Source: Curvibacter sp. PAE-UM
GTDB lineage: Bacteria > Pseudomonadota > Gammaproteobacteria > Burkholderiales > Burkholderiaceae_C
Assembly (NCBI RefSeq): GCF_001432305.1
Contig: NZ_KQ483358.1
Location: 508,790 to 572,789 of the forward strand
Direction of reading: 5' to 3'
DNA length: 64,000 nucleotides
The notes beneath the pieces were generated by a model, which was not told where the DNA came from, searched no databases, and saw nothing but the letters and a program-made list of their open reading frames with translations. The translations under genes and the position numbers were made by a program. This document shows positions 1-64,000 of the stretch, one piece after another (position 1 is the stretch's first letter; each line of letters starts with the position of its first letter).

Positions 1-312
1 CAGCGGGCCTTCGGGCGCGTACTGCTGCACCACGGCCAGAAAATCCTCGGCTTCGCCCCGACCTTCGTCATGCACACCCTCGGTAGCACCAACGCCGCGA
101 AAGTTGAAACGCAAGGCCGACCAACCGCATTGCACGAAGGCGCGCGCCAGCGTCTGCACCACCTTGTTGTCCATGGTGCCGCCGAAGAGCGGATGCGGGT
201 GGGCGATGACGGCCGCGCCACGCGGACTGACACCTTCAGCGGGTGCGTCACGCAGCACTTCAATGCGGCCCGCCGGGCCCGCCAGCAGCAGGCGCTCCGT
301 CTGCGAGTTCAT
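1..312 (-). CDS. Alpha/beta hydrolase, 3' part beyond the window
   Basis: The 104 visible N-terminal codons translate to an alpha/beta-hydrolase start of the COG2945 type. It has the beta-strand/oxyanion segment AVIAHPHPLFGGTMDNKVV near residues 32-50, then a helix and FNFRGVG near residue 70. The nucleophile Ser and the catalytic Asp and His would lie beyond the window edge, so catalysis cannot be checked. The start ATG lies at 312-310, one base after the TGA of the ferredoxin gene (316-314), so the two are almost certainly co-translated. Proteins of this family are cytoplasmic serine hydrolases with mostly unknown substrates. The gene is cut by the window, not visibly damaged. Confidence 0.85.
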   Translation of the reverse strand, partial: MNSQTERLLLAGPAGRIEVLRDAPAEGVSPRGAAVIAHPHPLFGGTMDNKVVQTLARAFVQCGWSALRFNFRGVGATEGVHDEGRGEAEDFLAVVQQYAPEGPL

Positions 313-313
313 G

Positions 314-673
314 TCAACGCCCCAGGTGCGGCGGCGTCAGCAGGCGCTCGACCACCTTGCCATGCTTGAGGTGCGACTCGACGATCTCGTCGATGTCACT
401 CACATCGACATAGGAATACCAGACCGCATCCGGGTAGACCACGGCCACCGGGCCGCCAGCGCAACGATCCAGGCAGCCCGCGCGGTTCACGCGCACTTTC
501 CCCGGCCCGGCCAGGCCGGCCGCCTTGACCAGGGATTTGCAACGCTCGAACGCCGCTTCGGCCTGATGGTTGGCGCAGCAAGACTCACCTGCGGGGCGTT
601 GATTCAGGCAGAAAAAGACATGCCGCTCGTAATAAGAAGCAGAAGCGGCCTGCGGGACAGTATTGGTACTCAT
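314..673 (-). CDS. Thioredoxin-like (2Fe-2S) ferredoxin
   Basis: 119 residues. After a short polar N-terminus comes HVFFCLNQRP, then a CC pair at 32-33 and GCLDRCAGGP at 66-75. C22, C32 or C33, C67 and C71 form the cysteine pattern of the thioredoxin-fold 2Fe-2S ferredoxins also found as NuoE-like domains. It is probably a small soluble electron carrier; its partner is unknown. The start ATG (673-671) overlaps the stop of the VanZ gene as ATGA, and its own stop is one base from the hydrolase start, so it is the middle gene of a three-gene minus-strand operon. The length is normal for stand-alone members. Confidence 0.88.
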   Translation of the reverse strand: MSTNTVPQAASASYYERHVFFCLNQRPAGESCCANHQAEAAFERCKSLVKAAGLAGPGKVRVNRAGCLDRCAGGPVAVVYPDAVWYSYVDVSDIDEIVESHLKHGKVVERLLTPPHLGR

Positions 674-1791
674 GCCTGAATTCTAGGTGCAGCCCCGTCC
701 AGGCTGCGCAGAGCCCAGACGCGCGTCAGCACATACAACAGCACGGCATAGGGCCACAGCCAGCCCAGCCACTGGGCCACACCGTGGAACCGGATGAAAC
801 GCCCCTGCTCCCAGACCTGCAGGTTGTGGGCAAAGTAGGGGCTGGCCGGGGCCTGGTTGATCAGGCTCAGGTACAGGCCCAGACCCAGCAGCAGCAAAGC
901 CGCACAGACGCGGGCCGGGACGCGCAGCAGCAGCAGGGCAACGACAGCGGCCAGCACCAGACCGGCCTTGACTGGCAAGCTGAACCAGGCCCAGGCATGC
1001 ACCGGCCCGTAGCTCAGGGCCGCCGACAGCAGCGTGCCCCCCACGGCCGCGGCCAGGACGGCCAGCACGAAAGCGGCGCGGCGGACGGTTGAAGGAATGA
1101 TGCTGAAACCAAGCAGACAGGGAATCAGGGCACCCAGCAAAACACAGGTCATTTCTGTGCCGGGCACCAGCGGCTGCAACTCCACGGTCCGCAGCGGCAG
1201 CCACTCCAGGAAGGGGGTGTCCATCAGCAGTTCGGCCAAGCCGGCTTCCACCCGCTCGAAGACCTGGCCCAGCCCTAGCGGCACCGCCGCCGGAAACAGC
1301 AGGGCACAGGGCCAGAGCGCCAGCAGCACCAGGGCCCCGCGCGCTTCGGGCACGAACCAGCGGGCGCGAAAACGGATCCAGCGGTCGATGGCGCCCAGCT
1401 TCTCCAGCAGGGTGGACGTCACGGCCCCAAGCCACGCCCCGGCCACGTTGAGCAGGAAATCGATGTTGGAAGGAACCCGCGACGACAGATAACCCTGCAG
1501 GGTTTCCATCAGCAGGGACAGGAAGCCCGCCGCCAACGTAGCCAGCAGCACGGCACGGGCGCCCTGGCCGATGCGCAACGCACCCAGGGCCAGCAAAAAC
1601 CCGAGTGGCGCATACCCCAACACATTGGAGAAGAGATCGAAGGCCGTCCAGTAGTGCGGCCACGGCGCCACGAGAAAGCCCCAGGGCAGCGGCCCCTGGT
1701 CGCGCCAATCGGTAAAGGGATAAAGACTGGCATAAACCACCAGCCCCACATAAACCAGACTCAGGGGCCAGGCGGAAGTCTTGTGCGGCAT
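670..1791 (-). CDS. VanZ-family membrane protein
   Basis: 373 residues starting MPHKTSAWPLSLVYVGLVVY. The frame is open further upstream to 1887, but that extension is Cys/Trp/Arg-rich noise and has no homology-like start. The protein has the VanZ features: a first membrane helix followed by YPFTDW near residue 25, then FDLFSNVLGYAPLGFLLALG and PSNIDFLLNVAGAWLGA. Further hydrophobic helices follow in the C-terminal half, so it is a multi-pass inner-membrane protein. VanZ proteins are linked to teicoplanin resistance in enterococci, but in proteobacteria the role is unknown. It overlaps the downstream ferredoxin gene by 4 bp and lies 13 bp after hemJ. Confidence 0.85.
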   Translation of the reverse strand: MPHKTSAWPLSLVYVGLVVYASLYPFTDWRDQGPLPWGFLVAPWPHYWTAFDLFSNVLGYAPLGFLLALGALRIGQGARAVLLATLAAGFLSLLMETLQGYLSSRVPSNIDFLLNVAGAWLGAVTSTLLEKLGAIDRWIRFRARWFVPEARGALVLLALWPCALLFPAAVPLGLGQVFERVEAGLAELLMDTPFLEWLPLRTVELQPLVPGTEMTCVLLGALIPCLLGFSIIPSTVRRAAFVLAVLAAAVGGTLLSAALSYGPVHAWAWFSLPVKAGLVLAAVVALLLLRVPARVCAALLLLGLGLYLSLINQAPASPYFAHNLQVWEQGRFIRFHGVAQWLGWLWPYAVLLYVLTRVWALRSLDGAAPRIQA

Positions 1792-1804
1792 GGCACCTGC
1801 CGGG

Positions 1805-2233
1805 TCAGAAGGGCTTGACCACCACCAGCACGACGGCCGCCAGCAACAGCAACACCGGCGCCTCGTTGAACCAGCGGAACCAGACATGGCCGCGCCGGTT
1901 CTCGCCGCGCCGGAACTTCTTCAGCAGAACGCCGCAGGCATGGTGGTAACCCAGAGCCAGCGCCACGACCACCAGTTTGGCATGCAGCCAGCCATTGCCC
2001 GGGCCTCGCCCCATGCCATAACCCAGCCAGAGCCAGAAGCCGAAGATCAGAGCCGGTACGGCCAGCACCGTGGTGAAGCGCATCAGCTTGCCGGCCATCA
2101 ACAGCAGACGCTCACGCTCGGCCACCGAGTCGGCCGGCACCATGGCCAGGTTCACGAAGATGCGCGGCAGGTAGAACAGACCGGCAAACCAGCTGGCGAC
2201 GAAGACGATGTGAAGTGATTTGACCCAGAGCAT
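1805..2233 (-). CDS. hemJ: Protoporphyrinogen IX oxidase HemJ (CopD-like)
   Basis: 142 residues, four predicted membrane helices. The N-terminus KSLHIVFVASWFAGLFYLPR carries the conserved HemJ His and Arg. The second conserved block is the basic loop before FRWFNEAPVLLLLAAVVLVV. HemJ is the oxygen-independent heme-linked enzyme that converts protoporphyrinogen IX to protoporphyrin IX in the inner membrane, replacing HemG/HemY. Its position next to hemB, divergently transcribed and 331 bp away, agrees with a heme biosynthesis role and is a common arrangement in Burkholderiales. The length matches the family (about 140-150). It probably leads the minus-strand operon hemJ-vanZ-ferredoxin-hydrolase. 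Confidence 0.9.
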   Translation of the reverse strand: MLWVKSLHIVFVASWFAGLFYLPRIFVNLAMVPADSVAERERLLLMAGKLMRFTTVLAVPALIFGFWLWLGYGMGRGPGNGWLHAKLVVVALALGYHHACGVLLKKFRRGENRRGHVWFRWFNEAPVLLLLAAVVLVVVKPF

Positions 2234-2339
2234 GCGCCGAGTTTAGTCGCGTGTGCCGGGTGAAGCCACAACCAGCTCAGCTGGTTGCGTCGTAGGCTAA
2301 CTTTGGCCAAAGGACAAAGTTAAGCGCAGCGGCCGAAGA

Positions 2340-2441
2340 CAAAAAAAACCCCGGCCATAAGCCGGGGTTGCAAGCCTTTTTTGCTGTCACACATCAAGGC
2401 CCCGCTCAGGGAGGAAAAGCGGGGGGTGGCGAACCACCCAA
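2340..2441 (-). ncRNA. Predicted small RNA with CCUCCC loop and intrinsic terminator
   Basis: The hemJ-hemB gap (2234-2564, 331 bp) has no credible protein gene. On the minus strand a promoter-like pair TTGCAT (2475-2470) - 17 bp - TAGATT (2452-2447) would start RNA near 2441. The RNA then folds into three adjacent hairpins. The first is GGGTGG-UUCG-CCACCC (2439-2424). The second is CCCCGCU/AGCGGGG (2424-2400) with an 11-nt loop containing CCUCCC. After an A-rich linker comes AACCCCGGC/GCCGGGGUU (2369-2347) followed by eight U, a classical intrinsic terminator. There is no plus-strand or minus-strand gene that this terminator could otherwise serve. The CCUCC loop could pair with Shine-Dalgarno sequences. 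RNA identity is inference; the hairpins and terminator are seen directly. Confidence 0.6.
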
Positions 2442-2518
2442 GCCCTAATCTAACAAAAACGTTCGCCAAATGCAAGCCAGCGCCAGCAAAGCACTGAAAC
2501 CGGACATTTTTGGCATTT

Positions 2519-3566
<1,048 letters not shown>

Positions 3567-3583
3567 GACGACCCCAGGCCAGC

Positions 3584-4678
3584 ATGCGCGTCTTCAGCAT
3601 CAGCCCCGGCGGCGTCAGCGAAAGCGAAGCGCCGCCGACCCAACTGCCATCGCTCGGCCATGTCTGGATCGCTTGCACCCGCCAGGAGTTCGAGACCGGC
3701 TGGCCGCAGCTCCAGGCCACGCTGCAGAGCCTGTGCGGCATGCAACTGGTCGACCTGCACGTCTCGGACCTGCTCAACGCGCAGCTGCCCTCGCACTTCG
3801 ACTACACCTCGCAATACGACCTGTTGGTGTTTCGCCGGCTGGCGACTGGCGCTGGCAGCGCCCCGGGTGCGGAACGAGGTTCGTCGCGCCGCGGCGGCCC
3901 GCCCATCCTGCGGCACGTCGACACCAGCCCGGTGGGCTTCGCGGTCTTCGAGCGCGTGCTGCTCACGGTCCACCCGGCTGATTGCGCGGCGCGCGATGCC
4001 TATGCGTCGCGGCTGCTGCAGGCCCACAGCAACGACGTGCGTAGCGCCAACAGCCGCCTGCCCACCTCCCCCGCCGACCTGATGCTGCGCATCGTCAACC
4101 AGATGGTCGACGGTTTTCTGGAGCTGCGCCGCGAACTCACGCGCCAGCTCGACCACTGGCAGACCGAGCTGCTCAACCCGCGCACGCGCTTCAACAACTG
4201 GTCCGCGCTGCTGGATACGCGGCTGGCGCTGCACCAGCTCGACGAGATCTGTGAAGACCAGCGTTCGTCCGTGCAGGACTGGATCGAAGCCGTCAAGACC
4301 TGGCCGGAAGCAGACACACCAGCGGCCCAGCGCGATCGTGACCTGCTCCTGGTGCGCAGCCGCGATCTGCTGGAGCACATCGAACGCGTGGTGCACCATG
4401 TGCGCCGGCTGGAGCAGAGTGTGGAGACCGCCGTGCAGATCCACTTCAACGCCCAGAGCAACCGCACCAATGACATCATGCGCACGCTCACGGTGCTCAC
4501 TGCCATCTTCCTGCCGCTGAACCTGATCGCTGGCATCTTCGGCATGAACTTCGAGTTCATACCGTTGATCCACAACGACGAAGGTTTCTGGTGGGCCATG
4601 GGGTCGATGGGGTTGACCGCCGTGGCCCTGGTCCTGCTGTTCTGGCGCAAGCGCTACCTCGAGCGCAGCGGGCGTTAA
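3584..4678 (+). CDS. corA: CorA-family magnesium/divalent cation channel
   Basis: 364 residues, start ATG at 3584, 17 bp after hemB. The N-terminal two thirds form the cytoplasmic domain with a long helical stretch (about residues 160-300). Two C-terminal membrane helices flank the signature GMN at residues 320-322 (AGIFGMNFEF), the selectivity loop of CorA Mg2+ channels. The C-terminus WRKRYLERSGR is the basic cytoplasmic tail. It forms a homopentamer in the inner membrane in known members. The gene ends 1 bp from the convergent Lon-N gene, leaving no room for a terminator between them. ZntB-like transport is an alternative, but the ZntB pattern differs around GMN. Confidence 0.92.
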   Translation: MRVFSISPGGVSESEAPPTQLPSLGHVWIACTRQEFETGWPQLQATLQSLCGMQLVDLHVSDLLNAQLPSHFDYTSQYDLLVFRRLATGAGSAPGAERGSSRRGGPPILRHVDTSPVGFAVFERVLLTVHPADCAARDAYASRLLQAHSNDVRSANSRLPTSPADLMLRIVNQMVDGFLELRRELTRQLDHWQTELLNPRTRFNNWSALLDTRLALHQLDEICEDQRSSVQDWIEAVKTWPEADTPAAQRDRDLLLVRSRDLLEHIERVVHHVRRLEQSVETAVQIHFNAQSNRTNDIMRTLTVLTAIFLPLNLIAGIFGMNFEFIPLIHNDEGFWWAMGSMGLTAVALVLLFWRKRYLERSGR

Positions 4679-4679
4679 G

Positions 4680-5366
4680 TCAGGACGGCCCGGGACTGGC
4701 CCCGGCCTCGGGCCCGGTGCCGATCTTCAGGTGCACCAGCAAGTCGGCCACCAGCTCCAGCCGCACCAGGGGACTGTCCACCGCCAGGAACTGCTGCTTG
4801 AGCTGCGGGCTCACCGGCAGGATGTCGCACCAGCGGTTGGCCAGCCAGCCGCAATCGTCCCACTGCAGCGGCGGCTGGATGGGCAACTCGTCACCGGGTT
4901 TGGCTTGCGCCTGCATGTGCTGCAGCAGGCGCTGCAGGCCCACCCGGACATGGACGAGATCCGCCGGCACCGGCAGGGGCGTGTCCTCCTCCAGGTATTC
5001 GGCCTCGCCGGTCCACAAACCGTGCTTGAGTTGCTCGCTGCGCAGCAGGCGAAAGCGTCGGCCGCCACGGCAGCGCACCAGCATCAGCCCCGGCTGCGGT
5101 CGCTCGAAGGAGGTGATGTGGGCCATCGTGCCCACGAGGTGAAACACCTCGGGCCCGAAGGCCGGCTCACCCGCCTCGCCGGGACGCGGCGGCTGCCGCA
5201 CCTCGCTGCCCTGGCTCAGGCAGACCACGCCGAAAGGGGCGCCTTCCTTCTGGCAGCGCTGGATCAGGTCCAGATAACGCACCTCGAAGATGCGCAGCGG
5301 CAGCACGCTGCCGGGAAACAGCACGGTCTGCAGGGGAAACAGGGGCAGTTGGAAAGTCGAACTCAT
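4680..5366 (-). CDS. LON peptidase N-terminal (substrate-binding) domain protein
   Basis: 228 residues with the Lon N-terminal domain only: the opening LPLFPLQTVLFPGSVLPLRIFEVRYLDLI (residues 7-35) is the family signature, followed by a helical half. There is no AAA ATPase or protease domain, so it is not Lon itself. Stand-alone members are soluble and of unknown role, perhaps binding unfolded protein. It starts 2 bp before the end of the upstream amidohydrolase gene region and is probably cotranscribed with it; its 3' end abuts corA. Confidence 0.88.
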   Translation of the reverse strand: MSSTFQLPLFPLQTVLFPGSVLPLRIFEVRYLDLIQRCQKEGAPFGVVCLSQGSEVRQPPRPGEAGEPAFGPEVFHLVGTMAHITSFERPQPGLMLVRCRGGRRFRLLRSEQLKHGLWTGEAEYLEEDTPLPVPADLVHVRVGLQRLLQHMQAQAKPGDELPIQPPLQWDDCGWLANRWCDILPVSPQLKQQFLAVDSPLVRLELVADLLVHLKIGTGPEAGASPGPS

Positions 5367-5367
5367 C

Positions 5368-6231
5368 TCAAGGTCTGCTCAGCTGGAACAGGTTCGCTCC
5401 GTTGTCCCAGGCGATACGGCGCGCCACCTCGGGCGGCAGATCGCCCAGCCAGCGACGGTAGCCGCGCATCAAGTCGTCGTAATACATCCAGCGCTGGTTG
5501 ACCCAGGTGTCGGAGCCGATCAGGAAACGATCAGGGTATTTCAGCAGCAGCGCGCGCCATTCCGGGCACAAACTGCCCTCACCACAGGTCAGTCCGGGAC
5601 GGTAGGACAGCTCACCCATGAGCCTGGGGTACTTGTCCAGCAAGGCCTGCACGCGCGCCGCCGGGGCGCCGCCTATACCGGTATGCGCCCAGATCAGGCG
5701 AGTTCCGGGCGCATGCGCCATCAGCAGGTCGATGGCCACGTCGTCCACATGCGCCAGCACGGCCAGCTGCTTCTCTGCAGCGAACTGCATCAGCTTCTTC
5801 GCCACCGGGCCGTTGGCATTGGCGCTGTCGTAGAGATGGAACTCGCCGATACCGCGGTAGGACCCTGCCGCCGTGCCGCGCGCGAACTCGGTCTGCACCA
5901 TGGTGTAGATGCTCTCGTCACGGAACCAGTTGTCGTAGTCGGCCCGGTTGCGGTAGAGGCGGATGAAGGGCACCACCGTCACGCCGGCCGCGCGCGTCTG
6001 CGCCTGGGCGCCGGCCAGGGTCTTGGTGCCGTCGTTGGGCCGGCTGTTGGCAATGATGGCGCGCACACCGTTGCGCTGCATGCGGGCCAGCACATCGTCC
6101 AGCGGGTGCGGGCCCTGGTAGGCCTCTTCGTTGTAGTGCAGGTGGGCGTCGAACAGCGGGCCGCTGTAGTCAGCCGCCTGGGCCTGGCCGGCGAAGGCCA
6201 GCCAACACAACCATACCAGCGGGCGCCACAT
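5368..6231 (-). CDS. Exported amidohydrolase-family (TIM-barrel) hydrolase
   Basis: 287 residues from ATG 6231. The first 20 residues ([19 protein letters not shown]) look like a Sec signal peptide, so the enzyme is probably periplasmic. The amidohydrolase metal-site order is visible: FDAHLHY near residue 30, LAHVDD and IWAHTGIGG in the middle, and IGSDTW near the C-terminus, which supplies the last Asp. This fits the amidohydrolase-related (COG2159/TatD-like) group; the substrate is unknown. The frame is open upstream to 6510, but that region is the antisense of the dienelactone hydrolase gene. It is closely followed by the Lon-N gene and preceded by the hydrolase gene with 4 bp between. Confidence 0.8.
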
Positions 6232-6235
6232 GATG

Positions 6236-6919
6236 TCAGCCCAGGTGTTTGGCAAAGAAGGCCAGGGTGCGCTCACGCGCCAACGCGGCGGCGGTGGCGT
6301 CCCAGGCGCCGCGATGGTCGCAGTTGAAGCCGTGGTTGGCCGCATAGACGTGCACCTCGACTTCCGGGTGGGCCTTCTGCAAGGCCGCCACACCATCGAG
6401 CGGAATCCAGTGGTCCTTCTCGCCGAAATGCGCCAACACCGGGCACTTTGGCGTGCGCGCGATCTCGGCCTCGGTGGTGACGCCGCCACCGTAATAGGGC
6501 ACGGCCGCACTCACCCCCTTCAGCAGGCAGGCCGTGCGCCAGGTCAGCAGGCCGCCCCAGCAGTAGCCGACCACGCCCACCTTGCCGGCACCGGCCGCAT
6601 GATGGATGGCGGCCTGGATGTCCTGCAGCACGCCCGGCGCAGGCAGCGCTTCCACCGTGGCCTTGAGCGCCATGCCCGCGCTCATGTCATCCGGCTGGTA
6701 ACCGAGCTCGACGCCGGGCTTGACGCGATGGAAGGTGGCCGGCGCCACCGCCAGGTAACCCGCGGCCGCATAACCGTCGGCCACGGCGCGGATATGCGCG
6801 TTGACGCCGAAGATCTCCTGCAACACCACCACACCGCCACGCGGCTTGGTCGCCGGTTGCGCCACGTAAGCCGGGAACGTGAAACCGTCGGCGGCCTTGA
6901 GGTCGATGAACTGTCCCAT
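6236..6919 (-). CDS. Dienelactone hydrolase family protein
   Basis: 227 residues, cytoplasmic alpha/beta hydrolase. The nucleophile is C120 in GVVGYCWGG, as in dienelactone hydrolase, rather than Ser; the general-base His sits in ANHGFNCD near residue 200. The family length (about 230) fits. Classical members hydrolyse dienelactone in chloroaromatic breakdown, but many carboxymethylenebutenolidase homologues have unknown substrates, and no chlorocatechol genes are nearby. It lies in a minus-strand group with the DsbA-like isomerase (23 bp upstream) and the exported amidohydrolase (4 bp downstream). Confidence 0.88.
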
Positions 6920-6942
6920 GCGCTGTTCTCCAGGTTTGTTTG

Positions 6943-7551
6943 TCAGACGGATACGCCCAGCTTGCGGGCCACGAAATCGAGCCGGTCCTGGCCCCAGAAA
7001 ATCTCGCCGTCGATGACGTAACTGGGGGCGCCGAAGACACCGGCAGCGATGGCCTGCTGCGTGTAGGCCTCGTAGCGTTCACGCACCTCCTGGCTATCGG
7101 ACTGGGCCAGGCGTTTGGCGTCCAGGCCGTTTTCGGCCAGCAATTCGGCCAGCACCTGGTCGTCGCCGATATTGCGCTCCTGCGTCCAGACGGCGGACAG
7201 CACGGCGCCGGTGATCTTCATCGCAGCGTCCGGGCCGTCGTGCAGATCCACGGCAATGATCAGGCAGGCTGCGTGGTCGCCGCCGACGGGAAAGAACTTG
7301 GGTTGCGGGTGCAGGGGTATCTTCAGGTGTTCGCTGAATCGCTTGAGCTCCAAGAGGCGGTAGGCCTGGCGCTGCGGCGCGCGCTTCGGTAGCGGCAGCC
7401 CGCCGGAAATGGGAAACACCTTGCCGCCCAGGTCCACCGGCAGCACGCGGATGGTGACGCCGGCGGCCTTGGCCATGGCCGCAAAACGCGCATGGCCCAG
7501 ATAGGTCCAGGGGCTTTGCGGCGCGAAATAGTAGTCCACCGTACGATTCAT
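6943..7551 (-). CDS. 2-hydroxychromene-2-carboxylate isomerase family (DsbA-like)
   Basis: 202 residues with the kappa-class GST/DsbA fold. The N-terminus VDYYFAPQSPWTYLGHARF has the Ser that activates glutathione in this family, and the C-terminal GVFGAPSYVIDGEIFWGQDRL is the cis-Pro loop plus final helix. Known members isomerise 2-hydroxychromene-2-carboxylate in naphthalene breakdown using glutathione; here the substrate is unknown because no naphthalene genes are present. It is the first gene of the minus-strand run isomerase-dienelactone hydrolase-amidohydrolase-Lon-N, divergent from the SDR at 7631 across 79 bp that should hold both promoters. Confidence 0.85.
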   Translation of the reverse strand: MNRTVDYYFAPQSPWTYLGHARFAAMAKAAGVTIRVLPVDLGGKVFPISGGLPLPKRAPQRQAYRLLELKRFSEHLKIPLHPQPKFFPVGGDHAACLIIAVDLHDGPDAAMKITGAVLSAVWTQERNIGDDQVLAELLAENGLDAKRLAQSDSQEVRERYEAYTQQAIAAGVFGAPSYVIDGEIFWGQDRLDFVARKLGVSV

Positions 7552-7630
7552 TGCGTCTCCTGGTTTGCGCGATCTCGCTGTTTCTGCGGCAATGGTATCT
7601 TGTCGTCATCACACCTGCAGGAGCTGGGAT

Positions 7631-8377
7631 TTGGACAAGGTTCTACTGGTCACCGGAGGCGGCCGCGGCATCGGCGCGGCCACGGCGCTGCTGGCCGCAC
7701 AGCGGGGTTACGCGGTCGCCGTCAACTACACGAGCAACTCGCTGGCCGCCGACGAAGTGGTGCGACAGATCCGCGCCGGCGGCGGCACGGCCATGGCGGT
7801 GCGTGCCGATGTGGCCCATGAAGATCAGGTGCTGACCATGTTCGAGCAGGTCGACGCCAAGCTCGGCCGCCTCACGGCCCTGGCCAACAACGCCGGTGTG
7901 GTGGACACGACCCAGCGCGTGGACGAGCAGAGCCTGGCACGCTGGCGCCGCATGTTCGAGATCAACGTCTTCGGCACCATGCTTTGCGCGCGCGAGGCCG
8001 TGCGCCGCATGAGTACGCGCCATGGCGGCACGGGTGGCGCCATCGTCAACGTCGGCAGCGTGGCCTCGGTGCACGGCGCGGCCGGGCAGTACGTGGACTA
8101 CGCCGCCGCCAAGGGCGCGGTGGATGTCTTCACGCTGGGCCTGGCGCGCGAGGTGGCCGCCGAGGGCATCCGCGTCAATGCGGTACGGCCTGGCATCGTC
8201 GACACCGAAATCCACGCCAGCGGCGGCCAGCCCGGGCGCGCGCAGCGCCTGGCGCCGCAGATCCCGCTGCAGCGCCCCGGCACGGCGCAGGAAATCGCCC
8301 ATGCCATCGTCTGGCTGCTGTCGGACGATGCCAGTTATGCGACCGGCTCCATACTGGACGTCACCGGAGGACGCTGA
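7631..8377 (+). CDS. SDR-family oxidoreductase (TTG start)
   Basis: 248 residues. The frame has an ATG at 7565, but the family start fits TTG at 7631: AGGAG at 7619-7623 is a well-placed ribosome site and the product begins at the nucleotide-binding strand (DKVLLVTGGGRGIGAA). The classical SDR motifs are intact: TGxxxGIG at 8-15, NNAG near 90, and catalytic Y157/K161 in YVDYAAAKGA. The C-terminal GSILDVTGGR is typical of FabG-like members. The stop TGA overlaps the start of the MaoC gene, so the two are coupled; a dehydrogenase beside a hydratase suggests an acyl-CoA or hydroxyacyl substrate, which is inference. Confidence 0.88.
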   Translation: MDKVLLVTGGGRGIGAATALLAAQRGYAVAVNYTSNSLAADEVVRQIRAGGGTAMAVRADVAHEDQVLTMFEQVDAKLGRLTALANNAGVVDTTQRVDEQSLARWRRMFEINVFGTMLCAREAVRRMSTRHGGTGGAIVNVGSVASVHGAAGQYVDYAAAKGAVDVFTLGLAREVAAEGIRVNAVRPGIVDTEIHASGGQPGRAQRLAPQIPLQRPGTAQEIAHAIVWLLSDDASYATGSILDVTGGR

Positions 8378-8865
8378 TGAGTACGAAACCCCTGAAGTAC
8401 TACTGGGAAGACCTGGCCGTGGGCAGCACCCGCGAGCTCGGCAGTGTCAGCCCCACGCGCGAACAGATCCTGGACTTCGCGCGCCAGTTCGACCCGCAGC
8501 CCTTCCATCTGGACGAGGCTGCCGCCCAGGCCTCGGTCTTCGGCAGCCTGTGCGCCAGCGGCTGGCACACCTGCGCCATGGCCATGCGCCTGATGGTCGA
8601 CAACTTCCTGTCCGAAGCGGCCGGCCTGGGCTCGCCCGGGCTGGAAAGCCTGAAGTGGACCAAACCGGTGTTTCCGGGTGACGTGCTGACACTGCGCCAC
8701 ACCATCCTGGACAGCCGCCCCATGGGCAGCCGGCCCGACGTGGGCCTGGTGCGCACGCTGTGGGAGATGCACAACCAGCACGGCGACACGGTGCTGCACA
8801 TGGAAGGCTGGGGCATGTTCCGCCGGCGCACACCGGCCTCAGCGCAAGACACCCACAAGGACTGA
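8377..8865 (+). CDS. MaoC-family (hot-dog fold) dehydratase
   Basis: 162 residues, starting in the ATGA overlap with the SDR stop. The hydratase-2 catalytic segment is FARQFDPQPFHLDEAAAQAS (about residues 35-55), with Asp and His in the usual spacing, followed by FGSLCASGWHTCAMAMRL, the long hot-dog helix. MaoC proteins hydrate enoyl-CoA or act on related thioesters in the cytoplasm. Together with the SDR it could form a reductase/hydratase pair of fatty or aromatic acyl-CoA metabolism. It is followed after 2 bp by a MarC gene that shares the transcript. Confidence 0.88.
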   Translation: MSTKPLKYYWEDLAVGSTRELGSVSPTREQILDFARQFDPQPFHLDEAAAQASVFGSLCASGWHTCAMAMRLMVDNFLSEAAGLGSPGLESLKWTKPVFPGDVLTLRHTILDSRPMGSRPDVGLVRTLWEMHNQHGDTVLHMEGWGMFRRRTPASAQDTHKD

Positions 8866-8867
8866 AC

Positions 8868-9500
8868 ATGGACTTCAAACCCCTCGTTACCCTGCTGGCC
8901 ATCGTCAACCCGCTGGCCATCGTGCCCTTTTTCATCCACTACACCCAGGGTTTCACGCGCGAGCAGCGCCTGCGCACGATCTGGATCTCCTCGCTCAGCG
9001 CCTTTGCGGTGATCGCCATCAGCGCCCTGCTGGGCCTGCAGATCCTGGCTTTCTTCGGCATCTCCCTCGCAAGCTTCCAGGTCGGCGGCGGCATGCTGCT
9101 GTTGACCTCGGCCCTGGCCATGCTCAATGCGCAGCCGGCCGAAGCCAAGTCGAATGCCGAGGAAATGCAGAGCGCAGCCGAACGTTCAGCCGCACGCGCC
9201 AGCATTGCCGTGGTACCGCTGACCATCCCGCTGCTCACGGGGCCGGCCACCATGTCCACCGTGGTGATCTACGCCGACAAGGCCAAGGACTTCCTCCAGC
9301 TGGGCACGCTGGTGGGCTACGGCGTGGTGGTGGCGCTGGCCACGGCCTTGTGTTTTGCCCTGGCCGAGCCGATCGCACGCGTGCTGGGCAAGACCGGCAT
9401 CAACGTGATGACCCGGCTCATGGGCCTGATCCTCGCGGCCCTGGCCGTGGAGGTGATGTCCGATGGGCTCGTGAAACTGTTCCCGGCCCTCGGCCGTTGA
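8868..9500 (+). CDS. MarC/UPF0056 family inner-membrane protein
   Basis: 210 residues with six hydrophobic helices, start ATG at 8868 (MDFKPLVTLLAIVNPLAIVPFF). NPLAIVPFF in the first helix and PLTIPLLTGPATMSTV in the middle are the MarC signatures; the two halves are internally similar. The function is unknown: MarC is named from the mar region but is not shown to act in multiple antibiotic resistance. It ends the SDR-MaoC-MarC transcript and is convergent with the GGT-like gene, 7 bp away. Confidence 0.9.
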   Translation: MDFKPLVTLLAIVNPLAIVPFFIHYTQGFTREQRLRTIWISSLSAFAVIAISALLGLQILAFFGISLASFQVGGGMLLLTSALAMLNAQPAEAKSNAEEMQSAAERSAARASIAVVPLTIPLLTGPATMSTVVIYADKAKDFLQLGTLVGYGVVVALATALCFALAEPIARVLGKTGINVMTRLMGLILAALAVEVMSDGLVKLFPALGR

Positions 9501-9507
9501 GCCAGCG

Positions 9508-11112
9508 CTAGAAGGACGCCACCGCGCCGTTGGAGCGCGGATCGAAACCGCCTTCCAGCACACCATTGGGGTGGCGCACCAGCATGCCGGCATGGCCCAC
9601 GCCCTCGTCCCAGGCGCCGATAGTTTCCACCTCGTGGCCCAGCGCGCGCAACTGCGTCACCACGGCCGGGTCGAAGCGGCTCTCCAGCTTGAGCGAGTCG
9701 CTGCTCTGGCCCCAGGTGCGGCCCAGCAACCAGCGCGGCCGCTCGATGGCCTGTTGCGGGTGGTCGCCAAAACGCATCACGCGGTTGAAGATGGTGGCCT
9801 GGGTCTGCGGCTGGCCGTCGCCACCCATGGTGCCGTAGACCATGCTGCCGCCATCGGCCAGCTGGGCCATGGCCGGGTTCAGCGTATGGAAGGGCTTCTT
9901 GCGCGGCTCCAGCGTGTTCACGTGCGCCGGGTCCAGCGAGAAGCTGCAACCGCGGTTCTGCCAGTTCACGCCACTGCTGGGCAGCACCACGCCCGAGCCG
10001 AACTCGTGGTAGATGCTCTGGATGAAGGAGACGGCAATGCCGTTGCCGTCGATCACGCCCATCCAGATGGTGTCGCCCGGATCGGTCTTTTTGCCCCAGG
10101 GCAGGGCCACGTCGGACTTGAACTCACGTGCGAGCTCGTTGATGCGCGCCGGCGCCAGCAGCTCGGCCGGCGGCAGCGCCATGAAATCCGGGTCGGTGAG
10201 GTAACGATCGCGCACACGGAAGGCCAGCTTGGTCGCCTCCACCTGCGCATGCACGAAGGCCGCGCTCTCGGGGCCGGCCTGCTTCCAGCCCGGGAAACGC
10301 TCCATCAGCGCCAGGATCAGCAGCGAGACCAGGCCTTGTGACGGCGGCACCATGTTGTGCAGCTGCGCGCCACCGACCGGCACGGTCAGCGGGTCGATCA
10401 GTTTGGCCTGGTGCGCCTGCAGGTCGGCCAGCGTGAGGGGGCTGCCCACGGCGGCCAGCTCGGCCGCCATCTGCTTCGCCAGTGCGCCGCGGTAATACTC
10501 GTCCGTGCCCTTGCGTGCGATCAGCGCCAGCGTGTCAGCCAGGCGCGACTGCTTGAACAGCGCGCCCACCTGCGGCACCTGGCCCTGGGTCAGGAAGGTC
10601 TCGGCAAAACCCGGGCGGTCTTTCAGTTCGGCCAGCTTGGCCTGCGTGGTGCTGGCCTGGCTGCGCGTGACCGGGATGCCTTCACGCGCGAGGAAGATCG
10701 CATCTTCCAGCAGGCGGGACAGCGGCAGGCGACCTCCGAGCGATTGCGCCGAAAGTTTGTGCGCTGCCCCCCAGCCGGAGATCGTGCCGGCCACGGTGAG
10801 CGCCGCCGTGCCGCCGCGAAAGGGAATGCTGCCGCTGATGCCGCGCTGGGCGTACCAGTCGCGGCTGGCCGCCAGCGCGCTGCGGCCGCTGGCGTCGATG
10901 CCGCCGGGGCGGTTGCCCGGGCCGTTGATGACCCAGAAGCTGTCGCCGCCGATGGAATTCATGTGCGGGTAGACCACGGCAATGGTGGCCGCGGCGGCGA
11001 CCATCGCCTCCAGCGCGTTGCCGCCTTCGCGCAGCACGGCCACGGCCGACTCGGCGGCCAGGGAATGGGGTGCCACCGCGATGCCGCGGCGGCCGTAGAC
11101 GGATTGGGCCAT
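9508..11112 (-). CDS. Gamma-glutamyltransferase-like Ntn hydrolase, cytoplasmic type
   Basis: 534 residues, GGT family. The catalytic Thr is T348 in DPGDTIWMGVIDGNG, where autoprocessing would cut the chain into large and small subunits. GFDPRSNGAVASF at the C-terminus and MVYGTMGGDGQPQTQA are also family segments. There is no signal peptide, unlike periplasmic GGT, so this is the YwrD-like cytoplasmic branch, whose substrate is uncertain. The gene lies 56 bp downstream of the TRAP large permease on the same strand and is likely cotranscribed with dctPQM-type genes, suggesting that the imported compound is a gamma-glutamyl or other amide substrate (inference). Confidence 0.87.
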   Translation of the reverse strand: MAQSVYGRRGIAVAPHSLAAESAVAVLREGGNALEAMVAAAATIAVVYPHMNSIGGDSFWVINGPGNRPGGIDASGRSALAASRDWYAQRGISGSIPFRGGTAALTVAGTISGWGAAHKLSAQSLGGRLPLSRLLEDAIFLAREGIPVTRSQASTTQAKLAELKDRPGFAETFLTQGQVPQVGALFKQSRLADTLALIARKGTDEYYRGALAKQMAAELAAVGSPLTLADLQAHQAKLIDPLTVPVGGAQLHNMVPPSQGLVSLLILALMERFPGWKQAGPESAAFVHAQVEATKLAFRVRDRYLTDPDFMALPPAELLAPARINELAREFKSDVALPWGKKTDPGDTIWMGVIDGNGIAVSFIQSIYHEFGSGVVLPSSGVNWQNRGCSFSLDPAHVNTLEPRKKPFHTLNPAMAQLADGGSMVYGTMGGDGQPQTQATIFNRVMRFGDHPQQAIERPRWLLGRTWGQSSDSLKLESRFDPAVVTQLRALGHEVETIGAWDEGVGHAGMLVRHPNGVLEGGFDPRSNGAVASF

Positions 11113-11168
11113 GTGAAATTCCTCAGGAAAGGGAAAGGCGCCGACCGGCGCCTTTCCACTTGATCATG

Positions 11169-12494
11169 CTACCAGCCGATGGCCTTGGGCAACCACAGCG
11201 CGATCTGCGGATAGAAGAACAACAGCAGCAGCGCCAGGAACTGCATGGTGATGAAAGGGATTACGCCCTTGTAGATGTCCTTGATCGTCACCTCCGGCGG
11301 CGCCACCCCCTTGAGGTAGAACAGCGCCCAGCCGAAAGGCGGCGTCAGGAAGGAGGACTGCAGGTTGACCGTGATCAGCATGGCCAGCCAGACCGGGTCT
11401 ACACCCTGGGCCAGCAGCACCGGCAGGAACAGGGGCACGGCGATGTAGCTGATCTCGATCCACTCGATGAAAAAACCCAGCACGAAGATCAGGAACATCA
11501 TGAACCAGATGTCGCTGTTCACGCCGCCGGGCAGCAGATCGAACATGCGCGTGATCAGGTCTTCGCCATGCAGGCCACGAAAAGCCAGCGCGAAGACCTG
11601 GGCCGTCATGAGGATGAGCATCATGATGGCGGTGATCTTGCTGGTATCCAGCGCCACGTCCTTCAGAACCTTCAGGGTGAAGCGACCCGTGAAAACGGTG
11701 ATCAGCACGGCACCGACGGCCCCCATGGAAGCGGCCTCGGTCGGCGCGGCGATACCGCCGACGATGGAACCCAGCACGGCCACCACCAGCATGATGGGCG
11801 GCACCACGACTTTCCAGAAGCGGATCCAGAGCTGGCGGCGCGAGACCCCGTCGCGCTCGTCCTGCGGAATCGGCGGCATCAGATCGGGCTTGAGCCAGCC
11901 CAGCACCAGCAGGAAGATGATGTAGACCGCCGACAGCAGCAGGCCGGGGCCGACCGCGGCGGCAAACAGCGTGCCCACCGAGAGCTGCATGATGTCGGAC
12001 AGCAGGATCAGGATCAGGCTGGGCGGGATGATCTGGCCCAGCGTGCCCGAGGCGCAGATGGCACCACAGGCGATGCTCTTGTTGTAACCACGCTTGATCA
12101 GCGTGGGCAGGGTCAGCAGGCCCAGGGTGATGACAGTGGCGCCGACGATGCCGGTGGTCGCCCCCATGAGCACGCCGAACAGGATGATGCCCACGCCCAT
12201 GCCGCCGCGCACGCCGCCGGCGATGTGGCCCATGACATCGAGCAGGTCATCCGCCAGGCGGGACTTCTCCAGCATCACGCCCATGAAGACGAAAAGCGGA
12301 ATCGCCATCCATTGGTAACCGGCCACGATGCCGTAGAAACGCGCTGGCAGCAGGCTGAACAGCCCGTCACCAAAGCCCAGGTAGCCGAAGATGAAACCCA
12401 CGGTCGCCAGCGTGGTGGCCACCGGAACGCCAAGCATCAACAGGGCGAAGAAGGCCACCAGCATCAGGATGGCATAGGTCTGCGGTTCAAACAT
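11169..12494 (-). CDS. TRAP transporter large permease (DctM-type)
   Basis: 441 residues from ATG 12494 (MFEPQTYAILMLVAFFALLM), about 12 membrane helices. Family signs are MLGVPVATTLATVGF near the start, GIVGATVITLGLLTLPTLIKRGYNK in the middle and NLQSSFLTPPFGWALFYLKG near the end. It is the ion-coupled translocating subunit. The start overlaps the end of the small permease gene by 8 bp, so the pair is translationally coupled. With the binding protein upstream and the GGT-like gene downstream it forms a four-gene minus-strand operon. The type resembles the mannitol/chloroaromatic (FcbT) group of TRAP systems. Confidence 0.93.
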   Translation of the reverse strand: MFEPQTYAILMLVAFFALLMLGVPVATTLATVGFIFGYLGFGDGLFSLLPARFYGIVAGYQWMAIPLFVFMGVMLEKSRLADDLLDVMGHIAGGVRGGMGVGIILFGVLMGATTGIVGATVITLGLLTLPTLIKRGYNKSIACGAICASGTLGQIIPPSLILILLSDIMQLSVGTLFAAAVGPGLLLSAVYIIFLLVLGWLKPDLMPPIPQDERDGVSRRQLWIRFWKVVVPPIMLVVAVLGSIVGGIAAPTEAASMGAVGAVLITVFTGRFTLKVLKDVALDTSKITAIMMLILMTAQVFALAFRGLHGEDLITRMFDLLPGGVNSDIWFMMFLIFVLGFFIEWIEISYIAVPLFLPVLLAQGVDPVWLAMLITVNLQSSFLTPPFGWALFYLKGVAPPEVTIKDIYKGVIPFITMQFLALLLLFFYPQIALWLPKAIGW

Positions 12495-13014
12495 GGCCAC
12501 CCTCCACCGACTGTGCACGCTCGTGAAACAGGCGCAACAAGGCCGCCACCGTCTGCAGGGCCACCAGGCCGTAGCCGATCGGGATCAGCGACTTGACGAT
12601 CCAGCGCAGCGGGATGCCCCCGGGGTCGGGTGAGCTCTCCTGGATGGAATAGGCCTGCATCACGTAGGCGATCGACACCTTGACGAAGATCAGCGCCACC
12701 GCCAGCATGAGCAGCAGCGAGATCACGTCGACGATGAATTTCTTGCGCGCCGAGTAGTTCGCGTAGAACAGGTCCACGCGCACGTTGTCGCCACGCTGCA
12801 GGGCGTAGCACATGCCCAGCAGGATGAGCGCGGCCAACAGGTGCCACTCCAGTTCCTGGGCCCAGACCGAACCGAAGCTGAAGGAGTAGCGCAGCAGAAC
12901 ATTGACCGCGACCAGTCCGATCATGGCCAGGGCCACCCAGAGGGTGGCCCGCCCGACGACATCGACCAGCGATTCAATCTTCTCCATCACGGAGGTGATC
13001 GCCTTGTTTTTCAT
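12487..13014 (-). CDS. TRAP transporter small permease (DctQ-type)
   Basis: 175 residues with four hydrophobic helices. The QxxL-type segment VWAQELEWHLLAALILLGMCYAL and the following GDNVRVDLFY are the DctQ hallmark. It pairs with the large permease in the inner membrane. Its 3' end overlaps the large permease start. A 126-bp gap with an imperfect REP-like inverted repeat separates it from the binding protein gene upstream. Confidence 0.92.
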   Translation of the reverse strand: MKNKAITSVMEKIESLVDVVGRATLWVALAMIGLVAVNVLLRYSFSFGSVWAQELEWHLLAALILLGMCYALQRGDNVRVDLFYANYSARKKFIVDVISLLLMLAVALIFVKVSIAYVMQAYSIQESSPDPGGIPLRWIVKSLIPIGYGLVALQTVAALLRLFHERAQSVEGGHV

Positions 13015-13052
13015 GAAATACCTTTCGCATAGACCTCTGCAAACCCCTCGCC

Positions 13053-13121
13053 CGTTCGGGCTGAGCTTGTCGAAGTCCTTGTTATGGTTGGCAATGCGCT
13101 TCGACGGGCTCAGCGCGAACG
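13053..13121. repeat. Inverted pair of a REP-like 23-mer inside the TRAP operon
   Basis: CGTTCGGGCTGAGCTTGTCG (arm 13053-13075) and CTTCGACGGGCTCAGCGCGA (arm 13099-13121) are inverted copies matching at 20 of 23 positions, separated by 23 bp. This 23-mer type is common in Comamonadaceae genomes. Here it lies between the binding protein stop and the small permease start and would form a strong hairpin in the mRNA, a place where such repeats often limit read-through and protect the upstream message. Confidence 0.8.
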
Positions 13122-13140
13122 TGGTGGTACGGACCCTCGT

Positions 13141-14235
13141 TCAGCCGCGGACCTTGGTGTGGTACTGCTCTTCGCTGACCTCGACCCAGCGGTCGTACTT
13201 GGCCTTGAAGCCCATGTAGGAGTCGTGCACCTTCTTGACCAGCGGGTCCTTGGCCACGGCCTCGGCCAGCACCTTCTCGGTCTCGCTGCGCAGGGCCTTG
13301 ATCACCGCATCGGGCAGGGGCTTGGCGATGACCTTCTGGTTCTTGATCAGGTCTTCCATGGCTTCCGAATTGGCCTTCTGGCACCAGCCTTCGCTGATCA
13401 CGTTGCAGGCGGCCGAGGCGTTCTGCACGATGGCCTGCAGGTCCTTGGGCAGCTTGTCCCAGGCGGCCTTGTTGATCAGCAGCTCGGAGACGGTGGCCGC
13501 CTCGTGCCAGCCGGTGGTGTAGTAGTACTTGGCCGCCTTCTGCAGGCCCAGGCGGCGGTCCTGGTAGGGACCGACGAACTCGGCCGCGTCGATCACGCCG
13601 CGCTCCAGCGCCGGGAAGATCTCCCCGCCGGGCAGCACCTTCACGTCCACACCCAGGTTGGCGTAGACCTTGCCGGCCAGGCCGGGGATGCGCATCTTCA
13701 GGCCCTTGAGGTCGGCGACGCTCTTGATCTCCTTCTTGAACCAGCCCGTCATCTGCACGCCGGTGTTGCCGCAGGGCATGGCCACCATGCCGAAGGGTGC
13801 GTAGACCTCGTTCCACAGATCGATGCCGCCGCCGTCGTAAAGCCAGCCGTTCATGCCCTGGAAGTTCAGGCCGAAAGGCACGGCGGTGAAGTACTGGGCG
13901 GCAAAGGTCTTGCCGGTCCAGAAGTAGCTGTTGGCGTGGTTCATCTCCACGGTTCCGGCACGCACGGCATCGAAGCCTTCGAAAGCCGGGATCAGTTCAC
14001 CGGCGCCGAAGACCTGGATCTTCAGGCGTCCGCCGGACATGTCATTGATGCGCTTGGCCAGATCGGTCGCGCTGCCCGGGCCGTCCATATAAAAGGGCGA
14101 GCCCTTGGGGTAGGCACTGGTCATCTTCCAGTTGAAACTCTGCTGCGCCTTGGCCACCATGGGGAAGGCCAGCGCGCCGGCAGCGGCGCCGGCAGTCACG
14201 CTCTTGGAAACAAACGAACGACGGTCAAGTTTCAT
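13141..14235 (-). CDS. TRAP transporter substrate-binding protein (DctP-type, Tat signal)
   Basis: 364 residues. The N-terminus MKLDRRSFVSKSVTAGAAAG has the twin-arginine motif RRSFVSK and ends in AKAQ, so it is exported by Tat. The mature protein has the DctP fold with the TakP-like ligand segment GPYQDRRLGLQKAAKYYYTT and NSYFWTGK; the conserved Arg in LKGLKMRIPG would bind a substrate carboxylate. The ligand is likely an organic acid; 2-oxo acids or aromatic acids are known for this subgroup. It leads the operon, and the REP-like repeat after it may raise its expression over the permeases. Confidence 0.92.
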   Translation of the reverse strand: MKLDRRSFVSKSVTAGAAAGALAFPMVAKAQQSFNWKMTSAYPKGSPFYMDGPGSATDLAKRINDMSGGRLKIQVFGAGELIPAFEGFDAVRAGTVEMNHANSYFWTGKTFAAQYFTAVPFGLNFQGMNGWLYDGGGIDLWNEVYAPFGMVAMPCGNTGVQMTGWFKKEIKSVADLKGLKMRIPGLAGKVYANLGVDVKVLPGGEIFPALERGVIDAAEFVGPYQDRRLGLQKAAKYYYTTGWHEAATVSELLINKAAWDKLPKDLQAIVQNASAACNVISEGWCQKANSEAMEDLIKNQKVIAKPLPDAVIKALRSETEKVLAEAVAKDPLVKKVHDSYMGFKAKYDRWVEVSEEQYHTKVRG

Positions 14236-14355
14236 GGGAAAGCTCCTGGGTTGTGGATGGATGACACCCTGTCCGCAAGGAGCGTGCCTGAGTCAGGGCA
14301 CTGACGATACTGGGGTTTGCACCATGTTGGGGCAAGCCTCAGTTTGTATGCATGC

Positions 14356-14991
14356 TTATCGTTCCGTTTGCAGCCACTGCACCAGTTCGGTCACCGCAGC
14401 ATCGGTGGCTGCCCCCAAAGCGCGCACGCCACCGGCCGCGTCGGCACTGGCGGCGGGCTGCTGCAGCTGCAGTTCGCGCTGGGCCAGCAGCTGCTCGCCA
14501 GCGGCCGTGCGCTGCAGCAGCGTGGCGCGCAGGCGCAGCAAACCTGCACTCTGCTCCGCACTGCTGAAAAGCTGGCTGAACTCTTCCAGCTCGATGAGCA
14601 GCAGGCGCGGCGCCACATCACCGGGGGTCAGTACAAACTGCCGGCCCAGGCCCTCGCGCAGGCGCTGCTGCACCAGTTCAGCCGGCACCATGGCCCAGCG
14701 TGCCTGGCTGTAGGCACGCAATTGCTGCGCATCGGCATACGCCAGGCGATACAGCATGGCCGGGCTGTCCAGCGCCGGACTGGCCTGCACGCGCAAGGTC
14801 AGCAGCGGCCGCGTGCCCGGCGCTGGCTGGGTAAGAACGGCAGCGGCCGGGCCAAAGTCATAACGCAGCGGTGCCGCAGCGCGTTCGGGCAAGCCGGCAC
14901 AGGCCGACAGCAGGGCGGCCGACAACAGCAGCGTCCACCGGACAGCGCTGCGGAAAGGGGCGGCTGTTTGGGTCACGTCGTCTCTCCTCAT
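14356..14991 (-). CDS. ABC-type transport auxiliary lipoprotein (PqiC/YmbA-like)
   Basis: 211 residues. The lipobox LLSAC near residue 31 follows a hydrophobic stretch, so it is a lipoprotein, probably outer-membrane anchored. The rest matches the ABC_trans_aux (PqiC) pattern: PLRYDFGP after the lipobox, then a beta-rich core. In PqiABC and similar MCE systems this lipoprotein is the outer-membrane end of a lipid transport bridge. It overlaps the MCE gene by 4 bp and is the last gene of the operon. Confidence 0.85.
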   Translation of the reverse strand: MRRDDVTQTAAPFRSAVRWTLLLSAALLSACAGLPERAAAPLRYDFGPAAAVLTQPAPGTRPLLTLRVQASPALDSPAMLYRLAYADAQQLRAYSQARWAMVPAELVQQRLREGLGRQFVLTPGDVAPRLLLIELEEFSQLFSSAEQSAGLLRLRATLLQRTAAGEQLLAQRELQLQQPAASADAAGGVRALGAATDAAVTELVQWLQTER

Positions 14992-15923
14992 CGCGCACCT
15001 CGCGGCACGACAAAACCGGGCTCGCCCGGACCGGGCAGGGCCAGGGCGGGACCGTAGATCAGGGCCTGGGGGTTGTCGTCCAGCGTGGCGGCGGCGCGCC
15101 CCACCTGGCGCACCGAGCGGCCGGCGTCATCGAGCGCGCGGTTCAGGCGCGGCAGGCTGGACTGCTGCAGGGTCTGGCCGGTGCTCGCCAGCGACCCCAC
15201 GCCCTGCTGCAGCTGGTCCAGCGTGCCGCCGGGCTGCTGCAGGCGCTGGGCCAGGCGCGCATAGTGGTCGGCCGTCTTGCGCACCTGCTCGGCACTGGCG
15301 CCGACGCTGTTGGCCGACTCGCGCATGGCCTGGAAGGAAACACGGGCCTCCTGCATGGCCGGCGGCACGGCGGCGGCGGCCTCGCCCAGGGCATCGATGC
15401 TCTTGCGCAGGGCGCGCTGGTTCTCGGGTGCCAGCAGCAGGTTGACGCGGCGCGTGGTCTCCTCCAGCTGCTCCAGGACGCGGCCGCCCTGGGCCGACCA
15501 CTGCTCCATCAGCCCCGCCCGCAGCGGGATGCGCGCCAGCGCACTGCCCGGCTCGGGCTGCAATGCGCCGGGTGCCTCCCCCGTGTCGTCAAGCTGCACA
15601 AAGGCAATGCCGGTCAAACCCTGGTAGCCCAGCGTTGCGTAGGTGGAGCGCGTCACGGGCGTGTCGGGCTCGACATCCACAAGCACCAGCACCAGGCCCG
15701 GCGTCTTGGGGTCGAGGTCGATCCGGGCCACCTTGCCCACCTTGACGCCGCGGTAGCGCACGGCGGCCTGCGGCTGCAGGCCGGTGATAGTGCTGCGCGT
15801 GACGATCTCGTAACGACGCATGCCGCCCGTATCGCGGGTCAGCCAGACCGCCAGAACAATCAGCAGCGCTGTCACTCCGAGGACAAATACGCCAGCTGCG
15901 ATCGCGTGTGCCTTGTTCTCCAT
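14988..15923 (-). CDS. MCE/MlaD-family lipid-binding protein
   Basis: 311 residues: a single N-terminal membrane anchor (about 6-28), one MCE domain (about 35-115; VRYRGVKVGKVARIDLD and GLTGIAFVQLDD) and a long helical C-terminal region (about 150-290) rich in Ala and Gln. MCE proteins form hexameric rings in the periplasm that carry phospholipids between the membranes. The helical tail is longer than in E. coli MlaD and could form a tube as in PqiB. It lies 10 bp from the ATPase gene. Confidence 0.9.
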   Translation of the reverse strand: MENKAHAIAAGVFVLGVTALLIVLAVWLTRDTGGMRRYEIVTRSTITGLQPQAAVRYRGVKVGKVARIDLDPKTPGLVLVLVDVEPDTPVTRSTYATLGYQGLTGIAFVQLDDTGEAPGALQPEPGSALARIPLRAGLMEQWSAQGGRVLEQLEETTRRVNLLLAPENQRALRKSIDALGEAAAAVPPAMQEARVSFQAMRESANSVGASAEQVRKTADHYARLAQRLQQPGGTLDQLQQGVGSLASTGQTLQQSSLPRLNRALDDAGRSVRQVGRAAATLDDNPQALIYGPALALPGPGEPGFVVPRGAR

Positions 15924-15933
15924 AGGGGTTCTT

Positions 15934-16725
15934 CTAACCTTTCTGGTCCATGTCCGGCAACAGGGTTTGCGCGCGTCGTCCGCGTTCGCCCTGGAAGAAA
16001 TCCTGCACGAAGGGATGCTTGAAGCGCGCCACCTCCCGGGCCGGCGCGCTGACGACCACCTTCTGGTCGGCCAGCACCGCCACCCGCGTGCTCAGATCGA
16101 AGATCGTATCCAGATCGTGCGTGACCATCACCACCGTCAGTCCCAACTCACGGTGCAGGGAACGCAGCAGACGGCACAGGGCGTCGGCGCTGTCAGGGTC
16201 CAGGCCGGCCGTGGGTTCGTCCAGCAACAGCAAGGGCGGGTCCATGATGAGCGCGCGCGCGAGTGCGACGCGCTTGATCATGCCGCCGGAGAGATCCGAG
16301 GGCATCTTGAGCGCCTGGACCGGCTCCAGCCCCACCAGCTGCAGCTTGACCAGTGCCGCGTCACGCACCAGATCCGGCGGCAGCGTACCCAGTTCCGTCA
16401 GGGGAAAGGCTATGTTCTCCAGCACGCTGAAGGCGAGAAAGAGCGCGCCATGCTGGAACAGCATGCCCACCCGGCTGCTTGCTCCCGGCTCGGTCATGCG
16501 CGAGGCCGGCTGTCCCAGCACCGTGACCCGGCCGCTGCTGGGTCGCTCCAGCCCCAGAATCTGGCGCAGCAGCACGGTCTTGCCGCTGCCCGAAGCCCCG
16601 GCGATGGCCAGCACTTCCCCCTCTTCGACCCGCAGGTCAAGGTCGCGGTGCACCACCGCCTGCCGGCCGGGCGAACGGAACACCGTGCTCAGGTTCTCGA
16701 TTTCGACGACGGTGCGGCCGCTCAT
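15934..16725 (-). CDS. ABC transporter ATPase of the MCE system (MlaF-like)
   Basis: 263 residues with complete ABC motifs: Walker A GASGSGKTVLLRQ near 40, signature LSGGMIKRVALARAL near 145, Walker B LLLLDEPTAGLDP near 170, and H-loop MVTHDLDT. It powers the MlaE-type permease in the inner membrane. The start ATG (16725-16723) lies within the 9-mer GATATGAGC, which is repeated at the mlaE stop 161 bp upstream; the gap between the two genes is a small hairpin-rich insertion. Without the insertion the genes would overlap as ATGA. Confidence 0.92.
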   Translation of the reverse strand: MSGRTVVEIENLSTVFRSPGRQAVVHRDLDLRVEEGEVLAIAGASGSGKTVLLRQILGLERPSSGRVTVLGQPASRMTEPGASSRVGMLFQHGALFLAFSVLENIAFPLTELGTLPPDLVRDAALVKLQLVGLEPVQALKMPSDLSGGMIKRVALARALIMDPPLLLLDEPTAGLDPDSADALCRLLRSLHRELGLTVVMVTHDLDTIFDLSTRVAVLADQKVVVSAPAREVARFKHPFVQDFFQGERGRRAQTLLPDMDQKG

Positions 16726-16728
16726 ATC

Positions 16729-16880
16729 AAGACCCCCACGCTCGGCATGGCATGTCCTCGCTGGACGTGTCTCTGCAAGACGCAGAGACTCTTCCTTCCG
16801 TCCATGCCTGCGTTGGCAGGCATGGAGCCGCGGGCGTCAGCCCCAAGGGAGGCCCTCGCGCCTTCGGGCGGCCGTGTGGT
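16729..16880. mobile_element. Hairpin-rich insertion (MITE/REP-like) flanked by a 9-bp direct repeat
   Basis: About 152 bp separates the MlaE-like stop and the MlaF-like start. It is flanked by the direct repeat GCTCATATC (16720-16728 and 16881-16889). Inside are three hairpins: TCTCTGC/GCAGAGA (about 16770-16788), CCATGCCTGC-GTTG-GCAGGCATGG (16802-16825) and CGCC-TTCG-GGCG (16859-16870). No coding capacity is seen. The flanking 9-mer contains both the mlaE stop and the mlaF start in the ATGA arrangement, as expected if insertion duplicated an overlapping gene junction. Family identity is unknown. Confidence 0.6.
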
Positions 16881-16882
16881 GC

Positions 16883-18013
16883 TCATATCCCCACGTTCCT
16901 GAACACGACGGCGAACAGCGCGTCCACCAGAATCACGAGGGTGATCGACACCACCACCGACGCCGTCGTGCCCTGCCCCAGGCTCTCGGTGTTGGGCTTG
17001 ATGCGCAAGCCGAAATGGCAGCCCACCAGCGCGATCATGAGCCCAAACATCGCCGACTTGGAGGAGGCCAGCGTGAGGTTGGACGGCATCACGGCGTCAG
17101 GCAATGCCGTGATGAAGTAAGTGGGCGACACGCCCAGGGTCACGTCCGCTGCCAGCATGCCGCCCAGCAGCGCCGCCGCCGTGGTCCAGACCGACACCAG
17201 GGGCATGGCCACCGTCATCGCCAGTACACGCGGCAGCACCAGCCGAAAGCTGCGCGCTATGCCCATCACGCGCATGGCGTCGATCTCCTCCGTCACGCGC
17301 ATGACGCCCAGTTGCGCGGTGATGGTAGAACCCGAGCGCCCCGCAATCAGGATGGCCGCGAGCACGGGCCCGAGCTCGCGGATCACGGCGATGCCCATGA
17401 TGTTGACGATGAACGGGTCGGCGCCGAAGAGGCGGAGCTGCTGCGCCATCAGGTAGGCCAGCACCACCCCGATCAGGAAGCCCACCAGCGCCGTGATGGG
17501 CAGCGCCGTGGTACCGAAGTGGTACAGGTGCCCGGAAAAGTCGCGCCAGGGCCCCTGCATCGGGTGACGCAGCAGGCGCCCGATGTCCAGCGCCAGCTGC
17601 CCCACCAGCCGCAACATGCCCAGCATGTGCCCCAGCACGCTCAGCACCTCAGCCCCGAGCGTCCACCACGCGTGAGCCCAAGCATGTCGTTCGCGCGGCG
17701 GCATGGACACCGTGTAGCGCGCCACACGCTCCAGCACCGCACGCTGGGCCGGCAGTGCCTCCAGCCGCGGTGGCCAGCGACGGCCCCAGCTGTTCCAAAG
17801 CAACTGGGCGCCCACGTGGTCAAAACGCGTGATCTGGCGCAGGTCCCAACCCGGTGCCACCGCGGGGCCCTGGCACAGGTTGCGCAGCTCCCGGTGCAGG
17901 GCCGTCCAGGCTGACGGCACGGCCAGCGCCGCCGCCGTCCACGGCCCCTGCAGCACCGCGTCGCCGCCTTGCGGCTGCGGCTGGCGGCTGATGGTCGGGG
18001 ACTGCGCGGTCAT
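16883..18013 (-). CDS. MlaE-family permease with N-terminal STAS domain
   Basis: 376 residues. Residues 1-110 form a STAS-like domain (as in MlaB), and residues about 130-376 an MlaE permease with five or six helices, including GTTALPITALVGFLIGVVLAYL, LIAGRSGSTITAQLGVMRVTEEIDAM and FGLMIALVGCHFGLRI. The fusion replaces separate mlaB and mlaE genes and is common in Burkholderiales. It exports or imports phospholipid through the inner membrane together with the ATPase and MCE protein. It is the first gene of the operon; upstream of its start is a tandem TTATGAG repeat (18019-18032) and no clear Shine-Dalgarno sequence. Confidence 0.92.
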   Translation of the reverse strand: MTAQSPTISRQPQPQGGDAVLQGPWTAAALAVPSAWTALHRELRNLCQGPAVAPGWDLRQITRFDHVGAQLLWNSWGRRWPPRLEALPAQRAVLERVARYTVSMPPRERHAWAHAWWTLGAEVLSVLGHMLGMLRLVGQLALDIGRLLRHPMQGPWRDFSGHLYHFGTTALPITALVGFLIGVVLAYLMAQQLRLFGADPFIVNIMGIAVIRELGPVLAAILIAGRSGSTITAQLGVMRVTEEIDAMRVMGIARSFRLVLPRVLAMTVAMPLVSVWTTAAALLGGMLAADVTLGVSPTYFITALPDAVMPSNLTLASSKSAMFGLMIALVGCHFGLRIKPNTESLGQGTTASVVVSITLVILVDALFAVVFRNVGI

Positions 18014-18110
18014 GGGACTTATGAGTTATGAGGATGTGGCGCTGTCCCTGATGGTAAGCGGGTTTTCGCCGCCACAATAGCGGCATTGCACATACTCCAC
18101 AGGAGAGCCC

Positions 18111-18893
<783 letters not shown>

Positions 18894-18910
18894 GCACAGG
18901 CCACCCGGAC

Positions 18911-18926
18911 TTTGACCCACGTCAAA
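18911..18926. promoter_or_regulatory. FNR/FixK-type palindrome upstream of SLC13 gene
   Basis: TTTGACCCACGTCAAA is a perfect 6-4-6 inverted repeat with the TTGA-N6-TCAA core of CRP/FNR-superfamily sites. It is followed by a promoter-like TTGACG (18938-18943), 17 bp, TATTCC (18961-18966), placing the palindrome about 54 bp before the likely start of transcription. The regulator is unknown. Confidence 0.45.
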
Positions 18927-18984
18927 TTCCGGACTCGTTGACGGCGTAGCATGGCCCGACTATTCCAACCTAGGAGGAGACGTC

Positions 18985-20496
18985 ATGACATCGAGTGAAG
19001 CGACAAGCCGCGCTCCGGCGCGCGAATCCGTCAACGTGGCGGGTCTGCTGGCCGCCCTGGCCGGCCTGATCATCGTCATGCTGCTGCCCAAACCGGCGGG
19101 GCTGCCGGTGGCCGGGCAGATCATGCTGGGCCTGCTGCTGTTTTCCGTGATCCTCTGGGTGAGCGAAGCGGTGGACTACGCCATCAGCGCCGTGCTCATC
19201 ACCACCCTCATGGCCTTCATGCTGGGCCTGGCGCCCAACGCCGCCAAACCTGAGGCCATGCTGGGCACCGGGCCGGCGCTCACGCTGGCGCTGGGCGGGT
19301 TTGCCAACACGGCGCTGGCCCTGGTGGCCGCGGCCTGCTTCCTCTCCGCGGCCATGACCATCACCGGGCTGGACAAGCGCATTGCCCTCTTCATCCTCTC
19401 CAAGGTCGGGGCACGGACCAACCGCGTGCTGATCGGCGCCATCCTGGTGGGCATCGTGCTGTCCTTCCTCGTGCCCTCGACCACGGCGCGCGTGGCCTGC
19501 CTGGTGCCCATCATCATGGGCATCATCCTGGCCTTCGGTGTCGACCAGCGCTCGCGCTTCGCCGGCATGCTGATGATCGCCACGGCCCAGTCCGCCTCGA
19601 TCTGGAACGTGGGCGTCAAGACGGCGGCGGCGCAGAACATGGTGGCCATCGGCTTCATCGAAAAGGCCTACGGCCAGACCATCACCTGGAGCGACTGGCT
19701 GATTGCCGCCGCGCCCTGGTCCATCCTGATGTCCATCGCCCTGTACTTCGTGATGATCAGGATGATGCCGCCCGAGACCAAGGAAATCGCCGGCGGCAAG
19801 GAAACCATCCGCCTGGCCCTGCATGCCCTGGGACCGATGAGCTGGGCCGAGAAGAAACTGCTGTTCATCACCCTCACCCTGCTGGCCTTCTGGGCCACCG
19901 AGAAGGTGCTGCACCCCTTCGACACCTCGTCCACCACCATCGCCGCCATCGCGCTCATGTTCACGCCAGGCATCGGTGTCATGGGCTGGAAGCAGGCGCA
20001 GTCGCGTATTCCGTGGGGCACCATCGTGCTCTTCGGCACCGGCATCAGCCTGGGCACGGCGCTCTTGCAGACCAAGGCCGCGGCCTGGCTGGCCAACATC
20101 ATCGTCGCCAACCTGGGCCTGGCCGGCGCCTCGGCCTTCATGATCCTGGCCCTGCTCTCGCTGTTCCTGATCGTGGTGCACCTGGGTTTTGCCAGCGCCA
20201 CGGCCTTGGCCTCGGCCATGATCCCCATCATGATCAGCGTGCTGCAGCAGATCGCCGGCGGCCCCGACGCCGCCCCCATGAACCTGGTGGGCATGACCAT
20301 GCTGCTGCAATTCGTGGTGAGCTTCGGCTTCATCCTGCCGGTCAATGCGCCACAGAACATGGTGGCCTACGGCACCGACACCTTTGCCGTGCGCGACTTC
20401 GTGCGCACGGGGCTGGTGCTCACGGTGATCGGCTTTGCGTTGGTGCTGTTGCTGGGGGCGACGTACTGGCAGTGGATGGGCTACCTGGGCAAGTAA
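18985..20496 (+). CDS. SLC13/DASS-family anion:sodium symporter
   Basis: 503 residues, 11-12 helices. DASS-family signs are ALALGGFANTALALVAAACF, the SNT-like LSFLVPSTTARVACLVPI region and the second re-entrant SNT region near FASATALASAMIPIM followed by LPVNAPQNMVAYGTD. Members carry di- or tricarboxylates, sulfate or related anions with sodium; the substrate here is unknown. A strong ribosome site (AGGAGGA) lies just before ATG 18985. The FNR-like palindrome upstream hints at oxygen or redox control. It is convergent with the LysR gene, 3 bp away. Confidence 0.9.
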   Translation: MTSSEATSRAPARESVNVAGLLAALAGLIIVMLLPKPAGLPVAGQIMLGLLLFSVILWVSEAVDYAISAVLITTLMAFMLGLAPNAAKPEAMLGTGPALTLALGGFANTALALVAAACFLSAAMTITGLDKRIALFILSKVGARTNRVLIGAILVGIVLSFLVPSTTARVACLVPIIMGIILAFGVDQRSRFAGMLMIATAQSASIWNVGVKTAAAQNMVAIGFIEKAYGQTITWSDWLIAAAPWSILMSIALYFVMIRMMPPETKEIAGGKETIRLALHALGPMSWAEKKLLFITLTLLAFWATEKVLHPFDTSSTTIAAIALMFTPGIGVMGWKQAQSRIPWGTIVLFGTGISLGTALLQTKAAAWLANIIVANLGLAGASAFMILALLSLFLIVVHLGFASATALASAMIPIMISVLQQIAGGPDAAPMNLVGMTMLLQFVVSFGFILPVNAPQNMVAYGTDTFAVRDFVRTGLVLTVIGFALVLLLGATYWQWMGYLGK

Positions 20497-20499
20497 GGC

Positions 20500-21396
20500 T
20501 CAGCGCCAGACCTGTCCCAGCGCCGCCCATGCGCTGGCCAGCACCGGCTCCCCGCGCCGCGCGCGCAGACTGACGAAGCAGAGCTGACAGTCCAGGCTCA
20601 CCCGGTCCGCCACCACCAGGCCGCGCGCCTGCGCCTCGGTGATGGCGATGGACTCGCGCACCAGGCTCAGGCCTACGCCGGAGCGCACCAGGTCCAGCAT
20701 GGACGCCTCCTGGTCCACCAGGGCCACCTGGCGCGGGCTCACGCCCAGCGGACCGAAGACACCGGCCAGCAGGCGGTGGTGAGCCGAGGCCGGCGGCGTG
20801 GCGATCCAGGGCAGGGCGGCCAGGGCCTTCCAGTCGCGGCCCAGCACCTGTTCGCCCCAGCCAGCCGGCGCCAGCACGCGGTAGCTGAAGTGCGAAAGCA
20901 CGCGCGCCTCGTACGGCCCCTCCTGCGTTTCCCCCGGCAAGCCCAGGTAGAAACCGACATCCAGTTCGCCGCGCCCGATCTGCGCCAGCACCTCGCCGCT
21001 CATGCCCTGGCGCAGTTCGGTTTCGATCTGCGGCGCGGTCTCCACCAGTTCCTTGAGGAAGGCGCCGAGGCGAATGAACTCGGGGTCGAGGATGGTGCCG
21101 ATGCGCAGGCGGCCGCGCACGGTGCTGTGCAGGCTTTGCGCCGCCTGGCCGAAATCGGCGAGCGCCGCCAGCGCCTTTTCGGCCTGCGGCAGCAGGGCCG
21201 CACCGTCGGGCGTGAGCGCCAGGCCGTGCGGCGTGCGCGTGAACAGCTGCAGGCCTGTAAGTTCAGCGAGAGCCTTGAGCTGCAAACTGACGGCCGGTTG
21301 GCTCAGGTGCAAACGGGCCGCCGCGCGCGAGACATTGCCCTCCCGCGCCACGGCGACAAAGGCGCGCAAAGCCTGGAGGTCGGGAACGGTAGCCAT
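20500..21396 (-). CDS. LysR-family transcriptional regulator
   Basis: 298 residues. The N-terminal winged helix ([39 protein letters not shown]) is followed by a linker helix and two substrate-binding halves, the standard LysR length. It is transcribed divergently from mmsA with 91 bp between the starts, the usual position of a regulator controlling its neighbour and itself. The intergenic DNA is AT-rich and holds ATTTG...CAAAT half sites (about 21399-21431). The effector is probably a valine or methylmalonate-semialdehyde pathway intermediate, by inference from mmsA. Confidence 0.9.
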
Positions 21397-21487
21397 ATTT
21401 GAAAAATTTATACCACCATTTTGGGCAAATCATTGGAAAAATGCCTGGATTTCCCCGACACTTCGCCATCCCCGAGGAGACTTCACC

Positions 21488-22999
21488 ATGAGCATTGCAA
21501 ATATTGACCACTACATCGCCGGCAAGATCGCCGCCGGCACGTCCGGCCGCGCGCAGGACGTCTACAACCCCGCCACCGGCGCCGTCAGCGGTCGCACCGC
21601 CCTCGCCAGCGCGGCCGAAGTCGACAAGGCCGTGGCCGTCGCGCAGGCCGCCTTCCCGGCCTGGGCCGACACCTCGCCGCTGCGCCGCGCGCGCATCCTG
21701 TTCAAGTTCCTCGAACTGATGAACCACCACCGCGACGACCTGGCGCGCCTGATCACCGCCGAACACGGCAAGGTCTTCACCGACGCCCAAGGCGAGGTGA
21801 CGCGCGGCATCGAGATCCTGGAATTCGCCACTGGCATTCCGCAGCTGCTCAAGGGCGACTACACCGAGCAGGTCTCCACCGGCATGGACAACTGGACCAT
21901 GCGCCAGCCCCTGGGCGTGGTGGCGGGCATCACGCCCTTCAACTTCCCCGTGATGGTGCCGATGTGGATGTTCCCGGTGGCCTTGGCCGCAGGCAATACC
22001 TTCATCCTCAAGCCCAGCCCGATCGACCCCAGCCCCTCGCTCTTCATGGCCGAGCTGCTGAAGAAGGCCGGCCTGCCCGACGGCGTGTTCAACGTGGTGC
22101 AGGGCGACAAGGAGGCCGTGGACGCGCTGCTGGCCCACCATGACGTCAAGGCCATCAGCTTCGTGGGCTCCACGCCGATTGCCAACTACATCTATGAGAC
22201 TGGCGCACGCAACGGCAAGCGCGTGCAGGCCCTGGGCGGCGCCAAGAACCACATGGTGGTCATGCCCGACGCCGACCTGGACCAGGCGGTGGACGGCCTG
22301 ATCGGCGCGGCCTACGGCTCGGCCGGCGAGCGTTGCATGGCCATCTCGGTGGCGGTGCTGGTGGGCGACGTGGCCGACAAGATCATGCCCAAGCTGATCG
22401 AGCGCACCAAGACACTCAAGATCAAGAACGGCATGGAGCTGGATGCCGAGATGGGCCCCATCGTCACCAGTATCGCGCACCAGCGCATCACGGGCTACAT
22501 CGAGCACGGCGCCAAGGAAGGCGCCAAGCTGCTGGTGGATGGCCGCGGCTTCCAGGGCAAGGCGGCCGGTGCCGGCTGCTCAGGAGGCTTCTGGCTGGGT
22601 GGCACGCTGTTCGACCACGTCACGCCCGAGATGAAAATCTACAAGGAAGAGATTTTCGGCCCGGTGCTGGCCTGCGTGCGTGTGCCCGACTTCGCCACCG
22701 CCGTGAAGCTGGTCAACGACCACGAGTTCGGCAACGGCGTGGCCTGCTACACGCGTGACGGTCATGCGGCGCGCGAATTCGCCCGCCGCATCCAGGTCGG
22801 CATGGTCGGCATCAACGTGCCGATTCCCGTGCCCATGGCCTGGCACGGCTTCGGCGGCTGGAAGCGTTCGCTGTTCGGCGACATGCACGCCTACGGCGAA
22901 GAAGGCGTGCGCTTTTATACCAAGCAGAAGTCGGTGATGCAGCGCTGGCCGGAGAGCATCGGCAAGGGTGCCGAGTTCGCCATGCCTACGAGCAAATGA
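21488..22999 (+). CDS. mmsA: CoA-acylating methylmalonate-semialdehyde dehydrogenase
   Basis: 503 residues, aldehyde dehydrogenase superfamily, MmsA branch. The catalytic Cys is C283 in [14 protein letters not shown], with the GERCMA pattern typical of CoA-dependent MmsA. The NAD-binding [16 protein letters not shown] and the C-terminal [16 protein letters not shown] also fit. It converts methylmalonate semialdehyde to propionyl-CoA (and malonate semialdehyde to acetyl-CoA) in valine, inositol and beta-alanine breakdown. GAGGAG precedes ATG 21488. No other val/iol genes flank it, so its pathway here is not certain. Confidence 0.93.
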
Positions 23000-23039
23000 C
23001 GCCTTTGCAGTCTTCGCATGCCCCTCAAGCCCGGTGTGC

Positions 23040-23099
23040 GGGGCGGCGGGGCGGGTGATGTGGCAAAGCGCAGCGCCTCTGAGCCCGCCTCGCCGCCCC
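23040..23099. repeat. Long GC-rich inverted repeat between mmsA and GMC gene
   Basis: Arms 23040-23055 (GGGGCGGCGGGGCGGG) and 23084-23099 are inverted copies with one mismatch in 16, and pairing extends about four further base pairs with wobbles. The loop is 28 nt. No T-run follows, so it is not a standard terminator, but it should strongly reduce or process read-through from mmsA. Confidence 0.65.
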
Positions 23100-23143
23100 G
23101 TGCAAGCAGCCCCCGCCAACGCCAGCCCAGCAGAGCCCACACC

Positions 23144-24850
23144 ATGAGCGACATGACGTTCGACTACATCATCATCGGCGCCGGCACGGCGGGATGTCTG
23201 CTGGCCAACCGGCTCAGCATGGACGCCAGCAAGCGCGTGCTGCTGATCGAGGCGGGGCGCCGGGATGACTACCACTGGATCCACATCCCGGTGGGCTACC
23301 TCTACTGCATCGGCAACCCGCGCACCGACTGGCTCTACAACACCGAGCCGGCCGCCGGGTTGAACGGCCGCAGCCTGCGTTACCCGCGCGGCAAGACCCT
23401 GGGCGGCTGCTCCAGCATCAACGGCATGATCTACATGCGCGGCCAGTCGCGCGACTATGACCAGTGGGCGCAGCTGACCGGCGACGACGGCTGGCGCTGG
23501 GACCAGGTGCTGCCCTACTTCAAGCACCACGAGGACTACTACAAGGGCGCCGACGCCCTGCACGGCGCCAAAGGCGTGCCGACCGAGCTGCTCGACCTCA
23601 AAAAACACCCCACCGACCACTACCGCACGCTGATGCGCCACCACATCACGGGGGGCGAATGGCGCATCGAGAAGCAGCGCCTGCGCTGGGACGTGCTGGA
23701 CGCCTTTTCTCAAGCGGCGCAACAGGCCGGCATCCCTGCCAGCGAGGACTTCAACCGCGGCAACAACGAAGGCGTGGGTTACTTCGAAGTCAACCAGAAG
23801 AGCGGTTGGCGCTGGAACACGGCCAAGGCCTTCCTGCGCCCGAAATGCTACGGACGCCCCAACTTCGAGCTCTGGACTTCGGCGCAGGTGGCGCGCCTGG
23901 TCGTGGACACCGCGCCCGATGGCGGCAAGCAATGCACCGGCGTGCAGGTCTGGACCGGCCAGGAGATGGTGACGGCCACCGCCACGCGTGAGGTGGTGCT
24001 GACCGCAGGCAGCGTGGGCTCCACGCAGATCCTGCAGCTTTCGGGCATCGGCCCGGGCGAACTGCTGCGCCGCCACGAGGTGCCCGTGGTGCACGAGCTG
24101 CCCGGCGTTGGTGCCAACCTGCAGGACCACCTGCAGATCCGCTCGGTCTACAAGGTGCAGGGTGTCAAGACGCTCAACACCATGGCCAACAGCCTGTGGG
24201 GCAAGGCCATGATCGGGCTGGAGTACGCAATCAAGCGCAGCGGCCCCATGAGCATGGCGCCCAGCCAGCTCGGTGCCTTCACCCGGAGCGACCCGGCCCA
24301 GCCCTGGCCCAACATCGAATACCACGTGCAACCGCTCTCGCTGGACGCCTTCGGTGAACCGCTGCACGGTTTCAACGCCTTCACCGCCAGCGTCTGCAAC
24401 CTCAACCCGACCAGCCGGGGCACCATCCAGATCCGCAGCAATCGCTTCGAGGATGCACCGGCGATTGCGCCCAACTACCTGAGCACCGAACAGGACCGCA
24501 AGGTGGCGGCCGATTCGCTGCGCGTGACCCGTCGCATCGTGGAGCAACCGGCGCTGGCGAAGTACCAGCCGCAGGAATGGAAACCCGGTGTGCAGTACCA
24601 GAGCGACGAAGACCTGGCGCGACTGGCCGGCGACATCGCCACCACCATCTTCCACCCGGTGGGCACCACGCGCATGGGACGTGCGGACGACCCCATGGCC
24701 GTGGTCGACCCGCAGCTGCGCGTGCGCGGCATCCGCGGCCTGCGCGTAGCCGATGCCGGTGTCATGCCCACCATCACCAGCGGCAACACCAACTCACCGA
24801 CCTTGATGATCGCCGAGCGCGCGGCACACCTGATCCTGAGCGAGGCCTGA
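23144..24850 (+). CDS. GMC-family FAD oxidoreductase (choline dehydrogenase-like)
   Basis: 568 residues from ATG 23144. The FAD-binding DYIIIGAGTAGCLLANRLS is at the N-terminus, the GMC signature 1 region is YPRGKTLGGCSSINGMIYMR near 80-100, and GSVGSTQILQLSGIGP is signature 2. The active-site His is in IFHPVGTTRMG near 500, with a second Asn/His in SGNTNSPTLMIAERAA. Family members oxidise alcohols (choline, glucose, alkanols). There is no signal peptide. The substrate is unknown; neighbours do not include bet genes. Start choice is uncertain by three residues (also ATG 23153). Confidence 0.9.
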   Translation: MSDMTFDYIIIGAGTAGCLLANRLSMDASKRVLLIEAGRRDDYHWIHIPVGYLYCIGNPRTDWLYNTEPAAGLNGRSLRYPRGKTLGGCSSINGMIYMRGQSRDYDQWAQLTGDDGWRWDQVLPYFKHHEDYYKGADALHGAKGVPTELLDLKKHPTDHYRTLMRHHITGGEWRIEKQRLRWDVLDAFSQAAQQAGIPASEDFNRGNNEGVGYFEVNQKSGWRWNTAKAFLRPKCYGRPNFELWTSAQVARLVVDTAPDGGKQCTGVQVWTGQEMVTATATREVVLTAGSVGSTQILQLSGIGPGELLRRHEVPVVHELPGVGANLQDHLQIRSVYKVQGVKTLNTMANSLWGKAMIGLEYAIKRSGPMSMAPSQLGAFTRSDPAQPWPNIEYHVQPLSLDAFGEPLHGFNAFTASVCNLNPTSRGTIQIRSNRFEDAPAIAPNYLSTEQDRKVAADSLRVTRRIVEQPALAKYQPQEWKPGVQYQSDEDLARLAGDIATTIFHPVGTTRMGRADDPMAVVDPQLRVRGIRGLRVADAGVMPTITSGNTNSPTLMIAERAAHLILSEA

Positions 24851-24859
24851 GCAAGCTGC

Positions 24860-25174
24860 TCAGCGCAGACGCCCGACGTAACGCGCCTCCAGCCCCGACA
24901 AGACCGATGCCTCTTCCCTGGGCATCACCTTGGGCACGGCCTTGACTGGTTTTGGTGCAGGGCGCAGGGCCTGCATGGCGGCATCCATGCGGTGCGCCAG
25001 TTCGGCCAGCTCGTCCAGGCCTTTTTCCAGGGCGGCAGCGCGGGCAAAGCGCACCACGTCGTCGGCATATTCCAGGTTGCGGGCCATCCATTCGGTATCG
25101 GTCACCCGTCCGGTGACCCGGCGCAGCTGCACGTGCAGATGGGCGGCGATGGCGATGCGTTCACTCTCGAGCAT
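24860..25174 (-). CDS. Small conserved-looking hypothetical protein
   Basis: 104 residues, no membrane segment, largely helical: MLESERIAIAAHLHVQLRRVTGRVTDTEWMARN, then a second helix pair ALEKGLDELAELAHRMDAAM. The C-terminal 30 residues are Pro/Lys-rich with ARYVGRLR at the end. I do not recognise a family. Codon use matches its neighbours, and it has its own likely promoter region on the right (25175-25330). It is convergent with the GMC gene, 9 bp away. Confidence 0.6.
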   Translation of the reverse strand: MLESERIAIAAHLHVQLRRVTGRVTDTEWMARNLEYADDVVRFARAAALEKGLDELAELAHRMDAAMQALRPAPKPVKAVPKVMPREEASVLSGLEARYVGRLR

Positions 25175-25400
25175 GGTGGTTTCCTGCAGGACACGGACCA
25201 GCCGGGAAGCAGTATCCGTGCCACAGCCTGGACCAACCGCCGGCCCGGCCCGGGGAAACCCCTAGTCCGGCGCCTGGCGCACTGACTTACATTACGACCA
25301 CTCGCAAGCGCGCCCCGGGCGCCGCATGAGAGGAACCGAGGAAGACTTCGACTCAAACGTACAAGAAAATTGATACCATCCAGAGCAGATGGCGTTCACC

Positions 25401-25430
25401 AAGGCACCGCTAACCCCGGTGCCTTTTTAT
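25401..25430 (+). terminator. Intrinsic terminator 20 bp before the TSUP gene
   Basis: AAGGCACCG (25401-25409), 7-nt loop, CGGTGCCTT (25417-25425) followed by TTT is a clear plus-strand terminator. No annotated plus-strand gene ends before it: the nearest upstream plus gene (GMC) stops 550 bp away. Two 15-codon frames precede it (25326-25373 and 25388-25435), the second running through the hairpin. It therefore ends either a small RNA or an attenuated leader of the TSUP gene. Confidence 0.7.
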
Positions 25431-25448
25431 TTGTAGTCCCGGTTCTTC

Positions 25449-26207
25449 ATGGAATTTTTTCTCGTCACGCTGGCCTCGCTGCTGGCCGGTTTCGTCGACG
25501 CCATCGTGGGCGGCGGCGGCCTGGTCCTGTTGCCGGCCCTGTTTGCCGCCTACCCCACGGCCCATGCGGCCACCCTCTTCGGCACCAACAAGTCCGCCTC
25601 GGTCTGGGGCACGGCCTTCGCTTCGGTGCAGTACGTGCGGCGCGTGGACCTGCGCTGGCGCACCATGCTCCCGGCCATGGCCCTGTCTTTTGCCGGCGCG
25701 CTGGCCGGGGCCTGGCTGGTCACGCTGATCGCGCCGGATTTCCTGCGCAAGCTGCTGCCGGCCGTGCTGCTGCTGGTGCTGGTCTACACGCTGATGAAAA
25801 AGGAGCTGGGCCGACACCATGCGCCGCGTTATGCGGGCCGCCAGGAGCTGCTGGCCGCCGGCACGGTGGGCCTGCTGATCGGCTTCTACGACGGCTTCTT
25901 CGGTCCGGGCACCGGCAGCTTTTTCGTCTTCCTCTTCGTGCGCTGGCTGGGTTATGACTTCCTGCACGCTTCGGCCGGGGCCAAGCTGCTCAACCTCAGC
26001 AGCAACCTCTCGGCGCTCCTGCTGTTCGCCCTCAAGGGCCATGTCTGGTGGCATTTCGCGCTGACGCTGGCGCTGGCCAATATCGTGGGCAGCCTGCTGG
26101 GCACACGACTGGCACTCAAGCACGGTGCCGGCTTTGTGCGCGGCGTCTTCATCATGGTGGTGAGTGCGCTGATCCTCAAGACCGGCTACGACGCTTTCCT
26201 GCGCTAG
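25449..26207 (+). CDS. TSUP (TauE/SafE) family transporter
   Basis: 252 residues, eight hydrophobic helices. The duplicated TSUP motif is seen in the first half (FVDAIVGGGGLVLLPALF with ATLFGTNKSASVWGT) and the second half (FYDGFFGPGTGSFFVFLFV with AGAKLLNLSSNLSALLLF). Members export sulfite or sulfoacetate or move other organosulfur anions; the substrate here is unknown. An intrinsic terminator lies only 20 bp upstream of ATG 25449, so expression may depend on read-through. It is convergent with mrdA, 13 bp away. Confidence 0.9.
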   Translation: MEFFLVTLASLLAGFVDAIVGGGGLVLLPALFAAYPTAHAATLFGTNKSASVWGTAFASVQYVRRVDLRWRTMLPAMALSFAGALAGAWLVTLIAPDFLRKLLPAVLLLVLVYTLMKKELGRHHAPRYAGRQELLAAGTVGLLIGFYDGFFGPGTGSFFVFLFVRWLGYDFLHASAGAKLLNLSSNLSALLLFALKGHVWWHFALTLALANIVGSLLGTRLALKHGAGFVRGVFIMVVSALILKTGYDAFLR

Positions 26208-26220
26208 CGAGGGGAGAGGG

Positions 26221-28203
26221 TCACGGCTCCACAGCCACCTGCACGCCTGCCTTGCCCTTGGGCGGCCAGGCCACCTCGGCCGCCAGGCGCGGCTTGCCGA
26301 TCGGCGTCGCCGCACGGCCCTGCTTGACGGCGGCCAGGTCTTCCTCGCTCGGGTACTGGCCCAGCAGCCAGTAGTCGAACACGCGCCGCGCCATCGGGGC
26401 GGCATGCTCGGCACCGAAACCCGAGTTCTCCACGATCACCGCCAGGGCGATCTTGGGCTCGTCCACCGGTGCGAAGGCGATGTACAGCGCGTGATCGCGC
26501 TGGTGTTCCTCCATCTTGCGCGCATCGTACTTCTCCTTCTGGCCGATGGTCACGGCTTGCGCGGTGCCGGTCTTGCCGGCGCTGAGGTACTTGGCGCCGA
26601 GGAAGGAGCGCGCCGAGGTGCCGTCCTGCGTGACGGCCGCCAGCGCCCGGCGCACGACGGCCAGGTTCTGCTGGCCGTAGCGCAGGTTCTCCGGCTGTTT
26701 CTTGGCCACGTCCTGTATCACCGTACTCCCGGCATCCTGCGTGCCGATGACCAGATGGGGCGTGTACTTGACCCCGTTGTTGGCCAGCGTGCCCGTGGCC
26801 GACGCCAGCTGCAGCATGGTGAAGGTGTTGTAACCCTGGCCGATGCCCAGTGAAATGGTTTCACCGGCATACCATTTCTGCTGCTCCGGCCGCTTGTAGG
26901 TCCGGCGCTTCCAGGCCTGGCTGGGCAGCACGCCGCGCACCTCGCCCTGGATGTCGATACCCGTGAGCTGGCCGAAACCCAGGGGTTTCATGAAATCGTG
27001 GATGGCGTCCACGCCCAGCTCGTTGGCCAGGGAGTAGTAGTAGACGTTGCTGGACTTGACGATGCTGCGGTGCATGTCCACCGGGCCCAGCCCGCCATCA
27101 CCGTGGCTGCGGAAGGTGTGGTCGCCGAAGGTCCAGGAACCGCCGTCGTAGACGATGGTGGACGGCGAGCGCTTGCCAGTCTCCAGCGCCGCCATGGCCA
27201 TGAAAGGCTTGTAGGTCGAGCCCGGCGGGTAGGTGCCACGCAGGGCCCGGTTCAGCAGCGGTTTCTCGATCGACTCGTTGAGCGCCTGCCAGGACTCGAG
27301 GTCGATGCCTTCGACGAACATGTTCGGGTCGAAGGTCGGCTTGCTGACGAAGGCCAGGATCTCGCCGTTGCTGGGGTCGAGCGCCACCAGCGCACCGCGC
27401 CGTGCGCCGAACATCTCTTCGATCAGGTTCTGCAGCTTGATGTCGATGGACAGCACCACGTTGTTGCCTGGCTTGGCCAGGCTGCTGGCGAGCTTGCGCA
27501 CGGCGCGCCCACCGGCCGAGGTCTCGACGCGCTCGAAACCCGTGATGCCGTGCAGGTGTTTCTCGAAGCTTTGCTCCACGCCGAGTTTGCCGATGTAATC
27601 GGTGCCGCGGTAGTTGGCCTGGTCCTCGTCATCCCACTCCTCCTGCTCCTTCTTTTCGGCCGGGTTGATGCGGCCGATGTAGCCCACCACATGGCTGCCG
27701 AGCTCCCCCCAGGGGTAGTTGCGGAACAGGCGCGCGCGGATGTCCACGCCGCTGAAGCGATAACGCTGCACGGCGAAGCGCGCCACCTCCTCGTCGGACA
27801 GGCGCGTGCGGATGGGCAGGGACTCGGCGCCCTTGGTCTCTTCCATGAGCTTGCGGAAACGCCGGCGGTCGCGCGGAGTGATCTCGACCATGTCGGCCAG
27901 TTCGTTGGTGGTCTGCTCCAGATTGGCGACCTGGGAGGGCGTGATTTCCAGCGTGTAGGCCGAGTAGTTGGTCGCCAGCGGAATGCCGTTGCGGTCCAGG
28001 ATCAGACCGCGCGTGGGCACCAGCGGCACGACCGTGGTGCGGTTGATCTCGGCCTGCTCCTGCAACTCGGCATGGCGGACCACCTGCAGGTAGACCAGCC
28101 GGAAAAACAGGATCAGGAAGCAGGCGAACACCAGCGCGGAGACGACCAGCCCGCGCGCACGGAAGCGATGCAGGTCGGCTTCGACGTTGCGCAGTTCGGT
28201 CAT
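26221..28203 (-). CDS. mrdA: Penicillin-binding protein 2 (peptidoglycan transpeptidase)
   Basis: 660 residues. One N-terminal membrane anchor (about 17-38), the PBP dimerisation domain, then the transpeptidase domain with S329-T-Y-K332 in PPGSTYKPFM, the SxN-type KSSNVYYYSLA near 385 and KTG in SAGKTGTAQAV near 550. It cross-links peptidoglycan for cell elongation together with RodA and MreBCD. It is the last gene of mreB-mreC-mreD-mrdA, 9 bp after mreD. rodA, which often follows, is not here. The length is normal for Burkholderiales PBP2. Confidence 0.95.
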   Translation of the reverse strand: MTELRNVEADLHRFRARGLVVSALVFACFLILFFRLVYLQVVRHAELQEQAEINRTTVVPLVPTRGLILDRNGIPLATNYSAYTLEITPSQVANLEQTTNELADMVEITPRDRRRFRKLMEETKGAESLPIRTRLSDEEVARFAVQRYRFSGVDIRARLFRNYPWGELGSHVVGYIGRINPAEKKEQEEWDDEDQANYRGTDYIGKLGVEQSFEKHLHGITGFERVETSAGGRAVRKLASSLAKPGNNVVLSIDIKLQNLIEEMFGARRGALVALDPSNGEILAFVSKPTFDPNMFVEGIDLESWQALNESIEKPLLNRALRGTYPPGSTYKPFMAMAALETGKRSPSTIVYDGGSWTFGDHTFRSHGDGGLGPVDMHRSIVKSSNVYYYSLANELGVDAIHDFMKPLGFGQLTGIDIQGEVRGVLPSQAWKRRTYKRPEQQKWYAGETISLGIGQGYNTFTMLQLASATGTLANNGVKYTPHLVIGTQDAGSTVIQDVAKKQPENLRYGQQNLAVVRRALAAVTQDGTSARSFLGAKYLSAGKTGTAQAVTIGQKEKYDARKMEEHQRDHALYIAFAPVDEPKIALAVIVENSGFGAEHAAPMARRVFDYWLLGQYPSEEDLAAVKQGRAATPIGKPRLAAEVAWPPKGKAGVQVAVEP

Positions 28204-28212
28204 GGCGGCAGG

Positions 28213-28743
28213 CTACAGCGGCCGGTTGGCGTCGGGGTCGGGCGCGCGCCGCTGCGGCAGCAGCAGCAGCATGGAGGCCAGCGGCCACAGCAGCGCCTCG
28301 ATCAACGGCGCCAGCAGCATGGAAAAGCCCGGGAAATTGCCGCCCACCATCAGGCGCACGGCCAGCGCCACCGAATGGGCGGCGATCAGCAGGGGCAGCA
28401 CGTGCACCGACTGCGAGGCCAGCGTGAACCACAGCAGACGGCGATGGATGGCGATGGCCAGGAAGTTCAGCACCGAGTAGGCCAGGGCGTGCTGCCCCAG
28501 CACGCTGCCCTGGTGCACGTCCATCAGCAGGCCGAACACGAAGGCCGCCCCGATGCCGATGCGCTGCGGCTGGTGCACACCCCAGAAGACCAGGGTCAGG
28601 GCCAACAGGTCCGGCGCCCAGGGCGCGCGCCCCCAGAGCGCGATGTTGAGCAGCAGGTTGAGGCCGAAAGCCCCCGCCAGGCTGCCCCAGATGAAGAGGG
28701 GGTTGGCGGGCAGCAAGAGCTGCTGACCGGGGCGCATGATCAT
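28213..28743 (-). CDS. mreD: Rod shape-determining protein MreD
   Basis: 176 residues with five or six hydrophobic helices and the short conserved FGLLMDVHQGSVLGQHALAY in the middle, the MreD signature (DxxxGxxxG.hA). The ATG at 28743-28741 overlaps the mreC stop as ATGA. MreD is an inner-membrane partner of MreC in the elongasome. Confidence 0.93.
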   Translation of the reverse strand: MIMRPGQQLLLPANPLFIWGSLAGAFGLNLLLNIALWGRAPWAPDLLALTLVFWGVHQPQRIGIGAAFVFGLLMDVHQGSVLGQHALAYSVLNFLAIAIHRRLLWFTLASQSVHVLPLLIAAHSVALAVRLMVGGNFPGFSMLLAPLIEALLWPLASMLLLLPQRRAPDPDANRPL

Positions 28744-29678
28744 TTCTGCACCCCCTTGCCGCCGTCCTTCTTGCCCGGTTTCGGCGCGATCACGACCTTG
28801 TCCTGCGGACGCGGCGGCTGCTGGCCGGCCAGCGTGGGCAGCACCAGCACCTGCGAGGCGCCGGCCACCCGGGCCTGCGGCACGCAATAGATCAGCGCAA
28901 AGGGCAGTTCAACGCGGCGCTCGACCTTCTCGACCCGCGCCACCGGCAGGCCCGGCGGGAACACGCCGTCGATGCCGCTGGTGGTCAGGATGTCGCCAGG
29001 CTGCACGTCGGCATTGCTGCCCATGTAGCGCAGCTCCAGGGCACCGCCATGCAGGCTCGGATCGCCAAAGGCCACGGCGCGCACGCCGGTGCGGATATTG
29101 AGCACGGGGATGGCCTGGTCGGCGTCGATCACCAGCGTCACCTCGCTCAACGAAGGGTAGACCCGGGTCACCTGGCCCAGCACGCCCGATTCGTCGAGCA
29201 CCGGGGCACCGGCGCTCACGCCGTGGATCAGGCCCTTGTCGATGATGACCTTGTGCGCATAGGGATCGGCCGCGTCGTAGAGCACCTGCGCGGCCAGGCC
29301 GGGCGTGGGCATGCGCGCGCGCAGTTCCAGCAGCTGGCGCAGGCGCTCGTTCTCCTGGGACAGCTGGTCGAACTGCTGCACACGCGGCGCCTGCAGGCGC
29401 AGCTGCTCGCGCAGGGTGGTGGCGTCGTCCTGCGCACTGCGCAGCGACTGCACCTGGCGAAAACCGTCACGCGTCCAGGTCACCGGCTGCAACAGGGCCC
29501 ATTGCACCGGATAAAGCACCGAAGCGATGGTCATGCGCACCGGACCGGTGAGCTGAAAACGCGTGTCCGCCACCATGAGGAACAGCGCCACGGCGCTGAA
29601 CAGCATGAGCTTGGACAGGGCCGAAGCGCCCTGCCGGAAGAACGGGGGAGGTGCCCTGTCCAGCGTACCAAGTGGCAT
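28740..29678 (-). CDS. mreC: Rod shape-determining protein MreC
   Basis: 312 residues. A membrane helix near residues 22-40 is followed by a coiled-coil region (about 70-115; VQQFDQLSQENERLRQLLEL) and a beta-rich periplasmic domain with VIIDKGLIHGVSAGAPVLDE and DVQPGDILTTSGIDGVFPPG, both typical MreC motifs. The Pro/Lys-rich tail is unstructured. MreC links MreB and PBP2 in the periplasm. It lies 15 bp after mreB and overlaps mreD by 4 bp. Confidence 0.94.
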   Translation of the reverse strand: MPLGTLDRAPPPFFRQGASALSKLMLFSAVALFLMVADTRFQLTGPVRMTIASVLYPVQWALLQPVTWTRDGFRQVQSLRSAQDDATTLREQLRLQAPRVQQFDQLSQENERLRQLLELRARMPTPGLAAQVLYDAADPYAHKVIIDKGLIHGVSAGAPVLDESGVLGQVTRVYPSLSEVTLVIDADQAIPVLNIRTGVRAVAFGDPSLHGGALELRYMGSNADVQPGDILTTSGIDGVFPPGLPVARVEKVERRVELPFALIYCVPQARVAGASQVLVLPTLAGQQPPRPQDKVVIAPKPGKKDGGKGVQK

Positions 29679-29693
29679 CGCTGACCTTGTTGA

Positions 29694-32742
<3,049 letters not shown>

Positions 32743-32743
32743 G

Positions 32744-34237
32744 ATGACAGCCAAACTCGTTCAAGGTTACGAAGTCGTCATCGGCTTCGAGACCCACGCC
32801 CAGCTCTCCACCCAGAGCAAGATCTTCAGCCGCGCTTCGGTCGCTTTCGGCGCCGAACCCAACACCCAGGCCTGCGCCGTGGACCTGGCCCTGCCGGGCA
32901 CCCTGCCGGTGATGAACCGCGGCGCGGTCGAACGTGCCATCGAGTTCGGTCTGGCCATCGGCTCGCACATCGCACCGCGCAGCATTTTTGCGCGCAAGAA
33001 CTACTTCTACCCCGACCTGCCCAAGGGCTACCAGATCAGCCAGTTCGAGATCCCGGTGGTGCAGGGGGGCGAGGTGTCCTTCTTCCTCGGCGACGAGAAG
33101 AAGACGGTGCGCCTGGTGCGCGCCCACCTGGAAGAGGATGCGGGCAAGTCGCTGCACGAGGACTTCATCGGCCAAAGCGGCATCGACCTGAACCGCGCGG
33201 GCACGCCCTTGCTGGAGATCGTGACCGAGCCCGACATGCGCTCCAGTGACGAGGCCGTGGCCTACGCCAAGGAACTGCACAAGATCGTGACCTGGATCGG
33301 CATCTGCGACGGCAACATGCAGGAAGGCAGCTTCCGTTGCGACGCTAATGTCTCGGTGCGCAAGCCCGGCCAGCCGCTGGGCACACGCCGCGAGATCAAG
33401 AACCTGAACAGTTTCAAGTTCATGCAGCAGGCCATCGACTTTGAAGTGCGTTGGCAGATCGAGCAGATCGAGGACGGCCACGCCATCCAGCAGGCCACCG
33501 TGCTGTTCGACCCCGACACCGGCGAGACGCGTTCCATGCGCACCAAGGAAGACGCGGCCGATTACCGCTATTTCCCCGACCCGGACCTGCCGCCGCTGGT
33601 GATCGAGCCGGAGTGGATCGAACGCGTGCGCAGCGAACTGCCCGAGCTGCCGCGTGCCATGGCGGCGCGCTTCGTGGCCGACTACGGCCTCTCGGAATAC
33701 GACGCCGTCACGCTGACACAAAGCAAAGGTATCGCGAGCTATTTCGAGAAGACCGCCAAGGCATGCCAGCAACCTAAGCTGGCCGCCAACTGGGTCACCA
33801 ACGACGTGCGCCGCTTCATGACGGAAGGTGCGCGCGACGAAGAAGGCGCGCCAGAGGCAAGCGAAGTGCGCGATGACACGCCCGGCGTTGAAGTTATTCG
33901 AGTGCCGGCTGAGGCACTCGCGAAACTGATCACGCGCATCACCGATGGGACCATTTCCAACGCCAGTGCCAAGAAGGTCTTTGGCGAGCTTTGGACTGGA
34001 CAGGGCGACGAGGTTGACGCTGTGATCGAGCGCCTCGGCCTCAAGCAGATGAACGACAGTAGCGCGCTGGAAAAGATCATCGACGAGGTGATCGCCGCCA
34101 ACGCCGACAACGTGGCGCAGTTCAGGGCCGGCAAGGACAAGGCCTTCAACGCGCTCGTGGGTCAGGTCATGAAGGCCAGCAAGGGCAAGGCCAATCCGCA
34201 ACAGGTCAACGACCTGCTGCGCAGCAAGCTGGCTTGA
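32744..34237 (+). CDS. gatB: Asp-tRNA(Asn)/Glu-tRNA(Gln) amidotransferase subunit GatB
   Basis: 497 residues. [23 protein letters not shown] at the start and [18 protein letters not shown] and [13 protein letters not shown] are GatB hallmarks; the C-terminal YqeY-like helical domain (about 360-497) binds the tRNA elbow. GatB activates the misacylated Asp/Glu with ATP and adds ammonia from GatA. The full gatCAB set implies that asparagine and/or glutamine tRNAs are charged indirectly in this organism. Confidence 0.96.
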
Positions 34238-34286
34238 GTCTCTTCAGCGGGCAGACGGCCGGCTGCGGCCGGCCGGCCGGGAAGGT

Positions 34287-34943
34287 TCAGTTCGACGGCG
34301 CGGCGATCTGCGCCCAGAGCTGCTGCAGGCGCACCAGCTCCTCGTCGAAACGACCGTTGACACGCCCCATCTCGGCTTCCTGGTCGGCGATGAAACGCTC
34401 CTGCACCGCCATGCTTTTCGCATTCTCATCTACCAGGCGCTGGAGCGAGGGTGGCACCTTGCTCGGATCCTTGGCGTAGAACTCCAGCTCGGTGTCGAGT
34501 TCCCTGCGCTGACGCTCCAGCTCCTTGACGCGGTTGATCGCCGCCTGCCGCACCAGACTGATGGAGGCCAGGGCTTCGGAGCGCTCCTTGTCGTGCACGG
34601 AGCGGCTGGGATAACGCACCAGCAGGGCGCGCTCACGGCGTTTTTCCTCGGCCTGGCGCGCCTGCTCCTCGGCTTCACGGCGTTTTCTGGCCTCCAGGGC
34701 GGCACGTTCCGGCCCGGTCAGGGTGGGGCCGATGATGGCGCGCACCGTGCCGCTGGGGTTGAGCAGCCTTTGCTCTCGGTCGGCGCATTCACGGATGGGA
34801 CGATCGGAGGTGAGCTTGCGCCCCTTGGCATCGATGCAGGTGTAGATGCCACCCTCGGCGCTGCCCTGCGCGTAGACCTGCAAGGTGCTGCCAGCCAGCA
34901 GCACACCCACCCCTACCATTCCTGCCAATCGCTTCATGTTCAA
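34287..34943 (-). CDS. DUF4124-like exported protein with coiled coil
   Basis: 218 residues. An N-terminal signal peptide (about 1-26, ending QVYAQ) is followed by a DUF4124-like segment GGIYTCIDAKGRKLTSDRPIRECADREQR, then a long charged helical region (about 80-210) likely to be a coiled coil. It is probably periplasmic; the function is unknown. The start ATG overlaps the pyrE stop as ATGA, so it is the second gene of a pyrE transcript. Confidence 0.75.
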   Translation of the reverse strand: MNMKRLAGMVGVGVLLAGSTLQVYAQGSAEGGIYTCIDAKGRKLTSDRPIRECADREQRLLNPSGTVRAIIGPTLTGPERAALEARKRREAEEQARQAEEKRRERALLVRYPSRSVHDKERSEALASISLVRQAAINRVKELERQRRELDTELEFYAKDPSKVPPSLQRLVDENAKSMAVQERFIADQEAEMGRVNGRFDEELVRLQQLWAQIAAPSN

Positions 34944-35632
34944 GTGTCCTGGACGCCGTATGTCTGCCGGTAAGCCAGCACGCGCTGATGGTCGGCGGCC
35001 AGGCCGGCGCGGCTGTGTTGTTCCAAATACTGCAGTAAATCGGCCAGCTTCGCAATGGCGGCCACCTGCAATCCCAGGCGATTTCGTACATATTGCACGG
35101 CGCTGTAAGGCACGTCCTGGCCGTTTTCAGTGGCCATTTCCTGCCGGTCCAGGGCAATCACCACCCCGTGCGGCCGGGCGCCGGCCGCCTCGATCAGGGC
35201 AATGGACTCGCGCGCGGCGGTGCCGGCAGACATCACATCGTCGACGATGAGCACCCGGCCCTTGAGCGGCGCGCCCACCAGGGTGCCGCCCTCGCCGTGG
35301 TCCTTGGCCTCCTTGCGGTTGTAGGCAAAGGGCACGTTGCGCCCGCGCCGCGCCAGTTCCACGGCCAGCGCCGCGCCCAGCGGAATGCCCTTGTAGGCCG
35401 GGCCGAAGATCATGTCGAACTCGATGCCGGACGCGATCAGCCGGCGGGCATAGAATTCGGCCAGCCGGCCCAGCTTGGCGCCGTCGTCGAACAGTCCTGC
35501 ATTGAAGAAATACGGGGAGAGACGACCGGCCTTGGTCTTGAATTCGCCAAAACGCAGCACGCCACATTCGACCGCAAAGGCCACGAAATCCTGGGCCAGG
35601 CTGTCCCGACCACCCTCCACACCGTCCACCAT
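34940..35632 (-). CDS. pyrE: Orotate phosphoribosyltransferase
   Basis: 230 residues from ATG 35632. The PRPP-binding motif VLIVDDVMSAGTAARES near 130-145 and the KTKAGRLSPYFFNAGLFDD N-terminal segment are diagnostic. It makes orotidine monophosphate in pyrimidine synthesis. The frame is open to 35755, but that part overlaps the exonuclease gene in antisense. Its start codon overlaps the plus-strand ATG of the exonuclease gene by two bases (CATG, 35630-35633), so each promoter must lie inside the neighbour's coding region, unless the exonuclease starts at TTG 35643. Confidence 0.95.
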   Translation of the reverse strand: MVDGVEGGRDSLAQDFVAFAVECGVLRFGEFKTKAGRLSPYFFNAGLFDDGAKLGRLAEFYARRLIASGIEFDMIFGPAYKGIPLGAALAVELARRGRNVPFAYNRKEAKDHGEGGTLVGAPLKGRVLIVDDVMSAGTAARESIALIEAAGARPHGVVIALDRQEMATENGQDVPYSAVQYVRNRLGLQVAAIAKLADLLQYLEQHSRAGLAADHQRVLAYRQTYGVQDT

Positions 35633-36434
35633 GGGAAATTCCTTGTTCAAACTCGTCAGCCTCAACCTCAACGGCATCCGTTCGGCCACCAGCAAGGGGC
35701 TGGAAGCCTGGCTGGACCAGACGCGCCCCGATTGTATTGGCGTGCAGGAAGTCAAGGCGCAGGCCGGCGACGTGGCCGGGCGCTTCGAGGAACTCTCGGG
35801 CCTGCGCGGCCATTTCCATTTTGCCGAGAAGAAGGGCTACTCGGGCGTAGGCCTCTACACCCGGCACGAACCCAGCGACGTGCGCATCGGCTACGGCTCG
35901 CCCGAATTCGACGCCGAGGGCCGTTACGTGGAGTTGCGCTTTGATACACCGCAGCGCAAGCTTTCACTGATCAGTTGCTATTTCCCGAGCGGCTCGTCCG
36001 GTGAAGAGCGGCAGCAGGCCAAGTTCCGCTTCCTCGACCAGATCTACCCGCACCTGCAGCAGCTCCGGCAGGAACGCGAGTTCATCGTCACCGGTGACGT
36101 CAACATCGCGCACAAGGAGATGGACCTGAAGAACTGGAAGGGCAACCTGAAGAACTCCGGCTTCCTGCCCGAGGAGCGCGCCTGGATGACGCGCCTGCTG
36201 GGCGAAGGCGGCCTGGTGGACGTCTACCGCCAGCTGCAGCCCGAGGCCACCGAGGCCGCCTACACCTGGTGGAGCAACCGCGGCCAGGCCTACGCCAAGA
36301 ACGTGGGTTGGCGCATCGATTACCACCTGGCCACGCCGGCGCTGGCCGCGCGGGCGCGCAGCGAATCCATCTACAAAGGCGAGAAGTTCTCCGACCACGC
36401 CCCCCTGACCGTCGTCTACGAAGGGCTGATCTGA
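35631..36434 (+). CDS. xthA: Exodeoxyribonuclease III (AP endonuclease)
   Basis: 267 residues from ATG 35631, or 263 from TTG 35643, which would give the canonical start MFKLVSLNLNGIRSA with a weak GGGAA ribosome site before it. Exonuclease III motifs are intact: LNLNGIRSA, IGVQEVKA with the catalytic Glu, GDVNIAHKEMDLKN and SDHAPL with the catalytic Asp-His. It acts at abasic sites in base excision repair. It is divergent from pyrE with no intergenic space and convergent with the DUF3422 gene, 7 bp away. Confidence 0.93.
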   Translation: MGNSLFKLVSLNLNGIRSATSKGLEAWLDQTRPDCIGVQEVKAQAGDVAGRFEELSGLRGHFHFAEKKGYSGVGLYTRHEPSDVRIGYGSPEFDAEGRYVELRFDTPQRKLSLISCYFPSGSSGEERQQAKFRFLDQIYPHLQQLRQEREFIVTGDVNIAHKEMDLKNWKGNLKNSGFLPEERAWMTRLLGEGGLVDVYRQLQPEATEAAYTWWSNRGQAYAKNVGWRIDYHLATPALAARARSESIYKGEKFSDHAPLTVVYEGLI

Positions 36435-36441
36435 CCGTCGC

Positions 36442-37776
36442 TCAGCGCCCGGCGTGCAGCCTGGCGTGGATGCGCCGGGTGGTGCGCCACACGCCCCAGA
36501 GCACCAGCGGGATCAGCGCGCCGACGGCAATCTCTGTATTGAGCGGCACGCCCATCGCCTTGACGGCCTTGACGCCGTAGAGCAGCAGGCTGACCACATA
36601 GTAGGAAATGGCCGCGATGGACAGGCCTTCCACGGTGGACTGCAGGCGCAGCTGCAGTTCCTGCCCGCGGGTGAGCTTGGCCAGCAACTGCTGGTTCTGC
36701 ACCTCGGTGGCAATGTCCACGCGCGTGCGCAGCAAGGCGCTGGCGCGCGACACGCGCTCGGAGAGCGAGGCCAGGCGCTGCGCCGTGGCCACGACCGTGG
36801 CCATGGCCGGCGAAAGGCGGCGCTGCAGGAATTCGCCCAGGGTCTGGGTGCCGGAGACGGGCTGCTCGCGCAGCTCGGTCAGGCGCTGCCCCACGAGGGT
36901 GTCATAGGCCCGTGTGGCCGAGAAGCGGTAGTCGTGTTCGGCCGTGGCGCGCTCGACCCGACCGGCCAGCGAGACCAGCGTGTCCAGCAACTCCTGCTCG
37001 GAAGCCGACTTGTTCTCCAGCTGCGCCGTGATGTCGGCCAGCTGCCGCTCGGCATCGCTCAGCATGGGGCCCAGCCCCTTGGCCACGGGCAGTCCGCGCA
37101 GGGCCATGAGGCGGTAGGTCTCCAGTTCCAGCAGTCGCTGTGAAATACGGCCGGCTCGCGTCTCGGACGTGGCGGACGGTGCGATCACCAGCAGGCGCTC
37201 GAAGCCGCTGTCGCGCAGCTGGAAGTCGGTGACCGCCAGAGAGTGGCCGTTGTTGCCCATGACCGAGGCCACCAGGGGATGGCCGCCGAACCAGTCACGC
37301 GCCTGGGCCATGGTCGCCTCTGGCGCCTTCAGGTCGCCGTGCACCATGGCCAGCTTGATGGCGGCAATGGTGCGGCCCGGTATCTCGCGCAACCACCCGG
37401 GCGCCACCACCAGGGCAGACAACAGTTCGGGATCGCTGGCGCCCAGGTGCGCGTGCGCGGGCAGCGGCTGCACGATGGAATAACGCGTGAACTCGGTGTG
37501 CCGTTCCCACTTGACGGTATAGCCCTCGAAGCGCAGGCGCAGGAAGTTGCCCTGCAGGCGCTCGGGCGTGAGATCCTGCTGGCCGGGCAGGCGGCGCAGG
37601 TGCTCGCACTCCTGCTCGCGGCTGATGCCTTCATTGAGCACGGCCACGTAGACCACCAGGGCCGGCAGGCGGATACGTGCCGAGGGACGGGCATGCACCT
37701 CGTTGTGCAACATGGCGCGCTGCACGTCATCGGCGGGCAGCAGGCGGGAAATATCGGGGGGCTGGGACGGATTCAT
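36442..37776 (-). CDS. DUF3422 family membrane protein
   Basis: 444 residues from ATG 37776. A soluble N-terminal region (about 1-360) with HNEVHARPSARIRLPA near residue 22 and predicted coiled-coil stretches is followed by two C-terminal hydrophobic helices (about 385-435; ISYYVVSLLLYGVKAVK and VGALIPLVLWGVWRT). This layout and the HNEVHARP block identify DUF3422; its role is unknown. It is separated by 41 bp from the upstream GGDEF/EAL gene and may be cotranscribed with it. Confidence 0.85.
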   Translation of the reverse strand: MNPSQPPDISRLLPADDVQRAMLHNEVHARPSARIRLPALVVYVAVLNEGISREQECEHLRRLPGQQDLTPERLQGNFLRLRFEGYTVKWERHTEFTRYSIVQPLPAHAHLGASDPELLSALVVAPGWLREIPGRTIAAIKLAMVHGDLKAPEATMAQARDWFGGHPLVASVMGNNGHSLAVTDFQLRDSGFERLLVIAPSATSETRAGRISQRLLELETYRLMALRGLPVAKGLGPMLSDAERQLADITAQLENKSASEQELLDTLVSLAGRVERATAEHDYRFSATRAYDTLVGQRLTELREQPVSGTQTLGEFLQRRLSPAMATVVATAQRLASLSERVSRASALLRTRVDIATEVQNQQLLAKLTRGQELQLRLQSTVEGLSIAAISYYVVSLLLYGVKAVKAMGVPLNTEIAVGALIPLVLWGVWRTTRRIHARLHAGR

Positions 37777-37817
37777 GGACTGGATTGTGCCGAGAAATGC
37801 GTGGCGCGCACGAACCC

Positions 37818-40403
37818 TCACCCGGTGCAGTGAGCACCAGGAGCGAACAGGGGCAACGCTTCGAGCTCGCTGGCCGGACAAGGGCGACCGAAGTGGTAGC
37901 CCTGCAGAAGGTCGACGCCCAGCTCGCGCAGTGCACGCGCCGTGTCTTCGTCCTCCACGCCTTCAGCCACGGTACGCAGGCGCAATGCCTGGGCCATGCT
38001 GACGATGCCTTGTGTCATTCGCCGGCCTTCCTCGCTGTGCATCCGGCGCACGAAGGAAATGTCGATCTTCAGCTCGCTGATCGGCAGTTCGTGCAGCTGC
38101 GACAACGACGCATAACCCGTACCGAAATCGTCGATGGACAGCGTGAAGCCAGCCCCGGCCAACTGACGCAGACGTTCTTCGGCGAACTCCACGTCCATCA
38201 AGGCCACGGATTCGGTGATTTCCAGCACCAGCGAATGCGGGTCCAGGCCATACTCCTCGACATCCGCCGACAGCATGGACATGAACTCCGTCGCGAAGAG
38301 TTGGCGCTTGGAAATGTTGATCGACAGTGTCAGTCCGGGATGGGTCTGGCGCCAGGCACGGAACTGCTCGAAAGCCCGGCGACGGACCAGCAGGCCGAGT
38401 TCCCCGATCAGGCCCAGGTTTTCCGCCATCGGGATGAAGCTGCCAGGCGAGATCCAGCCCAGGTCGGGATCGTGCCAGCGCGCCAGCGCCTCCACCCCGA
38501 CCAGCCGCACCCGGCCATCGGGCATGGGCTCGGCCGCCACCAGCGGCTGGAACCAGACGGCAATGCGTCGCTCCCGGATGGCCTGGGCCAGACGGGTCTG
38601 GATGTAGAGCTCCTTCTTGCCCAGGCCCTTGGATGACATGTCGGCAAACAGCTGGAAGTTGTTGCGCCCCTGGGATTTGGCGTAGAACATGGCCCGGTCG
38701 GCCCGGGCCAGCAGGCTGTCGATGTCGCCCTCGCCCTCGTCATCGGGATACACCGCGATGCCCATGCTGAAGGTGGCATTGATGCTCAAGCCGTCCAGCA
38801 GGATCGTCTGGCGCATGGACTCCACCATCTTTTGCGCCACCTGCCGCACCGCGTCGGCGCTGTGCAGATCGGGCAGCAGCACCACAAACTCGTCGCCCCC
38901 CCAGCGCGCCAGGGTGTCCCCTTCGCGCAAGCAGCCTTTGAGCAGTTGCGCCAGCGTCAACAGCAGGGCATCTCCCGCCTTGTGACCATAGGCATCGTTG
39001 ATGTTCTTGAAATGATCGAGGTCGATGAAGCACACCGCCACGTGGTTGCCGGTACGCGCCGCCTGCTGGATGGCCTGCTTGATACGGTCTTCCAGAAGCA
39101 CGCGGTTGGGCAGCCCGGTCAGCGCGTCATGCAGCGCCATATAGCTGATGTGGCGCTCCTGCAGATAGCTCTTGGTGATGTCACGCAATACACCACGCAC
39201 GCCGGAGATCTCGCCCGTCTCGGCACGCTCGACCACAAAACGGCACTCCAGCCACTGCTCGGATCGCGCCGGCGACTGGAAGCGGTAGCGCCCGCGGAAC
39301 TCGTCCTTTTTGCCGGTCGCCAGGCTGATGAAATGGAGTTCGAAGGCACTGCGGTCCTCTTCATTGAGGTGCTCCATGAGGCTGACATCCGATGTCGGGG
39401 CGGCGCCGATCAGCAGCCACCAGCCGCTGTTCGCGCTGACGATGCGTCCACGCGTGTCCAGCTCGATCACCGCCTCTTCGAGCAGATCCAGCGTGCGCAC
39501 GAAGGAGTGCTGCTCGGCGGCACGCGTCTTTTCCTTGCCCAGCGCCTCATGCAGTGCCTCGAAAGGCTGGCGTACGCTGCTGACGAAAACCGCGCGGTAG
39601 ATGAAGTAATAGCTGACGATCTTGTAGACGTGACCCGTCGCATTGACCAGGTCCGTGACACGCTCATAGCGCGTGAAAAACAGCTCGGAGAGCCCGGCGA
39701 TGGCGGCCGCGGCAAACAGGTCGATGTCGCTGGCATGCGACGACGGCGTGCCGGCTCGATAGCGCTGCCGGTAATAGAACAGCAGGGCAGCGCTCCCGTA
39801 GACCGCAACCAGCACGTACTCCAGACGGACCTTGAAGGGCGTCAAGCCCTGCCCGGGCACGAAAAGGGCCGGCAGCAGATCCGGCCGGGCCAGTATCAGC
39901 CAGTAGACCAGCGCCACGTAGACCAGCACGGCTGTCATCAGCCCGTGACGGATATGCGGTGTGCCCAGCGGGCGCCAGGATCGCAGGGCGATGGCCAGAA
40001 GGCCGACGGCCACCAGCAGGCGCGCGGGCAGCCAGAAGGCGATGGCCTTGCCTGGGCTGGACGGTGTCGCCAGATCCGGCATCCCGGCGTAGGACAGGGT
40101 GTGGCCAAAGTCGAGCAAGGCGGTGGCGAACAGCACCATGCCCAGGATCACGATATTGCCCGGGCGCTCGCTCGAATAGGCGTGCCAGGCGATGCCGAAA
40201 CCGAGCATGGAGACGATGATGGAGGCAAGCTCCAGCGTGGTGTGCAGCACCAGAAACTGGCTGGCCGGGATGTCGACGGCCAGCACGCCGGTCCACAACA
40301 GCGTGCAGAGCAGGGCCATGATGCCGACCCCCGCCAGGACAGGTCTTGCGTTGTGCCTGTCTGCCTGTGTTGTGTTCTTGTTGTGCATACTTGCCGGTGA
40401 CAT
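37818..40403 (-). CDS. MASE3-PAS-GGDEF-EAL cyclic-di-GMP protein
   Basis: 861 residues from ATG 40403 (GGGAG ribosome site). Seven hydrophobic helices (about 20-250) form a MASE3-type sensor, with LLDFGHTLSYAGMPD as its signature. A PAS domain (about 290-420), GGDEF (about 430-590) and EAL (about 610-850) follow. GGDEF is intact at 502-506 (RWGGDEFVVLL) with the inhibitory I-site RxxD (REGD) five residues before. EAL is intact at 638-640 (GVEALARW), with NISKRQL, LEITES, DDFGTGYASLSQL and VAEGVED. Both synthesis and hydrolysis of c-di-GMP are possible in principle; MASE3 and PAS would set the balance. Confidence 0.93.
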   Translation of the reverse strand: MSPASMHNKNTTQADRHNARPVLAGVGIMALLCTLLWTGVLAVDIPASQFLVLHTTLELASIIVSMLGFGIAWHAYSSERPGNIVILGMVLFATALLDFGHTLSYAGMPDLATPSSPGKAIAFWLPARLLVAVGLLAIALRSWRPLGTPHIRHGLMTAVLVYVALVYWLILARPDLLPALFVPGQGLTPFKVRLEYVLVAVYGSAALLFYYRQRYRAGTPSSHASDIDLFAAAAIAGLSELFFTRYERVTDLVNATGHVYKIVSYYFIYRAVFVSSVRQPFEALHEALGKEKTRAAEQHSFVRTLDLLEEAVIELDTRGRIVSANSGWWLLIGAAPTSDVSLMEHLNEEDRSAFELHFISLATGKKDEFRGRYRFQSPARSEQWLECRFVVERAETGEISGVRGVLRDITKSYLQERHISYMALHDALTGLPNRVLLEDRIKQAIQQAARTGNHVAVCFIDLDHFKNINDAYGHKAGDALLLTLAQLLKGCLREGDTLARWGGDEFVVLLPDLHSADAVRQVAQKMVESMRQTILLDGLSINATFSMGIAVYPDDEGEGDIDSLLARADRAMFYAKSQGRNNFQLFADMSSKGLGKKELYIQTRLAQAIRERRIAVWFQPLVAAEPMPDGRVRLVGVEALARWHDPDLGWISPGSFIPMAENLGLIGELGLLVRRRAFEQFRAWRQTHPGLTLSINISKRQLFATEFMSMLSADVEEYGLDPHSLVLEITESVALMDVEFAEERLRQLAGAGFTLSIDDFGTGYASLSQLHELPISELKIDISFVRRMHSEEGRRMTQGIVSMAQALRLRTVAEGVEDEDTARALRELGVDLLQGYHFGRPCPASELEALPLFAPGAHCTG

Positions 40404-40552
40404 CCAGTCTCCCTGCTGTTTGTTGTCCGCTGCCTGCCGCCGGTAAACGCCGGTCCGCAGAACAACTTGCTCCCCGATCGCGGCCGCCAGACGTCCGCGA
40501 TCCATGCAAAATGCTGGTGAAAGCATACCAGCCCGGCCTTCGATCCATCAAC

Positions 40553-41191
40553 ATGCTCAAGTACCAGACCGTTCCCGTCACCGCCTTCGAACAGAACTGC
40601 TCCATCGTCTGGTGTGACGAAACCCTGGAAGCCGCCGTCATCGACCCGGGCGGTGACCTGCCCCGCATCACCGCCGCGGTGGCGCGCCTGGGCCTCAAGC
40701 TCACGCAGATCTGGCTCACGCATGCCCACATCGACCACGCCGGGGGCACCGCCGAACTGGCCCGCCAGCTGGGCCTGCCCATCATCGGCCCGCACCCGGG
40801 CGACCAGTTCTGGATCGACGGCCTGGCCGAGCAGAGCCGCCGTTTCGGCCTGCCGCCCGCCGAGGCCTTCACCCCGACCCGCTGGCTGCAGGACGGCGAC
40901 ACCGTCAGCATCGGTCACTGCACGCTCAACGTGCGGCACTGCCCGGGCCACACGCCGGGGCACGTGGTCTTCCACTCCCCCGAAGCCCAGCGCGCCTTCG
41001 TCGGCGACGTGCTGTTTGCCGGTTCGATCGGCCGCACCGACTTCCCCCAGGGCAACCACGCCGACCTGATCCGCAGCATCACCGAACGACTGTGGCCCAT
41101 GGGCAACGACACCGTCTTCATCCCCGGCCACGGCCCCGAAAGCACCTTCGGCCACGAACGCCAGAGCAATCCTTTCGTCGGCGGAACGTGA
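40553..41191 (+). CDS. MBL-fold hydrolase (YcbL/glyoxalase II-like)
   Basis: 212 residues from ATG 40553. The metal-binding motif is H57-A-H59-I-D61-H62 (THAHIDHAGG), with later ligands in CPGHTPGHVVF, GDVLFAGSIGR and PGHGPESTFGHE. The length fits the single-domain YcbL group, which lacks the C-terminal helical domain of true glyoxalase II. The substrate may be an S-acylglutathione or another thioester. The start of the divergent GGDEF/EAL gene is 149 bp away. Confidence 0.88.
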   Translation: MLKYQTVPVTAFEQNCSIVWCDETLEAAVIDPGGDLPRITAAVARLGLKLTQIWLTHAHIDHAGGTAELARQLGLPIIGPHPGDQFWIDGLAEQSRRFGLPPAEAFTPTRWLQDGDTVSIGHCTLNVRHCPGHTPGHVVFHSPEAQRAFVGDVLFAGSIGRTDFPQGNHADLIRSITERLWPMGNDTVFIPGHGPESTFGHERQSNPFVGGT

Positions 41192-41322
41192 GCGCCCGCT
41201 CATGTCTTTCCATACATGGCTGTGAACCTGCACAAAGACCATGTACACCGCTCATCTAAGTGCTTCTGCCTGCCGATATTCTGAATAATCAAGACCAGTG
41301 TCTGAATTCTTCAAGGTTAGTC

Positions 41323-41925
41323 ATGAACTCGCTACGCGCCCATTGGCTGGCGCTGGCCGTCTGTTCCGCAGCGGCTGGCCCCGCAGTGGCACAGAATATT
41401 TATACCGAACTGGGCCTGCCCGGTCTGTACTCGCTCAGCGGCAGCCTGAGCCTGCGCGGTGACTCCACCCCGGGCCTGAACTGGAATCGCTCCGGCAGTG
41501 AGGGCCTGGTGGATACCGGCGCCGGACTCCAGGCGAACCGCGCCCGGGTGTATGCCGACTGGTTCCCCTTCGGTGGCGGCCTGCGTCTTGTGGGTGGCGT
41601 CAACCTCACCGAGAACCGACCGGACCTCGTCAATGCACCGGTGAACGGCTTGGCCGGCAACCCGAACAGCCTGCGCCTGAAATACCCCAGCTCTTCCACC
41701 TATCTGGGCATCGGCTACGGGCAGCACACCCTCTCAAGCAAGGGCCTGGGCTTTTATGCCGACATGGGGGTCTCACTGAGCACCCTGCCGGCCGACGCCG
41801 ACACCAGCCAGGGCGGCGGCACCAGTTCGGCGGCAGGCATGGAAGGCTGGCGCACACAGACCAACGGCTGGCTGGGCTTTCGTTACCTGCCCAGCGTTTC
41901 GCTTGGCCTGATCTACCGCTACTGA
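41323..41925 (+). CDS. Small outer-membrane beta-barrel protein, paralogue A
   Basis: 200 residues from ATG 41323. Signal peptide about 1-23 (ending AVAQ). The mature part has alternating hydrophobic strands and ends in SVSLGLIYRY, with the terminal aromatic residue expected for BAM-assembled barrels; about eight strands fit the length. It shares several blocks with the next gene: QNIYTELGLPGLYSL, ADWFPFGGGLRLVGGVN, LKYPSSSTYLGIGYG and SKGLGFYADMGVSL. I do not recognise a named family. The upstream gap (41192-41322) holds AT-rich promoter-like DNA but no clear site. Confidence 0.75.
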   Translation: MNSLRAHWLALAVCSAAAGPAVAQNIYTELGLPGLYSLSGSLSLRGDSTPGLNWNRSGSEGLVDTGAGLQANRARVYADWFPFGGGLRLVGGVNLTENRPDLVNAPVNGLAGNPNSLRLKYPSSSTYLGIGYGQHTLSSKGLGFYADMGVSLSTLPADADTSQGGGTSSAAGMEGWRTQTNGWLGFRYLPSVSLGLIYRY

Positions 41926-42067
41926 AGCGCTACGCCCGAGCGCTTCGGGCTCCTCGCGCAGGCCAGAAAACTCTGTCTGTGCCCGACTACCACCAGGGGT
42001 TACCGATGGCCCAAACGCCCCTGTTTTGAAATAATTGCGGCCTGAATTCCCTTTTTACTCTCCTGAA

Positions 42068-42709
42068 ATGAAAAAATACCTCATCAGCCTGGGCCTGCTC
42101 GCCAGCTTGGGCGCCAACGTCCAGGCGCAAGACATCTATGGCGGCATCGGCTTGCCCGGCCTTTACACCCTCGGTTATGCCCACCCCGTCAGCAAGAGCT
42201 GGGGGGTGCGCGGCGAATATGCCGGCGGCCTGTCGGCCAGCGCCAGCGGTACCGACAACGGCGTGCGCTACGACGCGACCTTCAAATCCAGCCGCGCCGG
42301 CCTCTTTGCCGACTGGTTTCCCTTCAGCGGCGGGTTCCGCCTGGTCGGCGGCGTCACGGCCAACGACACCAAGCTGACCGTGAATGGCGTGGGTGGTCCC
42401 AACACCACCATCGGCAGCGTCACGACCGATACCACCGGCAAGAAATTCAATGTGAGCCTGAAATACCCGAGCACCACCGCCTACCTGGGCCTGGGCTATG
42501 GCCACCACGTCTCGACCAAAGGTCTGGGCTTTTATGCCGACGCCGGCATCACCCTCGGCTCTTTCACGGCCGACATCGATACCGACTTGGTGGGCTACAA
42601 CGGCATAACCCAAGCCGATGTCGATGCACAGAAGAAGAAGATGAATGACTCCCTTGGAGGCTTGGGCTACCTGCCCAGCGTTTCCGTCGGCATGGTCTAT
42701 CGCTTCTGA
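42068..42709 (+). CDS. Small outer-membrane beta-barrel protein, paralogue B
   Basis: 213 residues from ATG 42068. Signal peptide about 1-20 (MKKYLISLGLLASLGANVQA). Blocks shared with paralogue A in the same order are QDIYGGIGLPGLYTL, ADWFPFSGGFRLVGGVT, LKYPSTTAYLGLGYGHH, TKGLGFYADAGITLG and LGYLPSVSVGMVYRF; the last residue is Phe. It is probably an outer-membrane porin-like or structural barrel of about eight strands. It has its own leader (41926-42067) sharing CTGAATTC with that of paralogue A. A bidirectional terminator follows. Confidence 0.78.
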   Translation: MKKYLISLGLLASLGANVQAQDIYGGIGLPGLYTLGYAHPVSKSWGVRGEYAGGLSASASGTDNGVRYDATFKSSRAGLFADWFPFSGGFRLVGGVTANDTKLTVNGVGGPNTTIGSVTTDTTGKKFNVSLKYPSTTAYLGLGYGHHVSTKGLGFYADAGITLGSFTADIDTDLVGYNGITQADVDAQKKKMNDSLGGLGYLPSVSVGMVYRF

Positions 42710-42725
42710 TCGACGACCCGCCCCC

Positions 42726-42760
42726 ATGAAAAAAACGCAGCCCGGCTGCGCTTTTTTCAT
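42726..42760. terminator. Bidirectional terminator after paralogue B and the M48 gene
   Basis: An A-run, CGCAGC-CCG-GCTGCG and a T-run form a nearly perfect palindrome (42726-42760) that would end transcripts from both sides. The stop of the M48 gene (42759-42757) lies inside it. Confidence 0.85.
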
Positions 42761-43635
42761 GGCCGGCCGGTGCCGCGCGGTGAAACCGGCGAGCGTGCCC
42801 GCTCGTACAACGGCAGCACCTTGGGGAGGTTCTTCTCGATCTCGGCGATGCGCGTCTTGCCCGAGGGATGGGTCGAGAGCCACTGGGGCGGGGCGCCCTT
42901 GCTGGCGGCACTCATCTTCTGCCAGAGGCTGACACCGGCGCGCGGGTCGTAGCCGGCGCGCGCGGCCAGTTCCAGGCCGACCAGGTCAGCCTCCGATTCA
43001 TCGCTGCGGCTGAACTCCAGCGCCAGCAGGTTGGCGCCGCCGCGCGCCACGCCATCGGTCAGGCGCGGGTCCACCCCCAGCCAGGCAGCCACCACCGCGC
43101 CGCCCACGCGTGCCACACCCTGGGTCACGGCGCCCTTGCCCATGCGCTCGCGCGCATGCTCGCGCAGCGCATGCGCCATCTCGTGGCCCATGACCATGGC
43201 CACCTCGTCGTCGCTAAGCTGCAGCCGCTCCAGGATGCCGGTATAGAAGGCGATCTTGCCGCCAGGCATGCAAAAGGCATTGACCTGCGGCGAGTTGATC
43301 ACGCTGACCGACCACTTCCAGTCCTGCGCACGCGGATTCCACGCCAGCGCGTGGGGAATGATCTTCCTGGCGATGGCCTGCAGCCGCTGCACCTGCGGAT
43401 GGTCCCTGGGCAGCAAGGCATGCTTGCTGGCCGCCTGCATCTGGAGCTGGGTGTATTGCTGCTCGGCCGTTTTCTCGACCTGCTCGGCCGACACCAGCTT
43501 GGTGAAGGCCGAGTTCTTGCCCACGTCCACGCCGTCGCGCTGGGGCGCAGGACGCTCCTTGCAGCCTGTCAGCAGCAGGGCGGCCATCAGCAGGGCACTC
43601 AGGGCGGCAAAGGAAAGTCGTCTGGTTTCGATCAT
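42757..43635 (-). CDS. M48-family metalloprotease lipoprotein
   Basis: 292 residues from ATG 43635; starts at 43641 or 43677 would add 2 or 14 residues. The lipobox LLLTGC follows the signal helix, so it is a lipoprotein. The zinc site is H151-E152-M-A-H155 in GHEMAHALREH, with the third-ligand Glu in SRSDESEADLVGLELA. It resembles BepA/LoiP-type M48 proteases that act in outer-membrane protein quality control, which fits the neighbouring barrel genes and the CpxR-like system. The promoter region is shared with the divergent AmpG-type gene. Confidence 0.88.
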   Translation of the reverse strand: MIETRRLSFAALSALLMAALLLTGCKERPAPQRDGVDVGKNSAFTKLVSAEQVEKTAEQQYTQLQMQAASKHALLPRDHPQVQRLQAIARKIIPHALAWNPRAQDWKWSVSVINSPQVNAFCMPGGKIAFYTGILERLQLSDDEVAMVMGHEMAHALREHARERMGKGAVTQGVARVGGAVVAAWLGVDPRLTDGVARGGANLLALEFSRSDESEADLVGLELAARAGYDPRAGVSLWQKMSAASKGAPPQWLSTHPSGKTRIAEIEKNLPKVLPLYERARSPVSPRGTGRP

Positions 43636-43662
43636 GGGCATGGTGAGCAGGAGGGCTGCGCT

Positions 43663-43668
43663 TATTAT
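43663..43668 (+). promoter_or_regulatory. -10 element giving a possibly leaderless AmpG-type mRNA
   Basis: TATTAT (five of six matches to TATAAT) ends seven bases before the A of ATG 43676, so transcription would begin at or next to the start codon. No Shine-Dalgarno sequence is close enough. The same AT block read on the minus strand (AATAATA) may serve the divergent protease gene. Confidence 0.4.
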
Positions 43669-43675
43669 TCCCCGC

Positions 43676-45004
43676 ATGACATCAAGTGCGCCCGAACCGG
43701 ATCAACTCAAGCCCTCCTGGGCCGACACGCTGCGCGTCTACCTCGAACCCGCCACCCTGCGCATGCTGGCCCTGGGTTTTGCGGCCGGCCTACCCCTGCT
43801 GCTGGTGCTGGGCACGCTGAGTTTCCGTCTGCGCGAGGCCGGCATCGGCCGCGACACCATCGGTGAACTCAGCTGGGTCGGCCTGGCCTATGCCTTCAAG
43901 TGGGCCTGGGCCCCGCTGGTGGACCGCCTGCCGCTGCCCGGCCTGACCCGCTGGCTGGGCCTGCGCCGCAGCTGGCTGCTGCTCTCGCAGATGGCCATCA
44001 TGACCGGGTTGGTCGGCATGGCACTGGCCAACCCGCAGGACGGCCTGCATGCCGTGGTCTGGTGTGCGCTGGCCGTGGCCTTTGCGTCGGCCACGCAGGA
44101 CATCGCGCTGGACGCCTTCCGCATCGAATCGGCCGGGGCCGAGCGCCAGGCCGCGCTGGCAGCGGCCTACCAGACCGGCTACCGCATGGCCATGATCTGG
44201 GCCGGCGCCGGCGTGCTGTGGCTGGCCGCGCGCGCCGAAATCCAGGCCACGGGCTACCAGAACGCCGCCTGGGCCACGGCCTACCTGGTCATGGCGGCCA
44301 GCATGCTGCCCGGCGTGCTGACCGTGTTGTTCTCGCGCGAACCCAAACGCCACGAACTGCCGCCGGCGCGCAGTGTGAGCGAGTGGCTGCAGGGCGCCGT
44401 GGTGGAGCCCTTCACCGACTTCCTGGGCCGCTACAAGTGGCAGGCCGGCCTGATCCTGGCGCTGATCGCCGTCTACCGCATCAGCGACGTGGTCATGGGC
44501 ATCATGGCCAACCCCTTCTACGTGGACATGGGCTACAGCAAGGACGAGGTGGCCGCCGTGACCAAGGTCTACGGCGTCATCATGACCCTGGTGGGCGCCT
44601 TCGTGGGCGGCGTGCTGGCCATGCGCCTGGGCGTGATGCGCGTGCTCATGCTGGGCGCCGTGCTCAGCGCGGCCAGCAACCTGCTGTTTGCCTGGCTGGG
44701 CTCGCGCGGGCACGACGTGACGGCGCTGATCTTTGTGATCTCGGCCGACAACCTCTCCAGCGGCATCGCCTCGGCCGCTTTCATCGCCTACCTCTCCAGC
44801 CTGACCAACATCAGCTACTCGGCCACGCAGTACGCCCTGTTCAGTTCCATGATGCTGCTGGCGCCCAAGTTCATCGCGGGTTTCTCGGGCCACTATGTGG
44901 ACGCCTACGGCTACAGCCAGTTCTTCGTCTCCACCGCCCTGTTGGGCCTGCCCGTGCTGCTGCTGGTAGGGCTGGCGGCGCGGGCCGCACGGCGTCAAGG
45001 CTAG
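43676..45004 (+). CDS. AmpG-type MFS permease
   Basis: 442 residues, 12 helices. The start PATLRMLALGFAAGLPLLLVLGTLSFRLREAGI and the following GLAYAFKWAWAPLVDR are the AmpG signature; DIALDAFRIE in helix 4-5 is also typical. AmpG imports anhydromuropeptides released from the cell wall for recycling. Other AmpG-like permeases have different cargo, so the exact substrate is inference. The gene sits between an envelope protease and an envelope-stress-type two-component system. Confidence 0.87.
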   Translation: MTSSAPEPDQLKPSWADTLRVYLEPATLRMLALGFAAGLPLLLVLGTLSFRLREAGIGRDTIGELSWVGLAYAFKWAWAPLVDRLPLPGLTRWLGLRRSWLLLSQMAIMTGLVGMALANPQDGLHAVVWCALAVAFASATQDIALDAFRIESAGAERQAALAAAYQTGYRMAMIWAGAGVLWLAARAEIQATGYQNAAWATAYLVMAASMLPGVLTVLFSREPKRHELPPARSVSEWLQGAVVEPFTDFLGRYKWQAGLILALIAVYRISDVVMGIMANPFYVDMGYSKDEVAAVTKVYGVIMTLVGAFVGGVLAMRLGVMRVLMLGAVLSAASNLLFAWLGSRGHDVTALIFVISADNLSSGIASAAFIAYLSSLTNISYSATQYALFSSMMLLAPKFIAGFSGHYVDAYGYSQFFVSTALLGLPVLLLVGLAARAARRQG

Positions 45005-45006
45005 CG

Positions 45007-45021
45007 TTTACCTATCTTTAC
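45007..45021. promoter_or_regulatory. CpxR-type direct repeat upstream of the response regulator gene
   Basis: TTTAC-N5-TTTAC reads as GTAAA-N5-GTAAA on the other strand, which is exactly the form of the CpxR box known from enterobacteria. It lies 44 bp before ATG 45066, a normal place for autoregulation by an OmpR-family regulator. Confidence 0.5.
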
Positions 45022-45065
45022 GGGCGCGACAAGGCCGGCTGACGGCTGCGCAGCATCATGGGCAC

Positions 45066-45794
45066 ATGGATAAACTCGCGAACATGAGCCAGCCCCTGCT
45101 GATGATCGAGGATGATGCCCGCCTGGCCGCTATGGTCAGCGAGTATCTGGCGCAGTCCGGTTACACCGTGGAGATCGCGGGCAGTGGCGAGGAAGGTCTG
45201 GCCCGCCTGCAGGCCGCCCATCCCGCGCCCCAACTCCTGGTTCTCGACCTGATGCTGCCCGACATGGACGGGCTGGAGATCTGCCGCCGCATCCGTGCCC
45301 TGCCCTCGGCCCTGGCGCAGACCCCCATCCTGATGCTCACCGCCAAGGGCGACCCCATGGACCGCGTGATCGGCCTGGAAATGGGCGCCGACGACTACCT
45401 GGCCAAGCCTTTCGAGCCGCGTGAGCTGCTGGCGCGCATCCGCGCCGTGCTGCGCCGCCGCGGCGGCAACGGTCCGGCGCCGGCCAGCCAGCTACGCTTC
45501 GGCTCACTGGCCATCGACCGCGACGCGCGCACCGTCAGCGTCAACGGGGCTGCCTGCGAGCTCACCTCCTACCAGTTCGACCTGCTGGTCGCGCTGGCCG
45601 AACGCGCCGGGCGCGTGCTCACGCGCGACCAGATCATGGAAGCCGTGCGCGGGCGCGAACTGGAGGCCTTCGACCGTTCGATCGACGTGCACATGGGCCG
45701 CATCCGTGCCGCCATTGAAGCCGACCCCAAGGCACCCAAGCGCATCCTGACGGTGCGCGGCGTGGGCTACGTCTTCGCCCGCCAGCAGGACTGA
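45066..45794 (+). CDS. OmpR-family response regulator (CpxR/RstA-like)
   Basis: 242 residues. The receiver domain has the acidic pocket IEDD at the start, phospho-acceptor D61 in LLVLDLMLPDMDG, the switch Thr in LMLTAKGD and the Lys in YLAKPFEPREL. The C-terminal winged-helix (about 140-240) has the Trans_reg_C ending RILTVRGVGYVFAR. A GTAAA-N5-GTAAA box lies upstream, suggesting CpxR-like DNA recognition and autoregulation. The kinase gene follows after one base. A second possible start is ATG 45084. Confidence 0.92.
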   Translation: MDKLANMSQPLLMIEDDARLAAMVSEYLAQSGYTVEIAGSGEEGLARLQAAHPAPQLLVLDLMLPDMDGLEICRRIRALPSALAQTPILMLTAKGDPMDRVIGLEMGADDYLAKPFEPRELLARIRAVLRRRGGNGPAPASQLRFGSLAIDRDARTVSVNGAACELTSYQFDLLVALAERAGRVLTRDQIMEAVRGRELEAFDRSIDVHMGRIRAAIEADPKAPKRILTVRGVGYVFARQQD

Positions 45795-45795
45795 C

Positions 45796-46986
45796 ATGGG
45801 CACGCCGCTGACCCAGCGCCTCTACATCCGCATCTGGCTGGCCGTGGTGGCCGCCATCGTGCTGCTGACCCTGATCTTCGGCTGGATCTGGCGCGAGGAA
45901 GCGGAACGCGAGCGCGCCCAGCGCCCGGGCCGCGAGATCATCCTGCGCAATGCCCAGGGCGAAGTGCTCGGCCAGGCCCAGACCCGGGGCGCGCGCGTGC
46001 CCGGCCAGGGCTGGGAGTTCGAAGTGCCGCTGCGCGACGGCCAGACCGTCTTTGTGCAATTGCCGCGCCCCGGCAACCGCCCGCCGCCCTCGCCGCCGCT
46101 GGGCCCGACCGGCCTGCCCCCACCCTACAACCTGCTCGTACTGCTCGGCCTGGTGGCCGCCGCTGTGGCCCTGGGCGCCTACCCCATCGTGCGCCGGCTG
46201 ACCAAACGGCTCGAAACCCTGCAACAGGGCGTGGAGCGCTGGGGCGAGGGTGACCTGGCGCGCCGCCTGCCCGAGGACGGGCAGGACGAAGTGGCCTTCC
46301 TGGCACAACGCTTCAACATCGCCGCCGCCCGCGTGCAGGCCCTGCTCCTGTCGCACAAGGCCCTGCTGGCCAATGCCTCGCATGAGTTGCGTTCGCCCCT
46401 GGCACGCATCCGCATGGGCCTGGAACTCATGCAGGCCCAGCCCAGCCCGGCCACCCATGAGGAAATGGCACGGAATATCCGCGAGCTGGACCAGCTGATC
46501 GACGAAATCCTGCTGGCCAGCCGGCTGGACGCCAGCCCCGATGATCTGGGGCCGCTGGAGCCGGTCGAACTGGTCGGCCTGTGCGCCGAGGAATGCGCCC
46601 GCACCGGCGCCGAACTCGAAGCGCCGGCCGGCACCACCAGCGTCCTGGTTTCGGGCCTGACCCGCCTGCTGCGCCGCGCCCTGCGCAACCTGCTGGAAAA
46701 CGCCCGCCGGCATGGCGGCGGCGAGGTGACCCTGACCCTGCAGACCCAGGGCGCGCACGTCGAGATCCGGGTCTGCGACCAGGGGCAGGGCATCCCGCCC
46801 GCCTTGCGCGAGCGCATCTTCGAGCCTTTCTTCCGTCTGCCCGGCGCCTCCGAGCGCGAGGGCGGGGTGGGCCTGGGCCTGGCCCTGGTGCGTTCCATCG
46901 CCCAGCGCCACGGCGGCACGGTGCACAACGAGGAACGCCCGGGCGGCGGTGCCTGCTTCGTGTTGCGCCTGCCGCTGACCAGCTGA
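45796..46986 (+). CDS. Sensor histidine kinase, partner of the regulator
   Basis: 396 residues. Two membrane helices (about 12-34 and 114-132) enclose a periplasmic loop of roughly 80 residues that is Pro-rich before helix 2. A HAMP domain (about 133-185), the H-box with H196 in ASHELRSPLARIRMGLEL, the N-box NLLENARRHGGG and the G-boxes DQGQGIPP and GGVGLGLALVRSIA follow. The loop is shorter than in E. coli CpxA, so the signal may differ. It is coupled to the regulator gene with one base between stop and start. Confidence 0.93.
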   Translation: MGTPLTQRLYIRIWLAVVAAIVLLTLIFGWIWREEAERERAQRPGREIILRNAQGEVLGQAQTRGARVPGQGWEFEVPLRDGQTVFVQLPRPGNRPPPSPPLGPTGLPPPYNLLVLLGLVAAAVALGAYPIVRRLTKRLETLQQGVERWGEGDLARRLPEDGQDEVAFLAQRFNIAAARVQALLLSHKALLANASHELRSPLARIRMGLELMQAQPSPATHEEMARNIRELDQLIDEILLASRLDASPDDLGPLEPVELVGLCAEECARTGAELEAPAGTTSVLVSGLTRLLRRALRNLLENARRHGGGEVTLTLQTQGAHVEIRVCDQGQGIPPALRERIFEPFFRLPGASEREGGVGLGLALVRSIAQRHGGTVHNEERPGGGACFVLRLPLTS

Positions 46987-47095
46987 CCAAGCAAACGCCC
47001 CGGGCGTGAAAAACCGCACGCTGCCGGTCCGGCAGGGGCTGGCGCAAGCGGTCCGTGTTTCCTATTGTTATGACAGACAAGGGGGAACACACACC

Positions 47096-47323
47096 ATGAG
47101 CGCCACCGCCACCCGTCCACCGCAGCCCGACCGCTCGACCATCGTCGCGCGGCACCAGAGCTACCGCGGCCTGAAGATCGAGCAGAACCTGCTGAGCCAG
47201 TTCACCATGTACGTCGTGGAACTGGACCAGTTCGGCCTGTTCATTTCCGATTCCCGGCCTGAAGCCTTCGATATGGCCTTCGAAGCCCTGTTCAGCGCCA
47301 GCCCGCAAGCCCGGACCGCCTGA
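47096..47323 (+). CDS. 75-residue orphan protein
   Basis: MSATATRPPQPDRSTIVARH begins a short disordered N-terminus; the remaining half (YRGLKIEQNLLSQFTMYVVELDQFGLFISDSRPEAF and a last helix) looks like a small folded domain. A strong ribosome site (AAGGGGGAA) precedes ATG 47096, and codon use matches the neighbours. No signal peptide or membrane helix. I do not recognise a family. It could be cotranscribed with the kinase (109-bp gap) or use its own promoter near 47067 (TATTGTTATG). Confidence 0.6.
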   Translation: MSATATRPPQPDRSTIVARHQSYRGLKIEQNLLSQFTMYVVELDQFGLFISDSRPEAFDMAFEALFSASPQARTA

Positions 47324-47364
47324 AAACGCATCCTGAATGTCTTATTTCGAGACACTTTGGACGT

Positions 47365-47388
47365 CATATCCCCAATTTGTGGGATATG
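47365..47388. repeat. 8-bp inverted repeat CATATCCC...GGGATATG
   Basis: CATATCCC and GGGATATG flank an 8-bp spacer. It lies 20 bp before a -10-like TATATT (47408-47413) that has no good -35 element, the layout of an operator or activator site. No T-run follows, so it is not a terminator. Confidence 0.5.
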
Positions 47389-47419
47389 CCGGATGCAAAC
47401 GGCTGGCTATATTTGTGCC

Positions 47420-47554
47420 TGTACTGCTGTCACAGTCAAGTTTCAAAGCTTAAGGCCGGTCCCCCGCCAGACAAGAACGAGGGGGCCGCCGTTCGATCCC
47501 AACGACGTCCTTTCGAGGACTTTTCAAAGCCACCCGCAAGGGTGGCTTTTTTTT
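47420..47554 (+). ncRNA. Candidate small structured RNA ending in a terminator
   Basis: The 247-bp gap between the orphan gene and waaF has no credible protein gene. Downstream of a -10-like TATATT (47408-47413) lie a GG(U)CCCCC/GGGGGCC stem (47458-47487), GTCCT-TTCG-AGGAC (47507-47520) and then AAAGCCACCC-GCAA-GGGTGGCTTT with a T-run (47526-47554). Three stems in a row with stable UUCG and GCAA loops suggest a defined RNA. The start point is a guess, because no -35 element is seen. Confidence 0.4.
47526..47554 (+). terminator. Intrinsic terminator with GCAA loop
   Basis: AAAGCCACCC (47526-47535), loop GCAA, GGGTGGCTTT (47540-47549) and a further T-run form a strong plus-strand terminator, ending whatever is transcribed from the orphan gene or the candidate RNA. 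It is 17 bp from the end of the convergent waaF. Confidence 0.88.
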
Positions 47555-47570
47555 CGGCTGAACCGCACCT

Positions 47571-48596
47571 TTAGAGCGCAGCGCGCACGCGATCAGCCGT
47601 GATGTCGTTGAGGCAGCGCAGATGGCCTAGCGGGCATACACGCTGGAAGCAGGGCGCGCAGTCCAGCGGTGGCTGGTAGGCGGGGTCATCCTTGAGCCAG
47701 AGCACTTTCGCGCGCGCGCTGAGCGGCGGCGTGTGCAGCGGGCTGCTGGAGCCGAAGATGGCGACCTGCGGCACGTCCAGCGCGGCGGCCACGTGCATGA
47801 GCCCGGTGTCGTTGCTGATGACGCGGCGCGCCGCCGCAATCAGGGCAAAGGCTTCGGCCAGGGTTGTGGTGCCAGCCAGGTTGCGGCAATCGGCCCCGGC
47901 AGCCAGCGCAACGATCTCGGTGCCCAGCGGCGCTTCCTTGCCCGATCCCAGCACGATCACCGGCGCGTCGAGCTGCTGTGCCAATTCGGCGTAACGCTGC
48001 ACAGGCCAGCGCTTGGCCGGGCCGTATTCGGCACCCGGCACGAAGACGTAGTAGCCCCCACGTGCCAGCCCCAGCTTGGCCAGCACGGCATCACACTGGG
48101 CCGTATCGACGTGCAGGTGCGGCCGGTCGGCCTCGATACCCGCTTCTCCACTGAGCGCCGAATAGAAGGCCACCATGGGCGGCCGTTTGTCCTTCGGGGG
48201 GTTCTTCAAGCGGTGCGTGAGCAGGCCCACGCGCGCCTCACCCAGGTACCCCACGCGCTTGGGGATGCTGGCCAGGAAGGGCAGCAGCGCACTCTTGAGC
48301 GAATTGGGCAGCACATAGGCCACGTCGAAGCGGCCCTCGACCTGTTTGGCCAGCGAGCGCCGGGCCTTGAACTGCAGGCCGCCGTGGGCAAAGGGAAACT
48401 CGATGACTTCGGCCACCTGCGGCATGGCGCGGTAGACCGGCGCCACCCAGGGCAGGGCCCCGACGGTGAGCCGCTCGCCGCGAGCAGCGAGGCGTCGCAT
48501 CAGCGGCTCGGTCATGACCGCGTCGCCGATCCACTGGGGCGCAATGACAAGCGCCGCTACTGCGCGGGTCGGCAGCTTTGTCGCGTGCTCGCTCAC
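47571..48596 (-). CDS. waaF: ADP-heptose:LPS heptosyltransferase II
   Basis: 341 residues, GT9 family. LVIAPQWIGDAVMTEPLMRRL is the N-terminal signature, AEYGPAKRWPVQRYAELA binds the substrate, and the C-terminal NDTGLMHVAAALDVPQVAIFGSSSP holds the ADP-heptose site. It adds the second heptose to the LPS inner core in the cytoplasm. The chosen start is GTG 48596 with a GAGGA just before; a shorter start close to ALVIAPQW is possible. It is the third gene of ilvE-zinc finger-waaF. Confidence 0.93.
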   Translation of the reverse strand: MSEHATKLPTRAVAALVIAPQWIGDAVMTEPLMRRLAARGERLTVGALPWVAPVYRAMPQVAEVIEFPFAHGGLQFKARRSLAKQVEGRFDVAYVLPNSLKSALLPFLASIPKRVGYLGEARVGLLTHRLKNPPKDKRPPMVAFYSALSGEAGIEADRPHLHVDTAQCDAVLAKLGLARGGYYVFVPGAEYGPAKRWPVQRYAELAQQLDAPVIVLGSGKEAPLGTEIVALAAGADCRNLAGTTTLAEAFALIAAARRVISNDTGLMHVAAALDVPQVAIFGSSSPLHTPPLSARAKVLWLKDDPAYQPPLDCAPCFQRVCPLGHLRCLNDITADRVRAAL

Positions 48597-48677
48597 TCCT
48601 CGTCTACCTTTCCAGGTATGCCTCGTCGCTCGCTGCGCGGCTTCGCGCTGCCAACCCGCTCGCGACGCGGCGGGAAA

Positions 48678-48884
48678 TCAGTGGTGCGCGGCGAAATGTT
48701 CACCGGCCTTCAACTTGTAGACGGTGCCGCAGTAGGGGCACTTGGCCTCGCCGGTGTGCGCCACGTCCAGGTAGACCTTGGGGTGGCTGTTCCAGATCTT
48801 CATGTCGGCCTGGGGGCTGGGGCAATACACGCCGCCCTGGTGGTTCAGGTCCTGGGCCAGCAGTTCAACGGTGGACTTGCTCAT
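48678..48884 (-). CDS. Zinc-finger domain protein (zf-CHCC type)
   Basis: 68 residues. The metal ligands are C21 (VYCPSP) with a His near 34-40 and the pair CPYC (about 49-52), followed by GTVYKLKAGEHFAAHH. This matches the NDUFS6-like zf-CHCC family of very small zinc proteins that often sit between ilvE and waaF in Burkholderiales. Its function in bacteria is unknown. It lies 66 bp after ilvE; a hairpin (48906-48942) sits in the gap. Confidence 0.85.
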   Translation of the reverse strand: MSKSTVELLAQDLNHQGGVYCPSPQADMKIWNSHPKVYLDVAHTGEAKCPYCGTVYKLKAGEHFAAHH

Positions 48885-48905
48885 ATTTGCCTTTTCAATC
48901 AGTGA

Positions 48906-48942
48906 GGGTCAGAACACATCGCTGACGCAAGTGGTCTGACCC
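48906..48942. repeat. 12-bp inverted repeat between ilvE and the zinc-finger gene
   Basis: GGGTCAGAACAC (48906-48917) and GTGGTCTGACCC (48931-48942) pair with one mismatch around a 13-nt loop. There is no T-run on either strand, so it is more likely an mRNA processing or stabilising hairpin than a terminator. Confidence 0.6.
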
Positions 48943-48950
48943 GCCAGGTT

Positions 48951-49889
48951 TCACACCTTGGTGAGCCAGTGGGCGTACTTGGGATTGCGGCCGTTGACGA
49001 TGTCGAAGAAGGCGCTCTGGATCTTCTCGGTGATCGGGCCGCGCGAACCGCTGCCGATCTCGATGCGGTCGAGTTCGCGGATCGGGGTCACTTCAGCCGC
49101 GGTGCCGGTGAAGAAGGCCTCGTCGGCAATGTAGACCTCGTCGCGCGTGATGCGCTTTTGCACGATCTCCAGGCCCAAGTCCTTGGCGATGTGGAACACC
49201 GTGTTGCGCGTGATGCCGTTGAGCGCGCCGGCCGACAGGTCGGGGGTGTAGATCACGCCGCCCTTGATGACGAAGATGTTTTCGCCCGCGCCTTCGGAGA
49301 CGAAGCCGGAGGAATCGAGCAGCAGGGCCTCGTCATAGCCGTCGTCCGTGGCTTCCATATTGGCCAGGATGGAGTTGGTGTAGTTGCTGACCGCCTTGGC
49401 CTGCGTCATGGTGATGTTGACGTGGTGACGCGTGTAGCTGGAGGTCTTGACGCGGATGCCGCGCTTCATGCCCTCTTCGCCCAGGTAGGCGCCCCAGGCC
49501 CAGGCCGCCACCATCAGGTGGATGGTGTTGCCCTTCGGGGAAACGCCCAGCTTCTTGTCGCCGATCCAGGTCAGCGGACGCAGGTAGCAGCTCTCCAGCT
49601 TGTTGGCACGCACCACTTCCTTCTGCGCCTCGTTGACCTGCTCCATGCTGAAGGGGATCTTCATGCGCAGGATCTTGGCGCTGTTGAACAGGCGCTCGGT
49701 GTGCTCCTGCAGGCGGAAGATGGCCGTCCCGTTGACCGTGTTGTAGGCCCGTACGCCCTCGAAAGCGCCGCAGCCGTAGTGCAGGGTATGGCTCAGCACG
49801 TGGATCCTGGCGTCACGCCATTCCACCAGCTGGCCGTCCATCCAGATTTTTCCGTCGCGGTCGGACATCGAGGTCGGTAGGGGGCTCAT
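48951..49889 (-). CDS. ilvE: Branched-chain amino acid aminotransferase
   Basis: 312 residues from ATG 49889. Fold type IV PLP enzyme: HTLHYGCGAFEGVRAY at the start, the PLP lysine K165 in TMTQAKAVSNYTNS, and EGAGENIFVIKGG and GITRNTV binding the cofactor phosphate. It catalyses the last step of valine, isoleucine and leucine synthesis and the first step of their breakdown. It is the first gene of the ilvE-zinc finger-waaF block. Confidence 0.95.
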   Translation of the reverse strand: MSPLPTSMSDRDGKIWMDGQLVEWRDARIHVLSHTLHYGCGAFEGVRAYNTVNGTAIFRLQEHTERLFNSAKILRMKIPFSMEQVNEAQKEVVRANKLESCYLRPLTWIGDKKLGVSPKGNTIHLMVAAWAWGAYLGEEGMKRGIRVKTSSYTRHHVNITMTQAKAVSNYTNSILANMEATDDGYDEALLLDSSGFVSEGAGENIFVIKGGVIYTPDLSAGALNGITRNTVFHIAKDLGLEIVQKRITRDEVYIADEAFFTGTAAEVTPIRELDRIEIGSGSRGPITEKIQSAFFDIVNGRNPKYAHWLTKV

Positions 49890-49941
49890 CGGTTCTTTCC
49901 TAGGTAGGTGCTGCCCGTTTGGCCGGGCCAAAACGCTGATT

Positions 49942-50379
49942 TTACGGGGCCGGCGGCAGGCCCGGCATGGTGGTCGATCCGGGGTCGGTCACGTCCGGGC
50001 GGCGGAACTCCCAGCGCACCAGCTTGCCCGCATGGAATTCGCAGGTCACCGAGGCTTCGGACGGGTCGGTCCAGCGGAACTGCTCGGGTTGGCTGTCGGG
50101 CGGGCTCTGCGCTTCACCCAGCGAACGGGTCATGGCCACCACGTGCATCAGCGTCATGCCGGGCCTGAGCTTGGCCTGCAGCATCACGGCGCTGCCCACA
50201 TAACCCAGGGGGCTGTCGGCCGCACGCTTGAGGATGTGCATGAGGCGGGTGAAGTGCAGCATCAGCCACAGCATGAGGGCGCCAACGGCAAAGGCCACGC
50301 CGGCCCAGCCCCCGAAGCGGTAGCCGGCCACGACCAGCGCCACGGCGCCGATGGGAATCAGGATTTTCTGAAAAGACAT
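49942..50379 (-). CDS. Hypothetical inner-membrane protein
   Basis: 145 residues. Two N-terminal hydrophobic helices (about 7-45; ILIPIGAVALVVAGYRFGG and VAFAVGALMLWLMLHFTRLM) are followed by a soluble C-terminal domain with RPGMTLMHVVAMTRSLGE and WTDPSEASVTCEFHAGKLVRWEF, which looks beta-rich. The tail is Pro-rich. I do not recognise a named family. It lies 52 bp upstream of ilvE on the same strand and 13 bp after the aldo/keto reductase gene. Confidence 0.7.
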   Translation of the reverse strand: MSFQKILIPIGAVALVVAGYRFGGWAGVAFAVGALMLWLMLHFTRLMHILKRAADSPLGYVGSAVMLQAKLRPGMTLMHVVAMTRSLGEAQSPPDSQPEQFRWTDPSEASVTCEFHAGKLVRWEFRRPDVTDPGSTTMPGLPPAP

Positions 50380-50392
50380 GGCCCCGATTGTC

Positions 50393-51226
50393 TCAGAGCA
50401 TCTCCAGCGGCACAGGCCTGCCGGGCGGCGGGAACAGTTGGTCGAGTTCGGCCAGCTGGGCCGGATTCAGCGTGATCTCGCGGGCCGCCGCATTCTCCCG
50501 CACTCGGGCCGGGCTGGCCGACTTCGGGATGGCGATCACGCCCTCCTGCGCCAGCAGCCAGGCCAGCGCGGCTTGCGCCGGGGTCATGCCGTGGCGACGG
50601 GCGAAATCCTGCAGGCCCTTGTGGCCCAGCAGGCGCGCCTGCTCGATCGGCGAATAGGCCATGACGGGCACGCCGCGCTCGCGCAACCAGGGCAGCAGGT
50701 CCCACTCGATGCCACGACGGCCCAGGTTGTAGAGCAACTGGTTCGCAGCGCAGGTCTCGCCTCCAGGAACGCGCCAGAGCTCCTGCATGTCGGCCAGGTC
50801 CAGGTTGCTCACGCCCCAGTGGCGAATCTTGCCGGCCCGCTGCAAGGCCTCGAAAGCCTCCACGGTCTCGGCCAGCGGGTGTTGGCCACGCCAGTGCAAG
50901 AGGTAGAGATCCATATGGTCGGTCTTCAGACGCTTGAGGCTGCGCTCGCAGGCCGCGATGGCCCCCTGGCGCGAGGCGTTGTGCGGATAGACCTTGCTGA
51001 CGAGAAAGGCCTGATCACGCCGACCCACGAGCGCCTCGCCCACCACCTGCTCGGCCCCGCCCTCGGCGTACATCTCGGCGGTATCGATCAGTGTCAGGCC
51101 CAGGTCCAGGCCGAGCTGCAGGGCGGCGACTTCGGCCTTGCGCGCGCTGCGGTCCTCGCCCATGTACCAGGTGCCCTGGCCCAGGGCCGGCACCTGCTCG
51201 CCCGAGGGCAGGCGCACGGTTTTCAT
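50393..51226 (-). CDS. Aldo/keto reductase
   Basis: 277 residues, AKR TIM barrel. The catalytic tetrad fits Asp in [11 protein letters not shown], the Lys in [11 protein letters not shown], Tyr in the AEMYAEG segment and His in [11 protein letters not shown]. The C-terminal [17 protein letters not shown] binds NADPH. The substrate is unknown. Its ATG overlaps the stop of the GlcG/HbpS gene (51226-51223), so it is the second gene of that pair. Confidence 0.9.
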
Positions 51227-51630
51227 GCGGCGAACTTGCCGGCAATGTAGTCCGTGACCTGCTGGTCCTCGGCCGAGGTCAGGCCGCTGACGCCGATGGC
51301 GCCGCGCAGGGTGCCGTCCTTGTCCTTGAGTGGCGAGCCCCCGGGCAGGGCCGTAAGCAGCGGGTCGCAGAAGTAGCCCATCTCGATGTTCTCGCGGTGC
51401 AGACGCTCCAGCACTGCCTGGGTCGTCACACCCATGCGCGCCGCGCTGTAGCCCTTGCCTTGCGAGATGGCGACACTGCGCACCGGCGCGCCCTCCATGC
51501 GCACGAAAGCCAGCAGCAGGCCGCTGGCGTCGCAGACCGAGACACAGACCGGCTTCTTGAAGTTCTGGGTGGCGTGGGCCATGGCCTGGTCGATCAGGTC
51601 ACGGGCGATGGCGAGGGTAAGGTTGGACAT
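51223..51630 (-). CDS. GlcG/HbpS-family heme-binding-like protein
   Basis: 135 residues from ATG 51630. [20 protein letters not shown], then [20 protein letters not shown] and the C-terminal [20 protein letters not shown] match the GlcG/HbpS (DUF336) fold. Some members bind heme or cobalamin and modify redox sensing; others sit in glycolate or aromatic operons with unknown roles. The heme-binding residues of HbpS cannot be confirmed here. It is paired with the aldo/keto reductase. Confidence 0.88.
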
Positions 51631-51674
51631 GACAACTCCTGAGCATTGAATGCACAGGATTGTAGGAACAGGCC

Positions 51675-53042
51675 CTACTCCAGCGTCCGCAGCACCTGCA
51701 GCGCTTCCTCCACACGCTCCACGGCATGGATGGTCAGGCCCTCGATGGCTTTCTTCGGCGCATTGGCCTTGGGCACCACGGCCACGGTGAAACCCAGCTT
51801 GGCGGCTTCCTTCAGGCGCTCCTGCCCGCGCGGCGCGGGCCGCACCTCGCCGGCCAGGCCCACTTCGCCGAAGGCGAGAAAGCCCTTGGGCAAAGGCTTG
51901 CCGCGCAGCGAGGAGGTGATGGCCAGCATCACGGCCAGGTCGGCCGCCGGCTCGCTGATGCGCACGCCGCCCACGGCGTTGACGAAGACGTCCTGGTCCA
52001 GGCAGGCCACGCCGGCGTGGCGGTGCAACACAGCCAGCAGCATGGCGAGACGATCGCGGTCCAGGCCCACGGAGAGGCGGCGTGGCGACGGCCCGCCGCT
52101 GTCCACCAAGGCCTGGATCTCCACCAGCATGGGGCGCGTGCCTTCCAACGTGACCATCACGCAACTGCCGGGCACGGGCTCGGCGTGCTGGCTCAGAAAG
52201 ATGGCGCTGGGGTTGCTCACGCCCTTGAGACCCTTTTCCGTCATGGCGAAGACACCGATCTCGTTGACGGCGCCGAAGCGGTTCTTGATGGCGCGGATCA
52301 GGCGGAAACTGCTGTGCGTGTCGCCCTCGAAGTAGAGCACCGTGTCCACCATGTGCTCCAGCACACGCGGGCCGGCCAGCGCGCCCTCCTTGGTCACATG
52401 GCCCACCAGCACGATGGCCGTGCCGCTGGCCTTGGCGGCGCGCGTGAGGTGCGCGGCGCATTCGCGCACCTGCGCCACCGAGCCGGGGGCGGAGGTGAGC
52501 TGGTCGGAGTAGACGGTCTGGATGGAGTCGATCACGGCAATCGCCGGCTGGTGCGCATCCAGCGTGGCCAGGATCTTCTCGAGCTGGATCTCGGCCAGCA
52601 CCTGTACCCGTGAGCCGTCCAGCCCCAGGCGGCGCGCGCGCAGCGCCACCTGGGCGCCGCTTTCCTCGCCGGTGACGTAGAGCGTTTTCTGGCCGGCGCG
52701 TTGCAAGGCATCGAGCGCCTGCAGCAGCAGCGTGGACTTGCCGATGCCCGGATCGCCGCCGATGAGCACCACACCGCCTTCGACGATGCCGCCGCCCAAC
52801 ACCCGGTCCAGTTCGTCCTGGCCGGTGGGCGTGCGCTCGACGTCCGAGGCCTCGATGTCGGCCAGCGCGACCACCTCGGCGGTTTTGGCCAGCGCGGCAA
52901 AACGGTTCTTCGTTGGCGCGGCGCTCTCCGCCACGGACTCGATCAGCGAGTTCCAGGCATTGCAATGCGGGCACTTGCCCAGCCACTTGGGGCTGATGCC
53001 GCCGCACTCGTTGCAGGTGTAGATGGTCTTGTCTTTCGCCAT
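51675..53042 (-). CDS. radA: DNA repair protein RadA (Sms)
   Basis: 455 residues. N-terminal C4 zinc finger (C10, C13, C24, C27), RecA-like core with Walker A GGDPGIGKSTLLLQ near 90-105, the RadA motif KNRFGAVNEIG and a C-terminal Lon-like domain (about 290-455; GGVRISEPAADLAVMLAI). RadA is a DnaB-type helicase that drives branch migration in recombination. Its promoter region contains a LexA-type CTGT-N8-ACAG box 20 bp before the start, suggesting SOS control. hpaR is divergent, 125 bp away. Confidence 0.95.
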   Translation of the reverse strand: MAKDKTIYTCNECGGISPKWLGKCPHCNAWNSLIESVAESAAPTKNRFAALAKTAEVVALADIEASDVERTPTGQDELDRVLGGGIVEGGVVLIGGDPGIGKSTLLLQALDALQRAGQKTLYVTGEESGAQVALRARRLGLDGSRVQVLAEIQLEKILATLDAHQPAIAVIDSIQTVYSDQLTSAPGSVAQVRECAAHLTRAAKASGTAIVLVGHVTKEGALAGPRVLEHMVDTVLYFEGDTHSSFRLIRAIKNRFGAVNEIGVFAMTEKGLKGVSNPSAIFLSQHAEPVPGSCVMVTLEGTRPMLVEIQALVDSGGPSPRRLSVGLDRDRLAMLLAVLHRHAGVACLDQDVFVNAVGGVRISEPAADLAVMLAITSSLRGKPLPKGFLAFGEVGLAGEVRPAPRGQERLKEAAKLGFTVAVVPKANAPKKAIEGLTIHAVERVEEALQVLRTLE

Positions 53043-53062
53043 CCGTGCATGGTACCCGAATA

Positions 53063-53078
53063 CTGTATGAACTTACAG
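53063..53078. promoter_or_regulatory. LexA-type SOS box before radA
   Basis: CTGTATGAACTTACAG is a perfect CTGT-N8-ACAG site, with the left half matching the longer TACTGTA form of the E. coli consensus. It is 20 bp upstream of the radA start and overlaps its probable promoter. Confidence 0.6.
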
Positions 53079-53134
53079 CCCGGGTAAGTCCGGGGCCTGC
53101 GGGGCGGGGCCCGGCTTGAATGCGGCGCCAAAAC

Positions 53135-53150
53135 ATTTAACATATTAAAT
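53135..53150. promoter_or_regulatory. Probable HpaR operator
   Basis: ATTTAA-CATA-TTAAAT is a perfect palindrome 17 bp before the hpaR start. It is an AT island in GC-rich DNA and overlaps a -10-like element, as expected for autorepression by a MarR-family regulator. Confidence 0.55.
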
Positions 53151-53167
53151 AAATCGACACCCCCGAC

Positions 53168-53602
53168 ATGTCCACCGCCTTTCGCCATCGCAACCTGCCC
53201 CGCCTGCTGCTGCAGGCGCGCGAAGCCGTGATGACGCACTACCGCCCCGGCCTGCGCGACCAGGGCCTGAGCGACCAGCAGTGGCGCGTGCTGCGCGTGC
53301 TGGGCGAGCACGGCGTGGTGGAAACCGGCCGCGTGGCGCGCGAGGCCTACATCCTCGGCCCCAGCCTCACCGGCGTGCTGGCCCGCATGGAGCGTGACGG
53401 GCTGGTGCAACGCGAGCGCGACGCGGCCGACCAGCGCCGTACCGTGGTGCGCGCCACGCCCCGCGGCCTGGCGCTGGTCGCTACCCTGTCCCAGTCGATC
53501 GAGGCGCATTACCAGCGCCTGGAGCGCGGCCTGGGTAAGGAAAAACTGGGGCAGCTGTATGCGCTGCTGGACGAACTGATTGCCCTGGAGGAGCCCGCAT
53601 GA
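53168..53602 (+). CDS. hpaR: Homoprotocatechuate operon regulator HpaR (MarR family)
   Basis: 144 residues. MarR winged helix-turn-helix: LSDQQWRVLRVLGEHGVVETGRVAREAYILGPSLTGVLARME (about 38-80), then the wing RDAADQRRTVVRATPRG. HpaR represses the hpa meta-cleavage genes until 4-hydroxyphenylacetate or homoprotocatechuate binds. The gene overlaps hpaG1 by 4 bp, so regulator and pathway share a transcript and a palindromic operator just upstream. Confidence 0.92.
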   Translation: MSTAFRHRNLPRLLLQAREAVMTHYRPGLRDQGLSDQQWRVLRVLGEHGVVETGRVAREAYILGPSLTGVLARMERDGLVQRERDAADQRRTVVRATPRGLALVATLSQSIEAHYQRLERGLGKEKLGQLYALLDELIALEEPA

Positions 53603-54270
53603 GCCACGCACCCGTCCTGGCGGCCGGCACGGTCTATGGTGTGCTGCTCAACTCGAAGGACGAGTGGGCCGCCTGGACCGCGCAGATGAACGAGCCGCCC
53701 TACAAGGCGCCGCCGCAGGCACCCGTGCTCTACATCAAGACCGCCAACACCTGGAGCGCCTGCGGTGCGGCCATCGCGGTTCCTGCCCGCGCGCCGCAGG
53801 TCGAGATCGGCGCCAGCCTCGCCATGGTCATCGGCACTGCCGCGCACCAGGTCAGCGCTGACAACGCGCTATCGCACGTGGCGGGCTACGTGCTGGTCAA
53901 CGACCTCTCGCTGCCACACGCCAGCTACTACCGCCCGCCCATCAAGTACAAGAACCTCGACGGTTTCCTCGGCATCGGGCCGTGCTGCGCCACACCGGCC
54001 GAGGTGGGCGACCCGAACCGGCTGCGGCTGGAGGTGCGCGTCAACGGACAGCTGCAGCAGACCGTGGACCTGGGGCGCATGCTGCGCCCGGCGGCACAGC
54101 TGATCGCCGACGTCAGCGAGTTCATGACCCTGCGCCACGGCGATGTGCTGCTGCTGGGCCTGGGGGACAAGCGGCCGCTGGCCCGCGCGGGCCAGCGCAT
54201 CGAAATTTCCGCCATCGGCATGCCCGCGCTGGGCACGCTGAGAAACACGCTGGTGGAGGAAACCCCATGA
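53599..54270 (+). CDS. hpaG1: HpaG1: fumarylacetoacetate hydrolase-family isomerase/decarboxylase subunit
   Basis: 223 residues, equivalent to the N-terminal half of E. coli HpaG: NEPPYKAPPQAPVLYIKTANTW, GYVLVNDLSLPHASYYRPPIKYK and DGFLGIGP. The E-x-E metal pair of active FAH-fold enzymes is missing (IGASLAMVIG), as in the E. coli N-terminal half, so this subunit probably supports HpaG2. Together they decarboxylate 5-carboxymethyl-2-oxohex-3-enedioate in the hpa pathway. It overlaps both neighbours by 4 bp. Confidence 0.88.
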   Translation: MSHAPVLAAGTVYGVLLNSKDEWAAWTAQMNEPPYKAPPQAPVLYIKTANTWSACGAAIAVPARAPQVEIGASLAMVIGTAAHQVSADNALSHVAGYVLVNDLSLPHASYYRPPIKYKNLDGFLGIGPCCATPAEVGDPNRLRLEVRVNGQLQQTVDLGRMLRPAAQLIADVSEFMTLRHGDVLLLGLGDKRPLARAGQRIEISAIGMPALGTLRNTLVEETP

Positions 54271-55019
54271 AACACGCACGCGTGGCCTATGACGGCGCGA
54301 TCCACGACGCCACCGAACGCGACGGCCGTCTGCTTCTGGCCGATGGCCGCCGGGTCGACTTCGATGCCGTGACCTGGCTGCCGCCACTGGCCCCCGTGCC
54401 CTGGCCACGCACGGTCCTCGCCCTGGGCCTCAACTACGCCGACCACGCGAAGGAACTGGCCTTCAAGGCCCCCGAGGAGCCGCTGGTCTTCATCAAGGGC
54501 GAAGGCTCGCTGATCGGCCATCGCGCCCATACCGTGCGGCCCGCCGGGGTGGACTACATGCACTACGAATGCGAGCTGGCCGTGGTGATCGGCCAGCGTG
54601 CCAAAAACGTGAAGCGGGCCGACGCCTACGACTTTGTGGCCGGCTATACGGTCGCTAACGACTACGCCATCCGCGACTACCTGGAGAACTGGTACCGGCC
54701 CAACCTGCGCGTGAAGAACCGCGACACCTGCACGCCGCTGGGCCCCTGGCGCGTCGACACCGGGGACGTGCCCAATCCCATGGCGCTGGCCCTGAGCACC
54801 ACGGTCAACGGCAAGCTCACGCAGTCCGGCCACACGCGCGACATGATCTTCGACGTGCCCTACCTGATCGAATATTTCAGCAGCTTCATGACGCTACAAG
54901 CCGGCGACCTGATCCTGACCGGCACGCCCGATGGCATCGTCGACTGCCGGCCCGGCGATGTCATCGTCACCGAAATCGAGGGCATCGGTACCCTCGTCAA
55001 CACCATCCGCTCCGCATGA
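54267..55019 (+). CDS. hpaG2: HpaG2: fumarylacetoacetate hydrolase-family isomerase/decarboxylase
   Basis: 250 residues, equivalent to the C-terminal half of E. coli HpaG. The FAH metal ligands are present in MHYECELAVVIG and in VANDYAIRDYL; LILTGTPDGIVDCRPGD is the standard C-terminal motif. It is likely the catalytic partner that decarboxylates the pathway intermediate and isomerises the product. In E. coli the two halves are fused; here two genes overlap by 4 bp. Confidence 0.9.
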   Translation: MKHARVAYDGAIHDATERDGRLLLADGRRVDFDAVTWLPPLAPVPWPRTVLALGLNYADHAKELAFKAPEEPLVFIKGEGSLIGHRAHTVRPAGVDYMHYECELAVVIGQRAKNVKRADAYDFVAGYTVANDYAIRDYLENWYRPNLRVKNRDTCTPLGPWRVDTGDVPNPMALALSTTVNGKLTQSGHTRDMIFDVPYLIEYFSSFMTLQAGDLILTGTPDGIVDCRPGDVIVTEIEGIGTLVNTIRSA

Positions 55020-56491
55020 ACACCGTCATCAACCACCTCATCAACGGCAAGCCGGTGGCCGGCGTCGATTACTTCGAAACCGTCAACCCCGCCACGCAGG
55101 AAGTGCTGGCCGAAGTCGCCGCCGGTGGCGCCGCCGAAGTGCACGCCGCCGTGGCCGCCGCCAAGGACGCGTTCCCGAAGTGGGCCGGCCTGCCCGCCCC
55201 CGAGCGCGCCAGACTCATCCGCAAGCTCGGCGAGCTGATCGCGCAGCACGTGCCCGAGATCGCACGCACCGAGACCGCCGACACCGGCCAGGTCATCGCC
55301 CAAACGGCCAAGCAGCTGATCCCGCGCGCCGCCGACAACTTCCATTACTTCGCCGAAATGTGCACGCGCGTGGACGGCCACACCTACCCCACGCCCACGC
55401 ACCTGAACTACACCCTGTTCCACCCGGTGGGCGTGTGTGCGTTAATTTCCCCCTGGAATGTGCCCTTCATGACGGCCACCTGGAAGGTGGCGCCGGCCCT
55501 GGCCTTCGGCAACACGGCCGTGCTCAAGATGAGCGAGCTCTCGCCCTTGACCGCCGCCCGCCTGGGTGAGCTGGCGCTGGAAGCCGGCATCCCGGCCGGC
55601 GTACTCAACGTGGTGCACGGCTACGGCCAGGAAACGGGTGAGCCGCTGTGCGCCCACCCGGACGTGCGCGCCATCTCCTTCACCGGCTCCACCGCCACGG
55701 GCAACCGCATCGTCAAGGCCGCGGGCCTGAAGAAGTTCAGCATGGAGCTGGGCGGCAAGAGCCCCTTCGTGATCTTCGACGACGCGGACCTGGAGCGCGC
55801 GCTCGACGCCGCCGTCTTCATGATCTTCTCCAACAACGGCGAACGCTGCACCGCGGGCAGCCGCATACTGGTGCAGCAGAGCATCTACGCCGACTTCGTG
55901 CAGAAGTTCACCGAGCGCGCCAGGCGCATCGCGGTCGGCGACCCGCAGGATGAGAAGACCATCATCGGCCCCATGATCAGTCAGGCCCACCTGGCCAAAG
56001 TCCGCAGCTACATCGAGCTCGGCCCGAAGGAAGGTGCCACGCTGCTGTGCGGCGGGCTGGATCGCCCGTCCTACGCACCCGAATTGCCGGCGCGCGTGAA
56101 CAAGGGCAACTACGTCTGGCCCACCGTGTTCGCCGACGTGGACAACCGCATGCGCATCGCGCAGGAAGAGATCTTCGGCCCCGTAGCCTGCCTGATCCCT
56201 TTCAAGGACGAGGCCGACGCGATTCGCCTGGCTAACGATATTCAATACGGCCTCTCCAGCTATGTCTGGAGCGAGAACCTGGGCCGCGCGCACCGTGTGG
56301 CCGGCGCCATCGAGGCCGGCATGTGCTTCGTCAACAGCCAGAATGTGCGGGACCTGCGCCAGCCCTTCGGCGGCACCAAAGCCAGCGGCACGGGGCGCGA
56401 GGGCGGCACCTGGAGCTACGAGGTGTTCCTGGAGCCCAAGAACGTGGCGGTGAGCATGGGCCATCACCACATCCCACATTGGGGGGTCTGA
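55016..56491 (+). CDS. hpaE: 5-carboxymethyl-2-hydroxymuconate semialdehyde dehydrogenase
   Basis: 491 residues, aldehyde dehydrogenase superfamily. Catalytic C278 in [11 protein letters not shown], the general-base Glu in [12 protein letters not shown] and NAD-binding [12 protein letters not shown] are intact. HpaE oxidises the ring-cleavage semialdehyde with NAD. It starts in an ATGA overlap with hpaG2. Confidence 0.94.
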
Positions 56492-56493
56492 CC

Positions 56494-57417
56494 ATGGGCA
56501 AACTCGCGCTCGCCGCCAAGATCACCCATGTGCCCTCGATGTACCTCAGCGAGCTGCCCGGCCCGCGCCAGGGTACACGGGCCGACGCGATCGACGGCCA
56601 CAAGGAAATCGGCCGGCGCTGCCGCGAACTCGGCGTGGACACCATCGTGGTGTTCGACACGCACTGGCTGGTCAATGCCAACTACCACGTGAACTGCGCG
56701 CCGCACTTCAAGGGCCTGTACACCAGCAACGAGCTGCCGCACTTCATCAGCAACCTGGCCTACGAATTCCCGGGCAACCCGGCGCTGGGCCAGCTGCTGG
56801 CGAAAGTCTGCAGCGAGCACGGCGTCGAGACCCTGGCCCACCCGGCCACCACCCTGGCGCCCGAGTACGGCACCCTGGTGCCCATGCGCTACATGAACCA
56901 GGACCAGCATTTCCGGGTGATCTCGGTCTCGGCCCTGTGCCAGGTGCACTATCTCAACGACAGCGCGCGCTTGGGGTTTGCCATGCGCCGCGCAGTGGAA
57001 GAGCACTACGACGGCACCGTCGCCTTCTTCGCCAGCGGCTCGCTCAGCCACCGCTTTGCACAGAACGGCCTGGCACCGGCATACGCGCACAAGATCTGGA
57101 GCCCGCTACTCGAACGCATGGACCGCGAGGTCTTGCGCATGTGGCAGGCCGGCGAGTGGCCGGCCTTCTGCGAGATGCTGCCCGAGTACGCCAGCAAGGG
57201 CCACGGCGAGGGTTTCATGCACGACACCGCCATGCTGCTGGGCGCGCTGGGCTGGTCCGAATACACGGGCCGGGCCGAGATCGTCACGCCCTATTTCGGC
57301 GCCTCCGGTACCGGCCAGCTCAATGCTGTGTTCCCGGTGCTGCCGGTGCAGGGCCGCGCCATCCCGGCGGCGCAGGCCTCGAACGCCGAGGGCTACCGCG
57401 CCTTTCCCCGACTCTGA
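56494..57417 (+). CDS. hpaD: 3,4-dihydroxyphenylacetate 2,3-dioxygenase
   Basis: 307 residues, class III (LigB-like) extradiol dioxygenase. [20 protein letters not shown] at the N-terminus and [14 protein letters not shown] carry the metal-ligand and catalytic His; [13 protein letters not shown] is the C-terminal core. It opens the ring of homoprotocatechuate between C2 and C3 with Fe(II) or Mn(II). It starts 2 bp after hpaE. Confidence 0.94.
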
Positions 57418-57426
57418 GAGAACGCC

Positions 57427-57852
57427 ATGCCCCACCTCGTCATCCTCTACACCGGCAATCTCGAAAAAGAGACCGACATGACGGCGCTGTGCCGCAGCCT
57501 GGCCGACGTCATGCTGGTGCAGCACGACGAAAGCGACAAACCGGTCTTCCCCACGGGTGGCACGCGCGTGCTGGCCTACCCGGCCGCGCACTACGCCGTG
57601 GCCGACGACGGCACGGCCGGCAAGGCGGCGGGCGGCAGCGGCGACTACGCCTTCGTCTACCTCAATCTGCGCATGGGCCGCGGCCGCTCCCCCGCCGTCC
57701 ACAAGCGCGTGGGAGACGCCCTGCTGATGGCCACCAAGGCGCACTTCCAGCCCCTCTTTTCGCAGCGCCACATCGGCGTGACGCTGCAGATCGACGAAGG
57801 CCCGGAAGTGTTCGACGCCAAGCACAGCAACCTGCACCCACTTTTCAAATGA
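57427..57852 (+). CDS. hpaF: 5-carboxymethyl-2-hydroxymuconate delta-isomerase
   Basis: 141 residues, tautomerase fold, with Pro as residue 2 ([11 protein letters not shown]), the N-terminal catalytic base after Met removal. The ILYTGNLE start and the RMGRGRSP segment with conserved arginines fit HpaF/CHMI. It isomerises 5-carboxymethyl-2-hydroxymuconate. It overlaps hpaH by 4 bp. Confidence 0.92.
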
Positions 57853-58670
57853 GCAGCTTCACCCCCGAGCTCACCCAACAACTGGCTGCCGAACTGCAGC
57901 AGGCGCAGGACACGCGCACGCAGCTGGAGCATTTCTCCAAACGCTTTGCCGGCATGAGCATCGAGGACGGCTACCGTGTCAGCCGCGCCTGGGTGGCGCT
58001 GCAGCTCGCCGCAGGCCGTCGGGTCATCGGCCACAAGATCGGCCTCACCTCGCGCGCCATGCAGCAGTCCAGCCAGATCGACGAGCCCGACTACGGCACC
58101 CTGCTCGACTCCATGCTGTACACCTGCATGCCAGGCCAGGTGCTGGACATCCCGGCGGCGCGCTTCATCGCACCGCGCGTGGAAGTGGAGCTGGCCTTCG
58201 TGCTCAAGGCACCACTCAAGGGGCCGAGCGTCACGATGGAGCAGGTCCTCGCCGCCACCGACTACGTGACGCCGGCCATCGAGATCATCGACGCGCGCAT
58301 CGAGCAGTTCGACCGCCACAGCAAGGTCATGCGCAAGGTCTACGACACCATCAGCGACAACGCGGCCAATGCCGGCATTGTGGTCGGCGCCGCGCGCGTC
58401 CGACCGTCTGAGGTGGACATGCCCTGGGTCGGCGCCATCCTGCGCCAGAACGGCGTGGTGGAGGAAACCGGGCTGGCCGCCGGCGTGCAGGGCCACCCGG
58501 CCATCGGCATCGCCTGGCTGGCCAACAAGCTCGCGCCCTGGGGCGAGCATCTCGAAGCCGGGCAGATCGTGCTGGCCGGCTCCTTCACGCGCCCGGTGCC
58601 GGGCAAGGCCGGCGACCTGTTCGAGGCCGACTACGGCCCCCTGGGCCCCTTGAATTTCCGTTTTGTCTGA
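57849..58670 (+). CDS. hpaH: 2-oxo-hept-4-ene-1,7-dioate hydratase
   Basis: 273 residues, FAH-fold hydratase (MhpD family). [13 protein letters not shown], then the metal ligands in [13 protein letters not shown] and the C-terminal [29 protein letters not shown] fit HpaH. It adds water to 2-oxohept-4-ene-1,7-dioate, giving the substrate for HpaI. Confidence 0.93.
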
Positions 58671-58679
58671 GGAGTCCGC

Positions 58680-59492
58680 ATGAAAACACCCGTCAACCCC
58701 TTCAAGCAGGCCATCGCCAAACAACAGGCCCAGATCGGCCTGTGGGTCAACCTGGGCCACCCCGTCAGCACCGAGATCTGCGCCGGCGCCGGCTTCGACT
58801 GGCTGCTGCTCGACGCCGAGCACTCACCCACCACCCTGCCCACGCTGCTCTCGCAACTGCAGACCATCGCGGCGTATCCGGGCTCGCACCCGATCGGTCG
58901 GGTGCCACTGGGCCACGGCGAGGCCGGCACGGCCACCATCAAGCAGTTCCTGGACCTGGGCTTCCAGACCCTGCTGGTGCCCATGGTGGACACGGCCGAA
59001 CAGGCCGCCGCCCTGGTGCAGGCCATGCGTTATCCGCCCGAGGGCGTGCGCGGCATGGCGGGCACACGCGCGGCGCGCTGGGGTCGTTACCCCAACTACG
59101 GCAAGGAAGCCAACGAGCAGGTCTGCCTGCTGGTGCAGGCCGAGTCGCGCACCGCACTGGACAACCTGGATGCCATCGCCAACACGCCCGGCGTAGACGG
59201 CGTCTTCATCGGCCCGGCCGATCTCTCGGCCTCGCTGGGTTACATCGGCCAGGCCACCCATCCCGAGGTACAAAAGGCCATCGACGATGCCATCCGCCGC
59301 ATCGTGAAGTGCGGCAAGGCCGCGGGCATCCTGATCAGCGACGAGACGCTGGCGCGCCACTACCTGGCGATCGGCGCGACCTTCGTCGCCGTGGGCCTGG
59401 ACACCCAGATTCTGGTGCGCCAGACCTCGGCGCTGGCCGCGCTCTACAAGGGCAACGTGAAGCCCCTCGCCGCCGGCGACAAGGTCTACTGA
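58680..59492 (+). CDS. hpaI: 4-hydroxy-2-oxoheptanedioate aldolase
   Basis: 270 residues, class II pyruvate aldolase of the HpaI family. H48 in LLLDAEHSP, R74 in IGRVP, the Glu in LLVQAESR and the Asp in FIGPADLSASLG form the active site and metal pair. It cleaves 4-hydroxy-2-oxoheptanedioate to pyruvate and succinate semialdehyde. This family also cleaves 2-keto-3-deoxy sugar acids, which could connect it to the dehydratase downstream. Confidence 0.93.
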   Translation: MKTPVNPFKQAIAKQQAQIGLWVNLGHPVSTEICAGAGFDWLLLDAEHSPTTLPTLLSQLQTIAAYPGSHPIGRVPLGHGEAGTATIKQFLDLGFQTLLVPMVDTAEQAAALVQAMRYPPEGVRGMAGTRAARWGRYPNYGKEANEQVCLLVQAESRTALDNLDAIANTPGVDGVFIGPADLSASLGYIGQATHPEVQKAIDDAIRRIVKCGKAAGILISDETLARHYLAIGATFVAVGLDTQILVRQTSALAALYKGNVKPLAAGDKVY

Positions 59493-59501
59493 AGGCAAAC
59501 C

Positions 59502-60278
59502 GTGAGCGACCACCGACGTGTCTGTCTGATCACCGGCGCCGCCACTGGCATCGGCGCGGCCTGCGCACGCGAATTCGCGGCGCACGGCTGGCAACTGGCC
59601 CTGAGCTGGCTGGACGAAGCCAACCGTGTGGAGCTGCTGGACGTGGCCACCGAATGCGAGGCGCATGGCGTCAGCCCGCTGCTGCTGCATCTGGACGTGG
59701 GCCAGGACGACAGCTGCACGGCCTTCGTACAGGGCGCGCTGCAGAAGTTCGGCCGCATCGACGCGCTGGTCAACTGCGCCGGCACCACGCGCTTCATTCC
59801 GCACACCGATCTCGATGCCCTCACGCCTGAAGAGTTCCACCGCACTTTTGATGTCAACACCGTGGGCTTGTACCGCATGACACGCGCCTGCGTGCCGGCA
59901 CTGAAGGCCAGCGGCCAGGGCAGCGTGGTCAACATCTCGTCCATCGGCGGCGTGATCGGCCGCGGCTCGTCCATGGCCTATGCGGCCTCCAAGGGCGCGG
60001 TCAACACCCTCACGCTCTCGCTGGCACGCGCGCTGGGGCCGCAGGTCCGCGTCAACGCCATCGCACCGGGTTTTGTCGAGGGCGGCCTGCCCAGCCGTGT
60101 GCTGGACGCCGTGCGCCATGCCGATGTGCTGCAGGTGCAGACCGAAAGCTCGCCGCTGAAGCGCGTCTCGCAACCGGAAGAGGTTGCGGCGCTGGCCTGT
60201 TTCATCACCGAACGCGCGCCGGGCATGACGGGCACGGTGATCGCCATGGACAATGGCCTGCACCTGAACGCGGGATGA
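59502..60278 (+). CDS. SDR-family oxidoreductase (GTG start)
   Basis: 258 residues from GTG 59502 (VSDHRRVCLITGAATGIGAA). TGxxxGIG, NCAGT, and the YxxxK in MAYAASKGAV are intact; the C-terminus ends GTVIAMDNGLHLNAG. It lies 9 bp after hpaI and 4 bp before the dehydratase gene, so it is part of the same transcript although it is not a standard hpa enzyme. It may be a sugar or hydroxy-acid dehydrogenase. Confidence 0.87.
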   Translation: MSDHRRVCLITGAATGIGAACAREFAAHGWQLALSWLDEANRVELLDVATECEAHGVSPLLLHLDVGQDDSCTAFVQGALQKFGRIDALVNCAGTTRFIPHTDLDALTPEEFHRTFDVNTVGLYRMTRACVPALKASGQGSVVNISSIGGVIGRGSSMAYAASKGAVNTLTLSLARALGPQVRVNAIAPGFVEGGLPSRVLDAVRHADVLQVQTESSPLKRVSQPEEVAALACFITERAPGMTGTVIAMDNGLHLNAG

Positions 60279-60282
60279 ACGC

Positions 60283-62007
60283 ATGACCGAACCGAAACAC
60301 AAATTCCGCTCTGCCACGCTCGTGGAGGGCACCATCCGCGCCACCACGCGCAGCTTCCTGCATGCCCTGGGCCAGGACAAGGACGACATCGCGCGCCCGC
60401 ACATTGGCGTCTTCCACACCGGCGGCGAGATGAGCCCCTGCAACCTGAACCTGCGCGATCAGGCCCAGCACGCCAAGACCGGCATCTACGCCGCAGGCGG
60501 CACGCCACACGAGTGCCCGGTGGTCTCGGTCTCCGACGGCCTGACCATGGCGCATTCGGGCATGCGCTTCTCGCTGATTTCGCGCGAGCTGATCGCCGAC
60601 AGCGTGGAGGCCTCGGTGCGCGGCCACCAGTGGGACGGCATTTTCGGCATCGGCGCCTGCGACAAGAACCTGCCTGGTCTGATGATGGGCATGGTGCGCT
60701 GCAATGTGCCCAGCGTCTTCGTGCACGGCGGCTCCGCGCTGCCGGGGCAGATGCCGGGCGTGGACGGGCGCGACCTCAACGTGGTCGACACCTACGAAAC
60801 CATCGGCAAGGTACTGGCCGGCGACGCCACACTGGACGAGCTCGATGCCATCAGCCAGGCCTGCCTGCCCACGGCCGGTGCCTGTGCGGGCCAGTTCACG
60901 GCCAACACCATGGGCATGGTGTCCGAGGCCCTGGGCCTGGCGCCCATCGGCTCCAGCATGGTGCCGGCCGTCTTCAGCGAACGCGCGCCGCTGATGCGCC
61001 GCGCCGGCAAGCAGCTGATGCAGGCCGTGATGGGTGAGGCGCCGCTGCCGCGCGACATCGTCACCCGCCAGGCGCTGGAAAACGCCTGCGCCGTGGTCTC
61101 GGCCACCGGCGGCTCGACCAATGCGGCGCTGCACATCCCGGCCATCGCGCACGAGGCCGGCATCAAGTTCCACCTCGACGACGTGGCCGAGGTCTTCGCG
61201 CGCACGCCGCTGATCGCCGACCTGCGCCCCGGCGGCAAGTACCTGGCGCGCGACATGTATTACATCGGCGGCGCGGCCGTGGTGCTGCGCGAGCTGCTGC
61301 GCAGCGGGCACCTGCACGGCGACGCGCTGACCTGGACCGGCCGCACACTGGCCGAGGAAATTGCGGATGCCAACGATCCCGACGGCCAGGTGGTGCGCCG
61401 CTTCGAGAATGCCATCTCCAGGGACGGCGGCCTGGCCGTTCTCAAGGGCAACCTCTGCCCCGACGGTGCGCTGCTCAAGACCGCCGGCCTCAAGGCCCTG
61501 GTGCACCGCGGCCCGGCCCGCGTGTTCGAGTCCGAAGAGGAGGCGCAGGCCGCCGTGCAGGCCCTGCGCTACCAGCCGGGCGACGTGATCGTGATCCGCA
61601 ACGAAGGCCCCAGAGGCAGCCCCGGCATGCGCGAGATGCTGGGCATCACCGCCCTGCTCTATGGCCAGGGCATGGGCGACAAGGTGGCCCTGCTGACCGA
61701 CGGGCGCTTTTCCGGCGCCACGCGCGGCCTGTGCATCGGCTACGCCGGGCCGGAAGCGGCCGACCGGGGGCCGATCGCCGCGCTGCGCGACGGCGACATG
61801 ATCGCCATCGATGCGCGGCCGCAGACGCGCAGCATCACGGTGGAGCTGCATCCGGAAGAAATCAGCCATCGCCTGGCCGGACTGCAGGTAAACACGGGTA
61901 TCGCCCGTGGCGGCCTGCTGGAAAAATATGCCCTCACAGTACGCCCGAGCCACCAGGGCGCGGTCACCCATTCCGGGGCCGTCACCTGGTTGCGCGACGT
62001 TTCCTGA
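60283..62007 (+). CDS. IlvD/Edd-family dehydratase
   Basis: 574 residues. The Fe-S cysteines are C53 (GGEMSPCN), C126 (GIGACDKNLPG) and C201 (GACAGQFTANTM); the C-terminal TDGRFSGATRGLCIGY is also typical. The family includes dihydroxyacid dehydratase (valine/isoleucine synthesis) and sugar-acid dehydratases (arabonate, gluconate). Its place beside a pyruvate aldolase, an SDR and a class II aldolase makes a catabolic sugar-acid role more likely than IlvD, but sequence alone does not settle it. Confidence 0.88.
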   Translation: MTEPKHKFRSATLVEGTIRATTRSFLHALGQDKDDIARPHIGVFHTGGEMSPCNLNLRDQAQHAKTGIYAAGGTPHECPVVSVSDGLTMAHSGMRFSLISRELIADSVEASVRGHQWDGIFGIGACDKNLPGLMMGMVRCNVPSVFVHGGSALPGQMPGVDGRDLNVVDTYETIGKVLAGDATLDELDAISQACLPTAGACAGQFTANTMGMVSEALGLAPIGSSMVPAVFSERAPLMRRAGKQLMQAVMGEAPLPRDIVTRQALENACAVVSATGGSTNAALHIPAIAHEAGIKFHLDDVAEVFARTPLIADLRPGGKYLARDMYYIGGAAVVLRELLRSGHLHGDALTWTGRTLAEEIADANDPDGQVVRRFENAISRDGGLAVLKGNLCPDGALLKTAGLKALVHRGPARVFESEEEAQAAVQALRYQPGDVIVIRNEGPRGSPGMREMLGITALLYGQGMGDKVALLTDGRFSGATRGLCIGYAGPEAADRGPIAALRDGDMIAIDARPQTRSITVELHPEEISHRLAGLQVNTGIARGGLLEKYALTVRPSHQGAVTHSGAVTWLRDVS

Positions 62008-62037
62008 ATTTTGCAAGCTCATCACAAGGAGACACCC

Positions 62038-63027
62038 ATGAGCATTTCCCGTCGTCACGTCATCCAGTCCGCCGGCGCCACCGCGCTGCTGGCCAGCCTG
62101 GGCCAGCAGGCCATGGCCCAGGCCCAGATCGACACCCTGAAGATCGTCACCGGCTTCGCTGCCGGCGGCACCTCGGACAACACCTGCCGTCGTGTCGGCA
62201 CGCGCCTGACCGGCCCCTATGCCAAGACCGTCGTGGTCGAGAACAAGACCGGCGCCGGCGGCCAGATCGCCATCCAGTACATCAAGGGCCAGCCGGCCGA
62301 CGGCACCTCGTTGCTGCAGTCGCCGACCTCGATGTTCACCATCTACCCGCACATCTTCAAGAAGCTGCCCTATGACCCGGTGGCCGATGTGACCCCGGTC
62401 ACCCTGGCCTGCGTGTTCGACTTCGGCTTCGCCGTCGGCCCCCTGGTGCCGGCCAGCGTGAAGAACGTGGCCGACTTCATCGCCTGGGCCAAGGCCAATC
62501 CCACCCAGGCCAACTTCGGCTCCCCCGCTGCCGGCTCCACGCCCCACTTCGTGGGCGCCCTGCTGGGCAAGAGCGGCGGCATCGACCTCAAGCACGCGGC
62601 CTACCGCGGCACGCAACCGGCCATGCTGGACCTGCTGGGTGGCCAGATTGCCGCCGTCAGCGGCCCCATCGGCGACATCACGCAGCACCTGGCCACCGGC
62701 AAGATCCGCATCCTGGCGACTTCGGGCGCCAAACGCAACCGCTTCGCACCCGACGTACCGACCTACGCCGAGCAGGGCTTCAAGGAGCTGACCCACAGCG
62801 AATGGTTCGCCTTCTTCCTGCCCCCGAAGGCCGCGCCCGAGCTGGTGGCCCGCATGAACAGCGCGCTCAAGGCAGCCCTGGCCTCCAAGGACGTGATCGA
62901 CGGTCTGGCCACCTTCGGCCTGGAAGCCATGTCGAACTCGCCCGCCGAACTGGCCGATCTGCTCAAGCAGGACACGGCCAAGTGGGCGCCCATCGTCAAG
63001 GCCATCGGTTTCACCGCCGACGCTTGA
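62038..63027 (+). CDS. Bug/TctC-family tripartite tricarboxylate transporter binding protein
   Basis: 329 residues. The N-terminus MSISRRHVIQSAGATALLAS is a Tat-like signal ending near AMAQ. The mature protein shows the Bug fold: IVTGFAAGGTSDNTCRR, VVENKTGAGGQIAIQYI and FGSPAAGSTPHF. Burkholderiales have many such orphan binding proteins; no tctA/tctB permease gene is here. It probably delivers the carboxylate used by the flanking enzymes. An AAGGAGA ribosome site precedes ATG 62038. Confidence 0.92.
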   Translation: MSISRRHVIQSAGATALLASLGQQAMAQAQIDTLKIVTGFAAGGTSDNTCRRVGTRLTGPYAKTVVVENKTGAGGQIAIQYIKGQPADGTSLLQSPTSMFTIYPHIFKKLPYDPVADVTPVTLACVFDFGFAVGPLVPASVKNVADFIAWAKANPTQANFGSPAAGSTPHFVGALLGKSGGIDLKHAAYRGTQPAMLDLLGGQIAAVSGPIGDITQHLATGKIRILATSGAKRNRFAPDVPTYAEQGFKELTHSEWFAFFLPPKAAPELVARMNSALKAALASKDVIDGLATFGLEAMSNSPAELADLLKQDTAKWAPIVKAIGFTADA

Positions 63028-63051
63028 GCACAGAGTGAAGGAGCGCCTGCC

Positions 63052-63831
63052 ATGAATGCCATTCTGAAATCGGCACCTCCCGTGCACATGCACCCGGAGG
63101 AATGGCAGGCGCGCCTGCAGCTGGCGGCCTGCTACCGCATCTTCGCGATGCTGGGCTGGACCGAGATGATCTACAACCACATCACGCTGCGCCTGCCGGC
63201 CAGCGTGAGCGGTGGCGAAAAGCACTTCCTGATCAACCCCTTCGGCCTGCATTACAGCGAGGTCACCGCCAGCAACCTGGTGAAGATCGACCTGCAGGGT
63301 CGCGTGCTCGACGGCTCCACGCATCCGGTCAACCCGGCCGGCTTCACCGTGCACTCGGCCATCCACGAGCACATCGCCGGGGCGCATTGCGTCATGCACA
63401 CCCACACCACGGCCGGTGTGGCCGTGGCCTGCCAGCAAAACGGGCTGGCCCAGAACAACTTCTATTCCGCCCAGCTGCACGACATGGTGGCCTACCATGA
63501 CTTCGAGGGCATCACCATCCACGCCGACGAGGCGCCGCGCCTCCTGCACAGCATCGGCAATAGACCAGCGGTGATCCTGCGCAACCACGGCCTGCTGGCC
63601 TGGGGCGCCACGCTGGCGCAGACCTTCGCCATCCTGTGGACGCTGCAGCGCGCCTGCGAGATCCAGCTGGCCACGCTCAGCATGGGCCCGGCCATTCCCG
63701 TGCCCGAAGCCATTGCCGCCAGGTGCACGCGCGACGCGCTACAGTTCAACCCGAACCATGGCGCCGGACAGGACGTGTTCGACGCGCTGGTGCGGCAGGT
63801 GGACCGACTGGACACCAGCTACAAGAACTGA
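63052..63831 (+). CDS. Class II aldolase/adducin-family protein
   Basis: 259 residues. The zinc ligands are in CVMHTHTTAGVAVAC (near 120-130) and LRNHGLLAWG (near 180); TEMIYNHITLRLP and FLINPFGLHYSEVTASNLVKI are family segments. Members are sugar-phosphate aldolases, epimerases or decarboxylases. The substrate is unknown. It continues the transcript that started at hpaR. Confidence 0.88.
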   Translation: MNAILKSAPPVHMHPEEWQARLQLAACYRIFAMLGWTEMIYNHITLRLPASVSGGEKHFLINPFGLHYSEVTASNLVKIDLQGRVLDGSTHPVNPAGFTVHSAIHEHIAGAHCVMHTHTTAGVAVACQQNGLAQNNFYSAQLHDMVAYHDFEGITIHADEAPRLLHSIGNRPAVILRNHGLLAWGATLAQTFAILWTLQRACEIQLATLSMGPAIPVPEAIAARCTRDALQFNPNHGAGQDVFDALVRQVDRLDTSYKN

Positions 63832-63864
63832 CCCGCCTGCGGGCCTCACGGGGAGAGGGACGAC

Positions 63865-64000
63865 ATGAGCGACAAGCCTTACGGCAAGGTTTGCATTTAT
63901 GGTGCCGGCGCCATCGGCGCCTGGATGGGTGTGCGGCTGGCGCGTGCCGGTTGCCAGGTCAGCGTGGTGGCGCGCAGCGCTACGCTCAGCGCCCTGCAGC
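63865..64000 (+). CDS. Ketopantoate reductase (ApbA/PanE) family, N-terminal part
   Basis: 45 codons are visible from ATG 63865: MSDKPYGKVCIYGAGAIGAW is an NAD(P)-binding GxGxxG start of the ketopantoate reductase family, followed by GVRLARAGCQVSVVARS. The rest is beyond the window. A GGAGAGGGA ribosome site precedes it. In a catabolic cluster such proteins are often 2-hydroxyacid dehydrogenases rather than PanE proper. Confidence 0.85.
   Translation, partial: MSDKPYGKVCIYGAGAIGAWMGVRLARAGCQVSVVARSATLSALQ

Follow-up and report, generated by a model that had tools for sequence, protein, structure and literature searches.

An anti-hemB small RNA of Curvibacter and its possible descent from a sigma-E-controlled polA-engB locus

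The gap between hemJ and hemB in Curvibacter sp. PAE-UM raises the question of which small RNA it holds, what this RNA acts on and where it came from. A reading made from the sequence alone had predicted there a minus-strand small RNA that displays a CCUCCC loop and could repress many mRNAs. We examined the element within its window, the whole 64-kb stretch of DNA that was analysed, and compared it with related genomes and with known small RNAs, for which published statements are taken from the accessible passages of the papers. The Pfam assignments of both neighbours placed the element in just the gap that had been named (Table 1).

The element belongs to a catalogued family. The sole Rfam match above any cut-off in the whole window was RF02837 (anti-hemB), with a score of 61 bits against a cut-off of 49.5 (E 8.4e-12). 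In cmscan the match covered the full model (positions 1-81) at 2341-2425 on the minus strand; it ends at 2425, with SL1 outside. The C-rich-loop hairpin, the middle hairpin and the terminator of the family are all present in the window RNA, the middle hairpin fitting the pairs of the model only in part (non-standard pairs were marked). A second match in the same genome (32 bits, L002) was rejected as a chance match, having other hairpins and no GCUUUUCCUCCC loop.

RF02837 is catalogued as Burkholderia RNA 7, and Rfam terms it a Burkholderia RNA. It is listed among the B. pseudomallei homologues of known sRNAs in the accessible part of PMC3521395. The B. cenocepacia homologue ncS04 is 105 nt long, as inferred from start-site mapping and the terminator; it was co-purified with Hfq and showed no significant change by qPCR in seven conditions (PMC5688073, PMC4603805, accessible passages). 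The window RNA is like Bc7/ncS04 in sequence, full-model structure, hemB-adjacent position and a length of about 100 nt, and a review gives hemB as the predicted target of Bc7 (PMC6321483, passages seen). Given the RF02837 match and this published homologue, the window sRNA itself is already known: it is an additional copy of a known, catalogued and poorly understood small regulatory RNA. The call of a minus-strand sRNA thus agrees with the Rfam match, with covariation and with the published transcripts of the homologue, and the proposed length and approximate 5' end agree with the 105 nt of ncS04. In the accessible passages of the anti-hemB literature, which leave subscription journals largely outside, no demonstrated function was found.

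The minus strand at this place folds into four stems and ends in U8, with a minimum free energy (MFE) of -49.0 kcal/mol. Dinucleotide shuffles gave a mean of -35.2 (sd 3.26, z -4.24), and 0 of 200 were as stable. The hairpins, the UUCG tetraloop, the U8 terminator and the -35/-10 elements all lie where the sequence-only reading had put them. The terminator is built of 10 pairs (2369-2347) followed by U8 (2348-2341), two of the U being paired; a terminator scan also found it, with a count of 3 for the region versus a shuffle mean of 2.4. The 5' end of the RNA probably lies where the conserved -10 element and SL1 together place it. For hemB, the start at ATG 2565 was chosen from an alignment of relatives.

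Table 1. Features at the anti-hemB locus, in window positions.
Feature	Position	Strand	Basis
sRNA gene, anti-hemB RF02837, about 100 nt	2340..2441	-	cmscan; fold z; 5' end placed from conserved -10 and SL1
SL1, 5' hairpin GGGUGG-UUCG-CCACCC	2424..2439	-	covariation; outside Rfam match
SL2, CCCGCUU-UUCCUCCCU-GAGCGGG, displays the CCUCCC loop	2401..2423	-	fold and 91-relative alignment
CCUCCC, presumed seed, complement GGGAGG	2409..2414	-	unpaired in MFE fold; columns invariant in 91-row alignment
SL3, GCCUU...GUGUGACAGC...AAGGC, weaker stem	2374..2400	-	fold, conservation
Intrinsic terminator and U8 tail (presumed Hfq site)	2341..2369	-	fold, terminator scan, covariation
-35 TTGCAT	2470..2475	-	read from sequence; conserved -35/-10 pair in subtype
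Extended -10 TGTTAGATT	2447..2455	-	fits TGNTANANT; conserved
hemB, porphobilinogen synthase, divergent neighbour	2565..3566	+	PF00490, E 9.9e-140, frame 2541-3566
hemJ, same-strand downstream neighbour	1805..2233	-	PF03653, E 2.3e-39

The sequence-only reading had named stems not shared with related genomes as a refutation; a covariance search with Rfam and relatives did not refute it. RF02837 matched 126 of 150 genomes of the same bacterial family at E <=0.001, and 117 of 150 above the cut-off. From the 127 family places above the cut-off, 91 were analysed; the other 36 were second copies or unused, and places below the cut-off were excluded. These relatives fall into two SL2 subtypes that differ by a compensated pair, CCCGC/GCGGG in 53 of 91 (the subtype of the window) and CCUGC/GCAGG in 38 of 91, and the loop UUUUCCUCCCUGA was found in 78 of 91. 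Among the 53 sequences of the window's subtype, SL1 showed two-sided changes at 6 of 6 pairs with 80.5% of cells paired, the terminator showed them at 5 of 7 pairs, and the outer pairs of SL3 were 86-97% paired. SL2 is nearly invariant within this set and therefore yields no covariation there. The covariation score of the whole structure was 0.215 against a shuffle mean of 0.122, with 0 of 500 shuffles as high and 0.033-0.106 when the structure was slid; by the tool's own caveat, related sequences may beat such shuffles without structure. The predicted terminator and exposed CCUCCC loop are backed by Rfam, by covariation and by the homologue transcripts. The Rfam model of 81 positions leaves out SL1, whereas the window RNA and its relatives have it; its conservation by covariation is added here.

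The family copies had been picked by their RF02837 match, and loci picked by HemB similarity alone served as the independent check. Among the 30 best HemB loci from 60 genomes, the hairpin was found within 1.2 kb upstream in 20, all of them with CCTCCCTGAGC, and not found within that distance in 10; the search pattern required CTCCC. Within the loop of SL3, 8 of the 10 positions of GUGUGACAGC are at least 90% conserved in the host family, and this segment may be a second pairing or protein site; CUGACA recurs in Chromobacteriaceae-type copies. One host-family genome (G087; L005, L154-L156) carries six anti-hemB matches, some about 200 bp and 14 kb apart, and tandem copies also occur at L150, L151, L259 and L287.

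The promoter read earlier as TTGCAT-17-TAGATT, with its -10 hexamer at 2452-2447 and a TG extension, gains support from the conservation of the extended -10. In the 50 nt that precede SL2, the pattern TGNTANANT was found in 37 of 53 relatives of the window's subtype and in 26 of 38 of the other, versus shuffle means of 0.4 and 0.3. The arrangement TTG plus 3 nt, 16-18 nt and TANRNT was found in 43 of 53 CCCGC-type copies versus 3 of 38 of the other type (counts without shuffle control). A promoter scan that demands 9 of 12 consensus matches missed the window promoter. A sigma-70-like promoter in the host family would fit the steady level of ncS04, and the RNA is presumably expressed in Curvibacter sp. 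PAE-UM as well.

Anti-hemB members above the cut-off also occur well beyond Burkholderia, which is a further addition made here. A search of the class found RF02837 at E <=0.001 in 168 of 369 genomes and above the cut-off in only 21 of 369. Below-cut-off matches were also obtained in 3 of 14 control genomes, so weak matches alone are poor evidence and the flanking genes decide. We fetched 64 loci of the class search, 63 from other orders and one (L041) from the same order; 49 of the 64 gave the hairpin by pattern (54 copies), and the other 15 were excluded from the promoter count. In these other-order copies the outer pair of SL2 is CG in 39 of 54, UA in 8, AU in 4 and a wobble in 3, with CUCCC kept (CUCCC was part of the search pattern). 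A pattern scan of named genomes, which demanded GAACTT, gave at least 119 stretches and was used only for the -10 element, flanks and names. Among its checked sources, 15 of 18 have RF02837 above the cut-off, and several records are metagenome bins. Pseudogulbenkiania reached 70 bits; Paludibacterium, Aquitalea, Chromobacterium, Gallionellaceae, Thiobacillus, Collimonas, Hydrogenophilus, Ectothiorhodospira and Steroidobacteraceae were also above the cut-off, and Thioalkalivibrio, Contendobacter and Salinisphaera below it. One named match (L295) is an archaeal record and probably chance. In Chromobacteriaceae-type copies such as L207, a GAACTTT element is combined with a middle hairpin of the window type (GCCUUUUGCUGACACUAAAGGC).

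The flanking genes form a chain, with orders written in the direction of the RNA. The window order, hemB< sRNA> hemJ>, is that of 75 of 91 family loci. The order polA> sRNA> engB< was found in 21 of 49 other-order loci and in 49 of 119 named loci among the matches listed. An intermediate order, hemB< sRNA> engB<, occurs in 17 of 119 named loci among the matches listed and in one of 91 family loci (L116). Upstream engB> replaces these in 14 of 119 named loci among the matches listed, polA is reversed in one locus each of the other-order and named sets (among the matches listed), and all four of polA, engB, hemB and hemJ are missing from 9 of 91 family loci, from 8 of 49 in the other orders and, among the matches listed, from 17 of 119 named loci; the remaining loci have only one of two flanking genes. 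For the 64 class-search loci, including L041 of the same order, polA and/or engB lies in the flank of 54, both in 27 and neither in 10. Pfam assigned polA (PF00476) to 7 and an engB-like GTPase (PF01926) to 2 of 20 flanking frames, the others belonging to other families or none. hemB is always divergent in the 22 named loci that have it among the matches listed, and in 21 of these 22 a distance of 34-152 bp separates the beginning of its match from the GAACTT-to-SL2 stretch, with 2.7 kb in L205. In Betaproteobacteria the RNA adjoins hemB.

In nine of the 91 family loci (L005, L006, L007, L010, L011, L012, L016, L018, L061) the fetched flank contains no hemB and no hemJ; by eye, some of these copies have a -10 near TATAAT and a longer SL1. 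Most of the gene-less named loci among the matches listed come from Competibacteraceae (e.g. L187, L200, L232, L266) and keep the hairpin and the GAACTT promoter. As these copies have none of polA, engB, hemB and hemJ in their stretch, the RNA seems to have moved there.

This variety of flanks bears on whether the element is an attenuated leader of hemJ, with minus-strand transcription either stopping at the terminator or continuing into hemJ. The sRNA and hemJ do share a strand in 77 of 91 loci, and the terminator of the window ends about 107 bp ahead of the hemJ start. In the other main arrangements, however, engB lies downstream in the opposite direction, so read-through cannot be the common role of the whole RNA family, and the published homologue ncS04, in the passages describing it, is short, has a start and a terminator of its own and was found with Hfq. 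We regard a hemJ leader as improbable.

The promoters differ between these groups as well. Upstream of the other-order copies we found GAAC-N15-19-GTC, which we take to be the shape of a sigma-E promoter, in 37 of 54 cases, versus a shuffle mean of 1.1 and a maximum of 4; the spacing was 17 in 28 of these 37. The same pattern was absent from all 53 and all 38 host-family copies of the two subtypes, the window included. In the named set, TCNHA lies exactly 16 nt after GAACTT (which was required) in 78 of 123 copies among the matches listed; each of the other offsets examined (12 to 39, counted from the G that opens GAACTT) gave 0-7 copies. The relatives in other orders thus have sigma-E-like promoters, and their promoter shape suggests that they are sigma-E-dependent. 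Two loci are bridges in the chain of flanks and promoters. L116, in the host family, keeps engB and is an exception among the promoters, with TCTAT 16 nt after GAACTT, a sigma-E-like element that the GAAC-N15-19-GTC pattern missed; L041, which belongs to the same order, is flanked by hemB and engB and has a GAACTT...GTC promoter.

The polA locus is also home to other small RNAs. Spot 42 (RF00021; Enterobacterales, Vibrionaceae) has the order polA> sRNA> yihA/engB<, the same as that of the anti-hemB relatives (PMC3295665, accessible part), and in E. coli K-12 we found polA> spf> yihA<. For the Pseudomonas RNA ErsA (Pseudomon-1, RF01719), one strong match (L162, 121 bits) adjoins polA; it resembles the anti-hemB relatives in its upstream GAACTT...GTC and its C-rich terminator loop, and differs in lacking an SL2 hairpin. 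Downstream of it, L162 1725-2237 encodes a sigma-70-like protein (regions 2 and 4), not engB. From the passages available, ErsA depends on sigma-22, the Pseudomonas counterpart of sigma-E, and pairs at the algC ribosome-binding site with Hfq; a review calls it a functional orthologue of Spot 42 (PMC8395346, in part). The Xanthomonadaceae RNA sX13 (RF02232) likewise adjoins polA, as do its strong matches L170 and L171, and in our folds it forms a 5' hairpin followed by C-rich-loop hairpins including the terminator, as anti-hemB does. Its repression of mRNAs acts by way of G-rich motifs close to their start codons (PMC3771888, accessible passages). Unlike ncS04, which co-purified with Hfq, it is reported there as Hfq-independent, with an unstructured 5' region. 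A sigma-E-like promoter was not seen by eye at the sX13 loci. The sX13 authors noted, in the part seen, that the polA locus is common to sX13, Spot 42 and alpha-r7.

None of these families reaches its cut-off in the window. Spot 42 reached 11.8 bits against a cut-off of 80, which shows no sequence relation; RF02232 and RF01719 (cut-off 50 each) were not among the window matches to E 10 and found no match in this genome. Conversely, RF02837 gave no match to E 0.5 at the strong ErsA (L162), sX13 (L170, L171) and E. coli Spot 42 loci, and common descent with these RNAs therefore rests on position and design. In the tandem array at L150, the sX13 model gives 48.3 bits (cut-off 50) for one copy, and the anti-hemB model gives 35.9 bits for this copy and 37.8-41.8 for its sisters; all of these scores fall short of the cut-offs. 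In the accessible, mostly open-access literature, covering at least the matches listed, no link of anti-hemB to polA, ErsA, sX13 or Spot 42 was found.

We put forward the hypothesis that anti-hemB joins ErsA, sX13 and Spot 42, on the basis of position, design, the promoter (for ErsA) and the L150 array. Anti-hemB would then go back, as its branch in Betaproteobacteria, to an ancient anti-Shine-Dalgarno sRNA under sigma-E control, present at the polA-engB locus throughout Gammaproteobacteria; this ancestral locus would also have given the other three, and the host family would have kept the loop and lost envelope-stress control; we hold the chances of this to be about even. The ancestor would have been driven by sigma-E and would have resembled the sRNAs now found between polA and engB in many other orders of the class. 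In most host-family genomes hemJ may then have taken the place of engB, and a sigma-70-type promoter with an extended -10 that of the earlier promoter. This direction of the flank and promoter changes is what we infer from the present-day loci. If the hypothesis is true, one ancestral polA-engB locus gave several textbook sRNAs, and in the host family both neighbour and promoter were replaced around an unchanged loop. Where the promoter is still sigma-E-like, anti-hemB should belong to the envelope-stress response, and targets can be looked for among its genes. This bears on a question raised in the accessible part of the sX13 paper, namely whether other bacteria also have sRNAs encoded at the polA locus and whether sRNAs of related structure act alike. 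Taken as a single locus, the element only adds another copy to a known RNA family; what would surprise specialists is the polA-engB-hemB chain with the sigma-E-like promoters of the relatives.

As to its action, the anti-hemB copy is, with good probability, an independent, Hfq-associated, trans-acting blocker of ribosome-binding sites, probably steadily expressed and of sigma-E-driven ancestry. Its CCUCCC loop is an anti-Shine-Dalgarno core, kept open by a stem in which sequence changes are compensated. The nearly unchanging loop UUUUCCUCCCUGA would keep CCUCCC single-stranded in SL2; the loop may then pair with G-rich ribosome-binding sites, GGGAGG or similar, in a group of mRNAs and block their translation, with SL1 probably protecting the 5' end and the U tail of the terminator presumably binding Hfq. 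Because sX13, of similar design and beside polA, represses mRNAs through G-rich motifs, blocking of ribosome-binding sites is the most likely action, and by the same analogy, together with the near-invariant loop, repression of many mRNAs is plausible.

In the proposed search for targets of the loop, AGGGAGG-N3-10-ATG was found in this genome at 27 places (26 distinct, one counted twice) versus 7 for the reversed pattern. Eleven of the places lead into open frames of at least 60 aa; Pfam was run on 6 of these frames and assigned 4. Only about five places are judged plausible gene starts: a lipase-like frame, a frame without Pfam match, a branched-chain amino-acid ABC ATPase, an alpha-2-macroglobulin-like and a saccharopine-dehydrogenase-like protein. 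They have no common theme, so no target is claimed.

A decoy that titrates a protein or RNA (Hfq, other sRNAs) rather than repressing mRNAs by pairing is an unlikely explanation. The C-rich loops and the U tail are possible binding sites for proteins, and the homologue ncS04 was co-purified with Hfq in the accessible reports, but the loop is nearly invariant in its sequence beyond its C content and equals the anti-Shine-Dalgarno core, and the closest design with experiments, sX13, acts on mRNAs in the passages seen.

For hemB itself as a target of the SL2 loop, the only part of the RNA that this comparison covered, no support was found. None of the 71 loci examined has GGGAGG between -30 and +15 of the hemB start; pairing of the SL2 loop with hemB -20..+100 was no better than with shuffles (mean fraction at least as strong 0.52) and reached the <=5% shuffle level in only 1 of 71 loci. 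Direct or cis-antisense regulation of hemB, to which the Rfam name and, in the part of the review seen, the Bc7 prediction point, is thus very improbable. The RNA and hemB are indeed adjacent and divergent in 80 of 91 family loci, but transcription of the RNA begins about 125 bp ahead of the hemB start and runs away from hemB, its loop pairs there no better than with shuffles, and the other-order copies at polA-engB have no hemB.

A CACAAT-like box lies just before the hemB start (2552-2557 in the window) and hints that some members of the family have a very short leader on hemB. The idea that hemB is leaderless was dropped, the box being found in only 30 of 71 loci.

The Betaproteobacteria toxic sRNA family (RF02278), with S17 of Bordetella, also consists of short hairpin RNAs with a CU-rich segment complementary to ribosome-binding sites. 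It reached 17.9 bits in the window against a cut-off of 50, and S17, from the passages available, has a different genomic place from the window RNA. Elsewhere in this genome RF02278 has one below-cut-off match of 29.8 bits (L121 1501-1576; G000:C1:2116082-2116157, minus strand), which carries UCUCCUC in its 5' part and a strong terminator and is possibly an S17-like RNA.
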